A DNA stretch of 64,000 bases, from NCBI GenBank assembly GCA_019359095.1, contig JAHHHZ010000020.1:62001-126000 (forward strand), in the 5' to 3' direction. A program made the position numbers and the translations under genes. Position 1 is the first letter of the stretch. Every line of letters starts with the position of its first letter. The notes beneath the pieces are model-generated. The model was not told the origin of the DNA, ran no database searches, and saw nothing but the letters and a program-made list of their open reading frames with translations. Source of the stretch: Pleurocapsa minor HA4230-MV1 (GTDB lineage: Bacteria > Cyanobacteriota > Cyanobacteriia > Cyanobacteriales > Xenococcaceae). Below, piece after piece: positions 1 to 64,000 of this stretch.

Positions 1-954
1 GATCGCTTGGTCATTAACTGTTGGGGGATACAATTGCCAGTGAGCGAGTTCATATTCTGCGCCATGCATCTGACATACGCCAGCAATAATGGCTTTTAGT
101 CTCTCTCTGATTAAGCTTTCTAGTTCAGGATTAAAATAGCGAATTGTACCACTGAGCTTCGCCGTATCCGCAATCACATTTAAAGCTGTTCCCGCCTGAA
201 ATTCTCCTACCGTTACCACCGCAGCATCCAAAGGTTTAACGTTACGGGACACGATCGTTTGCAGTGCATTCACAATTTGACTGGCAACGACAATCGAGTC
301 TACGGTTTGATCTGGCATCGCTCCATGACCACCTTTTCCCAAAATAGAAGCCCGAAAACATTCTACCGCAGCCATTAATGCCCCAGGACGAACTCCTACT
401 GTTCCCAAAGGTAAGTTATTCCAAAGATGTAGGCCAATAATCGCATCAACGTCTGGGTTGCGTAATACTCCCGCCTCAATCATCGGTTTCGCCCCGCCTG
501 GCCCTTCTTCAGCAGGCTGGAAGATGATTTTTACCGTTCCCTGCCAGCGATCGCGGTATTGTTGAAGATAATAGGCTGTCCCTAAAGCGATCGCTGTATG
601 TCCATCATGACCGCAAGCGTGCATCTTACCTTTATGTTGCGACTTGTAAGATACCTCGTTGGCTTCTTGAATTGGCAAAGCATCCATATCCGCACGAATA
701 GCTAAGACCTTGCCTGGGCGATCGCTTTCAATCACGGCAACAACACCTGTTTTGGCAATTCCCCCTTGGTATGGAATATTCCATTCCTGAAGCTTTTGCT
801 GAATAAACTCGGAGGTCATCTGTTCCTCAAAAGCTATTTCTGGCTTCTGATGTAACTTGCGTCGCCACTCGACTAGGCTAGACTGTAACTTGCTTATTTC
901 AGGACGAATTTGACTAAAATCAATTGATTTGGCTGATTTAACCGTAAAAACCAT
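1..954 (-). CDS. M20-family N-acyl-amino-acid amidohydrolase (C-terminus cut by window edge)
   Basis: The frame opens at an ATG at 954 and stays open to base 1, giving 318 residues with no stop, so the C-terminus lies outside the window. The translation has the M20D metal-binding signature HACGHDGHT and the downstream EEGPGG motif holding the catalytic Glu. A dimerisation lid region follows (GHGAMPDQTVDSI). Family members remove acyl groups from N-acyl amino acids, hippurate or IAA conjugates using two metal ions in the cytoplasm; the substrate cannot be read from sequence. It begins with MVFTVKSAKSIDF and I see no signal peptide. The family is certain, the exact substrate is not. Confidence 0.93.
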   Translation of the reverse strand, partial: MVFTVKSAKSIDFSQIRPEISKLQSSLVEWRRKLHQKPEIAFEEQMTSEFIQQKLQEWNIPYQGGIAKTGVVAVIESDRPGKVLAIRADMDALPIQEANEVSYKSQHKGKMHACGHDGHTAIALGTAYYLQQYRDRWQGTVKIIFQPAEEGPGGAKPMIEAGVLRNPDVDAIIGLHLWNNLPLGTVGVRPGALMAAVECFRASILGKGGHGAMPDQTVDSIVVASQIVNALQTIVSRNVKPLDAAVVTVGEFQAGTALNVIADTAKLSGTIRYFNPELESLIRERLKAIIAGVCQMHGAEYELAHWQLYPPTVNDQAI

Positions 955-1062
955 ATCTTCTAAAGTTGCCGATTAAAAACTAGTTTTTTAGTTTTTATCT
1001 GAGTTCTTATTGACTAAATAATACTAATTATAGAAAAAATGCTGGCTTAAAAAAATTAAAAT

Positions 1063-1269
1063 CTAGTATTGAGGATGCTTATCAAAATCAAAAGCAATTT
1101 CTATGGCGTTGCGTCCCTTGATATTTGCTTCTTCTGCGGTCAAAAAAATGTTATCAAAGTTAAAAGCAATTCCTGAAGAGTCAATAATGCTGAAACGATA
1201 TAGTTGATCGGACGAGCGATAAACGATTAATGTATAGCCGTCGATACCGATTATATTTTGAATTTTCAT
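1063..1269 (-). CDS. Small conserved hypothetical protein (68 aa)
   Basis: A 68-residue acidic protein without membrane segments. A clear Shine-Dalgarno (AAGGAG) lies about 6 bases before the ATG, which supports real translation. It begins MKIQNIIGIDGYTLIVYR and ends DFDKHPQY; alternating hydrophobic and polar residues in the first half suggest a small beta-rich fold. It is separated by about 110 bp from the amidohydrolase downstream on the same strand. I do not recognise a domain and assign no function. Confidence 0.7.
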   Translation of the reverse strand: MKIQNIIGIDGYTLIVYRSSDQLYRFSIIDSSGIAFNFDNIFLTAEEANIKGRNAIEIAFDFDKHPQY

Positions 1270-2396
1270 GGGGGACTCCTTGAAGGGGATAAATTGTTAA
1301 AGTTGTTATCGATCAAACGCTGACTGCCTGACACAAGTACCTTAAATCTTTACTATGTATAGATTTTGTTTTTCATGCACAAAGGCTATTTTGTTATTAT
1401 GCGATTGCTTAAAAGCATTGATGGATTGTACTTTTAAAATCCAATTTTTACGAAAATGCTATGGTTGACATAAATGTGCCAGGTAGCCAGGATTGCGATA
1501 GCTTAATTCATAATTCAATTAATATTTCAGTTCTGTCAACAATCAAAAGGTAGATATTTCATTTAAATTTTATTAGCTAAAACTCAAATTTTACTGTACC
1601 TTATAATTTATATTAAGCTCTTTATTCAGGCTAAAATCAACCGTATTATTACTTATTTATATTTACTTAAGCTTTTAATTAGGTATTTTTTCTGATCGCA
1701 CCTTAAATTGTTAAAAATAGCTGGAGCGATCGCCTGTTTTAAGCTGAAAAATCAAGCCAAAGTTTTTCAAGAGATTTTGCCTGGATTATTGAACCAATCA
1801 ATAAGTATAGCGGTGATAGTGCATCGTTAAACAAAATAGAAATAAAAATAGCGATAAAAATAGTTTTGGGGGGTAATAAGCTGTTCTAGCAACGATTTCA
1901 CAGTTTATTTATTTTTATTTATTTTGGTCATTTTTGTACATTAGACAAAAGCCCTAAAGTATTTGCGAAGCTTATCCTTTAGTGAATCCTTTAGGGCAAA
2001 TGCGACACGAAGTTAGTCCTTTAGGGCTTTAGCATAAACGATCGCTCTGTCTTTAGGAAGCACTTCACTTTTTCATACCTCAGATTGTTGGATTTTATCA
2101 AGTGCGAAAAACCTCAAAAAAACGCCTTTTTATTAATAAGTAAAACTACTTACTTGCATCACTAAAATTCTCCCGTCTTTGAAGAGTGAGGTTTAAAGCT
2201 ATATGCCCTTGTCTATCACGTACGACGCGATCCTAAACGATATACATGCGGATATACCCTTTAGGGTTCTTTACTACTTGGTTTTCATCGACTCATTGGT
2301 GTCATGAATTAATTTTCTTTCTATTCGCCTGATGGCTAAATTCTGTTTCTACTACTCTTTAATCTAGAAAAGTGACAAAAGAGGGCTAACTATGAA
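1270..2396. other. Long intergenic spacer
   Basis: About 1.1 kb without a convincing gene on either strand: AT-rich, with stops in all frames and no recognisable protein motif. It holds one dispersed repeat (1951-2040) and HIP1-like octamers. A TTGACA at 1464 resembles a -35 box, but no matching -10 at 16-18 bp was found. I see no tRNA or other RNA gene. Confidence 0.5.
1951..2040. repeat. Dispersed TCCTTTAGGA-type repeat, copy 1
   Basis: This segment contains GCCCTAAAG, TTTGCGAAGCTTATCCTTTAG, and TAGTCCTTTAGGGCTTTAGCAT in order. The same words in the same or reversed order occur near 10252 and 23222, and in a shorter form near 53011, so it belongs to a short intergenic family. The CTAAAG/CTTTAG ends can pair with each other. 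Confidence 0.65.
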
Positions 2397-3134
2397 CTAA
2401 AACATTGCCTTGATATATTCCCGACGCATAGAGGAAATTGCATCTAAAGGAACACCTTTAGGACATACTGCTGTGCATTCACCATGATTAGAACAGTCGC
2501 CAAAACCTTCTGTTGCCATTTGGGCAGTCATGTTTAATACTCGCTGTTTCCGTTCGGGATCTCCTTGAGGGAGCAAAGCAAGGTGAGCTACTTTAGCTGC
2601 GGTGAATAGAGATGCAGAAGCATTGGGACAGGCTGCAACACAAGCACCACAACCGATACAGGCTGCATAGTCAAAAGCGCGATCGCTATTTTCTTTCGGC
2701 ACAGGTAAGGAATTAGCATCGGGTGCAGCACCAGTATTAACCGAGATATAACCCCCCGCAGCAACAATGCGATCGAATGCCGAACGATCTACTACTAGAT
2801 CTTTGATAACGGGAAAAGCCTTAGCCCGCCAGGGTTCAACGGTCAATGTATCTCCGTCTTGAAAGCTTCTTAAGTGTAGCTGACATACTGCTGTTTGTTT
2901 TTGTGATCCATGAGCTACCCCGTTAATCATCATGCCACAAGAGCCACAGATACCTTCACCACAATCAGTATCAAAAGCAATAGGTTCTTGATGATCTTTA
3001 ATTAGCTGTTCGTTTAAAACATCCAGCAGTTCGATAAACGACATACTGGGGTGAGCATCAGCTACGGTATATTCTTCTAATTTACCTGCGCTCTCTGGGT
3101 TTGCTTGTCGCCAAATTTTAAGGTTAATTTGCAT
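2397..3134 (-). CDS. sdhB: Succinate dehydrogenase / fumarate reductase iron-sulfur subunit
   Basis: A 245-residue protein with an N-terminal plant-type ferredoxin domain whose [2Fe-2S] cysteines are visible (C58, C63, C66, C84 in CGEGICGSCG...C). A C-terminal bacterial ferredoxin domain carries CIGCGACVAACP and CSNHGECTAVCP for the 4Fe-4S and 3Fe-4S clusters. In respiratory complex II this subunit passes electrons from the flavoprotein to quinone at the membrane. Length and motif spacing suit the short SdhB type without extensions. There is no sdhA or membrane anchor in the window; cyanobacterial sdh genes are usually scattered, so this is not alarming. There is no strong Shine-Dalgarno; the start is chosen from the MQINLKIWRQ N-terminus. 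Confidence 0.93.
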   Translation of the reverse strand: MQINLKIWRQANPESAGKLEEYTVADAHPSMSFIELLDVLNEQLIKDHQEPIAFDTDCGEGICGSCGMMINGVAHGSQKQTAVCQLHLRSFQDGDTLTVEPWRAKAFPVIKDLVVDRSAFDRIVAAGGYISVNTGAAPDANSLPVPKENSDRAFDYAACIGCGACVAACPNASASLFTAAKVAHLALLPQGDPERKQRVLNMTAQMATEGFGDCSNHGECTAVCPKGVPLDAISSMRREYIKAMF

Positions 3135-3262
3135 AAGATTAATTAAATCAGTTATGGATCTTGATCGAGTAAATTAAATTTGACAAAAAAAGCATTTAGT
3201 TTTCTAATGCAGCTTATGAAAGCATTATCATTTTTCAGAAAGGTTTCTGCAAGAGAGAATCA

Positions 3263-4174
3263 ATGAATCAGAAATTTCTATTGTACGAGATTTCCCTCGA
3301 AGCACCTGAAGAGTCCGAAGCAATGGGGACAAAGGAAAAGTTCTGGTTTCATCATGAAGAATTAGGTTGGTGTCTTTATAAAAAAGCTAGACCTCTTACA
3401 GGTGAAAGCTGGTCAGAAAAAATTGCAGCCGAATTGTGTAGGTTGCTTAAGTTGCCTCATGCTCAATACGAACTAGCCTTATACAAGAAACAACATGGAG
3501 TAATATCCCCGTCTTTTTTGCCACTAAACGGTAGTTTGACTACAGGAAATGAAATCCTAGCGCAAATCTTTTTGGATTATCCACAAAATATTAATGATTT
3601 GTCACAGCATACTCTTGTAAATGTTTTCCAAGTTATGAATGAATCAGCGGTTGATTTGCCCTTAAATTGGCAAGCACCATTATCCATAAAAACTGCAATA
3701 GATACTTTCGTAGGATATTTGCTGTTGGATTCTTGGATTGGGAACAGCGATAGACATCATGAGAACTGGGGATTTATTAATCTTAATGGCAAAAGTTATT
3801 TGGCACCTACTTACGATCATGCTTCTAGTCTAGGAAGAAATGAAGCTGACGAAAAACGTCGAAGAAGACTGGAAACTAAAGATCGGGGCTTTTCTGTATC
3901 AGCCTATGCGAATAAATGTAAGTCTTGTTTATATGCTCAATCTGGTAATCGTCAACCATTAAAAACTTTCGATGTCTTTTGTGATGCAGCGAAACTTTAT
4001 CCAAAAGCCGCAAATATTTGGCTAAATAACCTTAAACAAATTACAGCACAAGATACGTTAGTATTATTTGACCTTCTTCCAGATTTATATATCTCCCCAA
4101 CTGCAATCGACTTTGCTCAAAAGATATTAGAAATTAACAAAAACAAATTAATTGATTTTCAGCAAGAACTTTAA
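3263..4174 (+). CDS. HipA-type serine/threonine kinase core (HipT-like)
   Basis: A 303-residue protein with the hallmarks of the HipA kinase C-terminal fold. It has an ATP-binding lysine region (LYKK, K40/K41), a helix-C glutamate (E57 in EKIAAEL), the catalytic motif GNSDRHHENWGF (D163, N168) and the metal-binding APTYD (D185). It lacks the N-terminal subdomain of full HipA; a domain of that type appears to be encoded by the next gene. The stop overlaps the next ATG in TAATG, so the two are translationally coupled. A Shine-Dalgarno AGAGAGAA precedes the ATG. HipA kinases phosphorylate tRNA synthetases or other proteins and act as toxins or signalling enzymes. No HTH antitoxin (HipB) is adjacent. 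The target here is unknown. Confidence 0.85.
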   Translation: MNQKFLLYEISLEAPEESEAMGTKEKFWFHHEELGWCLYKKARPLTGESWSEKIAAELCRLLKLPHAQYELALYKKQHGVISPSFLPLNGSLTTGNEILAQIFLDYPQNINDLSQHTLVNVFQVMNESAVDLPLNWQAPLSIKTAIDTFVGYLLLDSWIGNSDRHHENWGFINLNGKSYLAPTYDHASSLGRNEADEKRRRRLETKDRGFSVSAYANKCKSCLYAQSGNRQPLKTFDVFCDAAKLYPKAANIWLNNLKQITAQDTLVLFDLLPDLYISPTAIDFAQKILEINKNKLIDFQQEL

Positions 4175-4935
4175 TGAGAAAACTTTTTCTAGCATGGCAA
4201 AATCCAGAAACTCGTCGTTGGTTTCCTATCGGACAGTTAACTTTTGATGGAGAAAACTACTATTTTGTCTATACTCATGGAGTAGAACAAGCTCAAGCTG
4301 AATCTAATTTCAGATTATTGCATTCTTACCCAGAGCTAGACCGCATTTACACTTCACCAGAAATTTTTCCTCTATTTTCCAACCGTCTGATGCGGACTTC
4401 TCGTCCAGACTTTGTGAATTATATTGAATCATTGAATTTTCCCCAAGGTGAAACTCATCCTATAACAATTTTGGCTCGTAGTGAGGGAAGAAAAGCTACT
4501 GACACATTTGAAGTTTTTCCTGATCCAGAAAGAAAAGAAGACGGAACATATGAAATTCATTTTTTTGTACGTGGATTACGGTATATGCCTGAAGCGTCTA
4601 TCGAGCGAGTGAACCAGTTACAGCTGAAAGAAGTTTTATATTTAATGCAAGATATTCAAAACACATTTGATTCTAATGCTTTGTTATTACGTACCAAAAA
4701 ATTTCATAACTTGGGATATTGTCCAAGGTATTTGACAGCAGACATTTCTCAGCTTTTGAAGCACAATCCTAGATCTATTTTGGTGGAAGTTGAAAAAGTA
4801 AATCTAGCACCTAATCCGATGCAATTTAGAGTTTTATGTAAGATGCAAATAAAAGTTGAAGATGATTTTAATTTTCTTGCTGGTGAAGAATATCAGCCAA
4901 TTGTAAGTCCATCATTATCCCTAGTCTCAGAGTAA
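4174..4935 (+). CDS. HipA-N-terminal-like plus HIRAN-like domain protein
   Basis: A 253-residue protein. Residues 1 to about 95 have the pattern of the HipA N-terminal subdomain: IGQL, YYFVYTHG, a long linker, then IFPLFSNRLM. Residues about 128-245 resemble a HIRAN domain, with FFVRGLRYM, FDSNALLL and LGYCPRYLTADI, matching the family pattern of a D-x-NA core and a GY-PR strand. HIRAN domains in helicases bind single-stranded DNA 3' ends. The start overlaps the stop of the kinase gene, so the two products likely work together, as HipS and HipT do. Domain calls are by eye; the HIRAN call is firmer than the HipA-N call. Confidence 0.7.
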   Translation: MRKLFLAWQNPETRRWFPIGQLTFDGENYYFVYTHGVEQAQAESNFRLLHSYPELDRIYTSPEIFPLFSNRLMRTSRPDFVNYIESLNFPQGETHPITILARSEGRKATDTFEVFPDPERKEDGTYEIHFFVRGLRYMPEASIERVNQLQLKEVLYLMQDIQNTFDSNALLLRTKKFHNLGYCPRYLTADISQLLKHNPRSILVEVEKVNLAPNPMQFRVLCKMQIKVEDDFNFLAGEEYQPIVSPSLSLVSE

Positions 4936-4945
4936 AAAACGATCG

Positions 4946-7456
4946 CTAATTCAGAATGTCACCCCCCATTAGGCGACGATAACGAATTTCTAATTCCTGT
5001 TTGAGAGACGGAGAATTGACTAATAGCTGATCCGCAGCAATAATTTTCTCGGCGGCTTCTCTGGCTAAATTAAGTACCTCCTGATCTTCAACCAGGCTTG
5101 CTAGGGCAAAATCAGGTAGTCCCGATTGGCGAGTACCTAACACCGCACCAGGGCCTCGAAAGCGCATATCTGCCTCGGAAATAAAGAAACCGTCTTGAGA
5201 CTCTTCTAGTACCGCTAAACGCTGTCTGGCTTCAATATTCTTGGTGCTGCTCATTAAGAAACAATAGGATTTACTATTTCCCCTGCCAACTCGTCCCCGT
5301 AACTGATGCAGTTGTGATAGACCAAAACGTTCAGCATGTTCAATGACCATTACCGTGGCATTGGGGACATCTACTCCCACCTCAATGACTGTCGTGGAAA
5401 CAATAATCTGACATTTGTTATCGCGAAAAGAAGTCAAGGCAATATCTTTATCGGCTGAACTCATACGACCATGTAACAGCGCAATACTAAACTCAGGAAA
5501 GATAACTTCTGATAAACGTTGGTGTTCTTCCGTGGCTGCTTTAAGGTCTAACTTTTCTGATTCTTCTACCAGAGGGAAAATAATATAAGCCTGTCTACCC
5601 TGAGCAATTTCACGACGAATGAGATCGTAGATTTTTTTGCGATCCTTGCCCTGTTTCATCATGGTATCAATCTTCTGTCTACCAGGAGGTAATTCATCAA
5701 TCTGACTAACGTCCAGATCTCCGTGGAGGGTTAAAGCCAAAGTTCGGGGAATCGGTGTCGCCGTCATAGTCAAAACATGGGGAGATTTGCCCTTATTTAA
5801 AAGACGCGCTCTTTGCTGCACTCCGAAACGATGTTGTTCATCAATTACCGCCAAGCCAAGCTGATTAAATTTAACAGGATCTTGGATTAAGGCGTGAGTA
5901 CCCACCAATAAAGGCAATTCGCCATTTTGCAGTTGGGAATGAATCTCGCGACGTTTAGCGGTTTTAGTCGAACCTGTAAGCAACTCTACTGGCAGATGTA
6001 AAAGATTAAACCAAGCTACTAATTTACGATAATGCTGTTCCGCCAGGACTTCTGTTGGTGCCATTAATGCAGCCTGATAACCTGATTGAATTGCCGCCAA
6101 GATCGCATATACTGCCACAATAGTTTTGCCTGAACCGACATCTCCCTGCACTAAACGATTCATCGGCGTATCAGAATTGGCTAAATCCTCGAATATTTCT
6201 TGAACAACTCGCTGTTGAGCATTAGTAAGAACAAAAGGTAAGATGCGATTAAACTGCTCAATTAATTCCCCTTGAGGAACAAAGCTGGCACCCGATTGAT
6301 TTTGCTTGAGTTGCTGACGACGCTGGAGAAAGCCAAGCTGGAGATAGAAAAATTCATCAAATACTAGTCTCCGTCGAGCATGGGCAAGTTCTTCGCTATT
6401 TTCAGGATAATGGAGCCAGGCGATCGCATTTTTTAATTTAATTAAGCCATAGAGATTTCGCAATTCACTCGGCAAAGGATCGGGTAATTGAGCAGCAGCA
6501 GGTAATGCAGCAATCACCGATTTTCTCACAGTATCGGCGGGAACTCCTTCGGTTAAGGGATAGACAGGCAGCAGCCGACCAATTTTAATTGATTCAATAC
6601 TCGCCCCTGCGCCGTCTAAAACTTCAATTTCGGGCTTATCTAAGGTAATGCCGTATTTGTTCTGTTTAACTAATCCTGATGCTGCCACAATCGAACCGAC
6701 AGGATACTGATTTTTATATCTTTCTTGAGAACCCCGATTACTAAATCTCGCCCCCGTTAAAAAGCGATTCAGCTTTAATCTACCCGTAGCATCACTCAAG
6801 ATTAACTCGAAGATCGTCAGTTGCTTATTTCTGGGACTGCTAAAACACTTACAGCTTCTCACTGTGCCAATTACCGTTACCGTCTCTCCAGCTTCCAGAT
6901 GCGTAATCTGCACCTGTCGGGCATAGTCTAGATGATCGCGGGGATAGTAAAACAGGAGATCCCGCACAGTATATAATCCCAAACGCTCTAGATAGTTACT
7001 CCTACGCCCAATATCAATTACCTGACTTAAAGGCTGATCTAAACTAATTTCCTGTGCGGCGGCTTTTGGGTATGAATCTTCACACCCAAAACGCGCCGCC
7101 TTAAAATAAGTCTTTGCTTTAGGGCTACTTAAAGCTGCGGTGCGGGGAGTTTTCGGCGGGGGTGGAGTATTAGGAGTTTCGGCGATCGCTTTTTGCTGTT
7201 GCAGAAAATTACGGGTACTAATCACCAACTGCTTTCTTTGAGTCGAACTTAATTCACTATAACTAGCAAACTTCTGAGCAATATCATGCCACTGAAGCTT
7301 ATCCCCCGTAGCAATATGTCTCGGTGGCTTACCCAAACTCAAGCAGAGAAACTCACTAAAGCGAAATTGATTGCCCACCAAATCTGCATATCCTCTTTCC
7401 GCCTCTACAGATAATGCCTTTTGCAACCTCACCCAATCTAGCTCACTCATGCCCAA
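4946..7456 (-). CDS. recG: ATP-dependent DNA helicase RecG
   Basis: An 836-residue superfamily 2 helicase that remodels stalled forks and Holliday junctions. Visible are a wedge/OB domain (about 160-300), Walker A GDVGSGKT, the DEQH box (VIDEQHRFG), motif III TMTATPIPRT and motif VI QLRGRVGRG. It is about 140 residues longer than E. coli RecG because of an N-terminal extension of about 150 residues, which is usual in cyanobacterial RecG and contains a proline-rich linker (PNTPPPPKTP). It is convergent with the HipA/HIRAN pair and leaves only a 10-base gap at 4936-4945, so no separate terminator is obvious. Confidence 0.97.
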   Translation of the reverse strand: MGMSELDWVRLQKALSVEAERGYADLVGNQFRFSEFLCLSLGKPPRHIATGDKLQWHDIAQKFASYSELSSTQRKQLVISTRNFLQQQKAIAETPNTPPPPKTPRTAALSSPKAKTYFKAARFGCEDSYPKAAAQEISLDQPLSQVIDIGRRSNYLERLGLYTVRDLLFYYPRDHLDYARQVQITHLEAGETVTVIGTVRSCKCFSSPRNKQLTIFELILSDATGRLKLNRFLTGARFSNRGSQERYKNQYPVGSIVAASGLVKQNKYGITLDKPEIEVLDGAGASIESIKIGRLLPVYPLTEGVPADTVRKSVIAALPAAAQLPDPLPSELRNLYGLIKLKNAIAWLHYPENSEELAHARRRLVFDEFFYLQLGFLQRRQQLKQNQSGASFVPQGELIEQFNRILPFVLTNAQQRVVQEIFEDLANSDTPMNRLVQGDVGSGKTIVAVYAILAAIQSGYQAALMAPTEVLAEQHYRKLVAWFNLLHLPVELLTGSTKTAKRREIHSQLQNGELPLLVGTHALIQDPVKFNQLGLAVIDEQHRFGVQQRARLLNKGKSPHVLTMTATPIPRTLALTLHGDLDVSQIDELPPGRQKIDTMMKQGKDRKKIYDLIRREIAQGRQAYIIFPLVEESEKLDLKAATEEHQRLSEVIFPEFSIALLHGRMSSADKDIALTSFRDNKCQIIVSTTVIEVGVDVPNATVMVIEHAERFGLSQLHQLRGRVGRGNSKSYCFLMSSTKNIEARQRLAVLEESQDGFFISEADMRFRGPGAVLGTRQSGLPDFALASLVEDQEVLNLAREAAEKIIAADQLLVNSPSLKQELEIRYRRLMGGDILN

Positions 7457-7566
7457 TCTTTAGCTATTAGTAATTGATATTTTAAATACTATTGGTAGGC
7501 TTGCACAGACAAAATTGTCGAATCCTGGCAGACGCTATCTTTTTGTTATGCTGTTGGCGATCGCTT

Positions 7567-8370
7567 TTACTTAAATGCTTTCACATACAGGTTAATCGAT
7601 TCTTGCCAGACTCCTCGATCTGCAATTAGCCGTTCAACAGCTTTTTTATATTCAGCTTGTAACAATTTCCTTTCCGCTTCTGACAAATTTAGTAAAGGAT
7701 TGCCTCTAGGATAAAATTCTTTTTCTATCTGTGTAAAGCCATAATTATCGTTTATTCTTTCTCTACGAAAAAGATGTTGTTCAATTTCAATATTTTGAAA
7801 ACCAGAATTTTGTAAAAGTTTAGTACATTTTTCTGGAGTCCACAGATGTCTGATAATATGAGGCAAATCGATTCCGAACAAATCCTTACAGACTATAATT
7901 CTTACTTCTGATAAATGAGAACCTTTATCGGAGGAAGTAAAAGCCAAACACCCTCCAGGTTTTAGCCATCGATAGCACTTATTAAGCAGCGCGGGAATAT
8001 CGCTAATAAATACTAGTGCCGAGCAACAGAAAATAAGATCGAATTTCTCATTATTAAAATCAATTAACTCTACATCTGCTTCAATTAATTCTAGATTTTT
8101 TAGATCTTCAGCTTTAATTTTAGCTTTTGCTTGAGCTAACATTTTTGTTGACATATCAACACCAATTACTGACCCTTTTGGTGCGACTACTTTTGCCACA
8201 GGGATTGCTACTAAACCAGTACCAGTAGCCAGATCGAGGATTGTTTGACCTGGTTGTACTTGAACAAAGTCTAATAATCTTTTAGCGTTTTCAGGATGAC
8301 CTTTTCCTTCATAATCATAAGTGGTTCTACTATTAAAAAAATCAATTACTTGTTGCTTATATTTAGTCAT
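7567..8370 (-). CDS. Class I SAM-dependent methyltransferase (UbiE/BioC type)
   Basis: A 267-residue cytoplasmic methyltransferase. SAM motif I is ILDLATGTGLVAIP, the acidic residue ending beta-2 lies in GVDMS, and post-I/II motifs include EADVELIDF and FDLIFCCSALVFI. The C-terminal third is lid-like and gives no substrate clue. Its start lies only 18 bases after the stop of the SDR gene on the same strand, so the two may form an operon. The family is secure, the substrate unknown. Confidence 0.88.
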   Translation of the reverse strand: MTKYKQQVIDFFNSRTTYDYEGKGHPENAKRLLDFVQVQPGQTILDLATGTGLVAIPVAKVVAPKGSVIGVDMSTKMLAQAKAKIKAEDLKNLELIEADVELIDFNNEKFDLIFCCSALVFISDIPALLNKCYRWLKPGGCLAFTSSDKGSHLSEVRIIVCKDLFGIDLPHIIRHLWTPEKCTKLLQNSGFQNIEIEQHLFRRERINDNYGFTQIEKEFYPRGNPLLNLSEAERKLLQAEYKKAVERLIADRGVWQESINLYVKAFK

Positions 8371-8388
8371 TTTGACAAATCACTTTTT

Positions 8389-9135
8389 TTACAAACCTCC
8401 AGCAACATCAATAAACGAACCAGTCGTGTAGGCTGCTTGATCCGACAATAACCACAAAACTGCTTGGGCTACTTCGATCACCTGTCCTCCTCGCTTCATA
8501 GGAATCAATTCCTTGAGTCGCTCAACGCGATCTGGTTCTCCGCCACTGGCATGAATATCAGTGTAAATTAGACCTGGACGAACAGCATTTACCCGAATTC
8601 CCTCCTGAGCAACTTCCTTCGCCAGTCCAATGGTCATGGTATCGATCGCTCCTTTAGAAGCAGCATAATCTATGTAGTTGTTGGGAGAGCCAGTCCGAGC
8701 AGCTCCTGATGAGATATTTACAATTGCGCCTCCAGCACCTCCATGCAAGGTAGACATTCGCTTGATACCCTCTCTGGCACATAAAAAGCTGCCGATGATA
8801 TTCGTCTCAAAAACTCGTTTTAAGCGCTTGGCAGTCATAAATTCCAGTTTCATTTGTGGCTCTAGAATTCCTGCGTTGTTAACCAAAGCTGTTACTCTAC
8901 CTAATTGCTCGTCCGTCTGGTTAAATAGATTGATTACATCATTCTCAGAGGCCACATCTGCCGCAATGGCGATCGCTCTACCACCGAGTTGTTCAATAGA
9001 ATTGACAATTTTATTAGCCGCTTCTTGATTATGCAAATAAGTGAGGCAGACAGCATAACCTTTTTTGGCAGCAAGACTGGCTGTAGCAGCACCAATACCA
9101 CGACTACCCCCTGTAATGATGATGACTTTGTTCAT
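8389..9135 (-). CDS. Short-chain dehydrogenase/reductase (FabG-like)
   Basis: A 248-residue classical SDR. It has the cofactor motif GGSRGIGAAT, NNAGI, the catalytic serine region VNISSGAA, and the YxxxK pair in YIDYAASKGA. The Arg-containing TGxxxGIG-type motif near the N-terminus favours NADP(H). Such enzymes reduce or oxidise keto/hydroxy groups; sugar or 3-oxoacyl substrates are both possible. It sits upstream of the methyltransferase on the same strand, and the coiled-coil gene ends 30 bases before it (9166). Confidence 0.9.
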   Translation of the reverse strand: MNKVIIITGGSRGIGAATASLAAKKGYAVCLTYLHNQEAANKIVNSIEQLGGRAIAIAADVASENDVINLFNQTDEQLGRVTALVNNAGILEPQMKLEFMTAKRLKRVFETNIIGSFLCAREGIKRMSTLHGGAGGAIVNISSGAARTGSPNNYIDYAASKGAIDTMTIGLAKEVAQEGIRVNAVRPGLIYTDIHASGGEPDRVERLKELIPMKRGGQVIEVAQAVLWLLSDQAAYTTGSFIDVAGGL

Positions 9136-9165
9136 TGCAATGGAAACTACTCTGACTTCAAAAAA

Positions 9166-10185
9166 TCAATCTTCATACCAACTCGATCGCCAAGCAGCCT
9201 GTGCCTCAATTATCGCCAGTTCTTGTTGAATTGCTTGATATTGACTACCAAGTTTTTTCACTTTGCTCATCAGGTTACGGATTTGACCCCGTTTGGCATT
9301 TAAAAGATGGTCGGTAAATTCTACTTCTGCTAAACGTAAACGTAACAGGCTGATTTGCAGCGATTTTTTACCTGACTTAGATTTTTTACTTTTGTCACTT
9401 TCAATTGTCAAATTCATCACATGAGGAATTTGAGGCGGCTGGGAATTATTTCTCATGCCTTTTGCCACATCTGCCTGCATTGCCACATCAATCACTTTAT
9501 TTGGCAGGCGATCGGGAATAATTTTCGACTCTTGAAGAAGCTGATTAACTTTCTTAGAAGTTTCATCTAGAGTTTTTTTAATTTCCCGTTCAATCTGCTG
9601 ATGCCATAAGATTAGATGTTCAGGGTTCTCAAAGTCTATCTGTTTCTTGAATACTCCTTGGGTCAAATTTTCTAGCTCTAGCTCATCATCTAAGTTAACA
9701 TCGATAGAATTAGGATCGATCGCAATCAATTCAATATCTTCTAGGTTTTCGATATTTTCAAGATTGGCTATTTCGGCTCTAATTAATTCCAAGTCGTTCT
9801 CAGCTAAAGTATTTTCCGCTTCTCCTTCTCGCCGTTTTGGCTTAGGTAATTTTTTAATTAACTCCGCCATCAAATTCAGTTCCGAGGGTTTTGACTCTAG
9901 TTCTTTTTGAGCGATAATTTCAGTCAGTTTTGGCTTGAGATCGAGACTAAGCTGCCTTAGTTTTTGCTGTAAATCTTGCTTGGCACTCAAAGACAAATCA
10001 ATAAATGATTGGGGATAAAGTTGAGTACAAATTTGATAGCAAGCTAAAATTAGCTGCTGCTTGAGGGAATGACTTAAAAGGTCTAGATAGCTGCCATGTA
10101 GCTCCTCAAGTTCAGTCGCGATTTCGGCTACTTGTGATGTTAAATTTTCGAGGTTTTGCTTTACTTGCTGAATCGATTTTGTCAT
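9166..10185 (-). CDS. Conserved hypothetical coiled-coil protein
   Basis: A 339-residue charged protein with no signal peptide. Long heptad-like stretches occupy about residues 1-40 and 285-330 (AEVEFTDHLLNAKRGQIRNL), with a Leu/Glu-rich middle (NLENIENLEDIELIAID). A central segment reads FENPEHLILWHQQIEREIK. There is no enzyme motif. It may be a structural or partner-binding protein; I assign no function. The opposite-strand reading frames here are codon-bias shadows. Confidence 0.75.
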   Translation of the reverse strand: MTKSIQQVKQNLENLTSQVAEIATELEELHGSYLDLLSHSLKQQLILACYQICTQLYPQSFIDLSLSAKQDLQQKLRQLSLDLKPKLTEIIAQKELESKPSELNLMAELIKKLPKPKRREGEAENTLAENDLELIRAEIANLENIENLEDIELIAIDPNSIDVNLDDELELENLTQGVFKKQIDFENPEHLILWHQQIEREIKKTLDETSKKVNQLLQESKIIPDRLPNKVIDVAMQADVAKGMRNNSQPPQIPHVMNLTIESDKSKKSKSGKKSLQISLLRLRLAEVEFTDHLLNAKRGQIRNLMSKVKKLGSQYQAIQQELAIIEAQAAWRSSWYED

Positions 10186-10251
10186 CCTATGTTTTAAATA
10201 TATTCACGGACAGATGATTAAGAATGAAAGCAACCTTGTAATGCTTAGCTA

Positions 10252-10324
10252 GTTTATCCTAAAGGACGACGCGCAGCTAGTCCTAAAGGATAAACTTCGC
10301 AAATGCTTTAGCATACACTTCGTT
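10252..10324. repeat. Dispersed TCCTTTAGGA-type repeat, copy 2 (reversed)
   Basis: The reverse complement of this stretch matches 23222-23290 closely: GTATGCTAAAGCATTTGCG, then TTATCCTTTAGGACTAGCT, then GCGTCGTCCTTTAGGA. It lies in the gap upstream of the coiled-coil gene and downstream of tsf, both minus strand. Confidence 0.75.
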
Positions 10325-10449
10325 ATCTTAATTCTATCTTTTGAAAAAAGCAAAAGTCGTAGAACAATTATTAAACCAGATGGGTATCTTAATTTAATAT
10401 AGTCTACGACTTGTAAGATGGTAATTTGTTGCCAAGAATTTATTTTGCT

Positions 10450-11109
10450 CTATTTCTGTCCTGTTTGAGCAGCCACTTCCTCAGCAAAGTTAGATTCTAC
10501 TTTTTCAATCCCTTCTCCCATGACAAAGCGGACGAAACGACGCACCTGAATATTTTCTCCCAACTGAGATATACTCTGTTTGACTAATTCTTCGACAGTA
10601 ATGCTTTGGTCACGAATATAGGGTTGAGGTAACAAAGCAATTTCGTTTAAACGCTTGTCGATTCTACCAGTAACAATTTTTTCTTTAATATTATCTGGTT
10701 TACCGTCTAGGTCATCTCGACCCATTTCAATCTCTTTTTCCTTCGCGACAGTATCTTCAGGAATATCATCAACCCTGACAAATTCTACGTTAGGACAAGC
10801 AGCAATTTGCATGGCAATATTTTTGACTAGTTCTTGGAATTCTTCGCGACGTGCGACAAAATCTGTTTCGCAGTTCACTTCTACCAATACGCCGATTCTT
10901 CCGCCAGTATGAATGTAGCTTTCTACCAATCCTTCGGCAGCAACACGACCTTGTTTTTTATCAGCAGAAATAGTTCCTTTCTGACGCAACCATTCGATCG
11001 CTTTAGTCATGTCGCCTTCATTCTCGGTCAAGGCTTTTTTACAATCCATCATCCCCGCGCCAGTTTTTTCGCGAAGTTCTTTGACTACTTTTGCCGATAT
11101 AGTTGCCAT
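10450..11109 (-). CDS. tsf: Translation elongation factor Ts
   Basis: A 219-residue guanine nucleotide exchange factor for EF-Tu. The N-terminal UBA-like module reads [19 protein letters not shown], followed by the core motif [14 protein letters not shown] that contacts EF-Tu. It is the short cyanobacterial/chloroplast form with a single core subdomain plus the C-terminal module. It follows rpsB on the same strand after a 290 bp gap, the usual rpsB-tsf order. Confidence 0.97.
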
Positions 11110-11229
11110 ATTTTTCTGTTTTAATTTAGTTTTAGTGACGACAAAATAATTTTAAATTATGTTGGCAGAAGCTCGAATCATTGATTAGCTAAGATCTATT
11201 TCTCTCCTTCTTGGAGTACGTAAATTAAC

Positions 11230-11341
11230 TAGCAGCTAGTTTTTATTCGCTGCTAAAAATAAAACAGGTAACTTCAGCCTACAAATCTAACTTTAGATGA
11301 TTCAGGACTTACACAATTAAAAGCATAGATTAATGTGTAAG
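11230..11341 (-). promoter_or_regulatory. Hairpins between rpsB and tsf
   Basis: Two inverted repeats lie in the rpsB-tsf gap: CTTACACA (11308-11315) with TGTGTAAG (11334-11341), extendable by TTAA, and TAGCAGC (11230-11236) with GCTGCTA (11249-11255). Neither is followed by a strong T run in the minus direction. They could attenuate or stabilise the rpsB-tsf message; this is inference. Confidence 0.4.
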
Positions 11342-11399
11342 CCCTGTAAATGTCGAAACTAGTCTCGACTCCCTAGCAATTTAGTTAGTGAAGTAAAGT

Positions 11400-12203
11400 C
11401 TATTCTTCGCTATCAGCGTCTACTTCCTCTTCAAATTCTTCTACTTCATCTTCTGCGCCAGGATAGTCATCTAGATCGACTCCTTCTTCTAGCTCATCAT
11501 AATCATCCTGATTATCTGGCTGACCATGACGACCTTCGTATATAGCGTCTGCTAATTTGCCAACAATTAGCTTAATTGAGCGAATAGCATCATCATTAGC
11601 AGGAATTGCCACATCTGCTACTAGAGGATCGCAGTTGGTATCTAAGAGGGAAACCACGGGAATACCTAGTTTTTGACATTCAGCGATCGCATTATGTTCG
11701 CGCTTTTGGTCAATAATTACTACAATATCAGGCACTTTTCGCATCATTTTGATGCCACCTAAATATTTTTGTAACTTGCCCATTTCACGACGCAATACAG
11801 ACGCTTCTTTCTTCGGTCTTCTGTCTAAAGCACCAGTTTCTTCCAGATTTTCGATTTCTTTGAGTCTTTCTACTCTAGTTTTAATGGTTTCCCAGTTGGT
11901 TAACATTCCACCCAACCATCTTTGGTTGACGTAGTAAGCACCACAACGAGACGCTTCTTGAGCAATAATACCTGCTGCTTGGCGTTTTGTACCCACAAAT
12001 AAAACCCGCTTACCTCGCTCTGAAGATGAGCGCATATAGTCGTAAGCTTCTTCCATTAACTGCGCTGTTTGCACCAAGTCAATGATATGTACACCGTTGC
12101 GGGCAGTATAGATGTACTGAGACATCCGAGGATTCCAACGACGGGTCTGATGACCGAAGTGAACCCCCGATTCTAAAAGTTCTGCGAGAGAAACTACTGG
12201 CAT
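11400..12203 (-). CDS. rpsB: 30S ribosomal protein S2
   Basis: A 267-residue S2 protein. Conserved signatures are [17 protein letters not shown] near the N-terminus and [13 protein letters not shown] near residue 190. The last ~35 residues are very acidic ([16 protein letters not shown]), a species-specific tail not needed for the fold. A strong Shine-Dalgarno (AAGGAG) precedes the ATG. It is first in the rpsB-tsf pair. Confidence 0.97.
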
Positions 12204-12360
12204 ATTATTTTTTACTCCTTCGGGTTAATCCTCCATTCAGGGACATTTTTAATCAAGATTTAATCAAGCTAAAAACACCCGAAAACCTGAATGTGTGAAT
12301 TGTTTATTTTGCGTATACTAGTCTAGCACTATAAGCTCTTGATAGACCTACAGGCTTCAA

Positions 12361-12447
12361 AAAAACTTATAGCTGCGGACGCTACCACGTCCCAGTCGTC
12401 TTACGACGATCTGCGCTAAGCGCTGCGCTTGTAGCTTACAGCTTTTT
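12361..12447. repeat. Hairpin-rich intergenic segment upstream of the BlaI-type gene
   Basis: An 87 bp GC-rich island in AT-rich DNA. It contains the stem GTCGT-CTT-ACGAC, the palindrome GCGCTAAGCGC, and loosely inverted ends (AAAAACTTATAGC and GCTTACAGCTTTTT). The composition and palindromes suggest a dispersed repeat, but I found no second copy in the window. Confidence 0.35.
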
Positions 12448-12486
12448 GGTAGAATTTAAGCAGATTGTTACATCACAGTATAGTTA

Positions 12487-12909
12487 ATGGCATCATTACC
12501 TCAATATCGACCCAAAAAGTTGTCTCTAGGCCCTTTAGAAGCGGAAATACTGGAGATAATCTGGGATTTAAAAGTAGCGACAGTTAAAAACGTCCATGAG
12601 CGAATTCTACAAGATCCTGAACGCGAACTTGCCTATACTTCAGTAACTACAGTGATACAGCGATTAACCAGTAAAGGCTGGCTTAAGTGCAGCAAGAAAG
12701 GAAAAGCTTTTTCTTGGCAGCCTTTGATCTCACGGGAACAAGCCCAGGTATTACGCTCTTTTGAGCAGCTTAATGGTTTTTTAGCGGTTAGCAATCCAGA
12801 TGTGGTGGCAGCTTTTGCCGATAGCCTGGATACTGCTAGTTTGCAACAAATAGAAGCGATCGCATCTCGCCTTAATAATATTCGTCGTCAAAGAGAGGAG
12901 CAAAGCTAA
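12487..12909 (+). CDS. BlaI/MecI/CopY-family transcriptional repressor
   Basis: A 140-residue winged-helix repressor. The N-terminal DNA-binding region reads LGPLEAEILEIIWDL and TSVTTVIQRLTSKGWL, typical of the BlaI fold; the C-terminus is the dimerisation part. The family represses operons from dyad sites and is released by proteolysis triggered by a BlaR1-type metalloprotease. Its stop overlaps the start of such a peptidase gene in TAATG, so the pair is coupled. There is no beta-lactamase in the window, so the regulated process is unknown. Confidence 0.9.
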   Translation: MASLPQYRPKKLSLGPLEAEILEIIWDLKVATVKNVHERILQDPERELAYTSVTTVIQRLTSKGWLKCSKKGKAFSWQPLISREQAQVLRSFEQLNGFLAVSNPDVVAAFADSLDTASLQQIEAIASRLNNIRRQREEQS

Positions 12910-13748
12910 TGCATTTGCTAACAATTTTAACCGTCGTCATTCTGGCGGTAATCATCCGTTATCAATCAACTCCTTCCCTGGGAGAATGGTCACAACGTTG
13001 GTATAGAACCTTATTTCTGTTTTGTTTTCCTGGCTTACTGCTGCTAACTACGGCAATTACCGTGCTGTACATGGGTTGTCATGGGGCGATGTTGGGAGTG
13101 GAAGCTGGTTCTGTGGGCTGTTTTATTTCAGGTGGTTTAATCCTATTTGCCACTGGTTCTTTGCTTAAACTAGCTGTTCAAGGCGATCGCTCGATTTGCC
13201 AAGTTCGGAAGTATCCCCAACAAGTCGTAGAAAATACCACAGCGAGAATTTTAGAGTTTGATTTACCCTACAGCGCTCAGATTGGTTTCTGGAAATCAGA
13301 ATTAGTGATTAGCAGGGGTTTATTGACAACTTTGGATCGCGAACACCTAGCAGCAGTAATTGCTCATGAACAGGCTCATGTAGAATATCGCGATACTTTT
13401 TGGTTTTTCTGGTTAGGTTGGATTCGCTCTTTTAGCTTTTGGCTACCTAATACAGAAATTTTATGGCATGAATTGCTATTGCTCAGAGAGCTAAGAGCAG
13501 ACCGAAAAGCAGCCGAATCAGTCGATTTTCTGTTGCTAGCGGAATCTTTATTAGCAGTAGCGAAAGCTCCTCTAGAAGCTCCTGTCTGGTGTGCTGGCTT
13601 AAATGATGCTCAAATTGGCGATCGCCTTCAAGAAAGAATTGACTCTCTGTTAAACCAAACTGAATCTGTTCCTGATAATCGTTGGCAGAATTGGAGTTGG
13701 TTATGTTTGCTAATTATGCCTTTATTGACTATTCCGCTGCATTATTAA
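12909..13748 (+). CDS. M56-family (BlaR1-like) membrane metallopeptidase
   Basis: A 279-residue integral membrane protease. It has an N-terminal hydrophobic segment (LLTILTVVILAVII), two more near residues 30-85, the zinc motif HEQAH (within VIAHEQAHVEY) and a final C-terminal segment (LCLLIMPLLTIPL). There is no extracellular penicillin-binding sensor domain, unlike true BlaR1. It likely cleaves or controls the preceding BlaI-type repressor, by analogy. The minimal form of this pair is common in cyanobacteria. Confidence 0.88.
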   Translation: MHLLTILTVVILAVIIRYQSTPSLGEWSQRWYRTLFLFCFPGLLLLTTAITVLYMGCHGAMLGVEAGSVGCFISGGLILFATGSLLKLAVQGDRSICQVRKYPQQVVENTTARILEFDLPYSAQIGFWKSELVISRGLLTTLDREHLAAVIAHEQAHVEYRDTFWFFWLGWIRSFSFWLPNTEILWHELLLLRELRADRKAAESVDFLLLAESLLAVAKAPLEAPVWCAGLNDAQIGDRLQERIDSLLNQTESVPDNRWQNWSWLCLLIMPLLTIPLHY

Positions 13749-13834
13749 TTACATTTCATGATTATTTAAGGGCGAATGACTATTTGCCCCGACGAGTAAT
13801 TTTGAGTGATCGCGATCGCTCTAACTGAAAAACC

Positions 13835-14857
13835 CTAGTTGAAAGATAATGTTCCGTCTCCCGATACGACTTGACCAATTTGGAAGGCGGTAATGTTTTT
13901 TACTTTCAACCAGTCTAAAACAGACTGAGTTTGAGCTGGCGGAACTATAACCACAAAGCCAATGCCCATATTAAAAGTATTAAACATCGCTTCTGATTCA
14001 ATCTGACCTGCTTGGGCTAACCAATTAAAAATAGGCGGAATTATCCAGCTATCCTGCTTTACTTCAATCGACTGTCCTTGATTTAGACAACGAGGTAAAT
14101 TTTCTGGTAAACCACCACCAGTAATATGCGCCATGCTGTGAACTTCAATCTCCGTCTTGAGCAATTCTAAGATCGGTTGGACATAAATTTGCGTGGGCGT
14201 AATTAACTCTGCACCCAGACTATTACCGTTAAACATTTCAGGAGTATCTGAATAAGAATAGCCTCCTGTTTCAATAATCTTCCGTACTAGGCTAAAACCA
14301 TTACTATGAAGCCCTGCACTGGCTATACCAATCGCCACATCGCCAATTTGCACCCGTGAGCCATCCAGTAGCTTGCTTTTCTCCACTACGCCGACACAAA
14401 AGCCTGCTAGGTCATATTCCCCTAACTGATAAAACCCAGGCATTTCTGCCGTTTCTCCCCCCAAAAGAGCGCAACCGCTAAGACGACACCCTTGGGCAAT
14501 TCCTTTGACTACTTCCGCTAGCTGTTGTGAGTTGAGTTTGCCTGTGGCTAAATAATCCAAAAAAAATAAAGGCTCTGCGCCAGAGGTCAAAATATCATTG
14601 ACGCACATTGCCACCAGGTCAATACCTACAGTATCGTGGCGATTAGTTTCTTGGGCAATTTTCAGCTTAGTCCCCACTCCATCTGTCCCTGAAACCAAGA
14701 CGGGTTGTTGATAGCCTGATGGCATCTGAAAATAACCACCAAAACCACCTAAGCCACCCAAAACCTCTGGTCGATTGGTGCTTTCAACATCTTGACGAAT
14801 TTGACTAACGAAAGAGCGTCCTGCTTCGACATCAACACCAGCGTCTTTATAGTCCAT
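13835..14857 (-). CDS. purM: Phosphoribosylformylglycinamidine cyclo-ligase
   Basis: A 340-residue enzyme of purine synthesis that closes the imidazole ring of AIR using ATP. Visible are the N-terminal [13 protein letters not shown], the catalytic and nucleotide-binding regions [12 protein letters not shown] and [12 protein letters not shown], and [13 protein letters not shown]. The length is normal for PurM. It stands alone, convergent with the M56 peptidase gene. Confidence 0.97.
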
Positions 14858-15273
14858 AAATCTAATTGCCCAACCAAAAATAACTACTCTTGCCGTCTAG
14901 AAATATTAGACCAGAAATGTTGTTGCTTGAGCAAATGATAATTTAATTAGCGATCGCGAACCGTGAGCTTTGCCCAATCGCCTTGACTTGCCAATTAACC
15001 ATACTAACAAGAATTTAGCAGTAAATCGAGACTTAATTGATTAATAAATATACCAATATAGCTTTCTAGTTCTTTTTCCGATTTTTACCTTTTTTATATT
15101 TAGAATAACCATGATTTCTAATTTGAATCAGCCAAAATTTTGCAACTACTTTAAGTGGTTGTGGTTTTTTAGCTTAAATTAGTCAATCTTAATCTGAATG
15201 CAAATATTAAAAAACCATATAAATTTGCTTCAAGAAAAATACCACTATATATAACTTTCAATTTCTACAGGTA
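14858..15273. other. Intergenic region between purM and the RlpA-like gene
   Basis: About 415 AT-rich bases between divergent genes; it should hold both promoters. One HIP1 octamer lies near 14950. I see no gene, clear promoter box or repeat. Confidence 0.4.
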
Positions 15274-15858
15274 ATGTTTAACAAATCAAAATATGGCAAG
15301 CTAGTTGCAATTACAGCATTCTTGTCTGTCGCTAATGTATTATTAAACAGCTCGATTGTCACGGCACAAGTGAATAACAGAAAAAAAAGATTGCCAATAA
15401 AAATATCTACTTTGAATACTGTTAAAAAACAAGCAATCAGCCAAAATCTATTTTTTCCTAAAAGTTCCAATCATCAGAATACAAAAAAAGCTAGAGAACA
15501 AGATCACTCTAAAATATCTAAAAATAGGCAAATAATCTTATCAGAAGACCAACTTTTAATCGCTAATTCTGTTAACGGGAATGCATCTTGGTATGGCCCT
15601 GGGTTTGATGGTCGTTTAACTGCTAATGGTGAAACATTCGATCAGCAAGAGATGACCGCTGCTCATCCTGATTTAAAATTTGGGACAAAAGTTAAAGTTA
15701 CAAATTTACAAAATGGTCGCTCAGTAGTAGTCAGAATTAACGATCGCGGGCCTTTTATTCGCGATCGCATCATCGATTTATCTGCTGCTGCTGCTCGTGC
15801 TTTAAACATGATGAGTTCGGGAGTCGCACCAGTAAGACTTACTATTTTAGGACAATAA
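15274..15858 (+). CDS. RlpA-like double-psi beta-barrel protein, exported
   Basis: A 194-residue protein with a basic/hydrophobic N-terminal signal ([18 protein letters not shown]) ending near SSIVTAQ. A basic linker leads to a C-terminal RlpA double-psi barrel from about residue 107: [44 protein letters not shown] and [12 protein letters not shown]. RlpA proteins are septal or envelope lytic transglycosylases or cell-wall binders; cyanobacterial members often have this layout. There is no SPOR domain, so peptidoglycan targeting must differ from E. coli RlpA. A mobile repeat follows directly. Confidence 0.9.
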
Positions 15859-15885
15859 TAAAAATCAGAAGTCAGAAGAGAAAGA

Positions 15886-16019
15886 CAGGGCTATTTCGTT
15901 CTAACTGTAGTGAACCAAGAAATAAATTTCTTGGCTTAAAATCAAAGTCCGTTTAAACGGACTTAATCTACTTAGACAGAGAATTTATTCTCTGGATATA
16001 TGAGAATGAAATAGCCCTG
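15886..16019. mobile_element. MITE-like element, copy A (134 bp, 9-bp target duplication)
   Basis: The ends are inverted: CAGGGCTATTTCGTTCT at the left and its near complement at the right (AGAATGAAATAGCCCTG). The element is flanked by perfect 9-bp direct repeats AGAGAAAGA (15877-15885 and 16020-16028), a target-site duplication. Inside are three self-complementary blocks in a row: CCAAGAAATAAATTTCTTGG, AAGTCCGTTTAAACGGACTT and CAGAGAATAAATTCTCTG. It has no coding capacity. A second copy in reverse orientation lies at 25033-25161. The parent transposase is unknown. Confidence 0.88.
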
Positions 16020-16118
16020 AGAGAAAGATAGTTTTAAACTATCTAATTTGATCTTGATAGAGTCGAAAATTGCCAAATAGCTGATAATAGGTAATTGCTC
16101 ACTGCTTACTGAATAATC

Positions 16119-17663
16119 ATGGTGCTTTTGTTACGGACGATTTCTGAACTGCGCTCCCATTTAAAGGCTTATCGCCAGGCAAATCAAGGCACAATCGGTT
16201 TAGTGCCGACAATGGGAGCATTGCACCAGGGACACTTAAGTCTAATTAAAAAGGCGATCGCCGAAAATAGTTTAGTAGTAGTGAGCATCTTTGTAAATCC
16301 CTTGCAGTTTGCACCTACAGAAGATTTGGCTAGCTATCCCCGACAGTGGGAATTAGACTTAAAACTCTGTGAATCAATGGGAGTAGATCTAGTTTTTGCT
16401 CCCTCCCCTGAAGAGATGAATAGTAGGGGAGATACTAGTGCTTTAAATAATACGACTACAGTAGTTCCACCTCAAAGCATGACTCAGGTGCTATGTGGTA
16501 AATATCGTCCCGATCACTTTACGGGAGTTGCCACGATTGTTACTCAGTTATTTAATCTGATCCAGCCAGATCGGGCTTATTTTGGGCAAAAAGACGCACA
16601 ACAGCTAGCAATTATCCAGCGTCTAGCCCAAGACTTAAATATCCCTGTGGTAATTGTTCCCTGTCCAATTATTCGCAAACCATCGGGACTGGCATTAAGC
16701 TCACGCAATCAATATTTAACTGAGTTAGAGAAAGAACAGGCTGCTAAAATCTATCACAGTTTACACCAGGCAAAACTAGCCTTTACTCAAGGAGAAATTA
16801 ACGCCACAGCTTTAACTAATTTAGTCAGACAAGAATTAGCAGCCACAGAAGAAGTTAAAATTCAATACGTTGAGCTAGTCGATCCTCTCAGTCTGCAATC
16901 AATTGAACAGATTAAGCAGACTGGATTACTGGCGATCGCTGTTTATCTTGGTTCTACTCGTTTAATTGATAATATCGTGTTGCAAAAACGTCAGCCTATT
17001 ATTGCTATTGATGGCCCCGCAGGCGCTGGAAAATCTACCGTTACTCGTTCTTTAGCCCATCAGTTAGGATTACTGTATCTGGATACAGGAGCAATGTATC
17101 GTGCGGTCACTTGGTTAGTCATGGAGTCGGGAATTGCCCTTGATGACCATCAGGCGATCGCTAATTTACTCCAAGATCTAGACTTAAAATTAACTTCTCC
17201 CAGTAGCATGGATTTACCCACCATCGTTCATATCAACGGACAAGAAGTAACTACGGCTATTCGTACTTTAGAAGTTACGGCAAATGTATCGGCGATCGCT
17301 GCTCAAGCTGCGGTGAGAGAAAAGTTAGTGCAAATGCAGCAGCAATGGGGAGAAAAAGGAGGCTTAATTGCCGAAGGACGAGATATTGGTACGAATGTCT
17401 TTCCTGATGCCGAATTAAAAATATTTTTGACCGCAACACCCGCAGAAAGAGCTAGAAGACGTTTACCAGATTTACAAGCTCAAGGTATCAATGATATTGA
17501 TCTTAAACAGTTAGAGCAAGATATTCAACGCAGAGATGAACAAGATAGCAATCGGGCGATCGCACCTTTGAAAAAAGCCGATGATGCGATCGAGCTAATC
17601 AGCGATAATCTCAGCATTGATGAGGTAATTAAAACAATTATGGATTTATATCGACAAATTTAG
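16119..17663 (+). CDS. panC/cmk: Bifunctional pantothenate synthetase / cytidylate kinase
   Basis: A 514-residue fusion typical of cyanobacteria. Residues 1 to about 285 are PanC, joining pantoate and beta-alanine with ATP: PTMGALHQGHLSLI holds the HIGH-type site and GLALSSRNQYL the KMSKS-like loop. From about residue 290 to the end is cytidylate kinase: the P-loop IAIDGPAGAGKST, the CMP site LDTGAMYRAVTW and AEGRDIGTNVFPDA. The fusion joins coenzyme A and pyrimidine nucleotide steps in one polypeptide. There is no frameshift at the junction. Confidence 0.97.
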   Translation: MVLLLRTISELRSHLKAYRQANQGTIGLVPTMGALHQGHLSLIKKAIAENSLVVVSIFVNPLQFAPTEDLASYPRQWELDLKLCESMGVDLVFAPSPEEMNSRGDTSALNNTTTVVPPQSMTQVLCGKYRPDHFTGVATIVTQLFNLIQPDRAYFGQKDAQQLAIIQRLAQDLNIPVVIVPCPIIRKPSGLALSSRNQYLTELEKEQAAKIYHSLHQAKLAFTQGEINATALTNLVRQELAATEEVKIQYVELVDPLSLQSIEQIKQTGLLAIAVYLGSTRLIDNIVLQKRQPIIAIDGPAGAGKSTVTRSLAHQLGLLYLDTGAMYRAVTWLVMESGIALDDHQAIANLLQDLDLKLTSPSSMDLPTIVHINGQEVTTAIRTLEVTANVSAIAAQAAVREKLVQMQQQWGEKGGLIAEGRDIGTNVFPDAELKIFLTATPAERARRRLPDLQAQGINDIDLKQLEQDIQRRDEQDSNRAIAPLKKADDAIELISDNLSIDEVIKTIMDLYRQI

Positions 17664-17670
17664 TTAATAA

Positions 17671-18174
17671 TCATCTGATTAACGGTAATAAACTAAATTC
17701 TTGACGTATTTCTAAAAGAGAGCGATTGAGCAAAAATTCATAATCGAGAAAAGGGTAATATTTTCTTGTACCACGAGTCTTAAACCAGATAACGATAACT
17801 TCTGGTAGTAATCGCGGTAATACGAACAAAATTGAACTATACAGCCATAATCCATGCTGTTTAATTAGGTCATCATACATAATGTCGATTGCTGGTCTAA
17901 TTTTGGGGTCTTTGCGAGTGTTTAGATAATCGCTGAATTTAAAATCACTCGTCCAAAAGCTCAATGGTAATAACTTAATTTCGTCATACATATTGGTGTC
18001 GCAACCCAAAACAATATGAGTAATATCATGTGCCAACAAAATTTGAGCAAATTCTGGAGGCAGTTTTCTAGGATCGGTAATATTAGAATTGATCGCGTAA
18101 TACTCTTCTAATCCTTGCTGTAAAGTCTGGGTGCTATGTTTATTGAGGTACTTAGGCAGGGAACGTTTAATCAT
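17671..18174 (-). CDS. Coq4-family-like protein
   Basis: A 167-residue protein carrying the COQ4 metal-site signature exactly: H49-D50-x-x-H53 followed by 11 residues and E65 (HDITHIVLGCDTNMYDE). The C-terminal half includes a hydrophobic stretch (SSILFVLPRLLPEVIVIWF) that could lie against a membrane. Coq4 acts in ubiquinone head-group chemistry in other organisms; cyanobacteria make plastoquinone instead, so the substrate here is open. It is divergent from a TetR gene across a 50-base gap with a dyad, so that regulator probably controls it. It is shorter than eukaryotic Coq4 (about 220-260 aa). Confidence 0.75.
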   Translation of the reverse strand: MIKRSLPKYLNKHSTQTLQQGLEEYYAINSNITDPRKLPPEFAQILLAHDITHIVLGCDTNMYDEIKLLPLSFWTSDFKFSDYLNTRKDPKIRPAIDIMYDDLIKQHGLWLYSSILFVLPRLLPEVIVIWFKTRGTRKYYPFLDYEFLLNRSLLEIRQEFSLLPLIR

Positions 18175-18184
18175 AATTCCATTG

Positions 18185-18208
18185 TTACGATACGATACTG
18201 TTTCGTAA
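18185..18208. promoter_or_regulatory. Probable TetR operator between the divergent coq4-like and tetR genes
   Basis: An inverted repeat, TTACGA-N12-TCGTAA, with 9 of 12 positions of each half matching, fills the 50-base gap between the two start codons. Position and size suit a TetR-family operator that controls both genes and the regulator itself. Binding is inferred. Confidence 0.6.
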
Positions 18209-18224
18209 TTTTATAATAACACCT

Positions 18225-18800
18225 ATGAATAAGACTAATCAGAAAACGCCAGGTAGACCTCGTAGTACCAAGTCTCATCAAGCCATATTAAAGGCTGCTT
18301 TAGAATTGCTAGGAGAAGTTGGTTTTGAAAACATGAGTATTGAGGCAATTTCGGCTCGTGCAGGAGTCGGGAAAACTACTATTTATCGGCGTTATAACAG
18401 CAAAGAGGAGTTAGTAGCTGACGCAATTGAAAGCATTAGACAAGATGTGGTGATTCCTGATACGGGAAATCTCGATCATGACCTTGATGAGTTGATTGAA
18501 AATGCTGCACAAATTACTCTTAGCGCTTTAGGCAGGCAAACAGTAGCCATGATTATCAGTAGTGCTGCTAGCAATTCTCAATTCGCTCAAATTTATTGGA
18601 CAAAATATCTACAGCCACGACGAGAAGCATTTGCTAGTGTGATTGAACGAGCAAAAATGAGAAATGAAATCCAGGTTGATGTTGATTCTGGTCTGATATT
18701 TGACTCTATGAGTGGAATTATGCTTTATGCCCTGATTTTTCCGCCTGAAACCGAATCTTGGACACAATATGTTCGCAAAGCATTACACCTGTTGTTTTAA
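18225..18800 (+). CDS. TetR/AcrR-family transcriptional regulator
   Basis: A 191-residue regulator. The N-terminal helix-turn-helix (about residues 30-62) includes MSIEAISARAGVGKTTIYRRYNSK, the classic TetR pattern, preceded by a basic arm (KTPGRPRSTKS). The C-terminal ligand domain has no diagnostic motif. It is transcribed away from the Coq4-like gene, and the dyad in between suggests autorepression and control of that gene. The ligand is unknown. Confidence 0.9.
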   Translation: MNKTNQKTPGRPRSTKSHQAILKAALELLGEVGFENMSIEAISARAGVGKTTIYRRYNSKEELVADAIESIRQDVVIPDTGNLDHDLDELIENAAQITLSALGRQTVAMIISSAASNSQFAQIYWTKYLQPRREAFASVIERAKMRNEIQVDVDSGLIFDSMSGIMLYALIFPPETESWTQYVRKALHLLF

Positions 18801-18960
18801 AAAGCAGGTAAACATATCTTATGAATACTTTTAAGTTGACTCAATCTTGCAGCAAAAAGTAAAACTGCTTGAATATCATCTAATTCTAAAAGTCATCAGT
18901 AATATTTAAAGTGCGATCGCTTTATAATAATAGGTTCTAATCAGAAAAACCCTCTAAAAT

Positions 18961-19269
18961 ATGCCTCAAGAACTTACCCCTTCTCAAAGGCTGACTCAAA
19001 TCGAAAAACTGCTAGAATCAGCAATCAAACTGAGTCATAGCAACACAGCTAAGATTGAAGCTAATGCAGAAGCAATTCAAGCTAATACAGAAGCGATCGC
19101 TAGCCAAGATCTCAAAATAGATCGCCTTACCCAACAAATGGATCGAGCTACAGAAATATTTATTGACTCAATGGGTGTAATGCGAGAAATGCAGAGTGAA
19201 ATTAGAGGTTTGCAAGTTGAAAATCGCCGTATTTTGGATCGTATTTATGGCGAAGAAAATCAAGAATAA
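18961..19269 (+). CDS. Small coiled-coil hypothetical protein
   Basis: A 102-residue protein that is almost wholly helical with heptad repeats. A short internal repeat reads IEANAEAIQANTEAIASQ, and the C-terminal half is LQVENRRILDRIYG. This layout is frequent in short cyanobacterial proteins of unknown role. There is no membrane segment. It may multimerise; no function assigned. Confidence 0.7.
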   Translation: MPQELTPSQRLTQIEKLLESAIKLSHSNTAKIEANAEAIQANTEAIASQDLKIDRLTQQMDRATEIFIDSMGVMREMQSEIRGLQVENRRILDRIYGEENQE

Positions 19270-19338
19270 AAACTATTGTTTTAAGAAATAGTCTTAACTA
19301 TACAGCGATCGCACTATTTTTAGAAGGATTTACAATAG

Positions 19339-21612
19339 CTAAGAGCTTTTCTTAAAATTACGCAATCTCAAAGCATTAGTGACTACCGAAACCGAACTGA
19401 ATGCCATTGCCCCACCAGCAATAATCGGATTGAGTAGCCAGCCAAAGAAAGGAAATAAAATCCCTGCTGCAATGGGGATACCGAGAATATTGTAGATAAA
19501 GGCAAAGAAAAGATTCTGACGGATATTATTAATAGTTGCTTTACTTAGTTCAATTGCGGTGACAATGCCTTGTAACTCTCCTGAAATAAGGGTAATATCG
19601 CTAGCTGCGATCGCTATATCCGTTCCTGTACCAATAGCAATACCCACATCGGCTTGAGCTAGGGCAGGGGCATCATTAATGCCGTCTCCCACCATTGCCA
19701 CAATTTTTCCTTCCTGTTGTAGTTCCCCGATCTTGGCTGCTTTTTGCTCGGGGCGCACTTGCGCTTCTACTCTAACTATACCTACCTGACGGGCGATCGC
19801 TTCGGCAGTTTTTTGGTTATCTCCTGTCAGCATCACTACTTCTAGATTGAGCTTACGCAATGCTTTAACTGCTGCGACAGATGAAGGTTTAACGGCATCG
19901 GCAATACCGATGATTCCTTCAAGTTCACCATCCACGGCAATTAAAACTACAGTTTTGGCTGCTGCTTCCCAGGTGTCTTTTTGCTGTTGTAAACTAGCGG
20001 TTTTGATGCCCAACTCCGACATCCAGCGTTGAGTACCGATTTGGACTAAATGATCGCAAACTATACCTTGAACTCCGCTACCTGCGATCGCGTTAAAATC
20101 TTTCGCCTCTGATAAATCGACACCCTGTAACTGGGCATATCTAACAACTGCATCGGCAAGGGGATGTTCAGAATTGCGTTCGACTGCTGCCACCAAACGT
20201 AATAACTTTAGTTCTGCGTCATGGCTGAATCTTCTAACTGTTTGGTAATTAGTAACCGTAGGTTTACCTTGAGTAATTGTCCCTGTTTTATCAAGAACTA
20301 TTGTTTGCAGTTTATGAGCCAATTCTAAGCTGGCTGCACTTTTAATTAAAATGCCGTTTTCCGCACCTTTCCCCGTACCTACCATTACAGATGTAGGTGT
20401 TGCCAAACCCAATGCACAGGGGCAGGCGATAATTAATACTCCTACCGTTGTAATTAATGCCACAGAGACATTACCCATGATGGTAAACCAGAGGATGAAA
20501 GTAGCAATGGCGATCGCAATCACCACAGGTACAAACCAAGCTGTAACGCGATCGGCAAGTCTTTGTATAGGTGCTTTTGAGCCTTGAGCATCCTGTACCA
20601 ACTGCACGATCTGCGCCAAGACTGTATCTGTGCCGACTCTAGTAGCTTTAAATTTAAAACTGCCTGTCTTATTAATGGTTGCGCCAATCACCCGATCCCC
20701 TGGCTCTTTTTTAACAGGAATACTTTCCCCCGTGATCATTGCTTCGTCGATTGTGGAATTACCACTAATAATTTCTCCATCAACAGGAATCTTTTCCCCA
20801 GGGCGTACTAAGATGGTGTCGTCAATCTGTACTTCATTAATCGGTAGATCAATTTCTCGCCCATTACGAATAACTCTGGCATCTTGAGCCTGTAAACCCA
20901 TCAGTTGCCGAATTGCTGCTGAGGTTTGTCCTTTAGCGCGATTTTCAAACCATTGCCCTAAAAGAATTAAAGTAATAACAACCGCTGCGGTTTCGTAGTA
21001 AACCTCTGGCATCAAGCCTTGGCTAAGAAAGAAGTTAGGAAAAACGGTAGCAAATAGAGAATAAAAATAGGCTGCACTTGTACCTAACGCAATCAAAGTA
21101 TTCATAGTCGCAGCATGACGCTTAAAAGCTTTCCACGCACCGATATAAAACCGATAACCACACCAAAATTGTACAGGGGTAGTTAAGATTAGCTGTAGCC
21201 ATGGGTTATGCAACCATGTGGGAATGAAAGGTAAGTTTAAACCCATCATCATTGGTAACGAACCAACGATCAGCAGCAGGCTAATTATGCCACCGACAAT
21301 TATTTTGAGCTTTAAATCCCGTGATTCTAATCTACGGGCAGCTTTTTCTGGATCATCCTCTCCCGTAACCATTGCTTGTTTTTGCAGAGAATAAGCAGAA
21401 TATCCTGCCTCTTGGATGGCAGCTTGGATATCTTCAATACTAGTTTGGCGAGGATTATATTGGATGCTAGCTTGTTCTGCACCAAAGTTGACGTTACACG
21501 ACTCTACCCCAGGTACGCGGCTAATCGCCTGTTCAATACTGCTGGCACAGGAAGCACAACTCATCCCTCTGAGTTTGAGATTTATTTTTTCTGTATTTGT
21601 CGTCGTACTCAT
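19339..21612 (-). CDS. Copper-translocating P1B-type ATPase (CtaA/PacS-like)
   Basis: About 757 residues from the ATG at 21612; an earlier in-frame ATG at 21642 adds [10 protein letters not shown] and is less likely. It has an N-terminal HMA domain with GMSCASC, a hydrophobic core of about eight helices with the CPC metal site ([13 protein letters not shown]), the phosphorylation motif [10 protein letters not shown], and [12 protein letters not shown] in FIYNILGIP and [16 protein letters not shown] in the last helices are typical of Cu+ pumps. In cyanobacteria such pumps move copper to the thylakoid or plasma membrane side for plastocyanin and oxidase. The copper chaperone gene lies immediately upstream. 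Confidence 0.93.
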
Positions 21613-21676
21613 GATTAATAGCTGGGGCGAATGAGCATCCACCCTGACAGAGAGTTTTATATTTTTGCATGACTAC

Positions 21677-21871
21677 TTAAGCAGGAGTATAGCCAGCAGC
21701 AGCGATCGCTTTTCGCACGGATGATTCTGAAACAGTACTTTCTACCATTACCTGTTTAGTTTGAGGATCGGCTTGTACTTCGGCAGTCGGATCGATTGAT
21801 TGAACTGCTTTAGTGATGGTTTCAGCGCAAGCACCGCAAGCCATATCAGGAACGTTCAGTTCTATTGTCAT
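21677..21871 (-). CDS. Heavy-metal-associated (HMA) copper chaperone
   Basis: A 64-residue single HMA domain with metal-binding cysteines C12 and C15 in MACGACAETI, and the usual beta-alpha-beta-beta-alpha-beta pattern ending in AIAAAGYTPA. Proteins of this kind (Atx1/CopZ) hand Cu+ to P1B ATPases such as the one encoded just downstream, 64 bases away. The two very likely share the MerR-type promoter in front of this gene. Confidence 0.92.
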   Translation of the reverse strand: MTIELNVPDMACGACAETITKAVQSIDPTAEVQADPQTKQVMVESTVSESSVRKAIAAAGYTPA

Positions 21872-21903
21872 AATGATTACCTGATTTATTTGGTTATAAA
21901 TTG

Positions 21904-21935
21904 AGTTTAAACTCTCTAGTCGACTATAGAGTCAA
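21904..21935 (-). promoter_or_regulatory. MerR-type metal-responsive promoter of the copper chaperone/ATPase genes
   Basis: On the minus strand, a -35 box TTGACT (21935-21930) is followed by a dyad with CTCTATAGTCGACTAGAG at its core and then TAAACT (21909-21904). The spacer is 19 or 20 bases, depending on whether TTAAAC or TAAACT is the -10. Overlong spacers filled by a dyad are the hallmark of MerR-family promoters, and the CTATAG/CTAGAG half-sites resemble those I recall for PbrR/ZntR-type promoters. The ATG at 21871 lies 32 bases beyond the -10. No merR gene is in the window. Confidence 0.7.
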
Positions 21936-21939
21936 GCCC

Positions 21940-22014
21940 CTAGTAGGTAGTAGATTTTAGATTTTAGTTAAAAAACGTCCGAACATTGTCTATGTCTAGT
22001 ATTGCCGTAACTTA
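21940..22014. repeat. Dispersed GTAGTAG / AAAAACGTCC repeat, copy 1
   Basis: TAGTAGGTAGTAG is followed by TTTTAGTTAAAAAACGTCC, GAACATTGTC and CTAGTATTGC. The same order of words is found around 25162-25215. It sits directly upstream of the metal-type promoter. Confidence 0.7.
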
Positions 22015-22086
22015 AAAGCGATCGCTTTAAGGCAAAATTTTATTAATATTTATAATTAGCTTCTCAACGACGAAAATAATTACAAA

Positions 22087-22111
22087 GTAGGGTGGGCATT
22101 GCCCACCCTAC
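22087..22111. repeat. Perfect 12-bp-arm palindrome GTAGGGTGGGCA...
   Basis: The arms GTAGGGTGGGCA and TGCCCACCCTAC are separated by one base. This palindrome is a well-known type of dispersed cyanobacterial repeat. It lies between two minus-strand genes and could form a hairpin in the transcript; no T run follows it, so I do not call it a terminator. Confidence 0.6.
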
Positions 22112-22237
22112 GGATTTTGATTGTTTTAACCCAACAAGTTAAATATTTTAAATCACTCTTAAAAGATGGATTTCAACAATTGTGATTATTTATTTAAACT
22201 GATTTTCAATTGTTTACGTCATGGCAGCACTGCAAAT

Positions 22238-22639
22238 TTACGCCATGTTTTGCGGACAATACCCTAATCTGTTGACAATCTGATCGCGGAAGATTTCAAT
22301 TTCTTTAGCCTCTGGTTTGCCGTGAACTACTACAACCACTTGATAGCGGTTCATAACCGTAGTAGGAGATTCTCCAGCTTCTAATCTATCTAAGGCTTGA
22401 ATTACTTTCGATGATGGTTGAGCAGAAAGTCCCATTTCGTTTAAAAAAGCCTGAAGATTCTCAGCTAATCCTGCAGGGATAAAATTTTTCAAACATACTT
22501 TAACTATCCAGCGGTCAATTTGGTTGATAACTGCCACAGAATCTAAGTATGGTTGATATTGGTTGCGTAAATGTTTGATAACTCTCAGGGTAAAACTGGC
22601 GTTAGAAAAGGAGTAGGTATATTCTTTGTTTATTTTCAT
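22238..22639 (-). CDS. Hypothetical protein (133 aa)
   Basis: A 133-residue cytoplasmic-type protein, beginning MKINKEYTYSFSNASFTLRV and ending RLGYCPQNMA. There is a hydrophobic strand near residue 100 (YQVVVVVHG). No metal, nucleotide or DNA-binding motif is visible. The codon usage resembles its neighbours. It stands alone, with 366 bases to the copper genes downstream. No function assigned. Confidence 0.65.
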   Translation of the reverse strand: MKINKEYTYSFSNASFTLRVIKHLRNQYQPYLDSVAVINQIDRWIVKVCLKNFIPAGLAENLQAFLNEMGLSAQPSSKVIQALDRLEAGESPTTVMNRYQVVVVVHGKPEAKEIEIFRDQIVNRLGYCPQNMA

Positions 22640-22801
22640 TGTGTTTAATTGAGATACTTCTAACTAAACGGGTCTTACAAGCTAGCGAACCTAAGTTGCT
22701 ATGTAGCCCCGATCAAAAGCAAAATCTAACTAGTTGATATTTGAGCAATCTCGATCGCCAAAGAATTATAGGCAAGATACTAAATCCTCGATCCTGTATT
22801 T

Positions 22802-22943
22802 TTAGGCAAAATAAATTGCGTCTTGAGAAACTTTTACTTCAGAACGCATCTTGATACAGTCACTACAACAAACAATATCCCCCTGCCACACTGCTCACAA
22901 AAAATTAATTGCCCTAACACTTTGAGATCACCATTTGAGTTAT
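22802..22943 (-). pseudogene. Possible frameshifted small cysteine-rich (zinc-ribbon-like) gene
   Basis: Reading the minus strand in one frame gives NSNGDLKVLGQLIFCEQCGR. After the run of five G (22879-22883 on the plus strand as C), a different frame continues DIVCCSDCIKMRSEVKVSQ and AIYFA and ends at a stop at 22804. Together these make one plausible small protein with CxxC pairs, broken by a one-base indel in a homopolymer. It may be a real pseudogene, a sequencing error, or chance. Confidence 0.3.
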
Positions 22944-23221
22944 TGAATTAAAGTTATCTGACCGTATTGATTAATAGAATATAAAATAACAATTTGAGGA
23001 ACTTGTGAAGAACGAGTAATTTTAAAGTCCGAGGTTAATCGTGAGTTTAAGTTATGTATCAAAAGGCGATCGCGCTAACCATAACCAGAAAGTCAGAAGC
23101 CGAACGGCTATTGGTAATTTGAGGTGGGAAAATAATCAATGATCACAGCATAATCATATTTAGCAGATATGATCCTTAAGTTTGTTGACCAACGGTCAGG
23201 CAAGCCCTGTCGTTTTATATC

Positions 23222-23290
23222 CGAAGGTGTATGCTAAAGCATTTGCGGAGCTTATCCTTTAGGACTAGCTTCGCGTCGTCCTTTAGGACG
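23222..23290. repeat. Dispersed TCCTTTAGGA-type repeat, copy 3
   Basis: The forward-strand order is GTATGCTAAAGCATTTGCG, GAGCTTATCCTTTAGGACTA, then TCGTCCTTTAGGAC. It matches the reverse complement of 10252-10324 over nearly its full length. It is the last recognisable item in the spacer of about 760 bases (22640-23405), which otherwise contains no intact gene. Confidence 0.75.
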
Positions 23291-23405
23291 GCAGGGAACC
23301 TGACCTCTAATGATATGAGCATCAAGCATATTTTATTAATTGACGATCGCGATCGCATCAAAACCTGATAGATACAGCAAATACGATAGTGATACTTCTC
23401 TGATT

Positions 23406-24971
23406 ATGGCTAATAGTAATACTTCTAGACTAATTATTCAAATGCAGCAGCCAGATTTTTATCCTCATGCTGTAGTTGAAGATCTTAAATTAGTTCAGAC
23501 TCATGCTTCTTATGTTTTTTTAACTGGAAACTATGTTTATAAAGTTAAAAAAAATGTAAATTATGGTTTTCTTGATTATTCCAGTTTAACTAAAAGAAAG
23601 TTTTTTCTAGATGAAGAATTAAGACTAAATAGAAAAATTGCTCCAGAACTTTATTTAGAAGTTCTTCCCATTAGCCAGCATGATTCTAAATTTATTTTGG
23701 CTAATTCAGCTAATATTGTTGAATATGCTCTTAAAATGTACGCCTTTCCGCAAGAAAATTTATTTAGTAATCTTTTAGAAACAGATCGACTTAGCAGCGG
23801 TCGCTTAATTGAATTAGGAAAAGTTGTCGCAAAATTTCATCAGAATGCTGATACTAATGAATATATTAGTAAGTTTGGAACTGCTGCCAACATTCGAGTA
23901 GCTTTTGATGAAAACTATCAACAATCTCAAAAATATGTGGGAAAAGTTCAAACTAGGGAGCAGTTAGAAGCTACTAAAGTTTATACTGACTATTTTTTTA
24001 CAGAGCGAGAATCTTTACTGAAGGAGAGAGTTAAGCAAGGAAAAATTAAAGAATGTCATGGAGATTTGCATCTTAATAATATCTGTCTCTGGCACAAGCA
24101 AATTCAATTATTCGATCGCCTTGAATTTAACGAATCCTTTCGCTTCGTTGATACGATGTACGATGTAGCATTCATCGTTATGGATTTAGAAGCGAGAAAA
24201 AAGCCAGATTTAGCTAATATTTTTCTGAATAGCTATTTAGAATATACTGGTGACTGGACAGGCTTACTAGTCTTACCTTTATATCTAAGTAGACAAGCCT
24301 ATGTCAGGGCGAAGGTAAATTCATTTCTGCTGGACGATCCTCAAGTTAGTGAGGACAAAAAACAACAAGCCAAAAAAACTGCTAGGGAGTACTATCAATT
24401 AGCCTATCAGTATACTCAAACTAAATCAGGTAGTTTGCTCCTGATGTCTGGTTTATCAGGTTCGGGTAAGAGTACTGTCGCCAGAACTATTGCGCGGAAT
24501 AAAGGCGCAATTCAGATTCGTTCTGATGCTGTACGTAAACATCTAGCAGGAATACCTGTAGATCGAGTAGATCGATCGGCAAGCGATCGCTTATATACAG
24601 CAGCTATGACCCAAAAAACCTACGATCGCCTTTTAGAACTAGGCTTAATTTTAGTCAAAGAAGGATACACAGTAATTCTCGATGCCAAATACGATCGCCT
24701 TAGTCTGCGCCAAGCTGTAATCACCCAAGCCAAACAAAATATACTACTGAAGATAATTTATTGTACTGCTCCAGAATCAGTATTACGCGATCGCCTTAGT
24801 CTGCGCCAAAATGATATATCTGATGCTACAGCCGATTTAATCGCCACTCAGCAGGCAAAAGCCGAAGATTTCAGCAGCCAAGAACGAGATTATGTCATCA
24901 CCATCGATACGTCTCAAGCAAACTGGTCAGAAAAATTGAGCAACATTTATAGCCGTACAAAGTTAGATTAG
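23406..24971 (+). CDS. Aminoglycoside-phosphotransferase-like / AAA_33 ATPase fusion
   Basis: About 521 residues from the ATG at 23406; an in-frame TTG at 23340 would add 22 residues. The N-terminal part has a kinase-like fold of the APH type, with VYKVKKNVNYGFLDYS and the Brenner-type motif ECHGDLHLNNIC, then FDRLEFNESFRFVD. The C-terminal part is a P-loop kinase with GLSGSGKSTVARTIA. Such two-domain proteins are widespread and their substrates are unknown; drug resistance should not be assumed. An in-frame repeat encodes DRLSLRQ twice (see findings). Confidence 0.85.
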   Translation: MANSNTSRLIIQMQQPDFYPHAVVEDLKLVQTHASYVFLTGNYVYKVKKNVNYGFLDYSSLTKRKFFLDEELRLNRKIAPELYLEVLPISQHDSKFILANSANIVEYALKMYAFPQENLFSNLLETDRLSSGRLIELGKVVAKFHQNADTNEYISKFGTAANIRVAFDENYQQSQKYVGKVQTREQLEATKVYTDYFFTERESLLKERVKQGKIKECHGDLHLNNICLWHKQIQLFDRLEFNESFRFVDTMYDVAFIVMDLEARKKPDLANIFLNSYLEYTGDWTGLLVLPLYLSRQAYVRAKVNSFLLDDPQVSEDKKQQAKKTAREYYQLAYQYTQTKSGSLLLMSGLSGSGKSTVARTIARNKGAIQIRSDAVRKHLAGIPVDRVDRSASDRLYTAAMTQKTYDRLLELGLILVKEGYTVILDAKYDRLSLRQAVITQAKQNILLKIIYCTAPESVLRDRLSLRQNDISDATADLIATQQAKAEDFSSQERDYVITIDTSQANWSEKLSNIYSRTKLD

Positions 24972-24995
24972 GACATTAATAGTAATCGGCTCGAA

Positions 24996-25215
24996 GGTAG
25001 TAGGTAGTAGGTAGTAGGTAGTAGGTAGTAGGCAGGGCTATTTCATTCTCATCTATCCAGAGAATAAATTCTCTGTTTAAGTACATTAAGTCCGTTTAAA
25101 CGGACTTTAATGTTAAGCCAAGAAATTTATTTCTTGGTTCACTTAGAACGAAATAGCCCTGGGTAGTAGGTAATATATTTTAGTTAAAAAACGTCCTAAC
25201 ATTGTCTAGTATTGC
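24996..25215. repeat. Heptamer array GGTAGTA and AAAAACGTCC repeat, copy 2, split by a MITE
   Basis: Five tandem GGTAGTA units (24996-25032) are interrupted by the element at 25033-25161. The repeat then resumes with GGTAGTAGGTAATATATT, TTAGTTAAAAAACGTCC, TAACATTGTCTAGTATTGC. Copy 1 at 21940-22014 has the same right half without an insertion and so shows the empty site. The heptamer resembles the short tandem repeats known in filamentous cyanobacteria. Confidence 0.78.
25033..25161. mobile_element. MITE-like element, copy B (129 bp, reverse orientation)
   Basis: This is the reverse complement of the element at 15886-16019, with roughly 90% identity by eye. The ends are CAGGGCTATTTCATTCT and AGAACGAAATAGCCCTG, and the same three palindromic blocks appear in reverse order. 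It is flanked by GGTAGTAGG on both sides (25024-25032, 25162-25170), again 9 bases, within the heptamer array. It is noncoding. Confidence 0.88.
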
Positions 25216-25327
25216 TATAAAACATTTAAACATCTTGAAATTAGTTAAGCAGGCTCTAATATTAGATTAAAGCCTGCTTATTGATAAGTCGGTCAATTCA
25301 AAGTGATAACAAACTACAAACTGAAAA

Positions 25328-28162
25328 TTAGCGACTAGGACGACTACGACGAGCCGAAAAATGACGGTAGTATAGCTTTTCCATTTCCACCCAAACAAAC
25401 ACCAACATACTAAAGCCCAAACAAATTAATATATCTGTCAAACTAAGAACGGTAGTCCCAAAGAAGTTGCGTAAAGGAGCAACGTAAATTAGTAACATTT
25501 GTAAAATAGTAGTTAAGGCGATCGCACCTAATAAATAGGGATTGGAAAAAAAGTTTAATTCTACGATCAGCCGACTATCTGAGCGAACAGCTAAGGCATG
25601 ACCCATTTGTGCTAAACAAAGGGTAGTAAACACCATTGTTTTCCAGTGATCGGGATCTGCTCCAGTAGCTCGATCGTAATTGAAAGACCATGCCATTAAA
25701 GCGATAGTTACGAGGGCGAAGATAATCCCGATTCGTACCATATATGCTCCCAAACCACGAGCAAAAATACTCTCCTGGTGATCGTAGGCTGGACGATTCA
25801 TGACATTGGATTCGGCTGGTTCTAAAGCCAAAGCCAAAGCAGGTAAACCATCGGTGACTAGGTTCATCCAGAGGATTTGCAGGGGAGAGAGGGGAACAGT
25901 TAAACCCAGTAGAGGTGCTGCGGCGATCGTTAATACCTCGCCGATATTACTACCTAAAATATATTTAATAAAGCGACGAATATTGTCATAGACTACTCTG
26001 CCTTCCTTAATCGCTGCCACGATGGTGGCAAAGTTATCATCTAGCAAAACCATGTCGCTGGCTTCTTTACTCACGTCAGTACCCGTGATACCCATTGCAA
26101 TCCCAATATTGGACTGTTTCAAAGCTGGAGCATCGTTGACTCCATCCCCTGTCATTGCCACAAATTCATTCTGTTTTTGCAGTGCTTGAACAATCCGCAG
26201 TTTATGTTCGGGAGCAACGCGAGCATATACATTAACTTGTTTAACAGATTCCTCTAATTCTTCAGCGGACATCCTGGCGATTTCTTGCCCTGAAACCACT
26301 GGCTCACCTACATTAGCAATATCTAGCTTACTAGCGATCGCCATAGCAGTTAAAGGATGATCGCCTGTAATCATAATCGGTCTAATACCTGATTGACGAC
26401 AGTTTTGCACAGCTTGTTTTACTTCCTCTCGCGGTGCATCTAACATTCCGACCAAACCTAACCAAGTAAGTCCCTGCTCATTTTCTTCTTCTGTATTTGC
26501 TGCGGGAATTTCACTCAAGAATTTATAGGCAAAACCTAAAACTCTTAAGCCTGTGCTAGCTAAATGAGCATTAGATTCGATAATCTGCTGTTTTTTTGGC
26601 TTGGTAATTGGTTCAGAATTATCTTTAATTTGCTCCTGATTAGGCTTCGTCCAAGCGATGCGATTGCATCTGTCTAAAATCAACTCAGGCGAGCCTTTGG
26701 TAAACATGACATAGGGAAATTCGCCAGGTTCTGGATTTGCCACCACAACCGACATGCGTTTGCGTTCGGCAGAAAAAGCAAACTCGTTTAAACGAGGCAT
26801 TTGCTTCTCTAATTCTGCTTTGAAAATTCCTGCTTTACCCGCTAAAACTAACAGTGCGCCTTCGGTTGGATCTCCCAGAATTGTCCACTCTACAGTTTTT
26901 TTCGTCTGGTCTTGTGAATATTGCAGCAAAGCATCGTTACACAGTACGCAAGCTTGCAACAACTTTTCGACTTCTGGCTCTTTTTCTACCTGGTGATGAT
27001 CTGGCGCTTGAAATTCTCCTGATGGTTGATAGCCTATTCCCGTAACTCCAAAGTTAAAAGAGTTTGTTTGTACCTCCTGCACAATCATCTTATTTTGGGT
27101 CAGAGTACCTGTTTTATCAGAACAAATCGTCGTCACTGAACCCAGAGTTTCCACCGCAGGTAATTTACGAATTAATGCCTGACGACGAATCATTTTTTGG
27201 GTACCAATAGCGAGAGTTACGGTTACTACAGCAGGCAATCCTTCTGGAACAACTGCTACAGCCATACTTAAAGAAGTTTCCAAGATCTCTTCAAAAATCC
27301 GCCATCCTGATGTTAGTAAACCGCCAACAGTGATCAAGAAGACTAAAGCTAAAGAACCACTAACCAGGACATTTCCTAGTTGGGTCATGCGTTTTTGCAG
27401 AGGAGTTTCTTCCGCTTCTACCCCTTGCAACATCGTGGCAATTTTACCAATTTCGGTGTCCATCCCCGTTTTGGTAACGATCGCTTTACCTCGACCTTGA
27501 AACACTTGTGTACCTTTGAAGATCAGGTTTAATTGATCCCCTAAAGGAGCATCTTCTGGGAAAATAGGATCGGCATTTTTATTAACAGCCGTAGCCTCGC
27601 CTGTGAGGGTAGACTCGTTAATCTGTAAGTTTTGCGTCTCAAGCAAATGACCATCCGCAGCTATTTGTACTCCTGCTTCTAAAAATACGATATCTCCTGG
27701 AACCAACTCTTTAGCATCGACTTCTTGAGTTATACCGTCGCGGGTCACCTTCACCGAAGAAGAAGAGAGACGTTTGAGAGCAGCTAAAGCTTGTTCGGCT
27801 CTACTTTCTTGAACATAGCCTAAGATGCCATTTAAAATGACAATCGTGAAAATTGCGATGGAATCTTTGGGAAAAGCACCCTTGCGCAGATCGAGGACTG
27901 CCGAAATTATGGCGATCGCAATCAGCATTACCAACATAATATTGGTAAACTGCTCGTACAAAATAGTTAACTTTCCTCGTCCATCTGTCTGTTTGAGTTC
28001 GTTCTCACCAAAATATGTTTGTCTTTGAATAACTTCGTTACTGTTCAAACCAGCAATCGGGTCGCTTTCGAGTAATTCAATTGCTTGTTGAGAGCTAAGA
28101 GTATGCCAATCTTTTGTACTTGTAGATGTACTCAAGACACTTGAAGTAGTTTTAGAATTCAT
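25328..28162 (-). CDS. pacL: P2-type cation ATPase (Ca2+ pump, PacL-like)
   Basis: A 944-residue P-type ATPase of the SERCA/PMR1 type. It has an N-terminal cation ATPase domain (WHTLSSQQAIELLESD), TGEA in the actuator, PEGLPAVVTVTLAIG in helix 4, phosphorylation motif CSDKTGTLTQNKM, and TGDGVNDAPALKQSNIGIAMG. Six hydrophobic helices follow at the C-terminus (WMNLVTDGLPALALALEP). It moves Ca2+, or less likely other divalent cations, out of the cytoplasm. The gene is alone on its strand, with repeats on its 3' side. The symbol is by homology to cyanobacterial PacL. Confidence 0.9.
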   Translation of the reverse strand: MNSKTTSSVLSTSTSTKDWHTLSSQQAIELLESDPIAGLNSNEVIQRQTYFGENELKQTDGRGKLTILYEQFTNIMLVMLIAIAIISAVLDLRKGAFPKDSIAIFTIVILNGILGYVQESRAEQALAALKRLSSSSVKVTRDGITQEVDAKELVPGDIVFLEAGVQIAADGHLLETQNLQINESTLTGEATAVNKNADPIFPEDAPLGDQLNLIFKGTQVFQGRGKAIVTKTGMDTEIGKIATMLQGVEAEETPLQKRMTQLGNVLVSGSLALVFLITVGGLLTSGWRIFEEILETSLSMAVAVVPEGLPAVVTVTLAIGTQKMIRRQALIRKLPAVETLGSVTTICSDKTGTLTQNKMIVQEVQTNSFNFGVTGIGYQPSGEFQAPDHHQVEKEPEVEKLLQACVLCNDALLQYSQDQTKKTVEWTILGDPTEGALLVLAGKAGIFKAELEKQMPRLNEFAFSAERKRMSVVVANPEPGEFPYVMFTKGSPELILDRCNRIAWTKPNQEQIKDNSEPITKPKKQQIIESNAHLASTGLRVLGFAYKFLSEIPAANTEEENEQGLTWLGLVGMLDAPREEVKQAVQNCRQSGIRPIMITGDHPLTAMAIASKLDIANVGEPVVSGQEIARMSAEELEESVKQVNVYARVAPEHKLRIVQALQKQNEFVAMTGDGVNDAPALKQSNIGIAMGITGTDVSKEASDMVLLDDNFATIVAAIKEGRVVYDNIRRFIKYILGSNIGEVLTIAAAPLLGLTVPLSPLQILWMNLVTDGLPALALALEPAESNVMNRPAYDHQESIFARGLGAYMVRIGIIFALVTIALMAWSFNYDRATGADPDHWKTMVFTTLCLAQMGHALAVRSDSRLIVELNFFSNPYLLGAIALTTILQMLLIYVAPLRNFFGTTVLSLTDILICLGFSMLVFVWVEMEKLYYRHFSARRSRPSR

Positions 28163-28428
28163 CGCTTAGGGCAGTTTTAATCGCTTGAGAAAGCAAAGTA
28201 TTTAGGTAAGACTTATTACGAAGACTCATCTTAACATTCTAGTCAAATGTTTTTTGATGTAAAGAAGGTAGTGTTAAGTTACGCGATCGCGATTAATAAT
28301 TTTTATCCCAGCCCCAGCATGTTTAATTAAGATTTAAAAAGTGTAGTAGCATCAATTAAAAAGCCAGTAGAACATTTTTTTGTCTCTACTAGCTTGTCTT
28401 GGGAAGATTAATTTTTACTGTTTAACTA

Positions 28429-28578
28429 TCAAGAATATTTCTGGGAGTCATCGCCAGGTTCTCCACTAAATGGCTGCACTCCAGTTTTTGGATAGTCATC
28501 GTCTGTAGGTTTAAAAAGTCTTGAAACTCCATCCCAAAGATATTGAACTGTGCTTTGCATCCATGTAAAAATCTTCAT
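28429..28578 (-). CDS. 49-residue conserved-type small protein
   Basis: A short gene with an ATG at 28578 and a stop at 28429-28431. The product starts MKIFTWMQSTVQYLWDGV and continues SRLFKPTDDDYPKTGVQPF to an acidic end GDDSQKYS. AAGGTAA lies about 7 bases upstream as a possible Shine-Dalgarno. The amphipathic aromatic N-terminus followed by the DDDYP-TGVQPF segment has the look of a conserved small protein rather than chance. It follows the Ca2+ pump gene's start by 266 bases upstream; function unknown. Confidence 0.6.
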   Translation of the reverse strand: MKIFTWMQSTVQYLWDGVSRLFKPTDDDYPKTGVQPFSGEPGDDSQKYS

Positions 28579-28866
28579 ATCTTTTACCTTTTTAATTTAT
28601 TATTTAGCTCGGATGTCTTGGTTGAACTGCCAACTTGTCAAATGGGATAGTCTTTAAATTTTTTCTGCTCGTGGAACATTACGGTTAAGCTATCCATCGT
28701 GAAATTGAGCAAGAATTTAGTTCTTTGGTTTAAGAGTATTGATAAAATTTGAAGATTTTGTGAGGATGACCAAAGATTTACTTTATTTACCTATTGATTA
28801 CCACCATAAATCTCTGGAGTATTGGTGTTGTTATAATTTGCAGGCTGTGCAAAATTATTTGGCTTA
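28579..28866. other. Intergenic spacer before the second MITE-like element
   Basis: About 290 AT-rich bases. I see no gene, RNA or clear promoter here. With the element at 28867-29073 and the following 150 bases it makes up the gap before the ammonium transporter. Confidence 0.35.
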
Positions 28867-29073
28867 GAGGATGTCTGAGAACTCAATTCGGTTATGCTTA
28901 GACCCTAGCAGATCCCCCCTAGCCCGCTTTAACAAGGGGGGAATCGGAATCAAAGTCCCCCTTAACAAGGGGAGCCACTGCGGTCTTGGGGTCTCCCCAA
29001 GTAGAGCAAGTGGCATGGATTTAGGGGGATCTACCCACTGGAAACGGAGCAATTAGACTTTTCAGATATCCTC
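28867..29073. mobile_element. MITE-like element with TTA target duplication (207 bp)
   Basis: The left end GAGGATGTCTGAGAA and the reverse complement of the right end, GAGGATATCTGAAAA, form an imperfect terminal inverted repeat. Direct repeats TTA flank it (28864-28866 and 29074-29076). Three-base TNA duplications are typical of the IS1031 group of the IS5 family. Inside, AGATCCCCC (28910) and GGGGGATCT (29024) form a second inverted pair enclosing CCCCTTAACAAGGGG and CTTGGGGTCTCCCCAAG hairpins. The reading frames over it are not protein-like. Confidence 0.7.
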
Positions 29074-29231
29074 TTAAGCAATCCAGGTTCAACTTAATCC
29101 TAATTTTGTATATATTCATCAGTTGCTTAAAACATAAGTTGCACATAAAACATGTCCTTCAAAAATTCAGTATTGAAATATACAAAAGACGGGAAGCTAA
29201 AAGCTATATAAGTGACAGATCAGCGAATATT

Positions 29232-30677
29232 ATGTTGTTTTCCAGACAAATGACTTTATTTTGGCTAAAAAATATGCTCAAAAAAAAATCGATTTACATA
29301 GTGATTATTGCAAATGCTATTTTGTTTGCTTTAGTCATGCCTCCTGCTTTAGCACAAGAATCTACTAACCCAATTGATTTAGGCGATACAGCTTGGATGC
29401 TTATGGCTACGGGGTTAGTTTTACTAATGACTCCAGGATTAGCGTTTTTTTATGGTGGCTTAGTTCGTTCTCGCAATGTTCTCAACACTATGATGATGAG
29501 CTTTGTTTCCATGGCGCTAATCGGCGTCACTTGGTGTTTATTTGGCTATAGTCTCGCTTTTGATGTCACTATTACTGATGCTCAGCCTTTTGGTCAAGGA
29601 ATACAAGCTTTTATTGGTGGAATTGATTGGTTCTTTCTTAATGGAGTGACGGCTACAGAACCCGATCCCATTGGCTATGCGCCGACTATTCCTCATCAAC
29701 TGTTTATGGCGTACCAGTTGACTTTTGCCATCATCACTCCCGCCTTAATTTCTGGAGCGATCGTCGAAAGAATTAGCTTTAAAGCCTATTTTTGGTTTTT
29801 ATTACTTTGGTCAACTTTTCTTTACTCACCACTGGCTCATTGGGTATGGGGAAAAGGCTGGATTGGTGCCATGGGAGCGCTTGATTTTGCAGGAGGGACA
29901 GTAGTTCATATTAGTTCTGGAGTGTCTGCTGTTGTTGCTGCCTATATGATTGGGCCTCGTCGTAGTTTTACCACACAGCCTTATGCGCCACATAATGTTC
30001 CCTATGTCTTATTGGGAATAGGGTTGCTTTGGTTTGGTTGGTTTGGCTTTAATGGTGGCAGTGCCTTGGGTTCAGGTTCTTTAGCAACCACTGCTTTGGT
30101 AAACACTTTCATCTCAGCTTCTGCCGCTGGTTTAACTTGGTTAATCGTTGAATGGATACTGCAAAAGAAAGCAACTGCAATTGGTATTGCTAGTGGCTTT
30201 TTGGCTGGATTAGTCGGCATTACTCCAGCAGCAGGCTTTGTTCTGCCAATTGGAGCAATATTAATCGGTTCAATTACCTCAGTTTGTTGCTTTTTCGCAG
30301 TTAGTCTCAGAATTAAATTAAAATTCGATGACTCTTTAGATACGTTTCCGATTCACGGATTCGGTGGCACAGTGGGAGCAATCTTAACTGGTGTCTTTGC
30401 TACTAAGCAGGTAAATGCAGCGGGTAACGATGGTTTGCTGTTTGGCAATCCAGGGTTAGTCTGGATTCAGTTTCAATCAGTTGTTGCTACCTATGTCTTT
30501 GCTGCTGTTGGCACTTTTGTGATTTTGAAACTCTTGTCGTTGATTATGCCTTTGAGGGTAAAACAAGATATAGAGCAGCAGGGATTAGATGTACCTGAAC
30601 ATGGAGAAGATGCTTACGGACAAGAATTTGAATACAATTCTGGTATGCCTACTGATTCAAAAACTATTGCTTCTTAA
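29232..30677 (+). CDS. amt: Ammonium transporter (Amt family)
   Basis: About 481 residues from the ATG at 29232; ATGs at 29250 and 29274 are also possible and the last gives a cleaner signal peptide. A signal sequence (IYIVIIANAILFALVMPPALAQ) precedes the Amt core with eleven helices. Diagnostic features are DTAWMLMATGLVLLMTPGLAFFYGGLVR, SPLAHWVWG with one pore histidine, and FPIHGFGGTVGAILTG with the second. It brings ammonium across the cytoplasmic membrane. There is no adjacent glnB/glnK. Expression is likely nitrogen-controlled in cyanobacteria, but I could not confirm an NtcA site. Confidence 0.94.
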   Translation: MLFSRQMTLFWLKNMLKKKSIYIVIIANAILFALVMPPALAQESTNPIDLGDTAWMLMATGLVLLMTPGLAFFYGGLVRSRNVLNTMMMSFVSMALIGVTWCLFGYSLAFDVTITDAQPFGQGIQAFIGGIDWFFLNGVTATEPDPIGYAPTIPHQLFMAYQLTFAIITPALISGAIVERISFKAYFWFLLLWSTFLYSPLAHWVWGKGWIGAMGALDFAGGTVVHISSGVSAVVAAYMIGPRRSFTTQPYAPHNVPYVLLGIGLLWFGWFGFNGGSALGSGSLATTALVNTFISASAAGLTWLIVEWILQKKATAIGIASGFLAGLVGITPAAGFVLPIGAILIGSITSVCCFFAVSLRIKLKFDDSLDTFPIHGFGGTVGAILTGVFATKQVNAAGNDGLLFGNPGLVWIQFQSVVATYVFAAVGTFVILKLLSLIMPLRVKQDIEQQGLDVPEHGEDAYGQEFEYNSGMPTDSKTIAS

Positions 30678-30825
30678 GTTTCCGATCGATAATGTCAAAA
30701 TTGGCAACAAATATTTTTCAAGAATATTTTTAAAATTTAGACTCAAGATAACCCTAGTCGTTTTTAATCAAAGTATTAGAGATCTTGGCGATGCTTGAGT
30801 CAATTTTTTAGTTCGATATTTTAAA

Positions 30826-31458
30826 TTAGTTTTTCCTTGATGATCGATGCTTGAGATGAGAGCGATCGCTCAACTTTTTCAGTTTTGGCCCTTGTGCGCA
30901 AAATTCGACTATACTCAGAGCAGCAACAGGCATGTCTATGCGATCGCGATACCGTCCTACATCTATGCCTAGCAGAGAACACAACATGATCCTAATAGTG
31001 GCTTTGTGAGAAACAATTAGCACATTACCAGATTGATAAGTCTTCTCAATTTCTTCAATGACTTCAGAACTACGCCGAGCAATATCAATCGCTCTTTCGC
31101 CATCAGGGGGAGAATTCCAACCAGGTTCGGATTGCCAACGCACATATTTGTCGTGATCTTGCTGGTTAACTTGGGCGGGGGTTTTACCTTCCCATTGACC
31201 AAAGTTTATTTCTTTTAAGCCATCCCTTAGCTGCATTTTTAGCCCTATTCGATCGCACAAAGGTTGAGCTGTAGCTATAGTACGAATCATCGGACTAGAA
31301 AAAATCGCTGTCCAGTGCAGATTAGAATAAGTAACAGCGAAGTCTTTTGCCATAATTACTCCTGTTGCGGTCAACTCTATATCGGTAGTTCCACAGAAGT
31401 CATCTGTCTTACTAGCAACGGTTTCACCATGTCTTAAAAAAAATAGATTGAGAGTCAT
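30826..31458 (-). CDS. Histidine phosphatase family protein (phosphoglycerate-mutase-like)
   Basis: A 210-residue enzyme with the phospho-histidine motif LRHGE near residue 10 and the second catalytic histidine in VLIVSHKATIRIM. The acid residue region NFGQWEGKTPAQV is also typical. Members include alpha-ribazole phosphatase and other small-molecule phosphatases; the sequence does not choose among them. It ends in a basic tail (LKHRSSRKN). No operon partner is seen. Confidence 0.87.
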   Translation of the reverse strand: MTLNLFFLRHGETVASKTDDFCGTTDIELTATGVIMAKDFAVTYSNLHWTAIFSSPMIRTIATAQPLCDRIGLKMQLRDGLKEINFGQWEGKTPAQVNQQDHDKYVRWQSEPGWNSPPDGERAIDIARRSSEVIEEIEKTYQSGNVLIVSHKATIRIMLCSLLGIDVGRYRDRIDMPVAALSIVEFCAQGPKLKKLSDRSHLKHRSSRKN

Positions 31459-31677
31459 TAATGATAGTTTTGATAGTTTTCCTCACAGGTTGACAACCCT
31501 TTGTTTTGGGTTTTCCTCTTTATCTTACTTCGATCACAAGTATTATTTATTTGTGATTAAGTAATAAAGCCAATCTGTCTTTAGTTGGATTGTAATTTAT
31601 ATCAATAGCTGGATTAAAGTTAGTCAATAATTTAGTTCAATGTAAATTACACTTTAACAAAATAACTAAAGATAATC

Positions 31678-31965
31678 ATGAGTAATCAAGAACATGAAAG
31701 AGTATATCGCGAAAGTAATAGCGAAGAAGGATTTCGCACTGCTAATAAAGGCGATATCGTTGATGATTCCAAATCTTTAGAAGAGAAAAAAGAGCAAGTT
31801 GCAGTAGATAGCTGGGACATTGCTGGTCACGTAAAAGTTCCTACTTACTTTACTGTAGAAGAAGATGGGGAAGAAAAAGCATTACACCATGTTAAAGATG
31901 CAGACGAAATTTCTGATGTTATTCGCCAAGCTAGAGTTGATGAAGATGGCGATCGCAAATGGTAA
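31678..31965 (+). CDS. Acidic hydrophilic hypothetical protein (95 aa)
   Basis: A 95-residue protein rich in Glu, Asp, Lys and Ser, with no hydrophobic core segment in its first half, so likely disordered there. The second half (WDIAGHVKVPTYFTVEEDGEEKALHHVKD) may form a small fold. It opens a block of small hydrophilic genes of stress type. No domain recognised. Confidence 0.65.
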   Translation: MSNQEHERVYRESNSEEGFRTANKGDIVDDSKSLEEKKEQVAVDSWDIAGHVKVPTYFTVEEDGEEKALHHVKDADEISDVIRQARVDEDGDRKW

Positions 31966-32288
31966 TTAACGCTTAATGCTAGTTTAATTAGCTACCAAGA
32001 GCTTTAATTAAATTTTAATTGTATTAAGCTCTTAGATGTTTTCCTGTGCCAAATATGTCTTTTTGCCATAATTGCGAGCAGGAATTCATCGTCCAATTAA
32101 TTTAAACTAGCTTGATTATAGTGTTGTAAGATTCTCTTTTACAAACCATATATCATTAGAGAGATGTCGAGAAAAAAGCAACGCAATAATATTGTACAGG
32201 TGAATGTTTTACGACAATTAATAAAAAACATTCATCAAATCTAAATCTTATAATTTTAAACTTAAAGCAAATCTAAACAGGAGTTTTT
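31966..32288. other. Intergenic region with a hairpin and a 26-codon open frame
   Basis: The region holds ATG at 32164 followed by 26 codons (MSRKKQRNNIVQVNVLRQLI...) and a stop at 32242. A stem TGAATGTTTT with AAAACATTCA lies within it. The peptide is too short to call a gene; it could be a transposase N-terminal fragment or chance. Nothing else is seen. Confidence 0.3.
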
Positions 32289-32771
32289 ATGAATTTATCT
32301 AAATTAACTGCTGCTACTATTCTTGCTCTGACAATTGCTTTACCTACTGGTCAAGTATTAAGTCAGGAAAAAGAGCAAACTGTAGACACGAATCTTAACC
32401 AAGCTGGTGAAAATTTGCAGGAGGCAGGAAAAGCTCTCGGCAATAGTGTAGAAAATACAGGAGAAGCCGCTAAACAAGGTCTAGAAAATACAGGAGAAGC
32501 TGTTGAAGAAGACCTAAATAATGCTGGACAAGCGGTTGAACGCAACTATAACCAAGTTGAAGAAAATGTAAATGAGACTGCCGCTGATGCAGAAGAAAAT
32601 GTCAACCAAGCTACTAATGCAATTGAGGAAGAATCTAACTGGGGTTGGCTAGGTCTTTTAGGTCTTTTAGGTCTATTTGGTTTAGCTGGGAAAAATAGAA
32701 GAACTGAAGTAGTACATCGCGATTTAGATCCTCTAGACCATAACGAAGTTAACCGTACCACTGCATTATAA
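32289..32771 (+). CDS. Exported protein with WGxxGxxG C-terminal anchor
   Basis: A 160-residue protein. It has a signal peptide (LTAATILALTIALPTGQVLSQ), then about 90 residues of imperfect 11-residue amphipathic helical repeats (NTGEAAKQGLENTGEAVEED), and a C-terminal WGWLGLLGLLGLFGLAG helix followed by basic KNRR, the WGxxGxxG anchor. The repeats look like those in LEA-type or apolipoprotein-like proteins. A Shine-Dalgarno AGGAG precedes the ATG and a strong terminator follows. It is probably located at the cell envelope; exact role unknown. Confidence 0.82.
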   Translation: MNLSKLTAATILALTIALPTGQVLSQEKEQTVDTNLNQAGENLQEAGKALGNSVENTGEAAKQGLENTGEAVEEDLNNAGQAVERNYNQVEENVNETAADAEENVNQATNAIEEESNWGWLGLLGLLGLFGLAGKNRRTEVVHRDLDPLDHNEVNRTTAL

Positions 32772-32873
32772 ATCACTGATTGTAGATTGGGTTAATAATA
32801 TATAGCTCAATCTACAACTTGAGTTATATATTAAATCGTTTTAATTAGCTTACTAATAGCTTAACTATTTTTC

Positions 32874-32907
32874 AAGGGCGAACTTTTGTTCGCCCTTAGG
32901 TTTTTTT
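32874..32907 (+). terminator. Rho-independent terminator after the WGxxGxxG gene
   Basis: The perfect stem AAGGGCGAA / TTCGCCCTT with a 6-base loop (CTTTTG) is followed by AGG and seven T. It lies about 100 bases after the stop. Confidence 0.85.
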
Positions 32908-33006
32908 GGCTATTTTTTCTAGAAAACTAATAAGCATGTAAAAACAGTAGTTAGTTACTTAAAGTAATTCCTAACCACTGTGAAAATATCAAAAAATTAT
33001 GTTTAT

Positions 33007-33225
33007 TTAACGAGCTTCAGTACCTTGATTTGGGTTACCAGGAACTTTGTTGCCTCCAGGAGCTTCAGGTGTCGCGCCAGAACGCGTGTCCTGATTTGAA
33101 CCTTGCCCAGTTTTGCGTAGACCAGGCTCGATGGTAGTTTGCTTTCCACCATCTCCCATAGGAGTTGTTTCTTCCTTCTCTTCTTCTTGCTTAGGTGTGT
33201 TGTCCATATTGTCCATATTGTCCAT
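33007..33225 (-). CDS. Small disordered hypothetical protein with tandem MDN start
   Basis: A 72-residue protein rich in Gly, Pro, Glu, Thr and Asn, with no hydrophobic stretch, so probably disordered. The gene opens with ATGGACAAT three times in tandem (33199-33225), giving MDNMDNMDN. A Shine-Dalgarno AAGGAAC precedes the first ATG. The remainder reads KQEEEKEETTPMGDGGKQ and later GATPEAPGGNKVPGNPNQG. It faces the PRC-barrel gene on the opposite strand. Confidence 0.6.
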   Translation of the reverse strand: MDNMDNMDNTPKQEEEKEETTPMGDGGKQTTIEPGLRKTGQGSNQDTRSGATPEAPGGNKVPGNPNQGTEAR

Positions 33226-33507
33226 GTTTTTTAAGTTCCTTTTCTTTTTAATACTATTAGTAATTATTGATAATAATATGGTCGAGCAAACCTATCTAAA
33301 GATATAGAAAGAGGATTTACGGTCAAAATAAAACTCTATCTATTAGAAAAACACTAAATATTTAAAGATTGTCAATACAAATATTTATTGATTTATATCT
33401 TAAGACATATTAACTATTGTTTTTATCTATTTCATAGGTTAGATGGAAAAATATTGACTAATTACTAACATGAATTCAGTAAATAAATTAAACATAGGAG
33501 TATATCT

Positions 33508-34395
33508 ATGGCTTTAGCTAAAATCGCAGACTTATATCCCAATTATAAAGAAGATATTTTTGGCGGTGAAGATATTAAAAGTTTCTCTGTTTATGACCAC
33601 ACTAACGATAAAATTGGTTCAGTTTATGACATTATTGTCGATGAATCAGGAAAGTTTCGTTATTTAGTTATTGACACTGGTTTTTGGGTTTTTGGAAAAA
33701 AAGTTTTGCTACCCGTAGGTAGAGCTAGCATTGATTATGCCCAAGAAAGAATCTATGCCAAAGACTTGACCAAAGAACAGGTGGAAAGTCTGCCACAATA
33801 TGACGATAATATGACAATCGACTACGACTACGAAGAAAGAGTCAGAACAGTCTATCGAGGCGTCGAATACGACAAGGACAACCCTGCTTATCTCAACGAA
33901 AATGCAGCAACAGGTTACGATAGTAGCGCCTATAATCGTGATACCTACAGTCATGATCGTGAACCGAGTCTTTACGCTCATAATGAAATGGACACAGATG
34001 ATCGTAAAAGCCTCAAGCTGTATGAAGAGCGTTTAGTAGCCAATAAAGAACGTTTCTTAGCTGGCACCGTCAAAGTTGGCAAAAGAGTTGAAACAGAAAC
34101 TGCTAATGTATCCGTGCCTGTGGAAAGAGAAAGAGTCGTGATTGAGCGCACTACTCCTACTAGCGGTAGAGCAGTTAGCCCTGGTGAAGCTACCTTTAGT
34201 GACACCGAAGTAGCTCGCATCGAAGTTTATGAAGAAACTGCTGATATTGAAAAGCAGGCTTTTGTACGTGAAGAAGTCAATGTACACAAAGAAGTAGAAC
34301 AAGAGACTGTAACTGCTAGAGAAACAATCCGTCGTGAAGAACTAGAAATCGAAAACGATGGTGATACAGTCATCAATCGAGATCCTCAAGTTTAA
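33508..34395 (+). CDS. PRC-barrel plus DUF2382 (YsnF/AvaK-type) stress protein
   Basis: A 295-residue protein. An N-terminal PRC-barrel covers about residues 20-95 (IKSFSVYDHTNDKIGSVYD, YLVIDTGFWVFGKKVLLPVG). An acidic linker leads to a DUF2382 domain from about residue 170 (LYEERLVANKERFLAGTVKVG, ETANVSVPVERERVVIERT, VREEVNVHKEVEQ). A Shine-Dalgarno AGGAG precedes the ATG. Proteins of this design occur in stress responses in many bacteria and cyanobacteria. A second DUF2382-type gene follows 85 bases downstream, so they may act together. Confidence 0.88.
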   Translation: MALAKIADLYPNYKEDIFGGEDIKSFSVYDHTNDKIGSVYDIIVDESGKFRYLVIDTGFWVFGKKVLLPVGRASIDYAQERIYAKDLTKEQVESLPQYDDNMTIDYDYEERVRTVYRGVEYDKDNPAYLNENAATGYDSSAYNRDTYSHDREPSLYAHNEMDTDDRKSLKLYEERLVANKERFLAGTVKVGKRVETETANVSVPVERERVVIERTTPTSGRAVSPGEATFSDTEVARIEVYEETADIEKQAFVREEVNVHKEVEQETVTARETIRREELEIENDGDTVINRDPQV

Positions 34396-34422
34396 ATACT
34401 TCCAGTGTAAAGGTTAATTAAT

Positions 34423-34449
34423 ACAGGTAGGGTAGCTTATTCTACCTGT
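34423..34449 (+). terminator. Hairpin between the two DUF2382 genes
   Basis: The stem ACAGGTAG / CTACCTGT with an 11-base loop is followed by GTTTATTTA, a weak T-rich run. It lies downstream of the PRC-barrel gene and could terminate or partially attenuate transcription into the next gene. Confidence 0.5.
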
Positions 34450-34480
34450 GTTTATTTACAATCGACATAATATTAATAAT

Positions 34481-34933
34481 ATGACTTTAAGTAACGATAA
34501 ACGCTCCGAGATAAATCCAGCAGAATTCTATCAAATATCTCTATTAGAAGAAAGGTTAAAGGTTACTCGCCGTAAAGAGAAAGCTGGAGAAGTAGTCATT
34601 CGTAAGCAAGTTGAGACACGAATGATTAACATACCCCTCAGACGAGAAAAATTAATCGTTGAAAGAATTGGAGAGAATCCCCAAAAATTAACTGAAGTAG
34701 TTGTTGCTGAGGAAGGAGTTAGTGGTTTTAAGTACAACGAGCTAAATAATAATGATAGTCTTTGTCTTAATACTAGTCAGTTTCTTTCACCATCAACTGC
34801 TCAAGAATTACTAACAGATATTAGACAGCTTTCATCCACAGCTAATATTAAAATACGTTTAGAAATAGTTACTAATTGTTCTGATAGTAAAACCGTATCA
34901 GAGCTTAAGCATATTTGCGATCGCTATCAATAA
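34481..34933 (+). CDS. DUF2382-type protein with a novel C-terminal tail
   Basis: About 150 residues from the ATG at 34481; a GTG at 34448 would add 11. Residues about 17-70 have the DUF2382 pattern (LLEERLKVTRRKEKAGEVVIRKQVE, NIPLRREKLIVERIG, VAEEGVSGF). The C-terminal half (LNTSQFLSPSTAQELLTDIRQL...) is not part of that family and I do not recognise it. It ends at a HIP1 octamer. It is paired with the preceding PRC-barrel gene. Confidence 0.75.
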   Translation: MTLSNDKRSEINPAEFYQISLLEERLKVTRRKEKAGEVVIRKQVETRMINIPLRREKLIVERIGENPQKLTEVVVAEEGVSGFKYNELNNNDSLCLNTSQFLSPSTAQELLTDIRQLSSTANIKIRLEIVTNCSDSKTVSELKHICDRYQ

Positions 34934-34996
34934 TTGTCTATTTTTTAAAAGGTAATTAAAGCAATTTTATCGTTAACTATTGCATCGAACCTGATA

Positions 34997-35236
34997 TTAT
35001 TCAGAGCCTTTAAGATCTTTATTCTTACAAGGAACAGGATCGTAGCCACCTGGATGAAAAGGGTGACAACGTAAAATCCGCTTGATCGCCAACCAACTAC
35101 CTTGAATCGTACCATAGCTGGCGATCGCTTCCGCCGCATATTGGGAACAAGTAGGTTGAAATCGGCAAGTGGGAGGAAAAAAAGGAGAAATGAACCGACG
35201 ATAAGCTTGAATTATACCTAGCAAAATAATTTTCAC
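34997..35236 (-). CDS. yidD: Membrane protein insertion efficiency factor YidD
   Basis: A 79-residue protein with the YidD pattern: an amphipathic N-terminus [22 protein letters not shown], the signature [13 protein letters not shown], and [17 protein letters not shown]. YidD assists membrane protein insertion with YidC. It is usually near rnpA/rpmH, but here it lies just downstream of the polysaccharide kinase gene with a 35-base gap, so the usual context is lost. Confidence 0.93.
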
Positions 35237-35271
35237 GTTTTCTGGCGATCAGTAATAAATAAACAGAGAAC

Positions 35272-37878
35272 TTAAATTATAAAAAGCGGATTTTTTCTAC
35301 TTTTGAGTACCTGCTGATATTGATGAAGTATTTCACGACGTTTTTCTAGATTGCGTCTTTGACCTATTAAAGTTTCATCTAGCATGTTTTTTCTTTCCTG
35401 CTCTTGATTCAACTGATTCTCAATCTGTAATAGTTCATTCTCGCTGGCAATATTAGCCTGACGCTGAAGCTTCTTGACTTTGTGACGTTGTGCAGATAAT
35501 TCATCTTCCTGCTCTTTGACTAATCTAGTCAAATCAGATAGATCTTGCTGTAGATGGAATACCATTTCCTCTAACTTGTCTAAAGGAGCTTCTCTTAATT
35601 CAGCATCATCTAGGTTACTGCCTAGACAACCTTTTTTAGCTTCTTTTGCCAAAATAGAAATTGTATCCCACAGTTCACCTTGCTCATAATTCGCTGGCAG
35701 CTTGCTCAAAGGCTGAACACTTCTTGGCTCTGGAATAGGTGGTAGAGAATAGGAACGAGAATCAAATTGAGAAGCCACCCCGTTGAAGACAATTCCTAAC
35801 ATATTAAGCCCAGACTGATCGAGAATTTCTTTCGTAAATGTAGCTTGTGGGCGATCTACAGAACCTGGCTTAACAACCAGCAAAACACCATCAACTATGC
35901 GACCCATAATTGGCGCATCGGCAGTTAAATCTAAAGCAGGTGTATCAATAATTACATAGTCGTATGATTCAGACCAGTAGTCGATTAGCATTCTCATTCT
36001 TGAGGAATCAAGTAGAGTAGCTGAAGAAGGAATCATTGTTCCAGAAGTAATCAAGTCAAGATTTGGCATCACCTCTTCTATGGTCATTCTGGGATCTAAC
36101 TGCTCGGCAACAACATTACTTAAGCCGCGATCGTTGTGCCTATTCCAAATATGGTGCTGCATTGGATGATGTAGATCGGCATCTACCAATAAAACCTTGT
36201 TACCGATCTGAGCCATAGATGCAGCTAGATTAGCAGCCACAGTTGACTTACCTTCTTGAGCCGTAGAGCTAGTAATGACAATGCTATTGACCGAACGACC
36301 AGAGTTCAAAAACTTAATATTAGACTGCAACATTCGATAGGATTCACTTAGAGGTAGTGAAGGATAGTCACGAGCCACTATTTTAGGAACCGCAGCATTT
36401 TGTTTAGATCCTGGTAAGCTTAATACTCTGCTTTTGTCTGTTCTGGGAATTGTTCCCAACCAAGCATAACCATAAAGCTGCTTTGCTTCATCAATGGTTT
36501 TGATCGATTTATCGCTAATTTCAAGCAGATAAATTACTCCTGCTGCTGCCAAAAGTGCTAATGAACCAGAAGCTAGATAACCCACTGCACGAGAAGAAAC
36601 TGGTTCAGTGGGTACAACAGCATTAGAGATTACCCTAACATTACCAGGGTCTTGGCTTTCGGCGATTCTAACTGTCTGAAGCTGCTGCCATAAAACTTTG
36701 TATGTGGACTCAAAGGAATCTAGCTCTCTATTTAATTGCCGTAGTTTTTGTTCTAACTCGGGTACTCGTTTCATTGTACTGCGACGAGTTTGTTCAATTT
36801 CCGTCAAACTGGCAATCTGTTTTTTCAGACCAAAGTTACTGGCTTCGAGATTAATCAATTCGTTAGTAAGCTGCTGCTGAATTTCTCCAGTTTTGATCTT
36901 GTCGATAATGCCTTTTGCATTTTCGCCGCCAATTGAAATAGTCTGCTGTCCCAATAATTTTTTTAAAGAGCCGACCTGCTCCTGTAGCTCAACTACGTTA
37001 GGGCTATTGGGGGTAAACCGAGCTTGGACAACTGCTAATTCAGATTCTGCACTTTGTAGCTTGGCTATGGTTTCTCTTACTTCAGGTGCCTGACTGACTG
37101 TCGTTAAGACTACCGCCTGCTCGGCTGTCAAACCTAGTTTATTTCTAATATAGTTGGCTCGAGAATTAGCACTTGCCATCTCTCCTTGGGCTTTAGATAT
37201 TTCTGCTTGAAGTTCTCGCAGGCCCTCAATCAATGCCCTAGTATCTTCGTCTGGAGCAATAAATTCGTTAGATTCTTTTAATTGACGTATTTCTGTTTCC
37301 GTTTTTTTCAAAGAAGCTTGTACTTTGGGCAACTGTCCCTCAAGAAACTCTTTAGCTGATACTGCTTCAGCCTGATTAACGACTAAATTATTGTCTAGAT
37401 AGTTTTTGATGAGAATATTGACTACCTTCGCTGCTTCTTCTGGATTTTTGCTTGCATAGCTGACTTCCAAGATATCAGTCGCCACAATTGAACCGACTTT
37501 TAAATTCGTTAAGAATTCATCAACGCTTAATTTTTCTCCGTCACTGTTTTTTAACTGCAATTCTGGATCATTGATCGTTTTCTCAATTAGAGGGACAGAA
37601 CGCAATACCTCTGCTTCAGTATCAAGAGGGTTTCCCTGAGCGACAATTGGCGTTAATTCACCGATTGCCCTGCTAACTTCAGTTAGAGATGAACTAACGG
37701 TATTACCTTTAAACTTTAATTTGGCATCTGCTTGATAAACGCTTTGTTTAAGAGTATTAACAATAACTCCTAAAGTAAGCACTGTTAGGAAAACCATCGA
37801 ACCAGGAAGCCAACGTCTCTTAATTATTTGCCAATATTGATCAGTTCCTAAAGAAGCTGGTGAAGAGTTCATAATCAA
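35272..37878 (-). CDS. Wzc/BY-kinase-like polysaccharide chain-length and export protein
   Basis: An 868-residue protein. Two transmembrane helices (about residues 24-44 and about 430-450) flank a large coiled-coil periplasmic GNVR/Wzz domain. A cytoplasmic P-loop domain follows, with Walker A STAQEGKSTVAANL near residue 534, and LLVDADLHHP and YDYVIIDTPAL as Walker A'/B. The C-terminal ~100 residues are a coiled coil instead of the tyrosine-rich cluster of canonical BY-kinases; only single tyrosines remain. It likely controls export of exopolysaccharide or capsule made with the neighbouring DegT and GT4 enzymes. Confidence 0.9.
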   Translation of the reverse strand: MIMNSSPASLGTDQYWQIIKRRWLPGSMVFLTVLTLGVIVNTLKQSVYQADAKLKFKGNTVSSSLTEVSRAIGELTPIVAQGNPLDTEAEVLRSVPLIEKTINDPELQLKNSDGEKLSVDEFLTNLKVGSIVATDILEVSYASKNPEEAAKVVNILIKNYLDNNLVVNQAEAVSAKEFLEGQLPKVQASLKKTETEIRQLKESNEFIAPDEDTRALIEGLRELQAEISKAQGEMASANSRANYIRNKLGLTAEQAVVLTTVSQAPEVRETIAKLQSAESELAVVQARFTPNSPNVVELQEQVGSLKKLLGQQTISIGGENAKGIIDKIKTGEIQQQLTNELINLEASNFGLKKQIASLTEIEQTRRSTMKRVPELEQKLRQLNRELDSFESTYKVLWQQLQTVRIAESQDPGNVRVISNAVVPTEPVSSRAVGYLASGSLALLAAAGVIYLLEISDKSIKTIDEAKQLYGYAWLGTIPRTDKSRVLSLPGSKQNAAVPKIVARDYPSLPLSESYRMLQSNIKFLNSGRSVNSIVITSSTAQEGKSTVAANLAASMAQIGNKVLLVDADLHHPMQHHIWNRHNDRGLSNVVAEQLDPRMTIEEVMPNLDLITSGTMIPSSATLLDSSRMRMLIDYWSESYDYVIIDTPALDLTADAPIMGRIVDGVLLVVKPGSVDRPQATFTKEILDQSGLNMLGIVFNGVASQFDSRSYSLPPIPEPRSVQPLSKLPANYEQGELWDTISILAKEAKKGCLGSNLDDAELREAPLDKLEEMVFHLQQDLSDLTRLVKEQEDELSAQRHKVKKLQRQANIASENELLQIENQLNQEQERKNMLDETLIGQRRNLEKRREILHQYQQVLKSRKNPLFII

Positions 37879-38017
37879 TTGTTATATTTGATGACGTTAG
37901 TGGGAATTAATTTAAGAAATTTAAGGTAAATTATAGACAAAAATCTGATTATGCTATAGTAGCGGAAAACTAAAATTTAAATAATAAAGTTTCGTTGAAT
38001 ATATAGCTCAAATAAAG

Positions 38018-39148
38018 TCATTTGCTGTATAGTTTTTTAATTTGATTGGTTACTTGTTGTAAATCTTCGTCTGTAAGATTAGAACCAGAGGGTAAACACA
38101 AGCCTTTGTGAAATAAATCTTCTGCTATTCCATTATTGGCACATTCACAATTGCTAAATACTGGCTGTAAATGCATTGGTTTCCAAACAGGTCTACTTTC
38201 AATTTGTTGCTCTAGGAGCTTGAGACGAACTTGTTCGCGATCTATTCCGCCAACATCAGGATCAAAAGTCAAGCAACTTAACCAGCGAGTAGAAGTGCCA
38301 AAATCTGCTTCAGGCATAAACTCAATTCCTGGTAAATCACCCAATGTCTCTTGATAGAAGGCAAAATTACGACGACGAGCAGCGACTCTCTCTTTTAGCA
38401 CCATTAGCTGCCCTCGACCGATTCCTGCCGAGACATTACTTAGTCGATAGTTAAAGCCAATCTCAGTATGTTCGTAATGAGGTTGGGGGTCTCTAGCTTG
38501 GGTAGCCAAAAACTTCGCCTGACTAATTAGCTCGCGATCGCCAGAAACTAACATGCCACCACCAGAGGTAGTAATAATTTTATTACCGTTGAAAGAAAAA
38601 ATGCCTGCACGACCCCAAGTACCAGGAGAAGTATTTTTATAAGTTGCGCCCAAAGCTTCAGCAGCATCTTCGATTAAGGGAATGCCATAGCGATCGCATT
38701 CTTGGAGAATTGGCTCGATGTCAGCACTTTGACCATAGAGATGGACTAGCACTACAGCTTTCGGTAGTTTGCCGATTCTATCTTTTTGAGCCAAAGTAGT
38801 TGCTAGTAAGTCGGGATCCATATTCCAGGAAGTGCGATCGCTATCAATAAAGACAGGTTTTGCTCCCAAATAAGTAATTGGACTAACGCTGGCAATAAAA
38901 GTGAAGGTAGAACAAAAAACTTCATCCCCTGCCGACACTCCCGCTAGCTTTAACGCTAGATGCAAAGCAGCCGTACCCGATGATAAGGCAGCAGAATATT
39001 TTGCGCCCACTACCTGAGAGAACTCCTGCTCAAAAGCGTCAATATGAGGCCCGACAGGAGCAATCCAATTGGTATCGAAAGCTTCTTGGACAAACTTTAG
39101 CTCTTGCTCCCCAATATGGGGAGTTGATAGAAGAATCGGTTGTTTCAC
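38018..39148 (-). CDS. DegT/DnrJ/EryC1/StrS-family sugar aminotransferase
   Basis: A 376-residue PLP enzyme. The cofactor lysine lies in FSFNGNKIITTSGGGML (K near residue 188), with the Asp-containing VLVHLYGQS and PLIEDAAEALG motifs. This family makes amino sugars from nucleotide-linked keto sugars, supplying cell surface polysaccharide. It lies between the GT4 gene (35-base gap) and the Wzc-like gene on the same strand, supporting a shared pathway. The sugar substrate is unknown. Confidence 0.93.
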   Translation of the reverse strand: MKQPILLSTPHIGEQELKFVQEAFDTNWIAPVGPHIDAFEQEFSQVVGAKYSAALSSGTAALHLALKLAGVSAGDEVFCSTFTFIASVSPITYLGAKPVFIDSDRTSWNMDPDLLATTLAQKDRIGKLPKAVVLVHLYGQSADIEPILQECDRYGIPLIEDAAEALGATYKNTSPGTWGRAGIFSFNGNKIITTSGGGMLVSGDRELISQAKFLATQARDPQPHYEHTEIGFNYRLSNVSAGIGRGQLMVLKERVAARRRNFAFYQETLGDLPGIEFMPEADFGTSTRWLSCLTFDPDVGGIDREQVRLKLLEQQIESRPVWKPMHLQPVFSNCECANNGIAEDLFHKGLCLPSGSNLTDEDLQQVTNQIKKLYSK

Positions 39149-39182
39149 TAATTTGTAAGACGAATAAATTTATGGATAAATT

Positions 39183-40283
39183 TTATAGTTCAGATTTTTG
39201 AGCGATCGCCTCCTCATAAGTTGACAATGTTTTTTCGTACATATGTCGAAACGTCAGTTGTGACTCATATTTTTGTCGACCCATAATACCCATGCTAATT
39301 CTGGCTTGCTCATTACTAATTAGATAACTGAGCCTTTGACGTAAAGTCTGGACATCTCCAGGGGAAACTAGATAACCTGTTTGTCCATCAAGCACAATTT
39401 CACTGACACCACCAACATCTGAGGCTACTACTGGTAAACCTGCTCGCATGGCTTCAATGATGGTACAGGGTAAACCTTCCCAATTGGATATCAAAGCATA
39501 AATTTGGACTTGCGCTAATATTTCTGCAATGTCCTGGCGAAAACCGAGAAACGATACTCGATCGCTCATTCCTAGCTGCTCTACTCTCTCTTTGGTCTTG
39601 TCTAAGCTAGGCCCATCTCCAATCAACACTAGCTGCGCATTGAGATCTTTAAAAGCTTCAATCAGCGTCGCCTGATCTTTTTGTCGGTCAAAACGGGCTA
39701 CCATAGCCACCTTAATTGGTATTTGAGCTGGATTCGCCTTTAGCTCACCTGCAACATCTTTCATCCCATTTTGAATCGTTAACAGTTTGTCCGAACTTAT
39801 TCCTGCTTTCAAGCCTATTTGGCGATCGTATTCGGAAACACAAATTATTTTGTCCGCCAAAGATGCTGTTAACTTTTCCAGCCAGAGATAAATTGTCCGA
39901 TTAGGTTCGGGAATCCCTGTCGTAAAAGACCAGCCATGAGCCGTAAACACACTAGGGACTTTGGTAATTTGACTAGCTAAACGACCTAAAATTCCTGCTT
40001 TACTTGAATGAGAGGCAATCAAATCTGGCTTAAATTGATTAATTATATATAAGATGTATCTCAGACTTTTGCCATCCAGGATGGGGTTAACTGCTCTTTT
40101 CAAAGAGTCACAAGCTACGGACTCGATACCTGCTTGCTGTAAATTTTCGTTATAAATACCTGATTTTCCCGTTAAAACCAAAACCTTGTGACCATCTTCT
40201 TGCAAAGCCACCGTCAGATCTTTAACATGCACTTGTGCGCCACCAATAGCATCTGAACGAGTGATGATAAAAAGAACATTCAT
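39183..40283 (-). CDS. Glycosyltransferase family 4 protein
   Basis: A 366-residue GT-B enzyme. The N-terminal domain begins MNVLFIITRSDAIGGAQVHV with the glycine-rich GGAQ loop; the C-terminal domain has AMVARFDRQKDQATLIEA, the phosphate-binding loop region, and E-x7-E in EGLPCTIIEAMRAGLPVVA. It transfers a sugar from a nucleotide donor to a lipid or glycan acceptor in exopolysaccharide synthesis. It is first in the minus-strand polysaccharide block. Confidence 0.92.
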   Translation of the reverse strand: MNVLFIITRSDAIGGAQVHVKDLTVALQEDGHKVLVLTGKSGIYNENLQQAGIESVACDSLKRAVNPILDGKSLRYILYIINQFKPDLIASHSSKAGILGRLASQITKVPSVFTAHGWSFTTGIPEPNRTIYLWLEKLTASLADKIICVSEYDRQIGLKAGISSDKLLTIQNGMKDVAGELKANPAQIPIKVAMVARFDRQKDQATLIEAFKDLNAQLVLIGDGPSLDKTKERVEQLGMSDRVSFLGFRQDIAEILAQVQIYALISNWEGLPCTIIEAMRAGLPVVASDVGGVSEIVLDGQTGYLVSPGDVQTLRQRLSYLISNEQARISMGIMGRQKYESQLTFRHMYEKTLSTYEEAIAQKSEL

Positions 40284-40470
40284 GATTTGATAAAATAGGA
40301 ATCTAAAAATTGAGTTGTATAAACTATATTTACCATAAGTGAATTCAACGATTTATTTCATAATTTTTTGGTGAAGTATTCGAGAAACATGATGATGAGT
40401 TGAACAAAAAACGATTAAACGGGAATGATAGGAGGAAATTATACTTTCATAGCATAGGCAAACGTTATTT

Positions 40471-41448
40471 ATGCATTCTGCTGATTTGTCATCCTCTTAT
40501 TCTCCTAGTGATTCCCTACCAGTAGTGCAAACCTGGAACTTAAGCAAAACCTATCGTACTGGCTTCTGGATGAACCAAAAAATTGAGTCTCTCAAAAGCT
40601 GTTCCTTAAGTATTTATCAAGGCGAAACTTTTGGTTTATTAGGCCCCAATGGAGCAGGTAAGACTACTTTGCTTAAAACTTTACTGGGTATTACCCGTCC
40701 AACTACAGGGAAGGCAGTTATTTTTGGGCAGCCAATTGGCGATCGCCAGGTCAAGCAAAAAATTGGCTATTTACCTGAAAATGCTTATCTCTATGATTTT
40801 TTGACTGCTTGGGAGTTTCTGGAGTTTATTGCAGGATTGTTCCAAATACCTAAAAGTAAACAACGCCAGCGCATTACTGAATTGCTAGATTTAGTTGGAT
40901 TAGCTCAGTCTACCGCCCGTAATAAGAAACTTAAGCAGTATTCTAAAGGGATGCTCCAGCGTGTGGGAATGGCACAGTCATTAATTAACGATCCTGAAAT
41001 TGTTTTTTTGGATGAGCCGATGTCAGGACTTGACCCAATGGGACGTTATCGGATGAAAGAAATTGTCTTATCTCTCAAGCAGCAGGGTAAAACGATTTTT
41101 TTTAATTCCCACATCCTATCTGATATTGAACAAATTTGCGATCGCATTGCTTTTTTGGCCTTGGGAGAATTAATTTGTCAGGGTTCACTAGATGAATTAT
41201 TGGGTACGGGTAATGCTTATCAGGCAACAGTGATCGGCGCAACCTCAGAAACTTTAGCTCCCTGGATGACTAATCTGACTCAAGAAAATCATTACTGGCA
41301 TGGTCAACTCAAAGTAGAACCGAATCAGTTTATTGCTCAACTTAATGATAGTGATGCTCGACTAGTCAGTATTCAATTAGCCAGACCTTCTTTAGAAGAA
41401 TTTTTTATGCAGCAATTGCGTGAAAGAGGGATCGAATTCAGCCGTTGA
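40471..41448 (+). CDS. ABC transporter ATP-binding protein, ABC-2 type
   Basis: A 325-residue ATPase with Walker A GLLGPNGAGKTTLLK, signature YSKGMLQRVGMAQ, Walker B IVFLDEPMSGLDPMG, and an H-loop in IFFNSHILSDIEQ. The C-terminal ~90 residues are an extra domain typical of exporter ATPases of the GldA/CcmA type. There is no permease gene within the window on this strand, so the membrane partner is in trans. A possible terminator hairpin lies downstream. Confidence 0.9.
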   Translation: MHSADLSSSYSPSDSLPVVQTWNLSKTYRTGFWMNQKIESLKSCSLSIYQGETFGLLGPNGAGKTTLLKTLLGITRPTTGKAVIFGQPIGDRQVKQKIGYLPENAYLYDFLTAWEFLEFIAGLFQIPKSKQRQRITELLDLVGLAQSTARNKKLKQYSKGMLQRVGMAQSLINDPEIVFLDEPMSGLDPMGRYRMKEIVLSLKQQGKTIFFNSHILSDIEQICDRIAFLALGELICQGSLDELLGTGNAYQATVIGATSETLAPWMTNLTQENHYWHGQLKVEPNQFIAQLNDSDARLVSIQLARPSLEEFFMQQLRERGIEFSR

Positions 41449-41486
41449 GGTAATGAGTAAAATATTGAACATATTGAAGCGCTAAA

Positions 41487-41516
41487 ATACCCAGACTAAC
41501 TATATAGCCTGGGTAT
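41487..41516 (+). terminator. Hairpin downstream of the ABC-2 type ATPase gene
   Basis: The stem ATACCCAG / CTGGGTAT with a 14-base loop is followed by TCTCTATGG, with no true T run. It could stabilise the message end. Confidence 0.4.
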
Positions 41517-41569
41517 TCTCTATGGCAATGTTGCTCATTAAATCACCAAAGTCACAGCTAAATGGACAG

Positions 41570-41929
41570 CTAAATGGATTGTAGGGAATCAAAACCTGAT
41601 TTGGAAGCGGCAGATACCGATGGTTGAAATTGATGTTTAATCAAGTCTGCCAAATCCTGTAGCTGATTTATTGCTTCTGCTCCTTCTAATTTCATTAACT
41701 CGCGATCGTCTCTCATTTCAGTCCAGGTGATACCATAATCTGAGACTAAAAAACGAATTAGATGACCGTCTCCTAAGCTAACCATAAACGAAGCACTGTT
41801 CATTTCACCGCCACAGGTATAGCAAGATGCTAAATAACCTTTATTTTCCAAAACGATCGCTAATGCCTGAAGAGTCATTACTAAATCTTGGACAAATTGG
41901 CGATGTTGTTGCGCTAGTCTTGTGAACAC
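41570..41929 (-). CDS. DUF1815 family protein
   Basis: A 119-residue protein that I recognise as the cyanobacterial DUF1815 family by MFTRLAQQHRQFVQDLVM, YLASCYTCGGEMNSASFMV and the highly conserved YGITWTEMRDDRELMKLEG. It has a CxxC pair that might bind metal, and no membrane segment. The role of the family is not known. The gene is on the opposite strand to the ABC ATPase and close to its end. Confidence 0.85.
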   Translation of the reverse strand: MFTRLAQQHRQFVQDLVMTLQALAIVLENKGYLASCYTCGGEMNSASFMVSLGDGHLIRFLVSDYGITWTEMRDDRELMKLEGAEAINQLQDLADLIKHQFQPSVSAASKSGFDSLQSI

Positions 41930-42047
41930 TTTGTTCCTCCGAACACCTTAAATTTTATTGTAAACGCTCAAGTGCTTTTTTTAATTTTTTCTTAAGATTT
42001 GCCAAAGCACCATCACATTCTTGTGCATCTTCTCTAGACTAGTTTAA

Positions 42048-42860
42048 CTAATCTAGAATAGAACTTTGTGTGTCTTTTGATTCAATTGTTTGAGGTTTTA
42101 AAACAAAATTACACAAAGAGACAATAGTTTCATCTTTTAAGCAGGCTTCAAGATTTAATTCAGTTTCGGTGGTTATTCCTGTGACAGCTAAAGAAAACTC
42201 AAAACCACTTTGCCCAGCCGTGAGAATATCAGGATACTGCTGTGCAATTATAGGACGACGCAGGTCAACGATCGTTTCTAGTAAGGTTTCTCCTTGATAA
42301 AGAACTTTTACAGTTTTAGCCTGAGCTTTTTTGCCCAATACCCAACCCCGAACCAGAATTGCTCCTGTGGTAACGATCTCTTCAACAGTAGGACTCATAA
42401 TCCCAAAACCCCACAAAGTTTCAAACTCTTGTTTTGGTAAAGTCTTTTTGATCTCGATAACTTGAACTGGAGTTTTGAGCAAACTCAGCCAATTGTGTTG
42501 TTCTGCTATTTGTGCCAAAGTTTGCTGAGTTTTTTGATACTGCGCCTGAAGGTTGCTCAACTGCTTTTGTTGTTCAAAAAGCTCTTGTTTGTAGCGTTGT
42601 AATTCAGCTACCGTTTTTTGCAGTTTAAGCTGAGTTTCTCCCAACTCAATTTGAAAACCCTGGTTAATTTGTAGCTGCGCTTTAGTTTGAGCTAGTTCTT
42701 TGTGAGATTTTTGTAGCTCCTGATTTAGTTTCTCGATTGTTGACTGCATTTTTGCCCATTTAGCATCTGATTTAACATCTGTCTGCTGGGGTGGCTGTTC
42801 GAGCTTATTTTTGTCAGGATCTTCGTCGGAAAACCAATTTGCCAGTTTTTTCAGCTTCAA
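42048..42860 (-). CDS. Hypothetical protein with N-terminal coiled coil and C-terminal globular part
   Basis: A 270-residue protein. Residues about 30-125 form a strong Gln/Leu-rich coiled coil (LQKTVAELQRYKQELFEQQKQL). The C-terminal 120 residues are more ordered (LWGFGIMSPTVEEIVTTGAIL, GWVLGKKAQAKTVKVLYQG). There is no signal peptide. The C-terminal part could be a beta-rich module; I do not recognise it. No functional neighbour. Confidence 0.7.
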   Translation of the reverse strand: MKLKKLANWFSDEDPDKNKLEQPPQQTDVKSDAKWAKMQSTIEKLNQELQKSHKELAQTKAQLQINQGFQIELGETQLKLQKTVAELQRYKQELFEQQKQLSNLQAQYQKTQQTLAQIAEQHNWLSLLKTPVQVIEIKKTLPKQEFETLWGFGIMSPTVEEIVTTGAILVRGWVLGKKAQAKTVKVLYQGETLLETIVDLRRPIIAQQYPDILTAGQSGFEFSLAVTGITTETELNLEACLKDETIVSLCNFVLKPQTIESKDTQSSILD

Positions 42861-43080
42861 AATATTACTCCTCTAGCAATGATGTTTAAGTTACAGGGAA
42901 TGGGGGAACACAAGTTAATCTTCCTTGTTTATACATCCCAACCAGAGAGGTTGCCAGCTTGGCAAGGAACTTACATTACAGCATAAAACAACCTAAAATT
43001 AGGATTACTCAGCTAAATTCTAACTTAAGATTTAGACTATGCTGGATTGTAATGCACTCCCTATTTAATTTAAATAATGT

Positions 43081-43839
43081 ATGAGCGATCGCAATTCAAT
43101 TCCTGTATTGCGTCTAGAGCAAGTTACTCTTCAAGCTACTATAGGTGCTGATTTGCTGTTGCGAGACATTTCTTTTGAGGTTCAACCTGGAGAAATTGTC
43201 GATATTGTTGGGGCATCAGGATCGGGTAAAACGTCCCTACTCAGACTATTAAACGGTTTGGTTTCTCCTAGCCAGGGAAAAATTTATTTTGCCGAACTGG
43301 CAGTTGAGGAATACACCCCAGTAGAATTGCGTCGCCGATTAATTCTAGCACCTCAAGAACCAAAGTTATTAGGGATGAAGGTAATCGATGCTTTAGCTTA
43401 TCCTCTCCAGTTACAACAGTTATCAGAGTCAGAAATCCGCGCTCAAATCGATACTTGGCTTGATTTACTGCGTATTCCCGCAGAATGGCTGATGAAAACC
43501 GAATTACAGCTATCTTTAGGGCAAAGACAGCTAGTGGCGATCGCTCGCGCTTTAATCATGAAGCCTCAAGTAATTTTATTAGATGAACCAACATCAGCTT
43601 TAGATGTAGAAACAGCAACCTACTTATTGAAAGTATTAGAAAAGTTAAATCGAGAGCAAAACCTCACCATTATCATGGTTAACCATCAACTAGAGCTAAT
43701 TCAAAATTTTGGCGATCGACTTTTGCTGCTTAATCAGGGAAATCTGTTAGCAGATCTACCTGCAACAACAGCTAACTGGCAAAAAGTCAGTCAAAAGATA
43801 TTTCAGCTACGGTCAGAAGAAACACAAGATTGGCTTTAA
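43081..43839 (+). CDS. ABC transporter ATP-binding protein (FetA/YbbL-like)
   Basis: A 252-residue ATPase with Walker A VGASGSGKTSLLRLLNG, signature LSLGQRQLVAIARAL, Walker B VILLDEPTSALD and an H-loop in MVNHQLELI. Its compact form resembles FetA/YbbL-type ATPases that pair with a separate permease, which is absent here. The start ATG is at 43081 just after an AT-rich promoter region; a HIP1 octamer overlaps the first codons (ATGAGCGATCGC). Confidence 0.85.
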   Translation: MSDRNSIPVLRLEQVTLQATIGADLLLRDISFEVQPGEIVDIVGASGSGKTSLLRLLNGLVSPSQGKIYFAELAVEEYTPVELRRRLILAPQEPKLLGMKVIDALAYPLQLQQLSESEIRAQIDTWLDLLRIPAEWLMKTELQLSLGQRQLVAIARALIMKPQVILLDEPTSALDVETATYLLKVLEKLNREQNLTIIMVNHQLELIQNFGDRLLLLNQGNLLADLPATTANWQKVSQKIFQLRSEETQDWL

Positions 43840-43853
43840 GATTGGGTAAGATT

Positions 43854-44624
43854 CTAAACAAGATGGGATACAGAGCTTAAATGAGATTGATGACCTACTG
43901 GTAAATTAACGGCGGCTAAAAAACTATTATCTGCTTCCACTAATTCAGGATTAAAACGATAACCAATATTACGTACTGTTTGAATTATTTTAGGCTCCCT
44001 TGGATTCAGCTCAATTTTTTTACGTAAAGATAAAACATGAGTGTCTACTGTGCGGGGATTATCGATCGCTTCTGGCCAAGCTCGCTGCAACAACTCTGAG
44101 CGACTTAAAGGGTTTCCTTCCGCCTGAGCTAAAACATACAAGAGGCTAAACTCCTGTGGGGTTAATTCAATAAAGCTGCCTTTTAACTGCACTCGCCGCT
44201 GTGCTAGATCGATCTTAAGATCTTTACATTCCATCGACAAAGGAGCGATCCCAGCAGAGCGTCTTCTGCGAATCAAAGCCTCAACTCGTGCCAAAAATTC
44301 TTGCATCCCAAATGGCTTGGTCAAATAATCATCAGCGCCAGTTTTTAAGCCTTTAACAACATCTTGTTCTCCACTGCGAGCCGAAAGCAACAGAATTAAA
44401 GAATCTTGCTGTTGATAAAGCCAATGAGACAACTCTAATCCATCCCCATCGGGTAAATCTGAGTCGAGAATAACTAATGTTGGTTGATGTCGATTACAAG
44501 CATCCCGACCTTGTTGCAGACTAGCAGATTGGCTAACTGTATAACCTGCTTGTTGCAGATGCCAACCTAGTAGTGAGCGCAAGTGAGGATTACTTTCAAC
44601 TATCAAAATATGTCCTGAAACCAC
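43854..44624 (-). CDS. OmpR-family response regulator with an atypical acidic pocket
   Basis: About 257 residues from a GTG at 44624, chosen because GAGG lies 5 bases before it and the receiver then begins MVSGHILIVESN. An upstream ATG at 44699 would add 25 unlikely residues. The receiver has D54 in VILDSDLPDGDG and the KPFG lysine, but the usual acid pair after beta-1 is E-S instead of two acids. The winged-helix DNA-binding domain is typical (FIELTPQEFSLLYVLAQ, RTVDTHVLSLRKKIE, NIGYRF). There is no adjacent histidine kinase, so it is an orphan regulator. Confidence 0.88.
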   Translation of the reverse strand: MVSGHILIVESNPHLRSLLGWHLQQAGYTVSQSASLQQGRDACNRHQPTLVILDSDLPDGDGLELSHWLYQQQDSLILLLSARSGEQDVVKGLKTGADDYLTKPFGMQEFLARVEALIRRRRSAGIAPLSMECKDLKIDLAQRRVQLKGSFIELTPQEFSLLYVLAQAEGNPLSRSELLQRAWPEAIDNPRTVDTHVLSLRKKIELNPREPKIIQTVRNIGYRFNPELVEADNSFLAAVNLPVGHQSHLSSVSHLV

Positions 44625-44958
44625 TTTTGCCTCATTTAAGCTTAGGAAAATTCTTATAAAGATAAGGCTAACAGAGGCTTTGACGATATTTTGTAGCAAA
44701 GGTTACGATGCAGTAACACTGACAGTTTGCTTTTGCATTTCCAAGAATTTTTTACGTACTTAGTAATATGTAGCCGTGAGGAATGCGTAACGTCAGTTAA
44801 TTATTGAACCTGCTAATAGATTTGGCTTAATTCAAAAGACTGATTTTTCCCAAAAGTGTGATTGTTAAAACCCAACACGGTAAAATATAAAAAGACAAAA
44901 AACTTAACAACAGTTCAATTTCGACTGACATTCTGGGCAGGATAGCCTAATTAGATTT

Positions 44959-45222
44959 ATGATTCTCCAAGATGCACAAACAATTAGACACTATCAAAAA
45001 ATTACTGACGGCATGGTCGATCTATGGCGTAGACGCTACAGCTTTGAAGAGATTAGGCTGTATTTAGACGGCTATATTTCCTGTTTGCGTAACAGTAATT
45101 TTGTCGAACAATATCTTATTCATCGTCTTGAAGAGCAGGCACTCAGTTTTTTGCGTGACCCTTCAAATTTTGAATTAGCTAATCCCCAAACTCAAATGGA
45201 AGTTGACACTGACTATTATTAA
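44959..45222 (+). CDS. DUF6761 family small protein
   Basis: An 87-residue cyanobacterial protein that I recognise as DUF6761 by YQKITDGMVDLWRRRYSFEEI, LYLDGYISCLRNSN and IHRLEEQALSFLRDPSNFE. It is helical and soluble. The function is unknown. It is alone on its strand, with the response regulator gene divergent upstream. Confidence 0.8.
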   Translation: MILQDAQTIRHYQKITDGMVDLWRRRYSFEEIRLYLDGYISCLRNSNFVEQYLIHRLEEQALSFLRDPSNFELANPQTQMEVDTDYY

Positions 45223-45276
45223 TTAATAGATTACGTCAAATTAAATTAATCAGGAAATTTTAGCTTTGAGCAAAAA

Positions 45277-45308
45277 AGACGACTAAATCTAGATCTAGTT
45301 AGTCGTCT
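45277..45308 (-). terminator. Rho-independent terminator of the glutaredoxin gene
   Basis: On the minus strand, AGACGACTAA pairs with TTAGTCGTCT around a 12-base loop, followed by a run of T. It lies 33 bases after the stop of the glutaredoxin gene. Confidence 0.8.
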
Positions 45309-45340
45309 GTGGTTAATTTTAAGTTCAATCAAAAAGCTGT

Positions 45341-45664
45341 TTAAGAAGCTAAAGCAACTTCTACCATTTGCTGTAATTCTCCATTTTGATATAGTTCGAT
45401 CGCAATATCTGAACCACCAACAAATTCTCCATTAATATATATTTGGGGAATTGTGGGCCAGTTGGAATATTCCTTAATTCCTTGTCTGATTTCAGGATCG
45501 GCTAAAATATCTACGGTTTCATAAGGAACACCTAGGGTATTGAGGATCTGCACGACATTGTTGGAAAAACCACACTGAGGCATTAATTTTGATCCCTTCA
45601 TGAAGACCATAATTTTGTTTTGATTGAGCAACTGTTCTATTTTTGCTTTTACTTCTGGTGTCAT
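45341..45664 (-). CDS. grxD: Monothiol glutaredoxin, Grx4 family
   Basis: A 107-residue protein with the CGFS active site (C31 in [13 protein letters not shown]) and the glutathione-binding [19 protein letters not shown]. Monothiol Grx4-type proteins hold [2Fe-2S] clusters and pass iron-sulfur clusters. Its partner BolA is the next gene upstream on the same strand (71 bases away), and BolA-Grx complexes are well known, so the two are likely co-expressed. Confidence 0.95.
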
Positions 45665-45734
45665 AATCTTTAATTATCTATTTTTTGATTGTTTACGCTA
45701 ACCAAGATTCGTCGGGATTAGTCCCATGAATACC

Positions 45735-45986
45735 CTATACGGTTTGACCATTAGCTTGCCAAGCTTCAGGAGTGTAAGTTTTCAGCGATAAAGCATGGAT
45801 AGTCTCTGATGCCAGCTCTGATTGCAATGCTCCATATACGATTTGATGCTGTTTAACTCTGGTTTTACCCGCAAAATCTGGAGAAATAATAATGGCTTCA
45901 AAATGCTGTCCATCGCCAACAACTTTGACTTCGGCATTGCTTAGCCTCTCTTGAATCATAATTTGTACTTGTTCTGGACTAATCAT
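45735..45986 (-). CDS. BolA-family protein (IbaG/YrbA-like)
   Basis: An 83-residue BolA-fold protein: IQERLSNAEVKVVGDGQHFEAI, then FAGKTRVKQHQIVYGALQSEL and HALSLKTYTP. The conserved His in VKQHQIVY and the HFEA segment match the family's cluster-binding face. It is expected to form a [2Fe-2S] heterocomplex with the Grx4 encoded downstream. Confidence 0.93.
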   Translation of the reverse strand: MISPEQVQIMIQERLSNAEVKVVGDGQHFEAIIISPDFAGKTRVKQHQIVYGALQSELASETIHALSLKTYTPEAWQANGQTV

Positions 45987-46135
45987 AATTTTGTGGTTGG
46001 TTTGATGGAGTTAATCGATGTGAAGTTATGACTTTTGCTCAGAGTAGTTAAGTAATTAGACTAACTATTTTACATTTATTCTAAGCAAAAACACCTAAGT
46101 CTTGTAGGTAGAATCCCGATTGGTTATGAAACAAA

Positions 46136-46798
46136 TTAAGGAGTAGGAGCTATGGGTGCAGCTTCGGGAGATGGAGCTTGACCTTCTGGTGGACTATCAG
46201 GACTTGGCGGTGTTTGGGGTGGAGGAGAGGTAACTGCACCTGGTTGGGGAGCAGTATAGGGAGTATCAACAAAACCAATTTCTAGTAATTGTTCATATGC
46301 CTTTCTACCCAAGCCGACACCAGGACTTTGAGAAGTAATGATTTGAATCAGTAGGGGAACAGAAAGCTCTGGTTTATTTTGTGAGCGATGGACTAAAGCT
46401 AATTGGTAGGTCGCTCGATCTCTTTCTAGGCTAGTGTCTAAGGCTTTTTTACGGTGAGCTTCAGCCGCAGCATTATCTAATCCTGTAAAGCTATTGAATA
46501 GCTGGAGATAGAAGTTAGATAGCTGGTTATAGACCTGTCGCGCATTCTGTAGCTTTTCGACGGCTAGATCATATTGTTGAGCCTCAATTGCCTGATCTGC
46601 CTCCATCATGAGTTTTTTTCCACCTTCGATACTCAAGATACTGGCTGGCTGACTGGAGGGAGTATCTGGTTTGCTTTGCGCTTCGGTTTTTGAAGAATCC
46701 ACTGCTGACTGCGCCTGTAGCTTTCCAGGTAATCCGATTAACAGGAGCAAAAATAATAAATAATGCGTACTGTGGCGGATAATATTCTGCTTTGACAT
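46136..46798 (-). CDS. Secreted hypothetical protein with TPR-like helices and a proline-rich tail
   Basis: A 220-residue protein. A signal peptide (YLLFLLLLIGLPGKLQAQS) is followed by a linker and a helical region (GGKKLMMEADQAIEAQQYDLAVEKLQNARQVYNQ) with TPR-like spacing. The last ~35 residues are Pro/Ser-rich (SPPPQTPPSPDSPPEGQAPSP). It is likely periplasmic or envelope-linked. I do not know its role. Confidence 0.72.
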   Translation of the reverse strand: MSKQNIIRHSTHYLLFLLLLIGLPGKLQAQSAVDSSKTEAQSKPDTPSSQPASILSIEGGKKLMMEADQAIEAQQYDLAVEKLQNARQVYNQLSNFYLQLFNSFTGLDNAAAEAHRKKALDTSLERDRATYQLALVHRSQNKPELSVPLLIQIITSQSPGVGLGRKAYEQLLEIGFVDTPYTAPQPGAVTSPPPQTPPSPDSPPEGQAPSPEAAPIAPTP

Positions 46799-47014
46799 AT
46801 TAGTTTTGATATCAGTTATCTACTTTGACTCTGTTTCACTATGCGAGAAAGCGAAATTAGATTTGAATTTAGACTTCAGGTATCTTATCACCCCAACAGC
46901 TTAGTGTCAGACCTATTAAAAGAGATGGTTTTCTTGGTAAAAGAGTAGTTGATTCTGAGTTACTTGCCTTATGCTGGAGCAGTTTATTTAATGGCAGTAC
47001 GCTGATAATTGTAT

Positions 47015-48400
47015 ATGCATCGCCTAACTAGGCTATTTTATTGCTGTTTGTTGCTTGCCTCTTGCGCAAAAGATACTGACAGAGCAAATAATCTACCTCA
47101 AGATGAATTTATTCAAGCTTACTTTAACCATCGAGCAACCCAGTCACAAACATATATCGATCCCTATCGCCAAATTGAGCGTTCAGGAGATAATTTAGAA
47201 GCAATAATTATTGAGGAAATTGCCACCGCACAGTCTTCAATTGAGCTTGCTGTTTATGAGTTAAACTTGCCTTTAATTGCTCAAGCTTTAGCTGAAAAGC
47301 ACCGTGATGGAGTTGAAGTGAGAGTAGTTTTAGATAATGATAATAGTCAGTCTTTTACGGAATTGAGTTCTACTGAAATTAGCCAATTAAATCAGCATAA
47401 TCGGCAAAAATACGAACAGCTTTTACAATTAGTCGATCTTAATCAAGACCATGAATTAAGTTCTGCTGAAGTGGCTCAACAAGATGCTTTAACCATTCTT
47501 AAACAGGCAGGAGTCAAGGTAATTGATGATACTGCTGATGGGTCAAAAGGGAGTGGTTTAATGCATCATAAGTTTATGGTGATTGACCAGAAAAAAGTAA
47601 TTGCTGGCTCGACTAACTATACTCTTAGTGATATACATGGCGATTTTAATAATCCAGAAACTCAAGGTAATGTTAATCATCTTTTACGGATTAATAATAC
47701 TCAAGTAGCTAATTTATTTAGTGAAGAATTTAACTATATGTGGGGTAATTCTAATGCGGGAATTGAGAGTAGGTTTGGTGTAGCTAAATCTTGGCGATCG
47801 CCACAATCTTTTAACTGGCAAAATACTCAAATTACCATCCAGTTTTCTCCCACTTCTCAACAGCAAAACTGGAGTTTTAGTACTAATGGTTTAATTGGTG
47901 AAACAATTGACAGCGCCACAAAATCAATTGACTTGGCTCTATTTGTCTTTAGTGAACAAGAATTGGCCGATATTCTACAAGAGAAACACGAGCAAGGGGT
48001 GGAAATTAAAGGAATATTCGATCCTGGTTTTGCCTATCGTTATTACAGCGAAATGTTAGATATGTTAGGAGTTAGTCTCTATTTAAATTGTCAACCTGAA
48101 GCAAATAATAATCCTTGGCTCAATCACTTGGATACAGTTGGAACTGCACTAGTCAGTTCTGGAGACAAACTCCATCATAAAGTTGCAGTTATAGATGACA
48201 AAACTATAATTTCTGGCTCACAAAATTGGTCAGAGGCGGCTAACTATCAAAATGATGAGGCAGTAATTATCATTACCAACTCCAAACTAGCTCAGCATTT
48301 TGTTCAAGAGTTGCAACGGCTCTACACTTCAGCTTTTCTGGGATTATCGACCAAGCTCAACAGCAAGCTTGAGCAACAGCAACAAAAATGCGGTAGTTGA
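47015..48400 (+). CDS. Phospholipase-D-like lipoprotein with an EF-hand loop
   Basis: About 461 residues from the ATG at 47015. A lipoprotein signal LLLASC places lipidated Cys17. Two PLD/HKD motifs are present: HHKFMVID (H184, K186, D191) followed by AGSTNYT, and HHKVAVID with SGSQNWS near residue 390. Between the first domain strands lies DLNQDHELSSAE (residues 141-152), a 12-residue EF-hand-type Ca2+ loop. PLD superfamily members cleave phosphodiester bonds in lipids or nucleic acids; here the enzyme is probably tethered to a membrane in the periplasm. The substrate is unknown. Confidence 0.9.
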   Translation: MHRLTRLFYCCLLLASCAKDTDRANNLPQDEFIQAYFNHRATQSQTYIDPYRQIERSGDNLEAIIIEEIATAQSSIELAVYELNLPLIAQALAEKHRDGVEVRVVLDNDNSQSFTELSSTEISQLNQHNRQKYEQLLQLVDLNQDHELSSAEVAQQDALTILKQAGVKVIDDTADGSKGSGLMHHKFMVIDQKKVIAGSTNYTLSDIHGDFNNPETQGNVNHLLRINNTQVANLFSEEFNYMWGNSNAGIESRFGVAKSWRSPQSFNWQNTQITIQFSPTSQQQNWSFSTNGLIGETIDSATKSIDLALFVFSEQELADILQEKHEQGVEIKGIFDPGFAYRYYSEMLDMLGVSLYLNCQPEANNNPWLNHLDTVGTALVSSGDKLHHKVAVIDDKTIISGSQNWSEAANYQNDEAVIIITNSKLAQHFVQELQRLYTSAFLGLSTKLNSKLEQQQQKCGS

Positions 48401-48543
48401 GATCTTGGGATATGTAGCAAATCGATCAAATTTTATTGAGACTTATTATCAATTAGCGTGTATAATCTTTTCAAAGACAATTATTGATTTTTATTTTCAA
48501 TAAGCAAGTTAATTTAACCCTCAAATATTTAGCAAAATCCAAG

Positions 48544-48825
48544 ATGAGCGATCGCAATTCAGAAAAACCCAATTCTTTAACAAGTCAGCAAACAAGAAAA
48601 GTAATAGCCGTAAAATGGGCTCATCGTTGGGAGGTGTTTAGGCGATTGCAAGCATTAGAAATAGATTGTCAATGTTCGACTAATGAACCTCTACTGGTAA
48701 ACTTGGATAGCCCGACAACTTTGGCACAAGTATGGAGCGTAATGAGACAATCCACTGCGCAGCGTCATCAGTTAGTGGATTGGTTAAATGATTGCTGGAG
48801 TATGAACTACGATCATTACATGTAG
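48544..48825 (+). CDS. Asr1405/Asl0597-type small cyanobacterial protein
   Basis: About 93 residues from the ATG at 48544; an earlier in-frame ATG at 48484 is less likely. The central segment HRWEVFRRLQALEIDCQCSTNEPL and the C-terminal RHQLVDWLNDCWSMNY match what I recall of the Asr1405/Asl0597 family. It has Cys-x-Cys and is otherwise soluble and helical. Function unknown. Confidence 0.7.
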   Translation: MSDRNSEKPNSLTSQQTRKVIAVKWAHRWEVFRRLQALEIDCQCSTNEPLLVNLDSPTTLAQVWSVMRQSTAQRHQLVDWLNDCWSMNYDHYM

Positions 48826-49029
48826 TGCGATCGCCTTGCAAGATAGACAAAAAGTAATTAGAGCAAATCAACGTTAAAGCAGAGTGTAAGTTGCTCACTA
48901 ATCAATAAATTTAAATCACTAAAATTGTAGCTTGGTAGATGAATTACCAACTTCTTTGAAACTTTGAGCATTATCTAGAGAAATATGCGCAATTTTAGCT
49001 AATAATAAAGATTACTCTCAAGAATACAA

Positions 49030-49617
49030 ATGAGTAACATTAACAGTATGGTCACCAGCTTTAATTTTAAGGGCAAGCTGAGTAAAATTGCTTATAAGCA
49101 AAAGAAAATCAAATATCTCAAACTAGAAACAGAGCAGGGTAAATACTGGATCAAAGTTTCTAAGCAGTTAAGCAAACAACTTGCTGGTTTATCTGCTGAA
49201 TGTCAATTGGAAGTCGAAGGGAAAGTAAAACAAGATCCTGAAACGGGCAAAACCAAATATAAAGCTAAAAGAATAGCGATTGTTGCGCCAGAGGCATTGG
49301 CCACACTGCCCAAAGTTAAGACCAAAACAGTATCCCTATTGCCTTTATTTGATAGCAAAATTAAGTCCAAGGCAAAAGTGCTGATTTGTCAAAAATCTAA
49401 CTGCTGGAAAAAAGGCGGTCAAAAAGTTTGTGCCGAAATAGAATCTATATTAAGCGATCGCGGTTTAACTAAAGAAATTCCCATTCAGAAAACAGGCTGT
49501 CTTAAGCAGTGCAAGAAAGCTCCAGCGTTAGTAATGATGCCTGATAAAGCTCGTTACAACCAAGTTAAACCCAAGCAGGTAGCCAAGATGGTAGAAAAAC
49601 ATTTGATTGCTGATTAG
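49030..49617 (+). CDS. Protein with C-terminal thioredoxin-like [2Fe-2S] ferredoxin domain
   Basis: A 195-residue protein. The N-terminal ~100 residues are basic and novel (IAYKQKKIKYLKLETEQGKY, VSKQLSKQLAGLSAECQLEV). The C-terminal domain has the thioredoxin-like ferredoxin spacing: CQKSNCWKKGGQKVC, then TGCLKQCKKAPALVMMPD, supplying four cysteines for [2Fe-2S]. Such domains occur with hydrogenase or other redox enzymes; no such partner is nearby. It converges with the LysR gene. Confidence 0.82.
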   Translation: MSNINSMVTSFNFKGKLSKIAYKQKKIKYLKLETEQGKYWIKVSKQLSKQLAGLSAECQLEVEGKVKQDPETGKTKYKAKRIAIVAPEALATLPKVKTKTVSLLPLFDSKIKSKAKVLICQKSNCWKKGGQKVCAEIESILSDRGLTKEIPIQKTGCLKQCKKAPALVMMPDKARYNQVKPKQVAKMVEKHLIAD

Positions 49618-49627
49618 TAATTACTGA

Positions 49628-50524
49628 TCATTGATTTAACCGTGCTGATTGCTGCTGGAGAAAATCGGTAAATGCCCAAACGGCATGAGAAAGATCGACA
49701 TCTTTGGGAGTTGCTGCCACCACAATACGCTGTAGAGGTATGGGCAACTGGCAGATAGTAACTCCTGCGGGAAGATAAAATACCGACAGTTGGGGCAGAA
49801 TAGCTGCACCCGAACCTGTGGCAACTAGGCTAACAATCGTATCACTTTCGCGAACTTGTTCAGCAGGATTAAATTGATACCCTGCCGATTCAAAATAATG
49901 TTTGATCTGTTTAAAACAACTATTTTGATGAGGATAGGAAATAATCGGTATTGAAACTAGTTGTGTCCAGCTAATTTGCTGTCCGTCTGACTGTGCATCT
50001 AATTTGAAATTAGGTGGTAACAGAACAATATAGTTATCCCGCAGCACTTCAATTGTGGCTAAATCCTTAGAAGTGGGTAAAATCGTCAAGCCAAGATCGG
50101 CTTGCCCTTCATAAACCATTTGCTCGACTTGAGGACAGTCTTTTTCTTCGATAATCTTGATTTCAATTTGAGGATGTTTAAATTGAAATTCGGCTTTAAT
50201 TTTGGGTAGTAACTGCGCTGCTGCGCCACGAAAAGCAGAAATTCTCACTTTTCCCCCAGCTAAGCTTTTACAGCGGTTAGCTTCCTGCTGAATATTTTCA
50301 ATCGATTGTAATACGCGATCGCAGTGGACTAAGACGCTCTCCCCAGCAGGTGTTAAATTTACCCCTTTTTTGCCTCGAAACAATAATTGCACCCCTAAAT
50401 CAGCTTCTAAAGTAGCGATCGCATGACTTACAGTAGGCTGGGTAAGATCTAATTCAATTGCTGCCTGACTAAACTTACCGCACCTTGCCACGGCGACAAA
50501 TGATCTAATCTGAGAAAGTTTCAT
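49628..50524 (-). CDS. LysR-family transcriptional regulator
   Basis: A 298-residue regulator. The N-terminal winged HTH reads FSQAAIELDLTQPTVSHAIATLEADLGVQLLFRG, followed by the LysR effector-binding domain with two Rossmann-like lobes. The gene converges with the [2Fe-2S] protein gene, and its own start faces a 106-base gap. The ligand is unknown; it has the length and motifs of CysB/CbbR-type regulators. Confidence 0.93.
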   Translation of the reverse strand: MKLSQIRSFVAVARCGKFSQAAIELDLTQPTVSHAIATLEADLGVQLLFRGKKGVNLTPAGESVLVHCDRVLQSIENIQQEANRCKSLAGGKVRISAFRGAAAQLLPKIKAEFQFKHPQIEIKIIEEKDCPQVEQMVYEGQADLGLTILPTSKDLATIEVLRDNYIVLLPPNFKLDAQSDGQQISWTQLVSIPIISYPHQNSCFKQIKHYFESAGYQFNPAEQVRESDTIVSLVATGSGAAILPQLSVFYLPAGVTICQLPIPLQRIVVAATPKDVDLSHAVWAFTDFLQQQSARLNQ

Positions 50525-50630
50525 GAGACGAGATTTTCACCAGTTGTTCTTTAGTTTAATGATATACGTGGCAATCTCTTAATCTTTAGGCAATTTATTT
50601 CAATACGGTGACATGAAAACCAGACAAGTT

Positions 50631-51287
50631 TTATGGTTGAGATAGGGAAGACGAAGACGATGGCGAAGATAAAGAGGATGGAGACGACGGAGACAAAGGT
50701 TCAGTAACAGGAGCAAGAGGATCGGTTTCAGAAGTACTTGTAGGTGCTTCGAGCAAACTGTCATCTTCTAAAGGTTCGATCAAGCTGTTTTCTTGAGTGT
50801 CATTATAATTATTGCTCGAAGCAGGAGCGTTATAGTCGGGAATTGAAGGATCCATTGAGTCATTGATTGAATCGTTCATTGTCTGCTGGATTGCGCGATT
50901 GCGATCGACGCTTGATTCAAAATTATCGATTGGATTCTGACTTGTCTGGGGGATTAGTCCTTCTCTACCAGTTTCGATTGTAGTAGGTGGATTAGAATAC
51001 TTTCCTGTCGGAATACCTGTGGTGGAATCACTGTTACTTCCTCCACTACCAGATTCAGATAAGGGTAATGGTGCAGCCTTAATATTACTCTCTGTGGACA
51101 ATCCTCCCAAAGAGTCCTTTTTTGCCGTAGAGTCCTCTGCTGAATTGGTTGATTGGTCAGTTGAATCAGCACGAAAAGAGGAATAGACAAATGCGCCAAG
51201 ACTCAAGGGAGTTATGAATAAAATGCAGATGCCAGCTAGGAAAGGTATTGATTTATAGTTATCTAGCATTGGTTTTTTGATTCTCAA
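50631..51287 (-). CDS. Membrane-anchored low-complexity hypothetical protein
   Basis: A 218-residue protein with one N-terminal hydrophobic helix (FLAGICILFITPLSLGAFVYSSF) and a long Ser/Pro/Asp/Asn-rich remainder (GSGGSNSDSTTGIPTGK; EPLSPSSPSSLSSPSSSSSLSQP at the end, given here by composition). It is probably anchored by the helix with a disordered extracytoplasmic tail. No function assigned. Confidence 0.6.
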   Translation of the reverse strand: MRIKKPMLDNYKSIPFLAGICILFITPLSLGAFVYSSFRADSTDQSTNSAEDSTAKKDSLGGLSTESNIKAAPLPLSESGSGGSNSDSTTGIPTGKYSNPPTTIETGREGLIPQTSQNPIDNFESSVDRNRAIQQTMNDSINDSMDPSIPDYNAPASSNNYNDTQENSLIEPLEDDSLLEAPTSTSETDPLAPVTEPLSPSSPSSLSSPSSSSSLSQP

Positions 51288-51454
51288 AATCCTTTGACTT
51301 TCAATCTACTCAGCAATAGTAAAACAACCGATTATTACAGCTTGTTAAGGCAATTGCTCGCCGATTATTGTGAGCAGCATGTGAAGATTATACGCTTTTG
51401 AGTAAGTTTAATTTGTTATAAAGGAGAAAATTATATTTAATCCTATCTATCGCC

Positions 51455-51571
51455 ATGAAGTATTTAATCAAATACCAAAGATGTAGACCAGAAAAGCGAA
51501 TCTATCGCAATTTAGCTCTAGGCATTATTACTTTTATGATTCTAGCAACAGTCTTACCCGTAATAAATTAA
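51455..51571 (+). CDS. Possible 38-residue single-pass membrane peptide
   Basis: ATG at 51455 to TAA at 51569-51571 encodes a very basic N-terminus (MKYLIKYQRCRPEKRIYR) followed by one hydrophobic helix (NLALGIITFMILATVLPV). The positive-inside pattern fits a small membrane protein. A possible Shine-Dalgarno AAGGAG lies about 30 bases upstream, which is far. It fills part of a 515-base gap that otherwise has no gene. Confidence 0.45.
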   Translation: MKYLIKYQRCRPEKRIYRNLALGIITFMILATVLPVIN

Positions 51572-51803
51572 ACAGACATCTTTTTGTTATACATACTGAA
51601 GTCAGATAGTAAACTATAGTTCCTGACATTAGCGGTGATGATTGTATACCTTGATTTGTATTTTAAAAAGGCTCTAAAGGCAGATTGATTTGATGAACTT
51701 TCAAGTAATAATGTTCTCATAAAGTAATCTAAACAATCTAAAGAAGCAAATCTTTAGGTGTTCCAGTTGCGCTGTCGATCCATCACTCTTTTTTCCTCTA
51801 AAC

Positions 51804-52544
51804 ATGGTTCCTTTAAGAGACGAAAACCCAGTTAAAATAACTCCTTATGTTACCTATATTTTAATTGCAGCTAATATCCTGGTTTTTGTTTATGAACTTA
51901 CCCTTAACTCCAATCAATTAGAGCTTTTCTTTCATTTATTCGCCGTTGTTCCCCAGGAGTTAACCGCGAGTTTAAGTGGCGTCGATCTTCATCAGGGTAT
52001 TCCTGAAGCAGTTACGCCGATCACTTCGCAATTTTTGCACGCAGGATTTACTCACGTTGGCTTCAACATGCTTTTTCTGTATATCTTTGGTAACAATGTC
52101 GAAGAGCAGTTAGGTAGAGCTAAATTTTTGTTCTTTTACTTGTCTTGTGGGATCTTGGCAGTAATGGCTCAATGGTTTTTTTCCTCTATGTCTAGCGTAC
52201 CTTCTTTAGGTGCTAGTGGAGCGATCGCTGGTGTGATGGGAGCATATATTCTTAAGTTCCCGCAAGCCAAAATTGTTACAGTTATTCCTTTGGGATTCTT
52301 TTTTCCTTTATTTAGAATACCTGCGGTGTATTTTTTAGGCTTCTGGTTTGTCGAACAAGCTTTAAACGGGATTGCCTCTTTTGAAGTTACCGCCAGTGTA
52401 GGGATGGAAAGCGGTGGAGTTGCCTATTGGGCGCACGCAGGTGGATTTATTGCAGGAGCTGTATTAGGCCCTATATTGGGTTTGTTTTCTCATAGTTCAG
52501 AGGAAAAGAGTATTGTTTCCACTAGATCTTTCAATGAATCGTAG
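51804..52544 (+). CDS. Rhomboid-family intramembrane serine protease
   Basis: A 246-residue membrane protease. The catalytic serine is in GASGAIAGVMGAYI and the catalytic histidine in AHAGGFIAG; HVGFNMLFLYIFGNNVEEQLG is the L1-type region after a long N-terminal segment. About six transmembrane helices are seen. It cuts membrane proteins within the bilayer; the target is unknown. It is a stand-alone plus-strand gene. Confidence 0.92.
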   Translation: MVPLRDENPVKITPYVTYILIAANILVFVYELTLNSNQLELFFHLFAVVPQELTASLSGVDLHQGIPEAVTPITSQFLHAGFTHVGFNMLFLYIFGNNVEEQLGRAKFLFFYLSCGILAVMAQWFFSSMSSVPSLGASGAIAGVMGAYILKFPQAKIVTVIPLGFFFPLFRIPAVYFLGFWFVEQALNGIASFEVTASVGMESGGVAYWAHAGGFIAGAVLGPILGLFSHSSEEKSIVSTRSFNES

Positions 52545-52565
52545 GGGCGAATACAGGTTTCGCCC
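52545..52565. repeat. GGGCGAA / TTCGCCC hairpin after the rhomboid gene
   Basis: Seven-base arms with a 7-base loop. The TAGGGGCGAA... type is a common dispersed palindrome in cyanobacteria. There is no T run, so termination is unlikely to be its only role. Confidence 0.45.
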
Positions 52566-52744
52566 ATAGCTACTTCTTAAAGCGCTGTCTTATACCATTT
52601 CTTCATGAGGTTGCACTCAATATTTTAATTGTAAGTCTCGCGCCCTAAACGACTGGCCCTAAAGCGATTGTCTTGAATGTCAAGTTTAATTTGTTTTTAA
52701 AGGCGATCGCGTTGCTTTAACAATTCAGTCAAGTTAATCAGTCA

Positions 52745-52894
52745 TCACAATGACAATCTCTTGTTTAGAGTCTGGACTAGTTTGATGATGCCTACTTCAT
52801 TATTAGTGACTTGAGATAGCTTTCCTGCTGGACGGACATAAACGTCAAGATATTTCTGACAAACATCTATTCCTACCCATTGTTGCTTGCTCAT
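52745..52894 (-). pseudogene. IS110-family transposase N-terminal remnant
   Basis: From the ATG at 52894 the translation is MSKQQWVGIDVCQKYLDVYV, then RPAGKLSQVTNNEVGIIKLVQ, ending at a stop after 49 codons. This matches the start of IS110 DEDD transposases (WVGIDV holds the first acidic residue). The other ~250 residues are absent, so it cannot be active. It lies in a repeat-rich gap between the rhomboid gene and rpsD. Confidence 0.75.
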
Positions 52895-53010
52895 TACTTT
52901 TCTTGAATCAAAATAATTATAATTTGAGCTATTTTTTCTCCTCAATCTTTGACTCTTCCTTGCTAAAATACGGGTTTGGTTTACCCAGGCGATTGTTTGA
53001 GCGAAAAGCC

Positions 53011-53072
53011 GTTGCCCTAAAGGACTAGCCCTAAAGGATTAGCTCGCAAGCTCGCGTCCTTCACGTCGCGGG
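53011..53072. repeat. CCTAAAGGA / GCTCGCAAGCTCGC repeat, unit 1
   Basis: GCCCTAAAGGACTAGCCCTAAAGGA is written as two words (GCCCTAAAGGA, CTAGCCCTAAAGGA), followed by TTAGCTCGCAAGCTCGCG and TCCTTCACGTCGCGG. It relates to the TCCTTTAGGA repeat family elsewhere in the window. A GGGGGTTTCCCCC hairpin follows immediately. Confidence 0.55.
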
Positions 53073-53230
53073 GGTTTCCCCCGTTGAGGCTATTGAAGCT
53101 GTTGAGTTTACGCTTTGGAGAGAGAATTAGTAGCGACCAAGCTTTAGGACGATTTTGAACGACCAAGGATTAGACGATCTACTACTTTCTCTAAACTATC
53201 AGGATTTTAGATCCTAATTTCAAGATACAA

Positions 53231-53265
53231 GGATTAGCTCGCAAGCTCGCGTCCTTCGCGTCGGG
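53231..53265. repeat. GGATTAGCTCGCAAGCTCGC repeat, unit 2
   Basis: GGATTAGCTCGCAAGCTCGC and TCCTTCGCGTCGGGG repeat the right half of the unit at 53036-53072, about 195 bases away in the same orientation. Confidence 0.6.
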
Positions 53266-53402
53266 GAATTAGGGGTTTGGGGAATCAGTGATACGTTAAT
53301 TTCATGCTCCTTATTGCCCTATTTCCCTACATAATCGTAATTGCTAACTCTTCTTTGCGTAGCGCCAGTTATTTAACTAACAATTGTTCAATGTATGGTG
53401 TT

Positions 53403-54011
53403 CTAAGCCATTCTTGAATAGTACTCAACTACGAGTAGTTCATTTACTTGTAGAGCTACCCATTCTCGTTCAATGACACCGTTTACCTTGCCAGATAAAG
53501 CAGCCTTATCGAATTCTAAGTGACTAGGCAAATTAGCTAACCCAGGATATTCCATATTGGTTTCAATTAGCTTACGAGAGCGATCGCGATTTCTCACTTT
53601 GATCGAATCTCCAGGACGACACTGATAGCTAGCAACATCTACTACGCGATCGTTTACTGTAATGTGTCCGTGGTTCACTAACTGACGTGCTGCGGGAATA
53701 GTACCAGCCATTCCTAAACGAAAAATGGTGTTATCCAAGCGCATTTCTAATAACTCTAGGAGGGTTTGTCCTGTCGAACCAGCTACTCGACGAGCTTTAC
53801 GGACATAACGCACTAGCTGTTTTTCGGTAACGCCATAATTGAAGCGTAATTTTTGCTTTTCTTCCAAACGAATCGCATATTCAGAGCGTTTGCGACGGCT
53901 TTGACCATGTTGTCCAGGTGGATAAGCTTTACGAGCGCTTTTTCTAGTTAGCCCAGGTAAATCCCCTAAACGACGAACGACCCGCAGACGCGGACCTCTA
54001 TAGCGAGACAT
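53403..54011 (-). CDS. rpsD: 30S ribosomal protein S4
   Basis: A 202-residue S4 protein. It starts [20 protein letters not shown], has the S4 RNA-binding domain [20 protein letters not shown] and [16 protein letters not shown], and ends [10 protein letters not shown]. It organises the 16S 5' domain. As usual in cyanobacteria, it stands outside the main ribosomal protein clusters. Confidence 0.97.
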
Positions 54012-54156
54012 ATATTATTTCCTCTCTAGTTTACAGTTGATGAAATATCTCCAAATATATAATTATACATGAGTTTGGAGATTTAAGCTAAAAAATTAAG
54101 TTGTAATCAAAGCCAATTAGTGAGTTAACTTTCATTTGGCAAAAATTACTAGCTAA

Positions 54157-54188
54157 AAAAGTGAGTCAGATACAACCAACTCACTTTT
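54157..54188 (-). terminator. Rho-independent terminator of the nickel SOD gene
   Basis: On the minus strand, AAAAGTGAGT pairs with ACTCACTTTT around a 12-base loop, ending in a run of T. It lies 34 bases after the sodN stop. Confidence 0.8.
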
Positions 54189-54221
54189 ACAAAAGTTTGT
54201 TTACAGCTTTAATTATGAAAA

Positions 54222-54698
54222 TTAGCTCGCTTTGACGAAGCTAACGTCACGTCCTTTAGTTTCCCAGAAAATATTATGAATTTTCTGAACTGCATCCATA
54301 AGCTCATTAGCATGTTCAGCACTAACTTCTACTTTACAAGCAGAACAAAGTTTAGCGGCTTTCCAGAAGGTATCGTGGAGATCGGGATATTTCTCCAGAT
54401 GCACTGGCTTAAAATAGTCTGTCCAAAGAATTAATAAATCTTCTTTAGTTTTTTGAGCCTGTTCTTCTTTAATGGCAATATAGCGAGAAAGAGTATTTTG
54501 ATAGGCAATATTTGCTGCTTTATCTCCAGAAGTAGGAGCTTCAAGATCCATGATTTTTTTAGTCATGGAAACAACAGCTTCTGCTGTAACACGTGCGGAA
54601 GATGGATCATAGACACCGCAAGGGCCATCGCAATGGGCGTGAACTTCAGGTGCAGGAAAGAAATTTTTAATTTGGTAAATGACTTGTTTCAACATCAT
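54222..54698 (-). CDS. sodN: Nickel superoxide dismutase
   Basis: A 158-residue Ni-SOD precursor. The nickel hook HCDGPCGVYDP begins at H22, so a 21-residue N-terminal peptide must be removed to expose the His amine that binds nickel, together with C23 and C27. The rest is the four-helix bundle. It dismutates superoxide in the cytoplasm. The processing protease gene sodX, often adjacent, is not in this window. A terminator follows. Confidence 0.96.
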   Translation of the reverse strand: MMLKQVIYQIKNFFPAPEVHAHCDGPCGVYDPSSARVTAEAVVSMTKKIMDLEAPTSGDKAANIAYQNTLSRYIAIKEEQAQKTKEDLLILWTDYFKPVHLEKYPDLHDTFWKAAKLCSACKVEVSAEHANELMDAVQKIHNIFWETKGRDVSFVKAS

Positions 54699-55024
54699 AA
54701 TTTGTGGTGTTCGGTTTCTAAAATGTTTCTAAAATGTGCTTCTGCGAACGAATTTAATCAGAACGGCAATGATTTGAACTATGGGGCAGTTTCTCTATGG
54801 ATACAATCACATAGATCTGGCGATTTATCTCTCCCCTATCGACCTTTAGCTTAGTTTGATTTAGGGGTCATTTGCAAGATGCTTAATCTTAATGCTTGTT
54901 AAACTTTGGCTGATGTTGCCGATTCTAAATTTAAATGAGTAGGTTAGCTTTTGCCATTAACTGTTAGTCAAGACCTCAATAGCTGTCCCTCTTAACCAAG
55001 ACAGCCATTGAGCTAGGAATTGAG
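54699..55024. other. Gap between sodN and the ABC binding protein gene
   Basis: About 325 bases with no gene. An imperfect hairpin (54975-55012, CTCAAT and GCTGTC pairing with GACAGC and ATTGAG) lies just after the end of the minus-strand ABC binding protein gene and may mark its 3' end, though there is no T run. No sodX-like frame was found. Confidence 0.5.
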
Positions 55025-56386
55025 TTAATTAGCAGCCTTAGCAGCCTTGGGAGCTACAGGATCTACTTTATCAATCACTTTCAAGGTACCCTCTTCACCG
55101 ACTTGCCAAACGTCATAGCTGCCAACAACATCTCCGTTGGCGTCAATATCGACATTACCGCTAGCACCCTGAAAATTAATATCTTCGCCACTGCGGATTA
55201 ACTCCATAGCTTTACAAGCATCGGTAACTTCAGTTCCAGGGGCATTAGCAACTTCCAGAATTTTACCTTTAATTCCCTCTCCTGTATTAGCGTCGCTGGC
55301 TTCGGCTGCCAACATCATCAAAACGGCTGCATCCCAGTTGTGAGGAACATAAGCAGTTAATTCTTTGCCCACTTTTTCATTCCAAAGGGCGGTAAACTCT
55401 TTGAGCGCTGGGCCATTTGCCCCAGGGACAGTTCCTAATGCACCTGCAATAATTGATTTACCATCAGACGTTTTGCCTACCTGTGTAATAAAATCGTCAG
55501 AGTAAACCCCATCGGTCAATAAAACAGTCACGCCATCGCTTAATCCTTGTTCAAAGGCAGACTTGAGCAGGACACTACCAGTTTCGGCATATAAAACCGC
55601 TGCTACAGCATCTGGTTTAGTACTAAAAGCTGATTTTGCTTCACTATCGAGAGTTGCCGCTTTGGGGTCGTAGCGTACGGGTTTGCCAACAATATTACCC
55701 CCTTGATTTTTAAATGCTTTGACAAACTGTTCTTCAAAGCCTACGCCGTAATCATTGTTAATCGCAACAGTCGCTACATTTTTAAATCCCTGCTTTTTTG
55801 CCAATGTTGCTAGCGCTTGAGATTGATAGGTATCAGGTGGAGCAGTACGCGCCCAATAGCCGCTAAATTCGCCGTTTTGCGCCCGTTCAGTAAATACTGG
55901 GCTGGTACTACCAGGAGACACCATCATTACCTTATTTCGTACTGCTACATCAACTGCTGCTCCAGATACGCTACTGGCAAAAGACCCGACTACTCCTGCA
56001 ACTTTGTCTACTTCGGCAAGCTTGGTCATGGCGCTACTACCTGCGCTGGGATCTGTCTGGTCGTCTTCGGAAATTAGACTAACCTGGGCTTCATTTACAC
56101 CACCGCATTCATTAATCGTATCTACGGCAAGCTGTACTGCTGCGGGCCAGTTTTGGCCAATAGAGGAAAGATCTCCTGTGGCAGGGGCTAAACTTCCTAG
56201 CTTAAGACCGTCACTTTCTGCTGTAGTATTTCCTCCTGGAGCATCTCCTGCTGGAGCATTTGCTTCTGGAGCATTTCCTCCTTGGCAAGAGGTAAGTAAT
56301 ACGCCAGCGCTCAATGAGATTAAAGCTAGCATCATTGTCGAGTGAGAGCGATCGCTTTTGCCGAATTTCCAGCTAAAATTTTTCAT
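55025..56386 (-). CDS. ABC transporter substrate-binding protein (branched-chain / neutral amino acid type)
   Basis: A 453-residue periplasmic binding protein. A lipoprotein signal (LISLSAGVLLTSCQGG) is followed by a low-complexity Gly/Ala/Asn linker of about 25 residues, then a type 1 periplasmic fold: LKLGSLAPATGDLSSIGQNW, NDYGVGFEEQFVKAFKNQGG, and LYAETGSVLLKSAFEQG. It resembles LivJ/NatB proteins that bind amino acids or urea-like ligands outside the cytoplasmic membrane. There are no permease or ATPase genes next to it. The exact ligand is unclear. Confidence 0.88.
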   Translation of the reverse strand: MKNFSWKFGKSDRSHSTMMLALISLSAGVLLTSCQGGNAPEANAPAGDAPGGNTTAESDGLKLGSLAPATGDLSSIGQNWPAAVQLAVDTINECGGVNEAQVSLISEDDQTDPSAGSSAMTKLAEVDKVAGVVGSFASSVSGAAVDVAVRNKVMMVSPGSTSPVFTERAQNGEFSGYWARTAPPDTYQSQALATLAKKQGFKNVATVAINNDYGVGFEEQFVKAFKNQGGNIVGKPVRYDPKAATLDSEAKSAFSTKPDAVAAVLYAETGSVLLKSAFEQGLSDGVTVLLTDGVYSDDFITQVGKTSDGKSIIAGALGTVPGANGPALKEFTALWNEKVGKELTAYVPHNWDAAVLMMLAAEASDANTGEGIKGKILEVANAPGTEVTDACKAMELIRSGEDINFQGASGNVDIDANGDVVGSYDVWQVGEEGTLKVIDKVDPVAPKAAKAAN

Positions 56387-56532
56387 ATTCTAAATCTTCT
56401 CTAATTCCAGTCAATGATTAATAGCTTGGAATTGTACTCGAAAAATAAAATATATTCAGCATATTCAGCCCAGCTAAGTAAAATTCTGGAGAGACTGCCC
56501 TATAGATAAGCTCTACAGGTTTTGATTTAATA

Positions 56533-56621
56533 CGGAGAGGGGGGGATTCGAACCCCCGATGAAGTTTACACCCCATAACTCCTTAGCAGGGAGCCGCTTT
56601 CAACCGCTCAGCCACCTCTCC
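56533..56621 (-). tRNA. trnS-GCU: tRNA-Ser (anticodon GCU)
   Basis: An 89-base class II tRNA with a 7-bp acceptor stem (GGAGAGG / CCTCTCC), a D-arm TGGCTGAGCGGTTGAAAG, an anticodon stem GCTCC/GGAGT with loop CTGCTAA giving anticodon GCU, a long variable arm and a T-arm with GGTTCGAATCC. The anticodon complement is at 56585-56587. The CCA end is not encoded. It reads AGC/AGU serine codons. Confidence 0.95.
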
Positions 56622-56815
56622 AGGTCGCTACTCATCGATTTTGAATTATAACAGATTTATTTGGACTGATGACAAAAATAAGCAAATTATGGCGTAACTT
56701 AACCTTTATTAAAGATCTTCGCAGTTAATTTGTCTGAGCTATTGCGCCCAAACGTCTACGCCAGCGCGAGATCGAGAGCTAGTCAATGTAACATCGTCAA
56801 TTTAACAGCAAATCT

Positions 56816-58111
56816 TTATTCAGTCCTAAACTTCACTGAATTAGCATGAGAAGGTAAACCTTCGGCTTGAGCTAGAATCTGAATTGTGCTGGACATCTTT
56901 TTCAAAGCAGTTGCCGAATATTGAATTAAGCTAGAGTGCTTCATAAAAGTTTCTACTCCCAATGCTGAAGCATAACGAGCTGCACCAGATGTTGGCAAAG
57001 TATGATTTGGCCCAGCTAAATAATCTCCAGTTGCTTCGGGAGTCGAGTTACCGATAAAAATTGCCCCCGCGTGACGAATTTGCTCAATTAAGTCCCACGG
57101 CTCTGCAACTTCAAGTTCTAGATGTTCTGGAGCAAATAGGTTGGATAATTCTGCTGCTTGGGCCAATGAATCGACCACAACAATTAGACCATAATGAGCG
57201 ATCGCTTTTTCCGTCAAAATCTTACGGGGATGATCTGCTAGCTGATAAGTAACTTCGTGCTGTACTTTTTGAGCCAATTCTCGACTAGTGGTAATTAAAA
57301 TAGCAGCAGCCATCGGATCGTGTTCTGCTTGAGCTAATAAATCCGCAGCTACATAGACTGGATTTGCCTGCTCATCAGCAATCACGAGTACTTCCGAAGG
57401 CCCAGCCAAAGAGTCTATCCCTACCGTCCCATAAACCATCTTCTTGGCTAGGGTAACGTAAATGTTACCTGGCCCTGTAATAACATCGACTTTAGGAATA
57501 GTTTGGGTTCCATAAGCCAGAGCGCTAATTGCCTGCGCTCCACCAACGCGATAAATTTCTTCTATTCCCGCTTCTTGTGCAGCTACTAATACCGCTGGAT
57601 TAATTTTTCCATCCTGACCTGGGGGCGTAACCATAATAATGCGCGGAACTTGGGCTACCTTGGCAGGGATAGCATTCATCAAGACAGTACTCGGATATGA
57701 GGCTCTTCCTCCAGGAACGTATAGTCCTGCTCGATCTACAGGGGTGTAGCGTTTACCCAAAACTACGTCGTCTTCTTCAAACTGCACCCAAGATTTAGGA
57801 ACCCGCTGACGATGAAAAGCTTCAATTTTTTGGCAGGCGATTTGAATTGCACTAAGCAGATCTTTAGATATTTGCTGATAAGCAGCGTCCAACTCTGAAC
57901 CTCTAACCCTGAGTTGGTCAGCCTGAAGAAGTTGTTGGTCAAACTTTTCAGTGTATTCCAACAGAGCGCGATCGCCATTTTGCTTAACATTAGTGACGAT
58001 TTCCCTGACCATCGCTTCTTTGGGCTGAACGTCATCACCATTGTTGCGATCGCTGATCCGTTTTAATTCTGTTTGTGCCTCAGTTTGCCGATCATCAATT
58101 ATTCGCAGCAT
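56816..58111 (-). CDS. hisD: Histidinol dehydrogenase
   Basis: About 431 residues from the ATG at 58111 (MLRIIDDRQTEAQ), chosen over the ATG at 58129 because of a GGGGA box just before it and the typical N-terminus. It has AGLYVPGGRASYPSTVLM, RVGGAQAISALAYGT, the zinc/active-site region GPSEVLVIAD, and FAPEHLEL with a catalytic His. It oxidises histidinol to histidine in two NAD steps. It is not in a his operon here, as in most cyanobacteria. Confidence 0.97.
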   Translation of the reverse strand: MLRIIDDRQTEAQTELKRISDRNNGDDVQPKEAMVREIVTNVKQNGDRALLEYTEKFDQQLLQADQLRVRGSELDAAYQQISKDLLSAIQIACQKIEAFHRQRVPKSWVQFEEDDVVLGKRYTPVDRAGLYVPGGRASYPSTVLMNAIPAKVAQVPRIIMVTPPGQDGKINPAVLVAAQEAGIEEIYRVGGAQAISALAYGTQTIPKVDVITGPGNIYVTLAKKMVYGTVGIDSLAGPSEVLVIADEQANPVYVAADLLAQAEHDPMAAAILITTSRELAQKVQHEVTYQLADHPRKILTEKAIAHYGLIVVVDSLAQAAELSNLFAPEHLELEVAEPWDLIEQIRHAGAIFIGNSTPEATGDYLAGPNHTLPTSGAARYASALGVETFMKHSSLIQYSATALKKMSSTIQILAQAEGLPSHANSVKFRTE

Positions 58112-58372
58112 CGAGATCCCCATATCCATTTGAGCTTGTACACAGAAGTGAGCTTTTACTTCTAACTTATTATATGAATCTTTACAGTAAGAAAGCCACT
58201 CTTGTCCAACCTTAACCTTAATTTCACTGTCAATGACTAGCTACCTCCTAACCAAAGCAAATTATCTGAGCAGCTTGACAGTCAGTGAAAATACTTGCTA
58301 CACTGTAAAATCCAATTCTATGTGTAATTCTCAAATTAATTACTTACCAAAGCAATTTCTGTTTAAAAAACT

Positions 58373-58663
58373 GTGGCTAACTCCAAATCGGCAATCAAAC
58401 GTATCAGAACAGCAGAGCGCAACCGCTTACGTAATAAGACATACAAGTCTTCGCTCAAGACCCTAACTAAAAAATATTTTAGTGCGGTAGAAACCTATTC
58501 AGCCGACCCAACTTCAGAAAATATGGAAGTGGTTAATCAGGCTATGTCTGAAGCCTACAGCAAAATTGATAAAGCTGTAAAACGTAAAGTGCTGCATAAA
58601 AACAATGGCGCGAGAAAAAAATCTCGCATCGCTAAAGTTCTCAAGCAGGCTACTGCTGTCTGA
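58373..58663 (+). CDS. rpsT: 30S ribosomal protein S20 (GTG start)
   Basis: A 96-residue S20 protein, [21 protein letters not shown] to [20 protein letters not shown]. The start is GTG at 58373; the upstream in-frame sequence is not protein-like. It is the first gene of the conserved cyanobacterial run rpsT, tatD-like, rpoB, rpoC1. Confidence 0.95.
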
Positions 58664-58775
58664 TAAATAACAATAACTAAAAAAAAGTAGTAGAAATACA
58701 CTTTGGTCTTAAGAGAAATTAATCCTCAAGACAGACGGAAATAAGCAAAATAACCAAGCAATACACCAGGTATAA

Positions 58776-59564
58776 ATGCAGTTAATAGATACCCATGTTC
58801 ACATCAACTTTGATGTTTTTCAAGGGGATTTAACCTCGTTAAGGCAGCGCTGGCAGTCAGTAGGTGTAGCTCATCTCGTACATTCATGTGTCGAACCAAA
58901 AGAATTTCAGGGAATACAGTCCATTGCGGATCGTTTCCCTGAATTGTCGTTTGCGGTTGGTTTGCACCCGTTGGATGTTCATAAGTGGCAAAGCGATACT
59001 GCCAATGAGATTGAAACCTTAGCTGCTTCTGATAATCGGGTGGTAGCAATTGGCGAAACAGGGTTGGACTTCTATAAAGCCGACAATCAACAACAGCAGA
59101 TTTTAGCTTTAAAAGAACAATTAAAAATAGCTCAAAAGCTTAATCTACCAGTGATTATCCATTGTCGTGATGCAGCAGCTAAACTGAAAGAAGTATTAAC
59201 TGATTTTTGCCAGACGGAAGGCCCAGTAAAAGGAGTAATGCACTGTTGGGGGGGGAATGAAACGGAAACTCAATGGTTTCTCGATTTAGGGTTTTATATC
59301 AGCTATAGCGGGATTGTTACTTTTAAAAGTGCCAAACAGGTTCAAGCAGCAGCAAAAATTGTGCCTAGCGATCGCTTATTGATTGAAACAGACTGTCCTT
59401 TTCTAGCTCCTGTTCCCAAAAGAGGCAAAACTAACGAGCCTTCCTATGTCCTGTATGTGGCAGAGTACATTGCCCAACTACGAGAAACTTCATTAGAAAC
59501 TATTGCCGAACAAACTACTGCTAACGCCTGTCGGTTATTTGGAATCCAATTAAAAACTAAATAA
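58776..59564 (+). CDS. TatD-family metal-dependent hydrolase
   Basis: A 262-residue amidohydrolase-fold protein. Metal ligands are seen in DTHVHINF near the start, [12 protein letters not shown], and [16 protein letters not shown] near the end. TatD proteins are 3'-5' exonucleases or hydrolases. It sits between rpsT and rpoB on the same strand, the usual cyanobacterial order. Confidence 0.94.
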
Positions 59565-59646
59565 TAAAGCAATAAAACAAATTTTTCTCTAACGCTATCT
59601 TCGTTGATTAGCCGAACCAGTAAAACATCGTACAACCATCATCTTC

Positions 59647-62600
59647 ATGACTAATTTGACTTACAATCTGCTACCAGACTTGATTGAGATTCAACGTTCT
59701 AGCTTTCGTTGGTTTTTGGAAGAAGGGTTAATTGAGGAACTGAATAGCTTTTCCCCAATTACTGATTATACGGGTAAGTTTGAACTGCACTTTATGGGGG
59801 AGAACTATAGGCTTAAAGAGCCAAAGTACTCGATGGAAGAAGCAAAACGTCGTGATAGTACCTATAACGTACAAGTATATGTACCCACTCGCCTGATTGA
59901 CAAAGAAAGTGGTGAGATCAAGGAAATGGAGGTATTTGTCGGCGATTTACCGTTAATGACAGATCGCGGTACCTTTATCATTAACGGTGCAGAACGGGTA
60001 ATTGTTAATCAAATTGTGCGATCGCCTGGGGTCTATTACAAAGCAGAAACTGATAAAAATGGTCGTCGTACCTATTCTGCTTCTTTGATTCCTAACCGTG
60101 GTGCCTGGTTGAAGTTTGAGACGGATAAAAATGGTTTAGTTTGGGTCAGAATTGATAAGACTCGTAAACTTTCAGCTCAAGTATTGCTCAAGGCGATCGG
60201 TTTAAGCGATAACGAGATTCTCGACGGTATTCGTCACCCCGATTTTTATCAAAAAACTTTAGATAAAGAAGGTAATCCTAGTGAAGAAGAAGCGTTACTA
60301 GAACTGTATCGTAAATTACGTCCTGGTGAACCTCCCACAGTAAGTGGTGGACAGCAACTATTAGAGTCTCGCTTTTTCGATTCTAAGCGTTATGACTTGG
60401 GTAGGGTTGGTCGTTACAAGCTAAATAAAAAGCTCCGTTTGACTGTGCCTGATACTACAAGAGTATTAACTACTACGGATATTTTAGCAGCAGTAGCTTA
60501 TCTAATTAACCTCGAATTTGATGGCGGTAGCACCGATGATATTGACCACCTAGGAAATCGTCGAGTGCGATCGGTTGGGGAACTACTACAAAACCAAGTT
60601 CGTGTCGGCTTGAACCGTTTAGAAAGAATTATTCGCGAACGGATGACGGTTAGCGAAGCCAATAGCTTAACTCCCGCAGCCCTAGTAAACCCTAAACCTT
60701 TAGTCGCAGCGATCAAAGAGTTCTTTGGTTCCTCTCAACTATCTCAGTTTATGGATCAAACCAATCCTTTAGCCGAGTTGACTCATAAACGTCGTCTTTC
60801 AGCTTTAGGGCCTGGTGGTTTGACCAGAGAAAGAGCAGGTTTTGCAGTGCGAGATATTCACCCTACCCAGTATGGTCGAATTTGTCCTGTAGAGACACCT
60901 GAAGGTCCAAACGCTGGGCTGATTGGTTCTCTTGCAACCTATGCCCGTGTCAATCCCTATGGCTTTATTGCTACTCCTTATTACCGTGTCGATAACGGTC
61001 GAGTGTTAAAAAATGAAGAGGCCGTCTATCTAACTGCTGATGAAGAAGACGATATGAGAGTTGCTCCTGGAGACGTAGCTACCGATGATGATGGCTATAT
61101 TCTAGGTGAAACGATCGCTATTCGTTATCGCCAAGAATTTTCTACTTGCGATCCTGGAGAAGTAGATTATGTAGCAATTTCTCCCGTACAGATTGTTTCG
61201 GTAGCAACCAGCTTAATTCCTTTTCTCGAACATGATGATGCTAACCGCGCCCTCATGGGTTCTAACATGCAGCGTCAAGCTGTGCCGTTGTTACGTCCTG
61301 AACGTCCTTTAGTGGGAACTGGGTTAGAGGCTCAAGCAGCTCGTGACTCAGGAATGGTAGTAGTTTCGCGTACTCACGGTATTGTGACCTACGTTGATGC
61401 AGAAGTTGTGCGAGTCAGAGTAGAGGAAGGCAATAACGGTTTATATGCTCCCCAACCTGGAGAAGAAATTGTCTACAAGCTGCAAAAGTATCAGCGTTCT
61501 AACCAAGATACCTGTTTAAATCAGCGTCCTTTAGTTTATGCAGGGGAAGATGTAGTTCCAGGTCAGGTACTAGCAGATGGCTCATCCACAGAAGGAGGCG
61601 AGCTAGCATTAGGACAAAATGTTTTAATTGCTTATATGCCTTGGGAAGGCTACAACTACGAAGATGCGATTCTCATTAGTGAGCGTCTGGTGTATGACGA
61701 TGTTTACACTAGTATTCACGTTGAGAAATTTGAAATTGAAGCTCGGCAAACAAAATTAGGGCCAGAAGAAATTACCCGTGAAATTCCTAATGTTGGTGAA
61801 GATGCTCTACGTAATCTAGACGAACGAGGCATTATTCATATTGGGGCTTGGGTAGAAGCAGGGGAGATTCTAGTTGGGAAAGTAACTCCCAAAGGAGAAT
61901 CAGATCAGCCTCCTGAAGAAAAGCTACTCAGAGCGATTTTTGGCGAAAAAGCTAGAGACGTGCGGGACAACTCCTTGAGAGTACCTAACGGTGAAAAAGG
62001 ACGGGTAGTTGATGTGCGCGTCTTCACTAGAGAGCAAGGTGATGAATTGCCTCCTGGCGCTAATATGGTCGTGCGAATCTATGTGGCTCAGAAACGTAAG
62101 ATTCAGGTGGGAGATAAAATGGCTGGTCGCCACGGTAACAAAGGGATTATTTCTCGCATTTTACCCATTGAAGATATGCCCTATCTACCCGACGGTACAC
62201 CGATTGATATTGCCCTCAATCCTCTAGGTGTGCCTTCGCGGATGAACGTCGGACAAGTATTTGAGTGCCTTTTAGGCTGGGCTGGTGAAAATCTGGCAAC
62301 ACGCTTTAAAATGATGCCTTTCGATGAAATGTATGGCAAAGAAGCGTCAAGAGAAACCGTTCACGGCAAGATTCAGGATGCAGCTCGCAAGCCAGGCAAA
62401 TCTTGGGTTTACGATGAAGAAAATCCAGGGAAAATTCAAGTCTTTGATGGACGTACGGGAGAAAAGTTTGCTCGTCCTGTGACGGTGGGTAAAGCCTATA
62501 TGCTCAAACTGGTTCACCTCGTAGATGATAAGATTCACGCTCGTTCTACTGGCCCTTACTCTTTAGTAACTCAACAGCCTTTGGGTGGTAAAGCACAACA

Positions 62601-62958
62601 GGGTGGACAACGCTTTGGTGAAATGGAGGTTTGGGCATTGGAAGCTTATGGCGCAGCCTATACTCTACAAGAGTTATTGACGGTTAAGTCTGATGATATG
62701 CAAGGACGTAACGAAGCCCTAAACTCAATTGTTAAAGGTAAACCAATTCCTCGCCCTGGAACTCCAGAATCCTTCAAAGTATTGATGCGAGAACTACAGT
62801 CTTTAGGTCTGGATATAGCAGTCCACAAACTGGAGGCGCAGGAAGATGGTAGTAGCCGAGACGTAGAAGTAGATTTGATGGCAGATACTCCTCGCCGTAC
62901 TCCGAACCGACCTACTTACGAATCTTTGCAAAGAGAGGAATCAACTGAAGAAGTCTAA
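59647..62958 (+). CDS. rpoB: DNA-directed RNA polymerase beta subunit
   Basis: A 1103-residue beta subunit, a little shorter than the E. coli protein as in other cyanobacteria. It has the rifampicin region [26 protein letters not shown], the Mg2+/NTP region [28 protein letters not shown], and the C-terminal clamp [20 protein letters not shown]. It is the first of the rpoB-rpoC1-rpoC2 run. Confidence 0.99.
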
Positions 62959-63073
62959 CCAAAAAGAATGAATGATCGAGGGATGAAGGATGAGGACGTT
63001 GCTTCTTATACCTTCATTTCTGGTCAAGTAATAGCTAATTCCTCAACCCTAATTCTTAAATTCCTAATTAATA

Positions 63074-64000
63074 ATGAGAAATCAAATAGAACAAAGATTC
63101 GATTACGTCAAAATTGGTATTGCATCTCCTGAGCGAATTCGCCAGTGGGGAGAAAGAACTTTACCTAATGGTCAGTTGGTAGGAGAAGTGACCAAGCCTG
63201 AAACAATTAACTACCGTACTCTTAAACCAGAAATGGACGGGTTATTTTGTGAGCGGATTTTTGGCCCCGCTAAGGATTGGGAATGCCACTGTGGTAAGTA
63301 TAAGCGGGTGCGTCATCGTGGTATTGTTTGCGAACGTTGTGGTGTCGAAGTGACTGAATCACGGGTGCGTCGTCATCGGATGGGCTATATCAAATTAGCT
63401 GCCCCCGTAACCCACGTTTGGTATCTTAAGGGTATTCCTAGTTACTTGAGCATCCTGTTGGATATGCCTCTGCGAGATGTAGAACAGGTAGTCTACTTCA
63501 ATGCTTATGTCGTTCTCGATCCTGGTAATGCGGGGAATCTGTCTGCTAAACAACTACTAACCGAAGATCAGTGGATTGAAATTGAAGATCAGCTATACAG
63601 TGAAGATTCTGAACTAGTAGGGGTAGAAGTTGGGATTGGTGCAGAAGCGGTACAGCGGCTTTTGGAAGAAGTGGCGCTAGAAGAAGAAGCCGAGAAACTG
63701 CGAGAGCAAATTGCCGATGCCAAAGGACAGAAAAGAGCCAAGCTAATCAAACGTCTGCGGGTAATTGATAACTTTGTCGCCACAGGTTCTCGCCCAGAGT
63801 GGATGGTGCTAAATGCTATTCCTGTAATTCCGCCTGATTTGCGTCCGATGGTGCAGCTAGATGGTGGTCGCTTTGCTACTTCTGACTTGAACGATCTTTA
63901 TCGTCGAGTAATTAACCGTAATAATCGTCTAGCCAGATTGCAAGAGATCCTCGCGCCTGAAATTATTGTCCGTAATGAAAAACGGATGCTGCAAGAAGCA
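63074..64000 (+). CDS. rpoC1: RNA polymerase gamma (beta' N-terminal) subunit, cut by window edge
   Basis: From the ATG at 63074 the frame is open to base 64000 (309 codons, C-terminal part missing). It has the zinc-binding cysteines [20 protein letters not shown], followed by [22 protein letters not shown] and [20 protein letters not shown]. The cyanobacterial polymerase splits beta' into RpoC1 and RpoC2, and this is the first part. It follows rpoB by 115 bases. Confidence 0.97.

Follow-up and report, generated by a model that had tools for sequence, protein, structure and literature searches.

The window analysed here, a 64,000-nucleotide stretch of DNA from Pleurocapsa minor HA4230-MV1, carries on its forward strand a pair of open reading frames (ORFs) that have one base in common in a TAATG stop/start overlap, an arrangement that suggests translational coupling (Table 1). 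The pair lies amid ordinary genes, outside any defence island. Both flanking genes are on the opposite strand, one specifying a protein with SdhB-type iron-sulphur domains and the other a protein with RecG domains, and genes for a methyltransferase and a short-chain dehydrogenase are also close by. No gene for a helix-turn-helix (HTH) antitoxin such as HipB stands beside the pair, given the SdhB-type and RecG flanks, and the gap upstream of the first ORF contains no ORF of at least 35 amino acids. Scans for promoters and terminators at the pair returned nothing beyond shuffled controls. An earlier note on this DNA, made from the letters alone, had already described both the overlapping ORFs and the absence of an HTH antitoxin, and both descriptions hold.

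Table 1. Features of the hipI-hipN pair, with positions counted from the first letter of the window.
Feature	Position	Strand	Basis or remark
hipI: short HipA-type Ser/Thr kinase without N-subdomain 1, 303 aa, PDC-M03A	3263..4174	+	Pfam, PADLOC, AlphaFold model
K40 codon of hipI	3380..3382	+	invariant in 27/27 homologues and in the 51-row alignment
Catalytic segment D163-R-H-x-x-N168 of hipI	3749..3766	+	D163, R164, H165 and N168 invariant in the 27-homologue and 51-row alignments
D185 codon of hipI	3815..3817	+	invariant in 27/27 homologues; at least 90% in the 51-row alignment
TAATG stop/start overlap of hipI and hipN	4172..4176	+	1 base common to both ORFs
hipN: HipS-like and HIRAN domains in one chain, 253 aa, PDC-M03B	4174..4935	+	Pfam, PADLOC, AlphaFold model
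HipS/HipA-N-like domain of HipN, residues 1-118	4174..4527	+	structure matches to HipS and HipA
HIRAN domain of HipN, residues 121-240	4534..4893	+	Pfam HIRAN, structure matches, HLTF profile match

The product of the first ORF, HipI, is a short kinase of the HipA family that lacks N-subdomain 1, as do the kinases of the hipIN (PDC-M03) family. It matches the PADLOC model PDC-M03A (E 4e-117) and also Pfam HipA_C, at a level (E 3e-6) that falls under the Pfam curated cut-off. A single-chain AlphaFold model built on homologues (mean pLDDT 94.9) matched CtkA (Z 27.9 over 274 residues), Legionella HipT (Z 19.7) and HipA (Z 18.7) in structure comparison. Residues 11-300 of the model align to residues 125-437 of the HipA chain, which is matched only from about residue 125 onward. 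Residues K40, W50, E52, D156, N161, D163, R164, H165, N168 and D185 are invariant in all 27 aligned homologues; by analogy we take K40 to be the ATP-binding lysine and D185 to be the metal-binding aspartate. Because the catalytic residues are invariant in these homologues, HipI would be expected to be an active kinase. The kinase core that the earlier note had recognised from D163, N168 and D185 is thus borne out by conservation and by the predicted fold.

The second protein, HipN, matches Pfam HIRAN (E 6e-9) and PADLOC PDC-M03B (E 6e-90). Its match to the Pfam HipA N-domain (E 0.15) is not significant by sequence alone and amounts to a hint, which the predicted structure (single chain, built on homologues, mean pLDDT 93.7) turns into a clear resemblance. 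Over residues 1-118 the model resembles HipS from Legionella (7vkb_B, Z 12.0, rmsd 2.2 over 100 residues; 8ezr_A, Z 11.8) and from Escherichia coli (7ab3_B, Z 11.4), the HipS matches spanning 99-100 residues, as well as the N-domain of HipA (3dnv_A, Z 9.3). Residues 121-240 match the HIRAN domain of lp_0118 (3k2y, Z 14.1), HLTF (Z 10.8-11.2 for crystal structures and 8.5 for the NMR structure) and Rad5 (Z 9.6). HipN also matches, more weakly and below the caution line of the structure comparison, HamB, a subunit of Hachiman (8vxy_B, Z 7.6). HLTF is retrieved by the HipN sequence profile as well (E 4e-4). The HIRAN domain of HLTF binds DNA ends (PMC8262856), and by profile and predicted fold the HIRAN domain of HipN is a putative DNA-end binder. 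The earlier note had staked its reading on a HipA-N-like N-terminus and a HIRAN-like C-terminus in this protein, and single-chain structure prediction found both folds.

The pair is already known. It is hipIN, main clade XI in the survey of Gerdes, Baerentsen and Brodersen (2021; PMC8262856), in which cyanobacterial members are mentioned, and it is the PADLOC phage defence candidate PDC-M03A/PDC-M03B. Since PMC8262856 also proposed that hipIN senses DNA ends and acts in abortive infection, neither the arrangement nor the DNA-end-sensing idea of the earlier note is new. The name PDC-M03 was not found in the open-licence literature searched, and among the matches listed there we found no experimental test of hipIN, including tests of phage protection. 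Relative to the passages of the 2021 description available to us, what we add are the predicted folds, a one-way pattern of kinase loss, hotspot and plasmid contexts, and a variant in which hipN comes first.

Comparison with relatives argues that the pair arrived at this site after the neighbouring genes. In the nearest relative found, G005, the SdhB-like protein is 96% identical to that of the window and RecG is 98% identical over 428 residues, and the two genes are separated by 211 bases, as against 1811 in the window, with short flanks that align on both sides; on this alignment, the sdhB-recG junction of G005 is an empty site. Two other members of the genus, G001 and G004, have the pair in a different gene setting and with only 46/44% and 68/66% identity to that of the window, whereas the SdhB-like proteins of the ten genus members that yielded one (partial in one case) share 85-96% identity. 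Because the neighbours differ and the pair is so much less conserved than the SdhB-like protein, hipIN was probably acquired more than once within the genus. These observations make a better case for later acquisition than the one the earlier note had offered, namely the absence from the pair of the HIP1 octamer GCGATCGC. The octamer is indeed absent from the pair and occurs 66 times in the window; as evidence of acquisition, however, we rejected this absence as weak, since 272 of 1247 window stretches of the same size (22%) also lack it. The GC content of the pair, 35.8% against 39.8% for the window, is suggestive only, with 6.9% of stretches being equally low. Among the relatives' loci that were read, G005 was the only one to show the SdhB-like and RecG genes together.

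Relatives of the pair are also carried by mobile elements. At 33 of the 61 viral-contig loci, gpQ, which is the portal gene of P2, begins 41-69 bases past hipN, and the gap between gpA and gpQ of P2 has been described as a hotspot for defence against phages (Rousset et al. 2022, PMC9122126; the word HIRAN is absent from the main text of that paper). One hipIN type (at least 95% identity) is present in 21 of 5426 E. coli genomes; the two copies inspected lie in P2-like prophages between a replication gene and gpQ, and in one P2-like prophage SIR2 and ATP-binding genes share the gap with hipIN. In a Vibrio phage (13.9 kb, with an annotated PM2-type capsid protein) the pair adjoins an integrase gene, and on a Nostoc plasmid it adjoins DUF499, DUF1156 and helicase genes. 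Relatives also occupy other chromosomal sites, and their presence is patchy and lineage-specific. As a family, although not in the window copy itself, hipIN is therefore associated with defence hotspots and mobile elements, as anti-phage systems are. Genomic context together with related HipA-type systems suggests a role in defence, and the possible stress or defence module of the earlier note is supported as plausible. A viral scan with a HipN alignment, bearing on the notion that phages carry HipN alone as a counter-defence, confirmed no relative; its pattern was strict, and a scan with the kinase gave HipN in 61 viral loci, so that the negative outcome does not count against such phages.

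The distribution of the two genes relative to one another is informative. We searched 388 Cyanobacteriales genomes with a kinase model and with a HipN model and classed the matches by intactness, using thresholds for "intact" of our own. The first round of classing counted 78 kinases and 123 HipN as intact; re-reading of the DNA brought these to 72 and 120 and left our weighing of the explanations as it was. Since the genome search passes over stop codons, six kinases flagged for stops were re-read: G485 and G523 (mid or early break) became broken and the other four borderline, three of these ending at about residue 282-286 of 304 (G589, G595 and G562) and the fourth, G581, being interrupted at about residue 18. 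The three excluded HipN were truncated or frameshifted in the DNA (G518:C3, G509:C5 and G509:C6). All unpaired loci were re-read at the DNA level save G429:C31 and G558:C502, which were set aside. The earlier note had held that its reading would fall if the two genes were rarely adjacent; a full-length HipN ORF adjoins 71 of the 72 intact kinases, the contig of the 72nd ends inside HipN, and no intact kinase without HipN was seen among the 72. HipN is not so constrained. Among the matches listed, which reach E ~4e-9 and leave more distant HipN outside the set, 120 HipN are intact: 63 accompany an intact kinase, 48 are clearly without one, 4 are borderline (kinase stop near one end) and 5 adjoin a contig end (G665:C301, G429:C31, G558:C502, G467:C248 and G567:C544). 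Among these matches the 48 loci clearly without an intact kinase span 24 GTDB genera (22 genera for 46 loci, plus the genera of G485 and G523).

Other samples agree. In 386 genomes sampled across the phylum, HipN stands beside all 19 full-length kinases, and several intact HipN have no kinase. At 80 loci from named genomes that were selected through HipN, the kinase is intact in 42, broken in 25, absent in 11 and broken at a contig edge in 2. At the 61 viral-contig loci, which were selected through the kinase and represent 48 distinct kinase sequences, HipN is present in 61 and the kinase intact in 60. As in type II toxin-antitoxin systems, where the toxin gene does not occur without the antitoxin gene, none of the 72 cyanobacterial kinases and none of the 61 viral loci provided a kinase lacking HipN.

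Many of the kinase-less loci retain traces of the missing gene, although at some no trace is left. Remnants comprise only residues 277-303 (L074), only residues 229-293 (L084), or roughly the first 17 residues, which have become continuous with the reading frame of HipN (L073), and 4 of the 27 broken kinases of the 80-locus set have in-frame internal deletions (L120, L125, L134 and L138). Parsimony on a rapidly built tree of 81 HipN sequences, in which 30 of 78 inner branches are poorly supported and gain and loss of the kinase are indistinguishable, gave 27 changes of kinase state; because remnants are present, many of these changes are losses. In cyanobacteria, then, the kinase has repeatedly been broken or deleted while HipN was retained, an observation that is new. 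Were these losses the product of relaxed selection or assembly errors instead of toxicity, with HipN surviving by chance, one might expect breaks like those of the 6 among the 27 in which the kinase is split into two neighbouring ORFs (L132, L133, L153, L155, L177 and L184), which sequencing error could mimic, as well as losses at contig ends, where 5 loci of the 388-genome set do lie. Most breaks, however, are deletions with differing ends, found in 24 genera when all clear cases among the matches listed are counted, and chance decay does not account for the failure to see an intact kinase without HipN in any of the 388 Cyanobacteriales genomes; we regard this explanation as highly improbable.

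Repeated loss of the kinase with retention of HipN fits a kinase that acts as toxin and a HipN that acts as antitoxin, and so provides independent genetic evidence, drawn from gene content, on which of the two genes is which. The same one-way loss would also be expected were HipN useful in its own right, and the main rival to the toxin-antitoxin reading holds that HipN is a DNA-end-binding protein with a function of its own, the kinase being an optional effector recruited or activated at DNA ends. In keeping with this rival, an intact HipN persists at 48 of 120 loci clearly without an intact kinase (among the matches listed), and HipN seems to evolve in the same manner with or without its partner: the median pairwise dN/dS is 0.18 where both HipN have kinases (134 pairs), 0.17 where one does (215 pairs) and 0.18 where neither does (76 pairs), for non-independent pairs with dS of 0.1-1.2 and with L187 left out. 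The residues of the HIRAN and HipS-like domains are about equally conserved, and the 37 kinase-less HipN, like the 43 paired ones, have lost hardly any of the conserved residues of either domain, departures being slightly commoner among the kinase-less (S103 in 34/37, L100 in 35/37 and F68 in 35/37, as against 43/43 each in the paired). We rejected such purifying selection as proof of an independent function, since kinase loss is undated, the pairs are non-independent, and kinase-less HipN of close relatives differ by few changes; the ratio is high for some of these pairs (L139/L151, 0.69, with 6 synonymous and 15 non-synonymous changes; L119/L126, 0.56). Moreover, the HipS-like domain that would face the kinase is also conserved in kinase-less HipN, where a kinase-free function would make it superfluous, and HipS inhibits HipT in both systems for which structures have been solved (PMC10627512, PMC9325769). 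On balance we think it unlikely, if still a serious contender, that HipN works chiefly on its own account. The plain reading of the loss pattern remains that the kinase is costly and its partner protective, in the manner of toxin-antitoxin systems.

Why cyanobacteria should keep HipN alone admits a further suggestion, one that we hold tentatively and would sooner doubt than assert: the solitary HipN, with its kinase-facing and its DNA-end-facing surface both preserved, may serve as an immunity protein, either an orphan antitoxin that shields the cell against hipIN brought in by phages or plasmids, or an autonomous DNA-end binder. If this is correct, the module evolves by toxin loss and antitoxin capture.

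Gene order is a second point on which cyanobacterial loci vary. Across the 388 genomes, 54 of the 72 intact kinases precede hipN, as in the window, and 18 follow it. Some kinases of the HipN-first type carry an extended C-terminal tail (L105, 424 aa; L106, 397 aa), and that of L283 is fused to a 2139-aa protein. Pfam HIRAN was matched in none of four HipN tested from such pairs, all of which still matched PDC-M03B, so HIRAN would not be essential to every kinase-HipN pair. Because the parts of PMC8262856 seen by us place the partner genes of HipM, HipI and HipJ downstream, the HipN-first order may be an undescribed arrangement. One HipN-first pair adjoins genes for a TrwC relaxase and a coupling protein, and another adjoins a ParA-like gene (identified by eye). 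This plasmid-like company, taken with the copies on plasmids and prophages and the patchy presence of the family, is what might be expected of a selfish addiction module that has no part in defence and in which HIRAN does no more than make the antitoxin stable or anchor it on DNA. Against this reading, many cyanobacterial loci retain HipN once the kinase is gone; the position in P2 is a defence hotspot (PMC9122126), and HIRAN in HLTF is a fold that binds DNA ends (PMC8262856). A purely selfish role thus strikes us as rather improbable.

With moderate confidence, we favour the reading that hipIN is a horizontally acquired module of the toxin-antitoxin type in which HipN restrains HipI and HIRAN senses DNA ends, the outcome being defence of the abortive-infection type. 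Free HipI would phosphorylate an essential host protein and growth would stop; the related kinases HipA and HipT target aminoacyl-tRNA synthetases. The HipS-like domain of HipN would bind HipI at the place that N-subdomain 1 occupies in HipA and hold the kinase off. We propose this on the strength of the HipN fold, the HipS-HipT structures and the one-way loss pattern. HipS of E. coli inhibits HipT directly by pushing a tryptophan into the active site (PMC10627512), and HipS of Legionella does so by reshaping the P-loop (PMC9325769); given the shared fold, the N-domain of HipN would be expected to block its kinase likewise. Restraint of HipI by HipN is accordingly supported by fold and by loss pattern, while for DNA ends as the trigger it is the predicted HIRAN fold that points the way. 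HIRAN may act as a sensor to which DNA ends produced by phage infection or DNA damage bind; such binding could weaken the hold of HipN on HipI and set the kinase free.

The observations of the earlier note were therefore confirmed and its interpretation partly supported. hipIN has been a bioinformatic prediction since 2021 (PMC8262856), and the copies in P2-like prophages of E. coli make the hypothesis readily testable in laboratory strains. If DNA ends are indeed the trigger, hipIN would be a kinase alarm set off by free DNA ends; we know of no HipA-family toxin for which free DNA ends are the trigger.

Set beside known systems, the window pair shows the anatomy of hipIN as given in the available text of PMC8262856 (kinase gene first, a short core kinase, and a HipN composed of HipS-like and HIRAN domains) without any difference, and likewise we saw no difference from PADLOC PDC-M03, both proteins being strong matches. 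hipL, described in the same paper, has the same three domains (kinase, HipS-like and HIRAN) in one chain, where the window has two genes. With hipBST of E. coli O127:H6 and Legionella pneumophila the pair shares a kinase split from its N-subdomain, the fold of HipS resembling residues 1-118 of HipN and that of HipT resembling HipI; it differs in having no adjacent HipB gene, in the HIRAN domain of HipN, and in placing the kinase gene first. HipAD (DS-6), found with DefensePredictor, also combines a HipA-type kinase with a partner protein that does not resemble HipB, and its defence against phage required a key kinase residue; that partner is a DUF3037/DUF1829 protein, and HIRAN is absent from the main text of the report (PMC13092281). 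HipI-type kinase and HIRAN genes stand together as well in the HipA-HIRAN operons described in PMC11706625, which adjoin diDNase genes, whereas the window pair adjoins SdhB-like, RecG, methyltransferase and short-chain dehydrogenase genes.

Intact HipN genes also occur with no intact hipI kinase gene beside them. At three such loci, which lie in different genera (L073, L074 and L094), flanking genes are held in common, with a gluconate-kinase-like gene in all three, as well as a fructokinase-like gene (both identified by eye). These common flanks point to an old shared site from which the kinase was lost repeatedly.

Kinase-less HipN was also found on a contig or plasmid of 260,268 bases (L308, G579:C2; L288, plasmid pOSC7112.02), where a 46-aa stub is all that remains of the kinase; the annotated plasmid record, likewise 260,268 bases in length, lists HipN and does not list the kinase. 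A further kinase-less HipN directly follows a toxin-antitoxin-like unit (L087, see table).

Coordinates of the octamer-free stretch and of related features at other loci
Feature	Location
Stretch without the HIP1 octamer, 3.7 kb	window:2687-6419
Second HipI-family kinase in the window's own genome, broken	G000:C7:24440-29312 (L102:4441-9313)
Two HipN-HipI pairs in tandem on a single contig	L281:1672-4950
2139-aa protein with an N-terminal HipI kinase domain	L283:3687-10103
Two-gene VapBC-type toxin-antitoxin-like unit (by eye) with the kinase-less HipN that follows it	L087:707-2256

The broken kinase is in three pieces, with transposase-like ORFs (TnpB-like by eye) in the intervening stretches, and no HipN was found near it in the 16 kb read. 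In the window, the octamer GCGATCGC occurs at a mean density of ~1 per kb, and the stretch that lacks it covers the pair and part of the flanking recG.

The window's order is kinase-first, whereas HipN precedes the kinase at L105, L106, L281 and L283, whose surroundings are in part plasmid or conjugative and whose HipN proteins gave no Pfam match to HIRAN. Besides HipA-type matches, the 2139-aa protein matched nothing in Pfam at E 0.01; its gene lies next to one for HipN and another that is ParA-like by eye.
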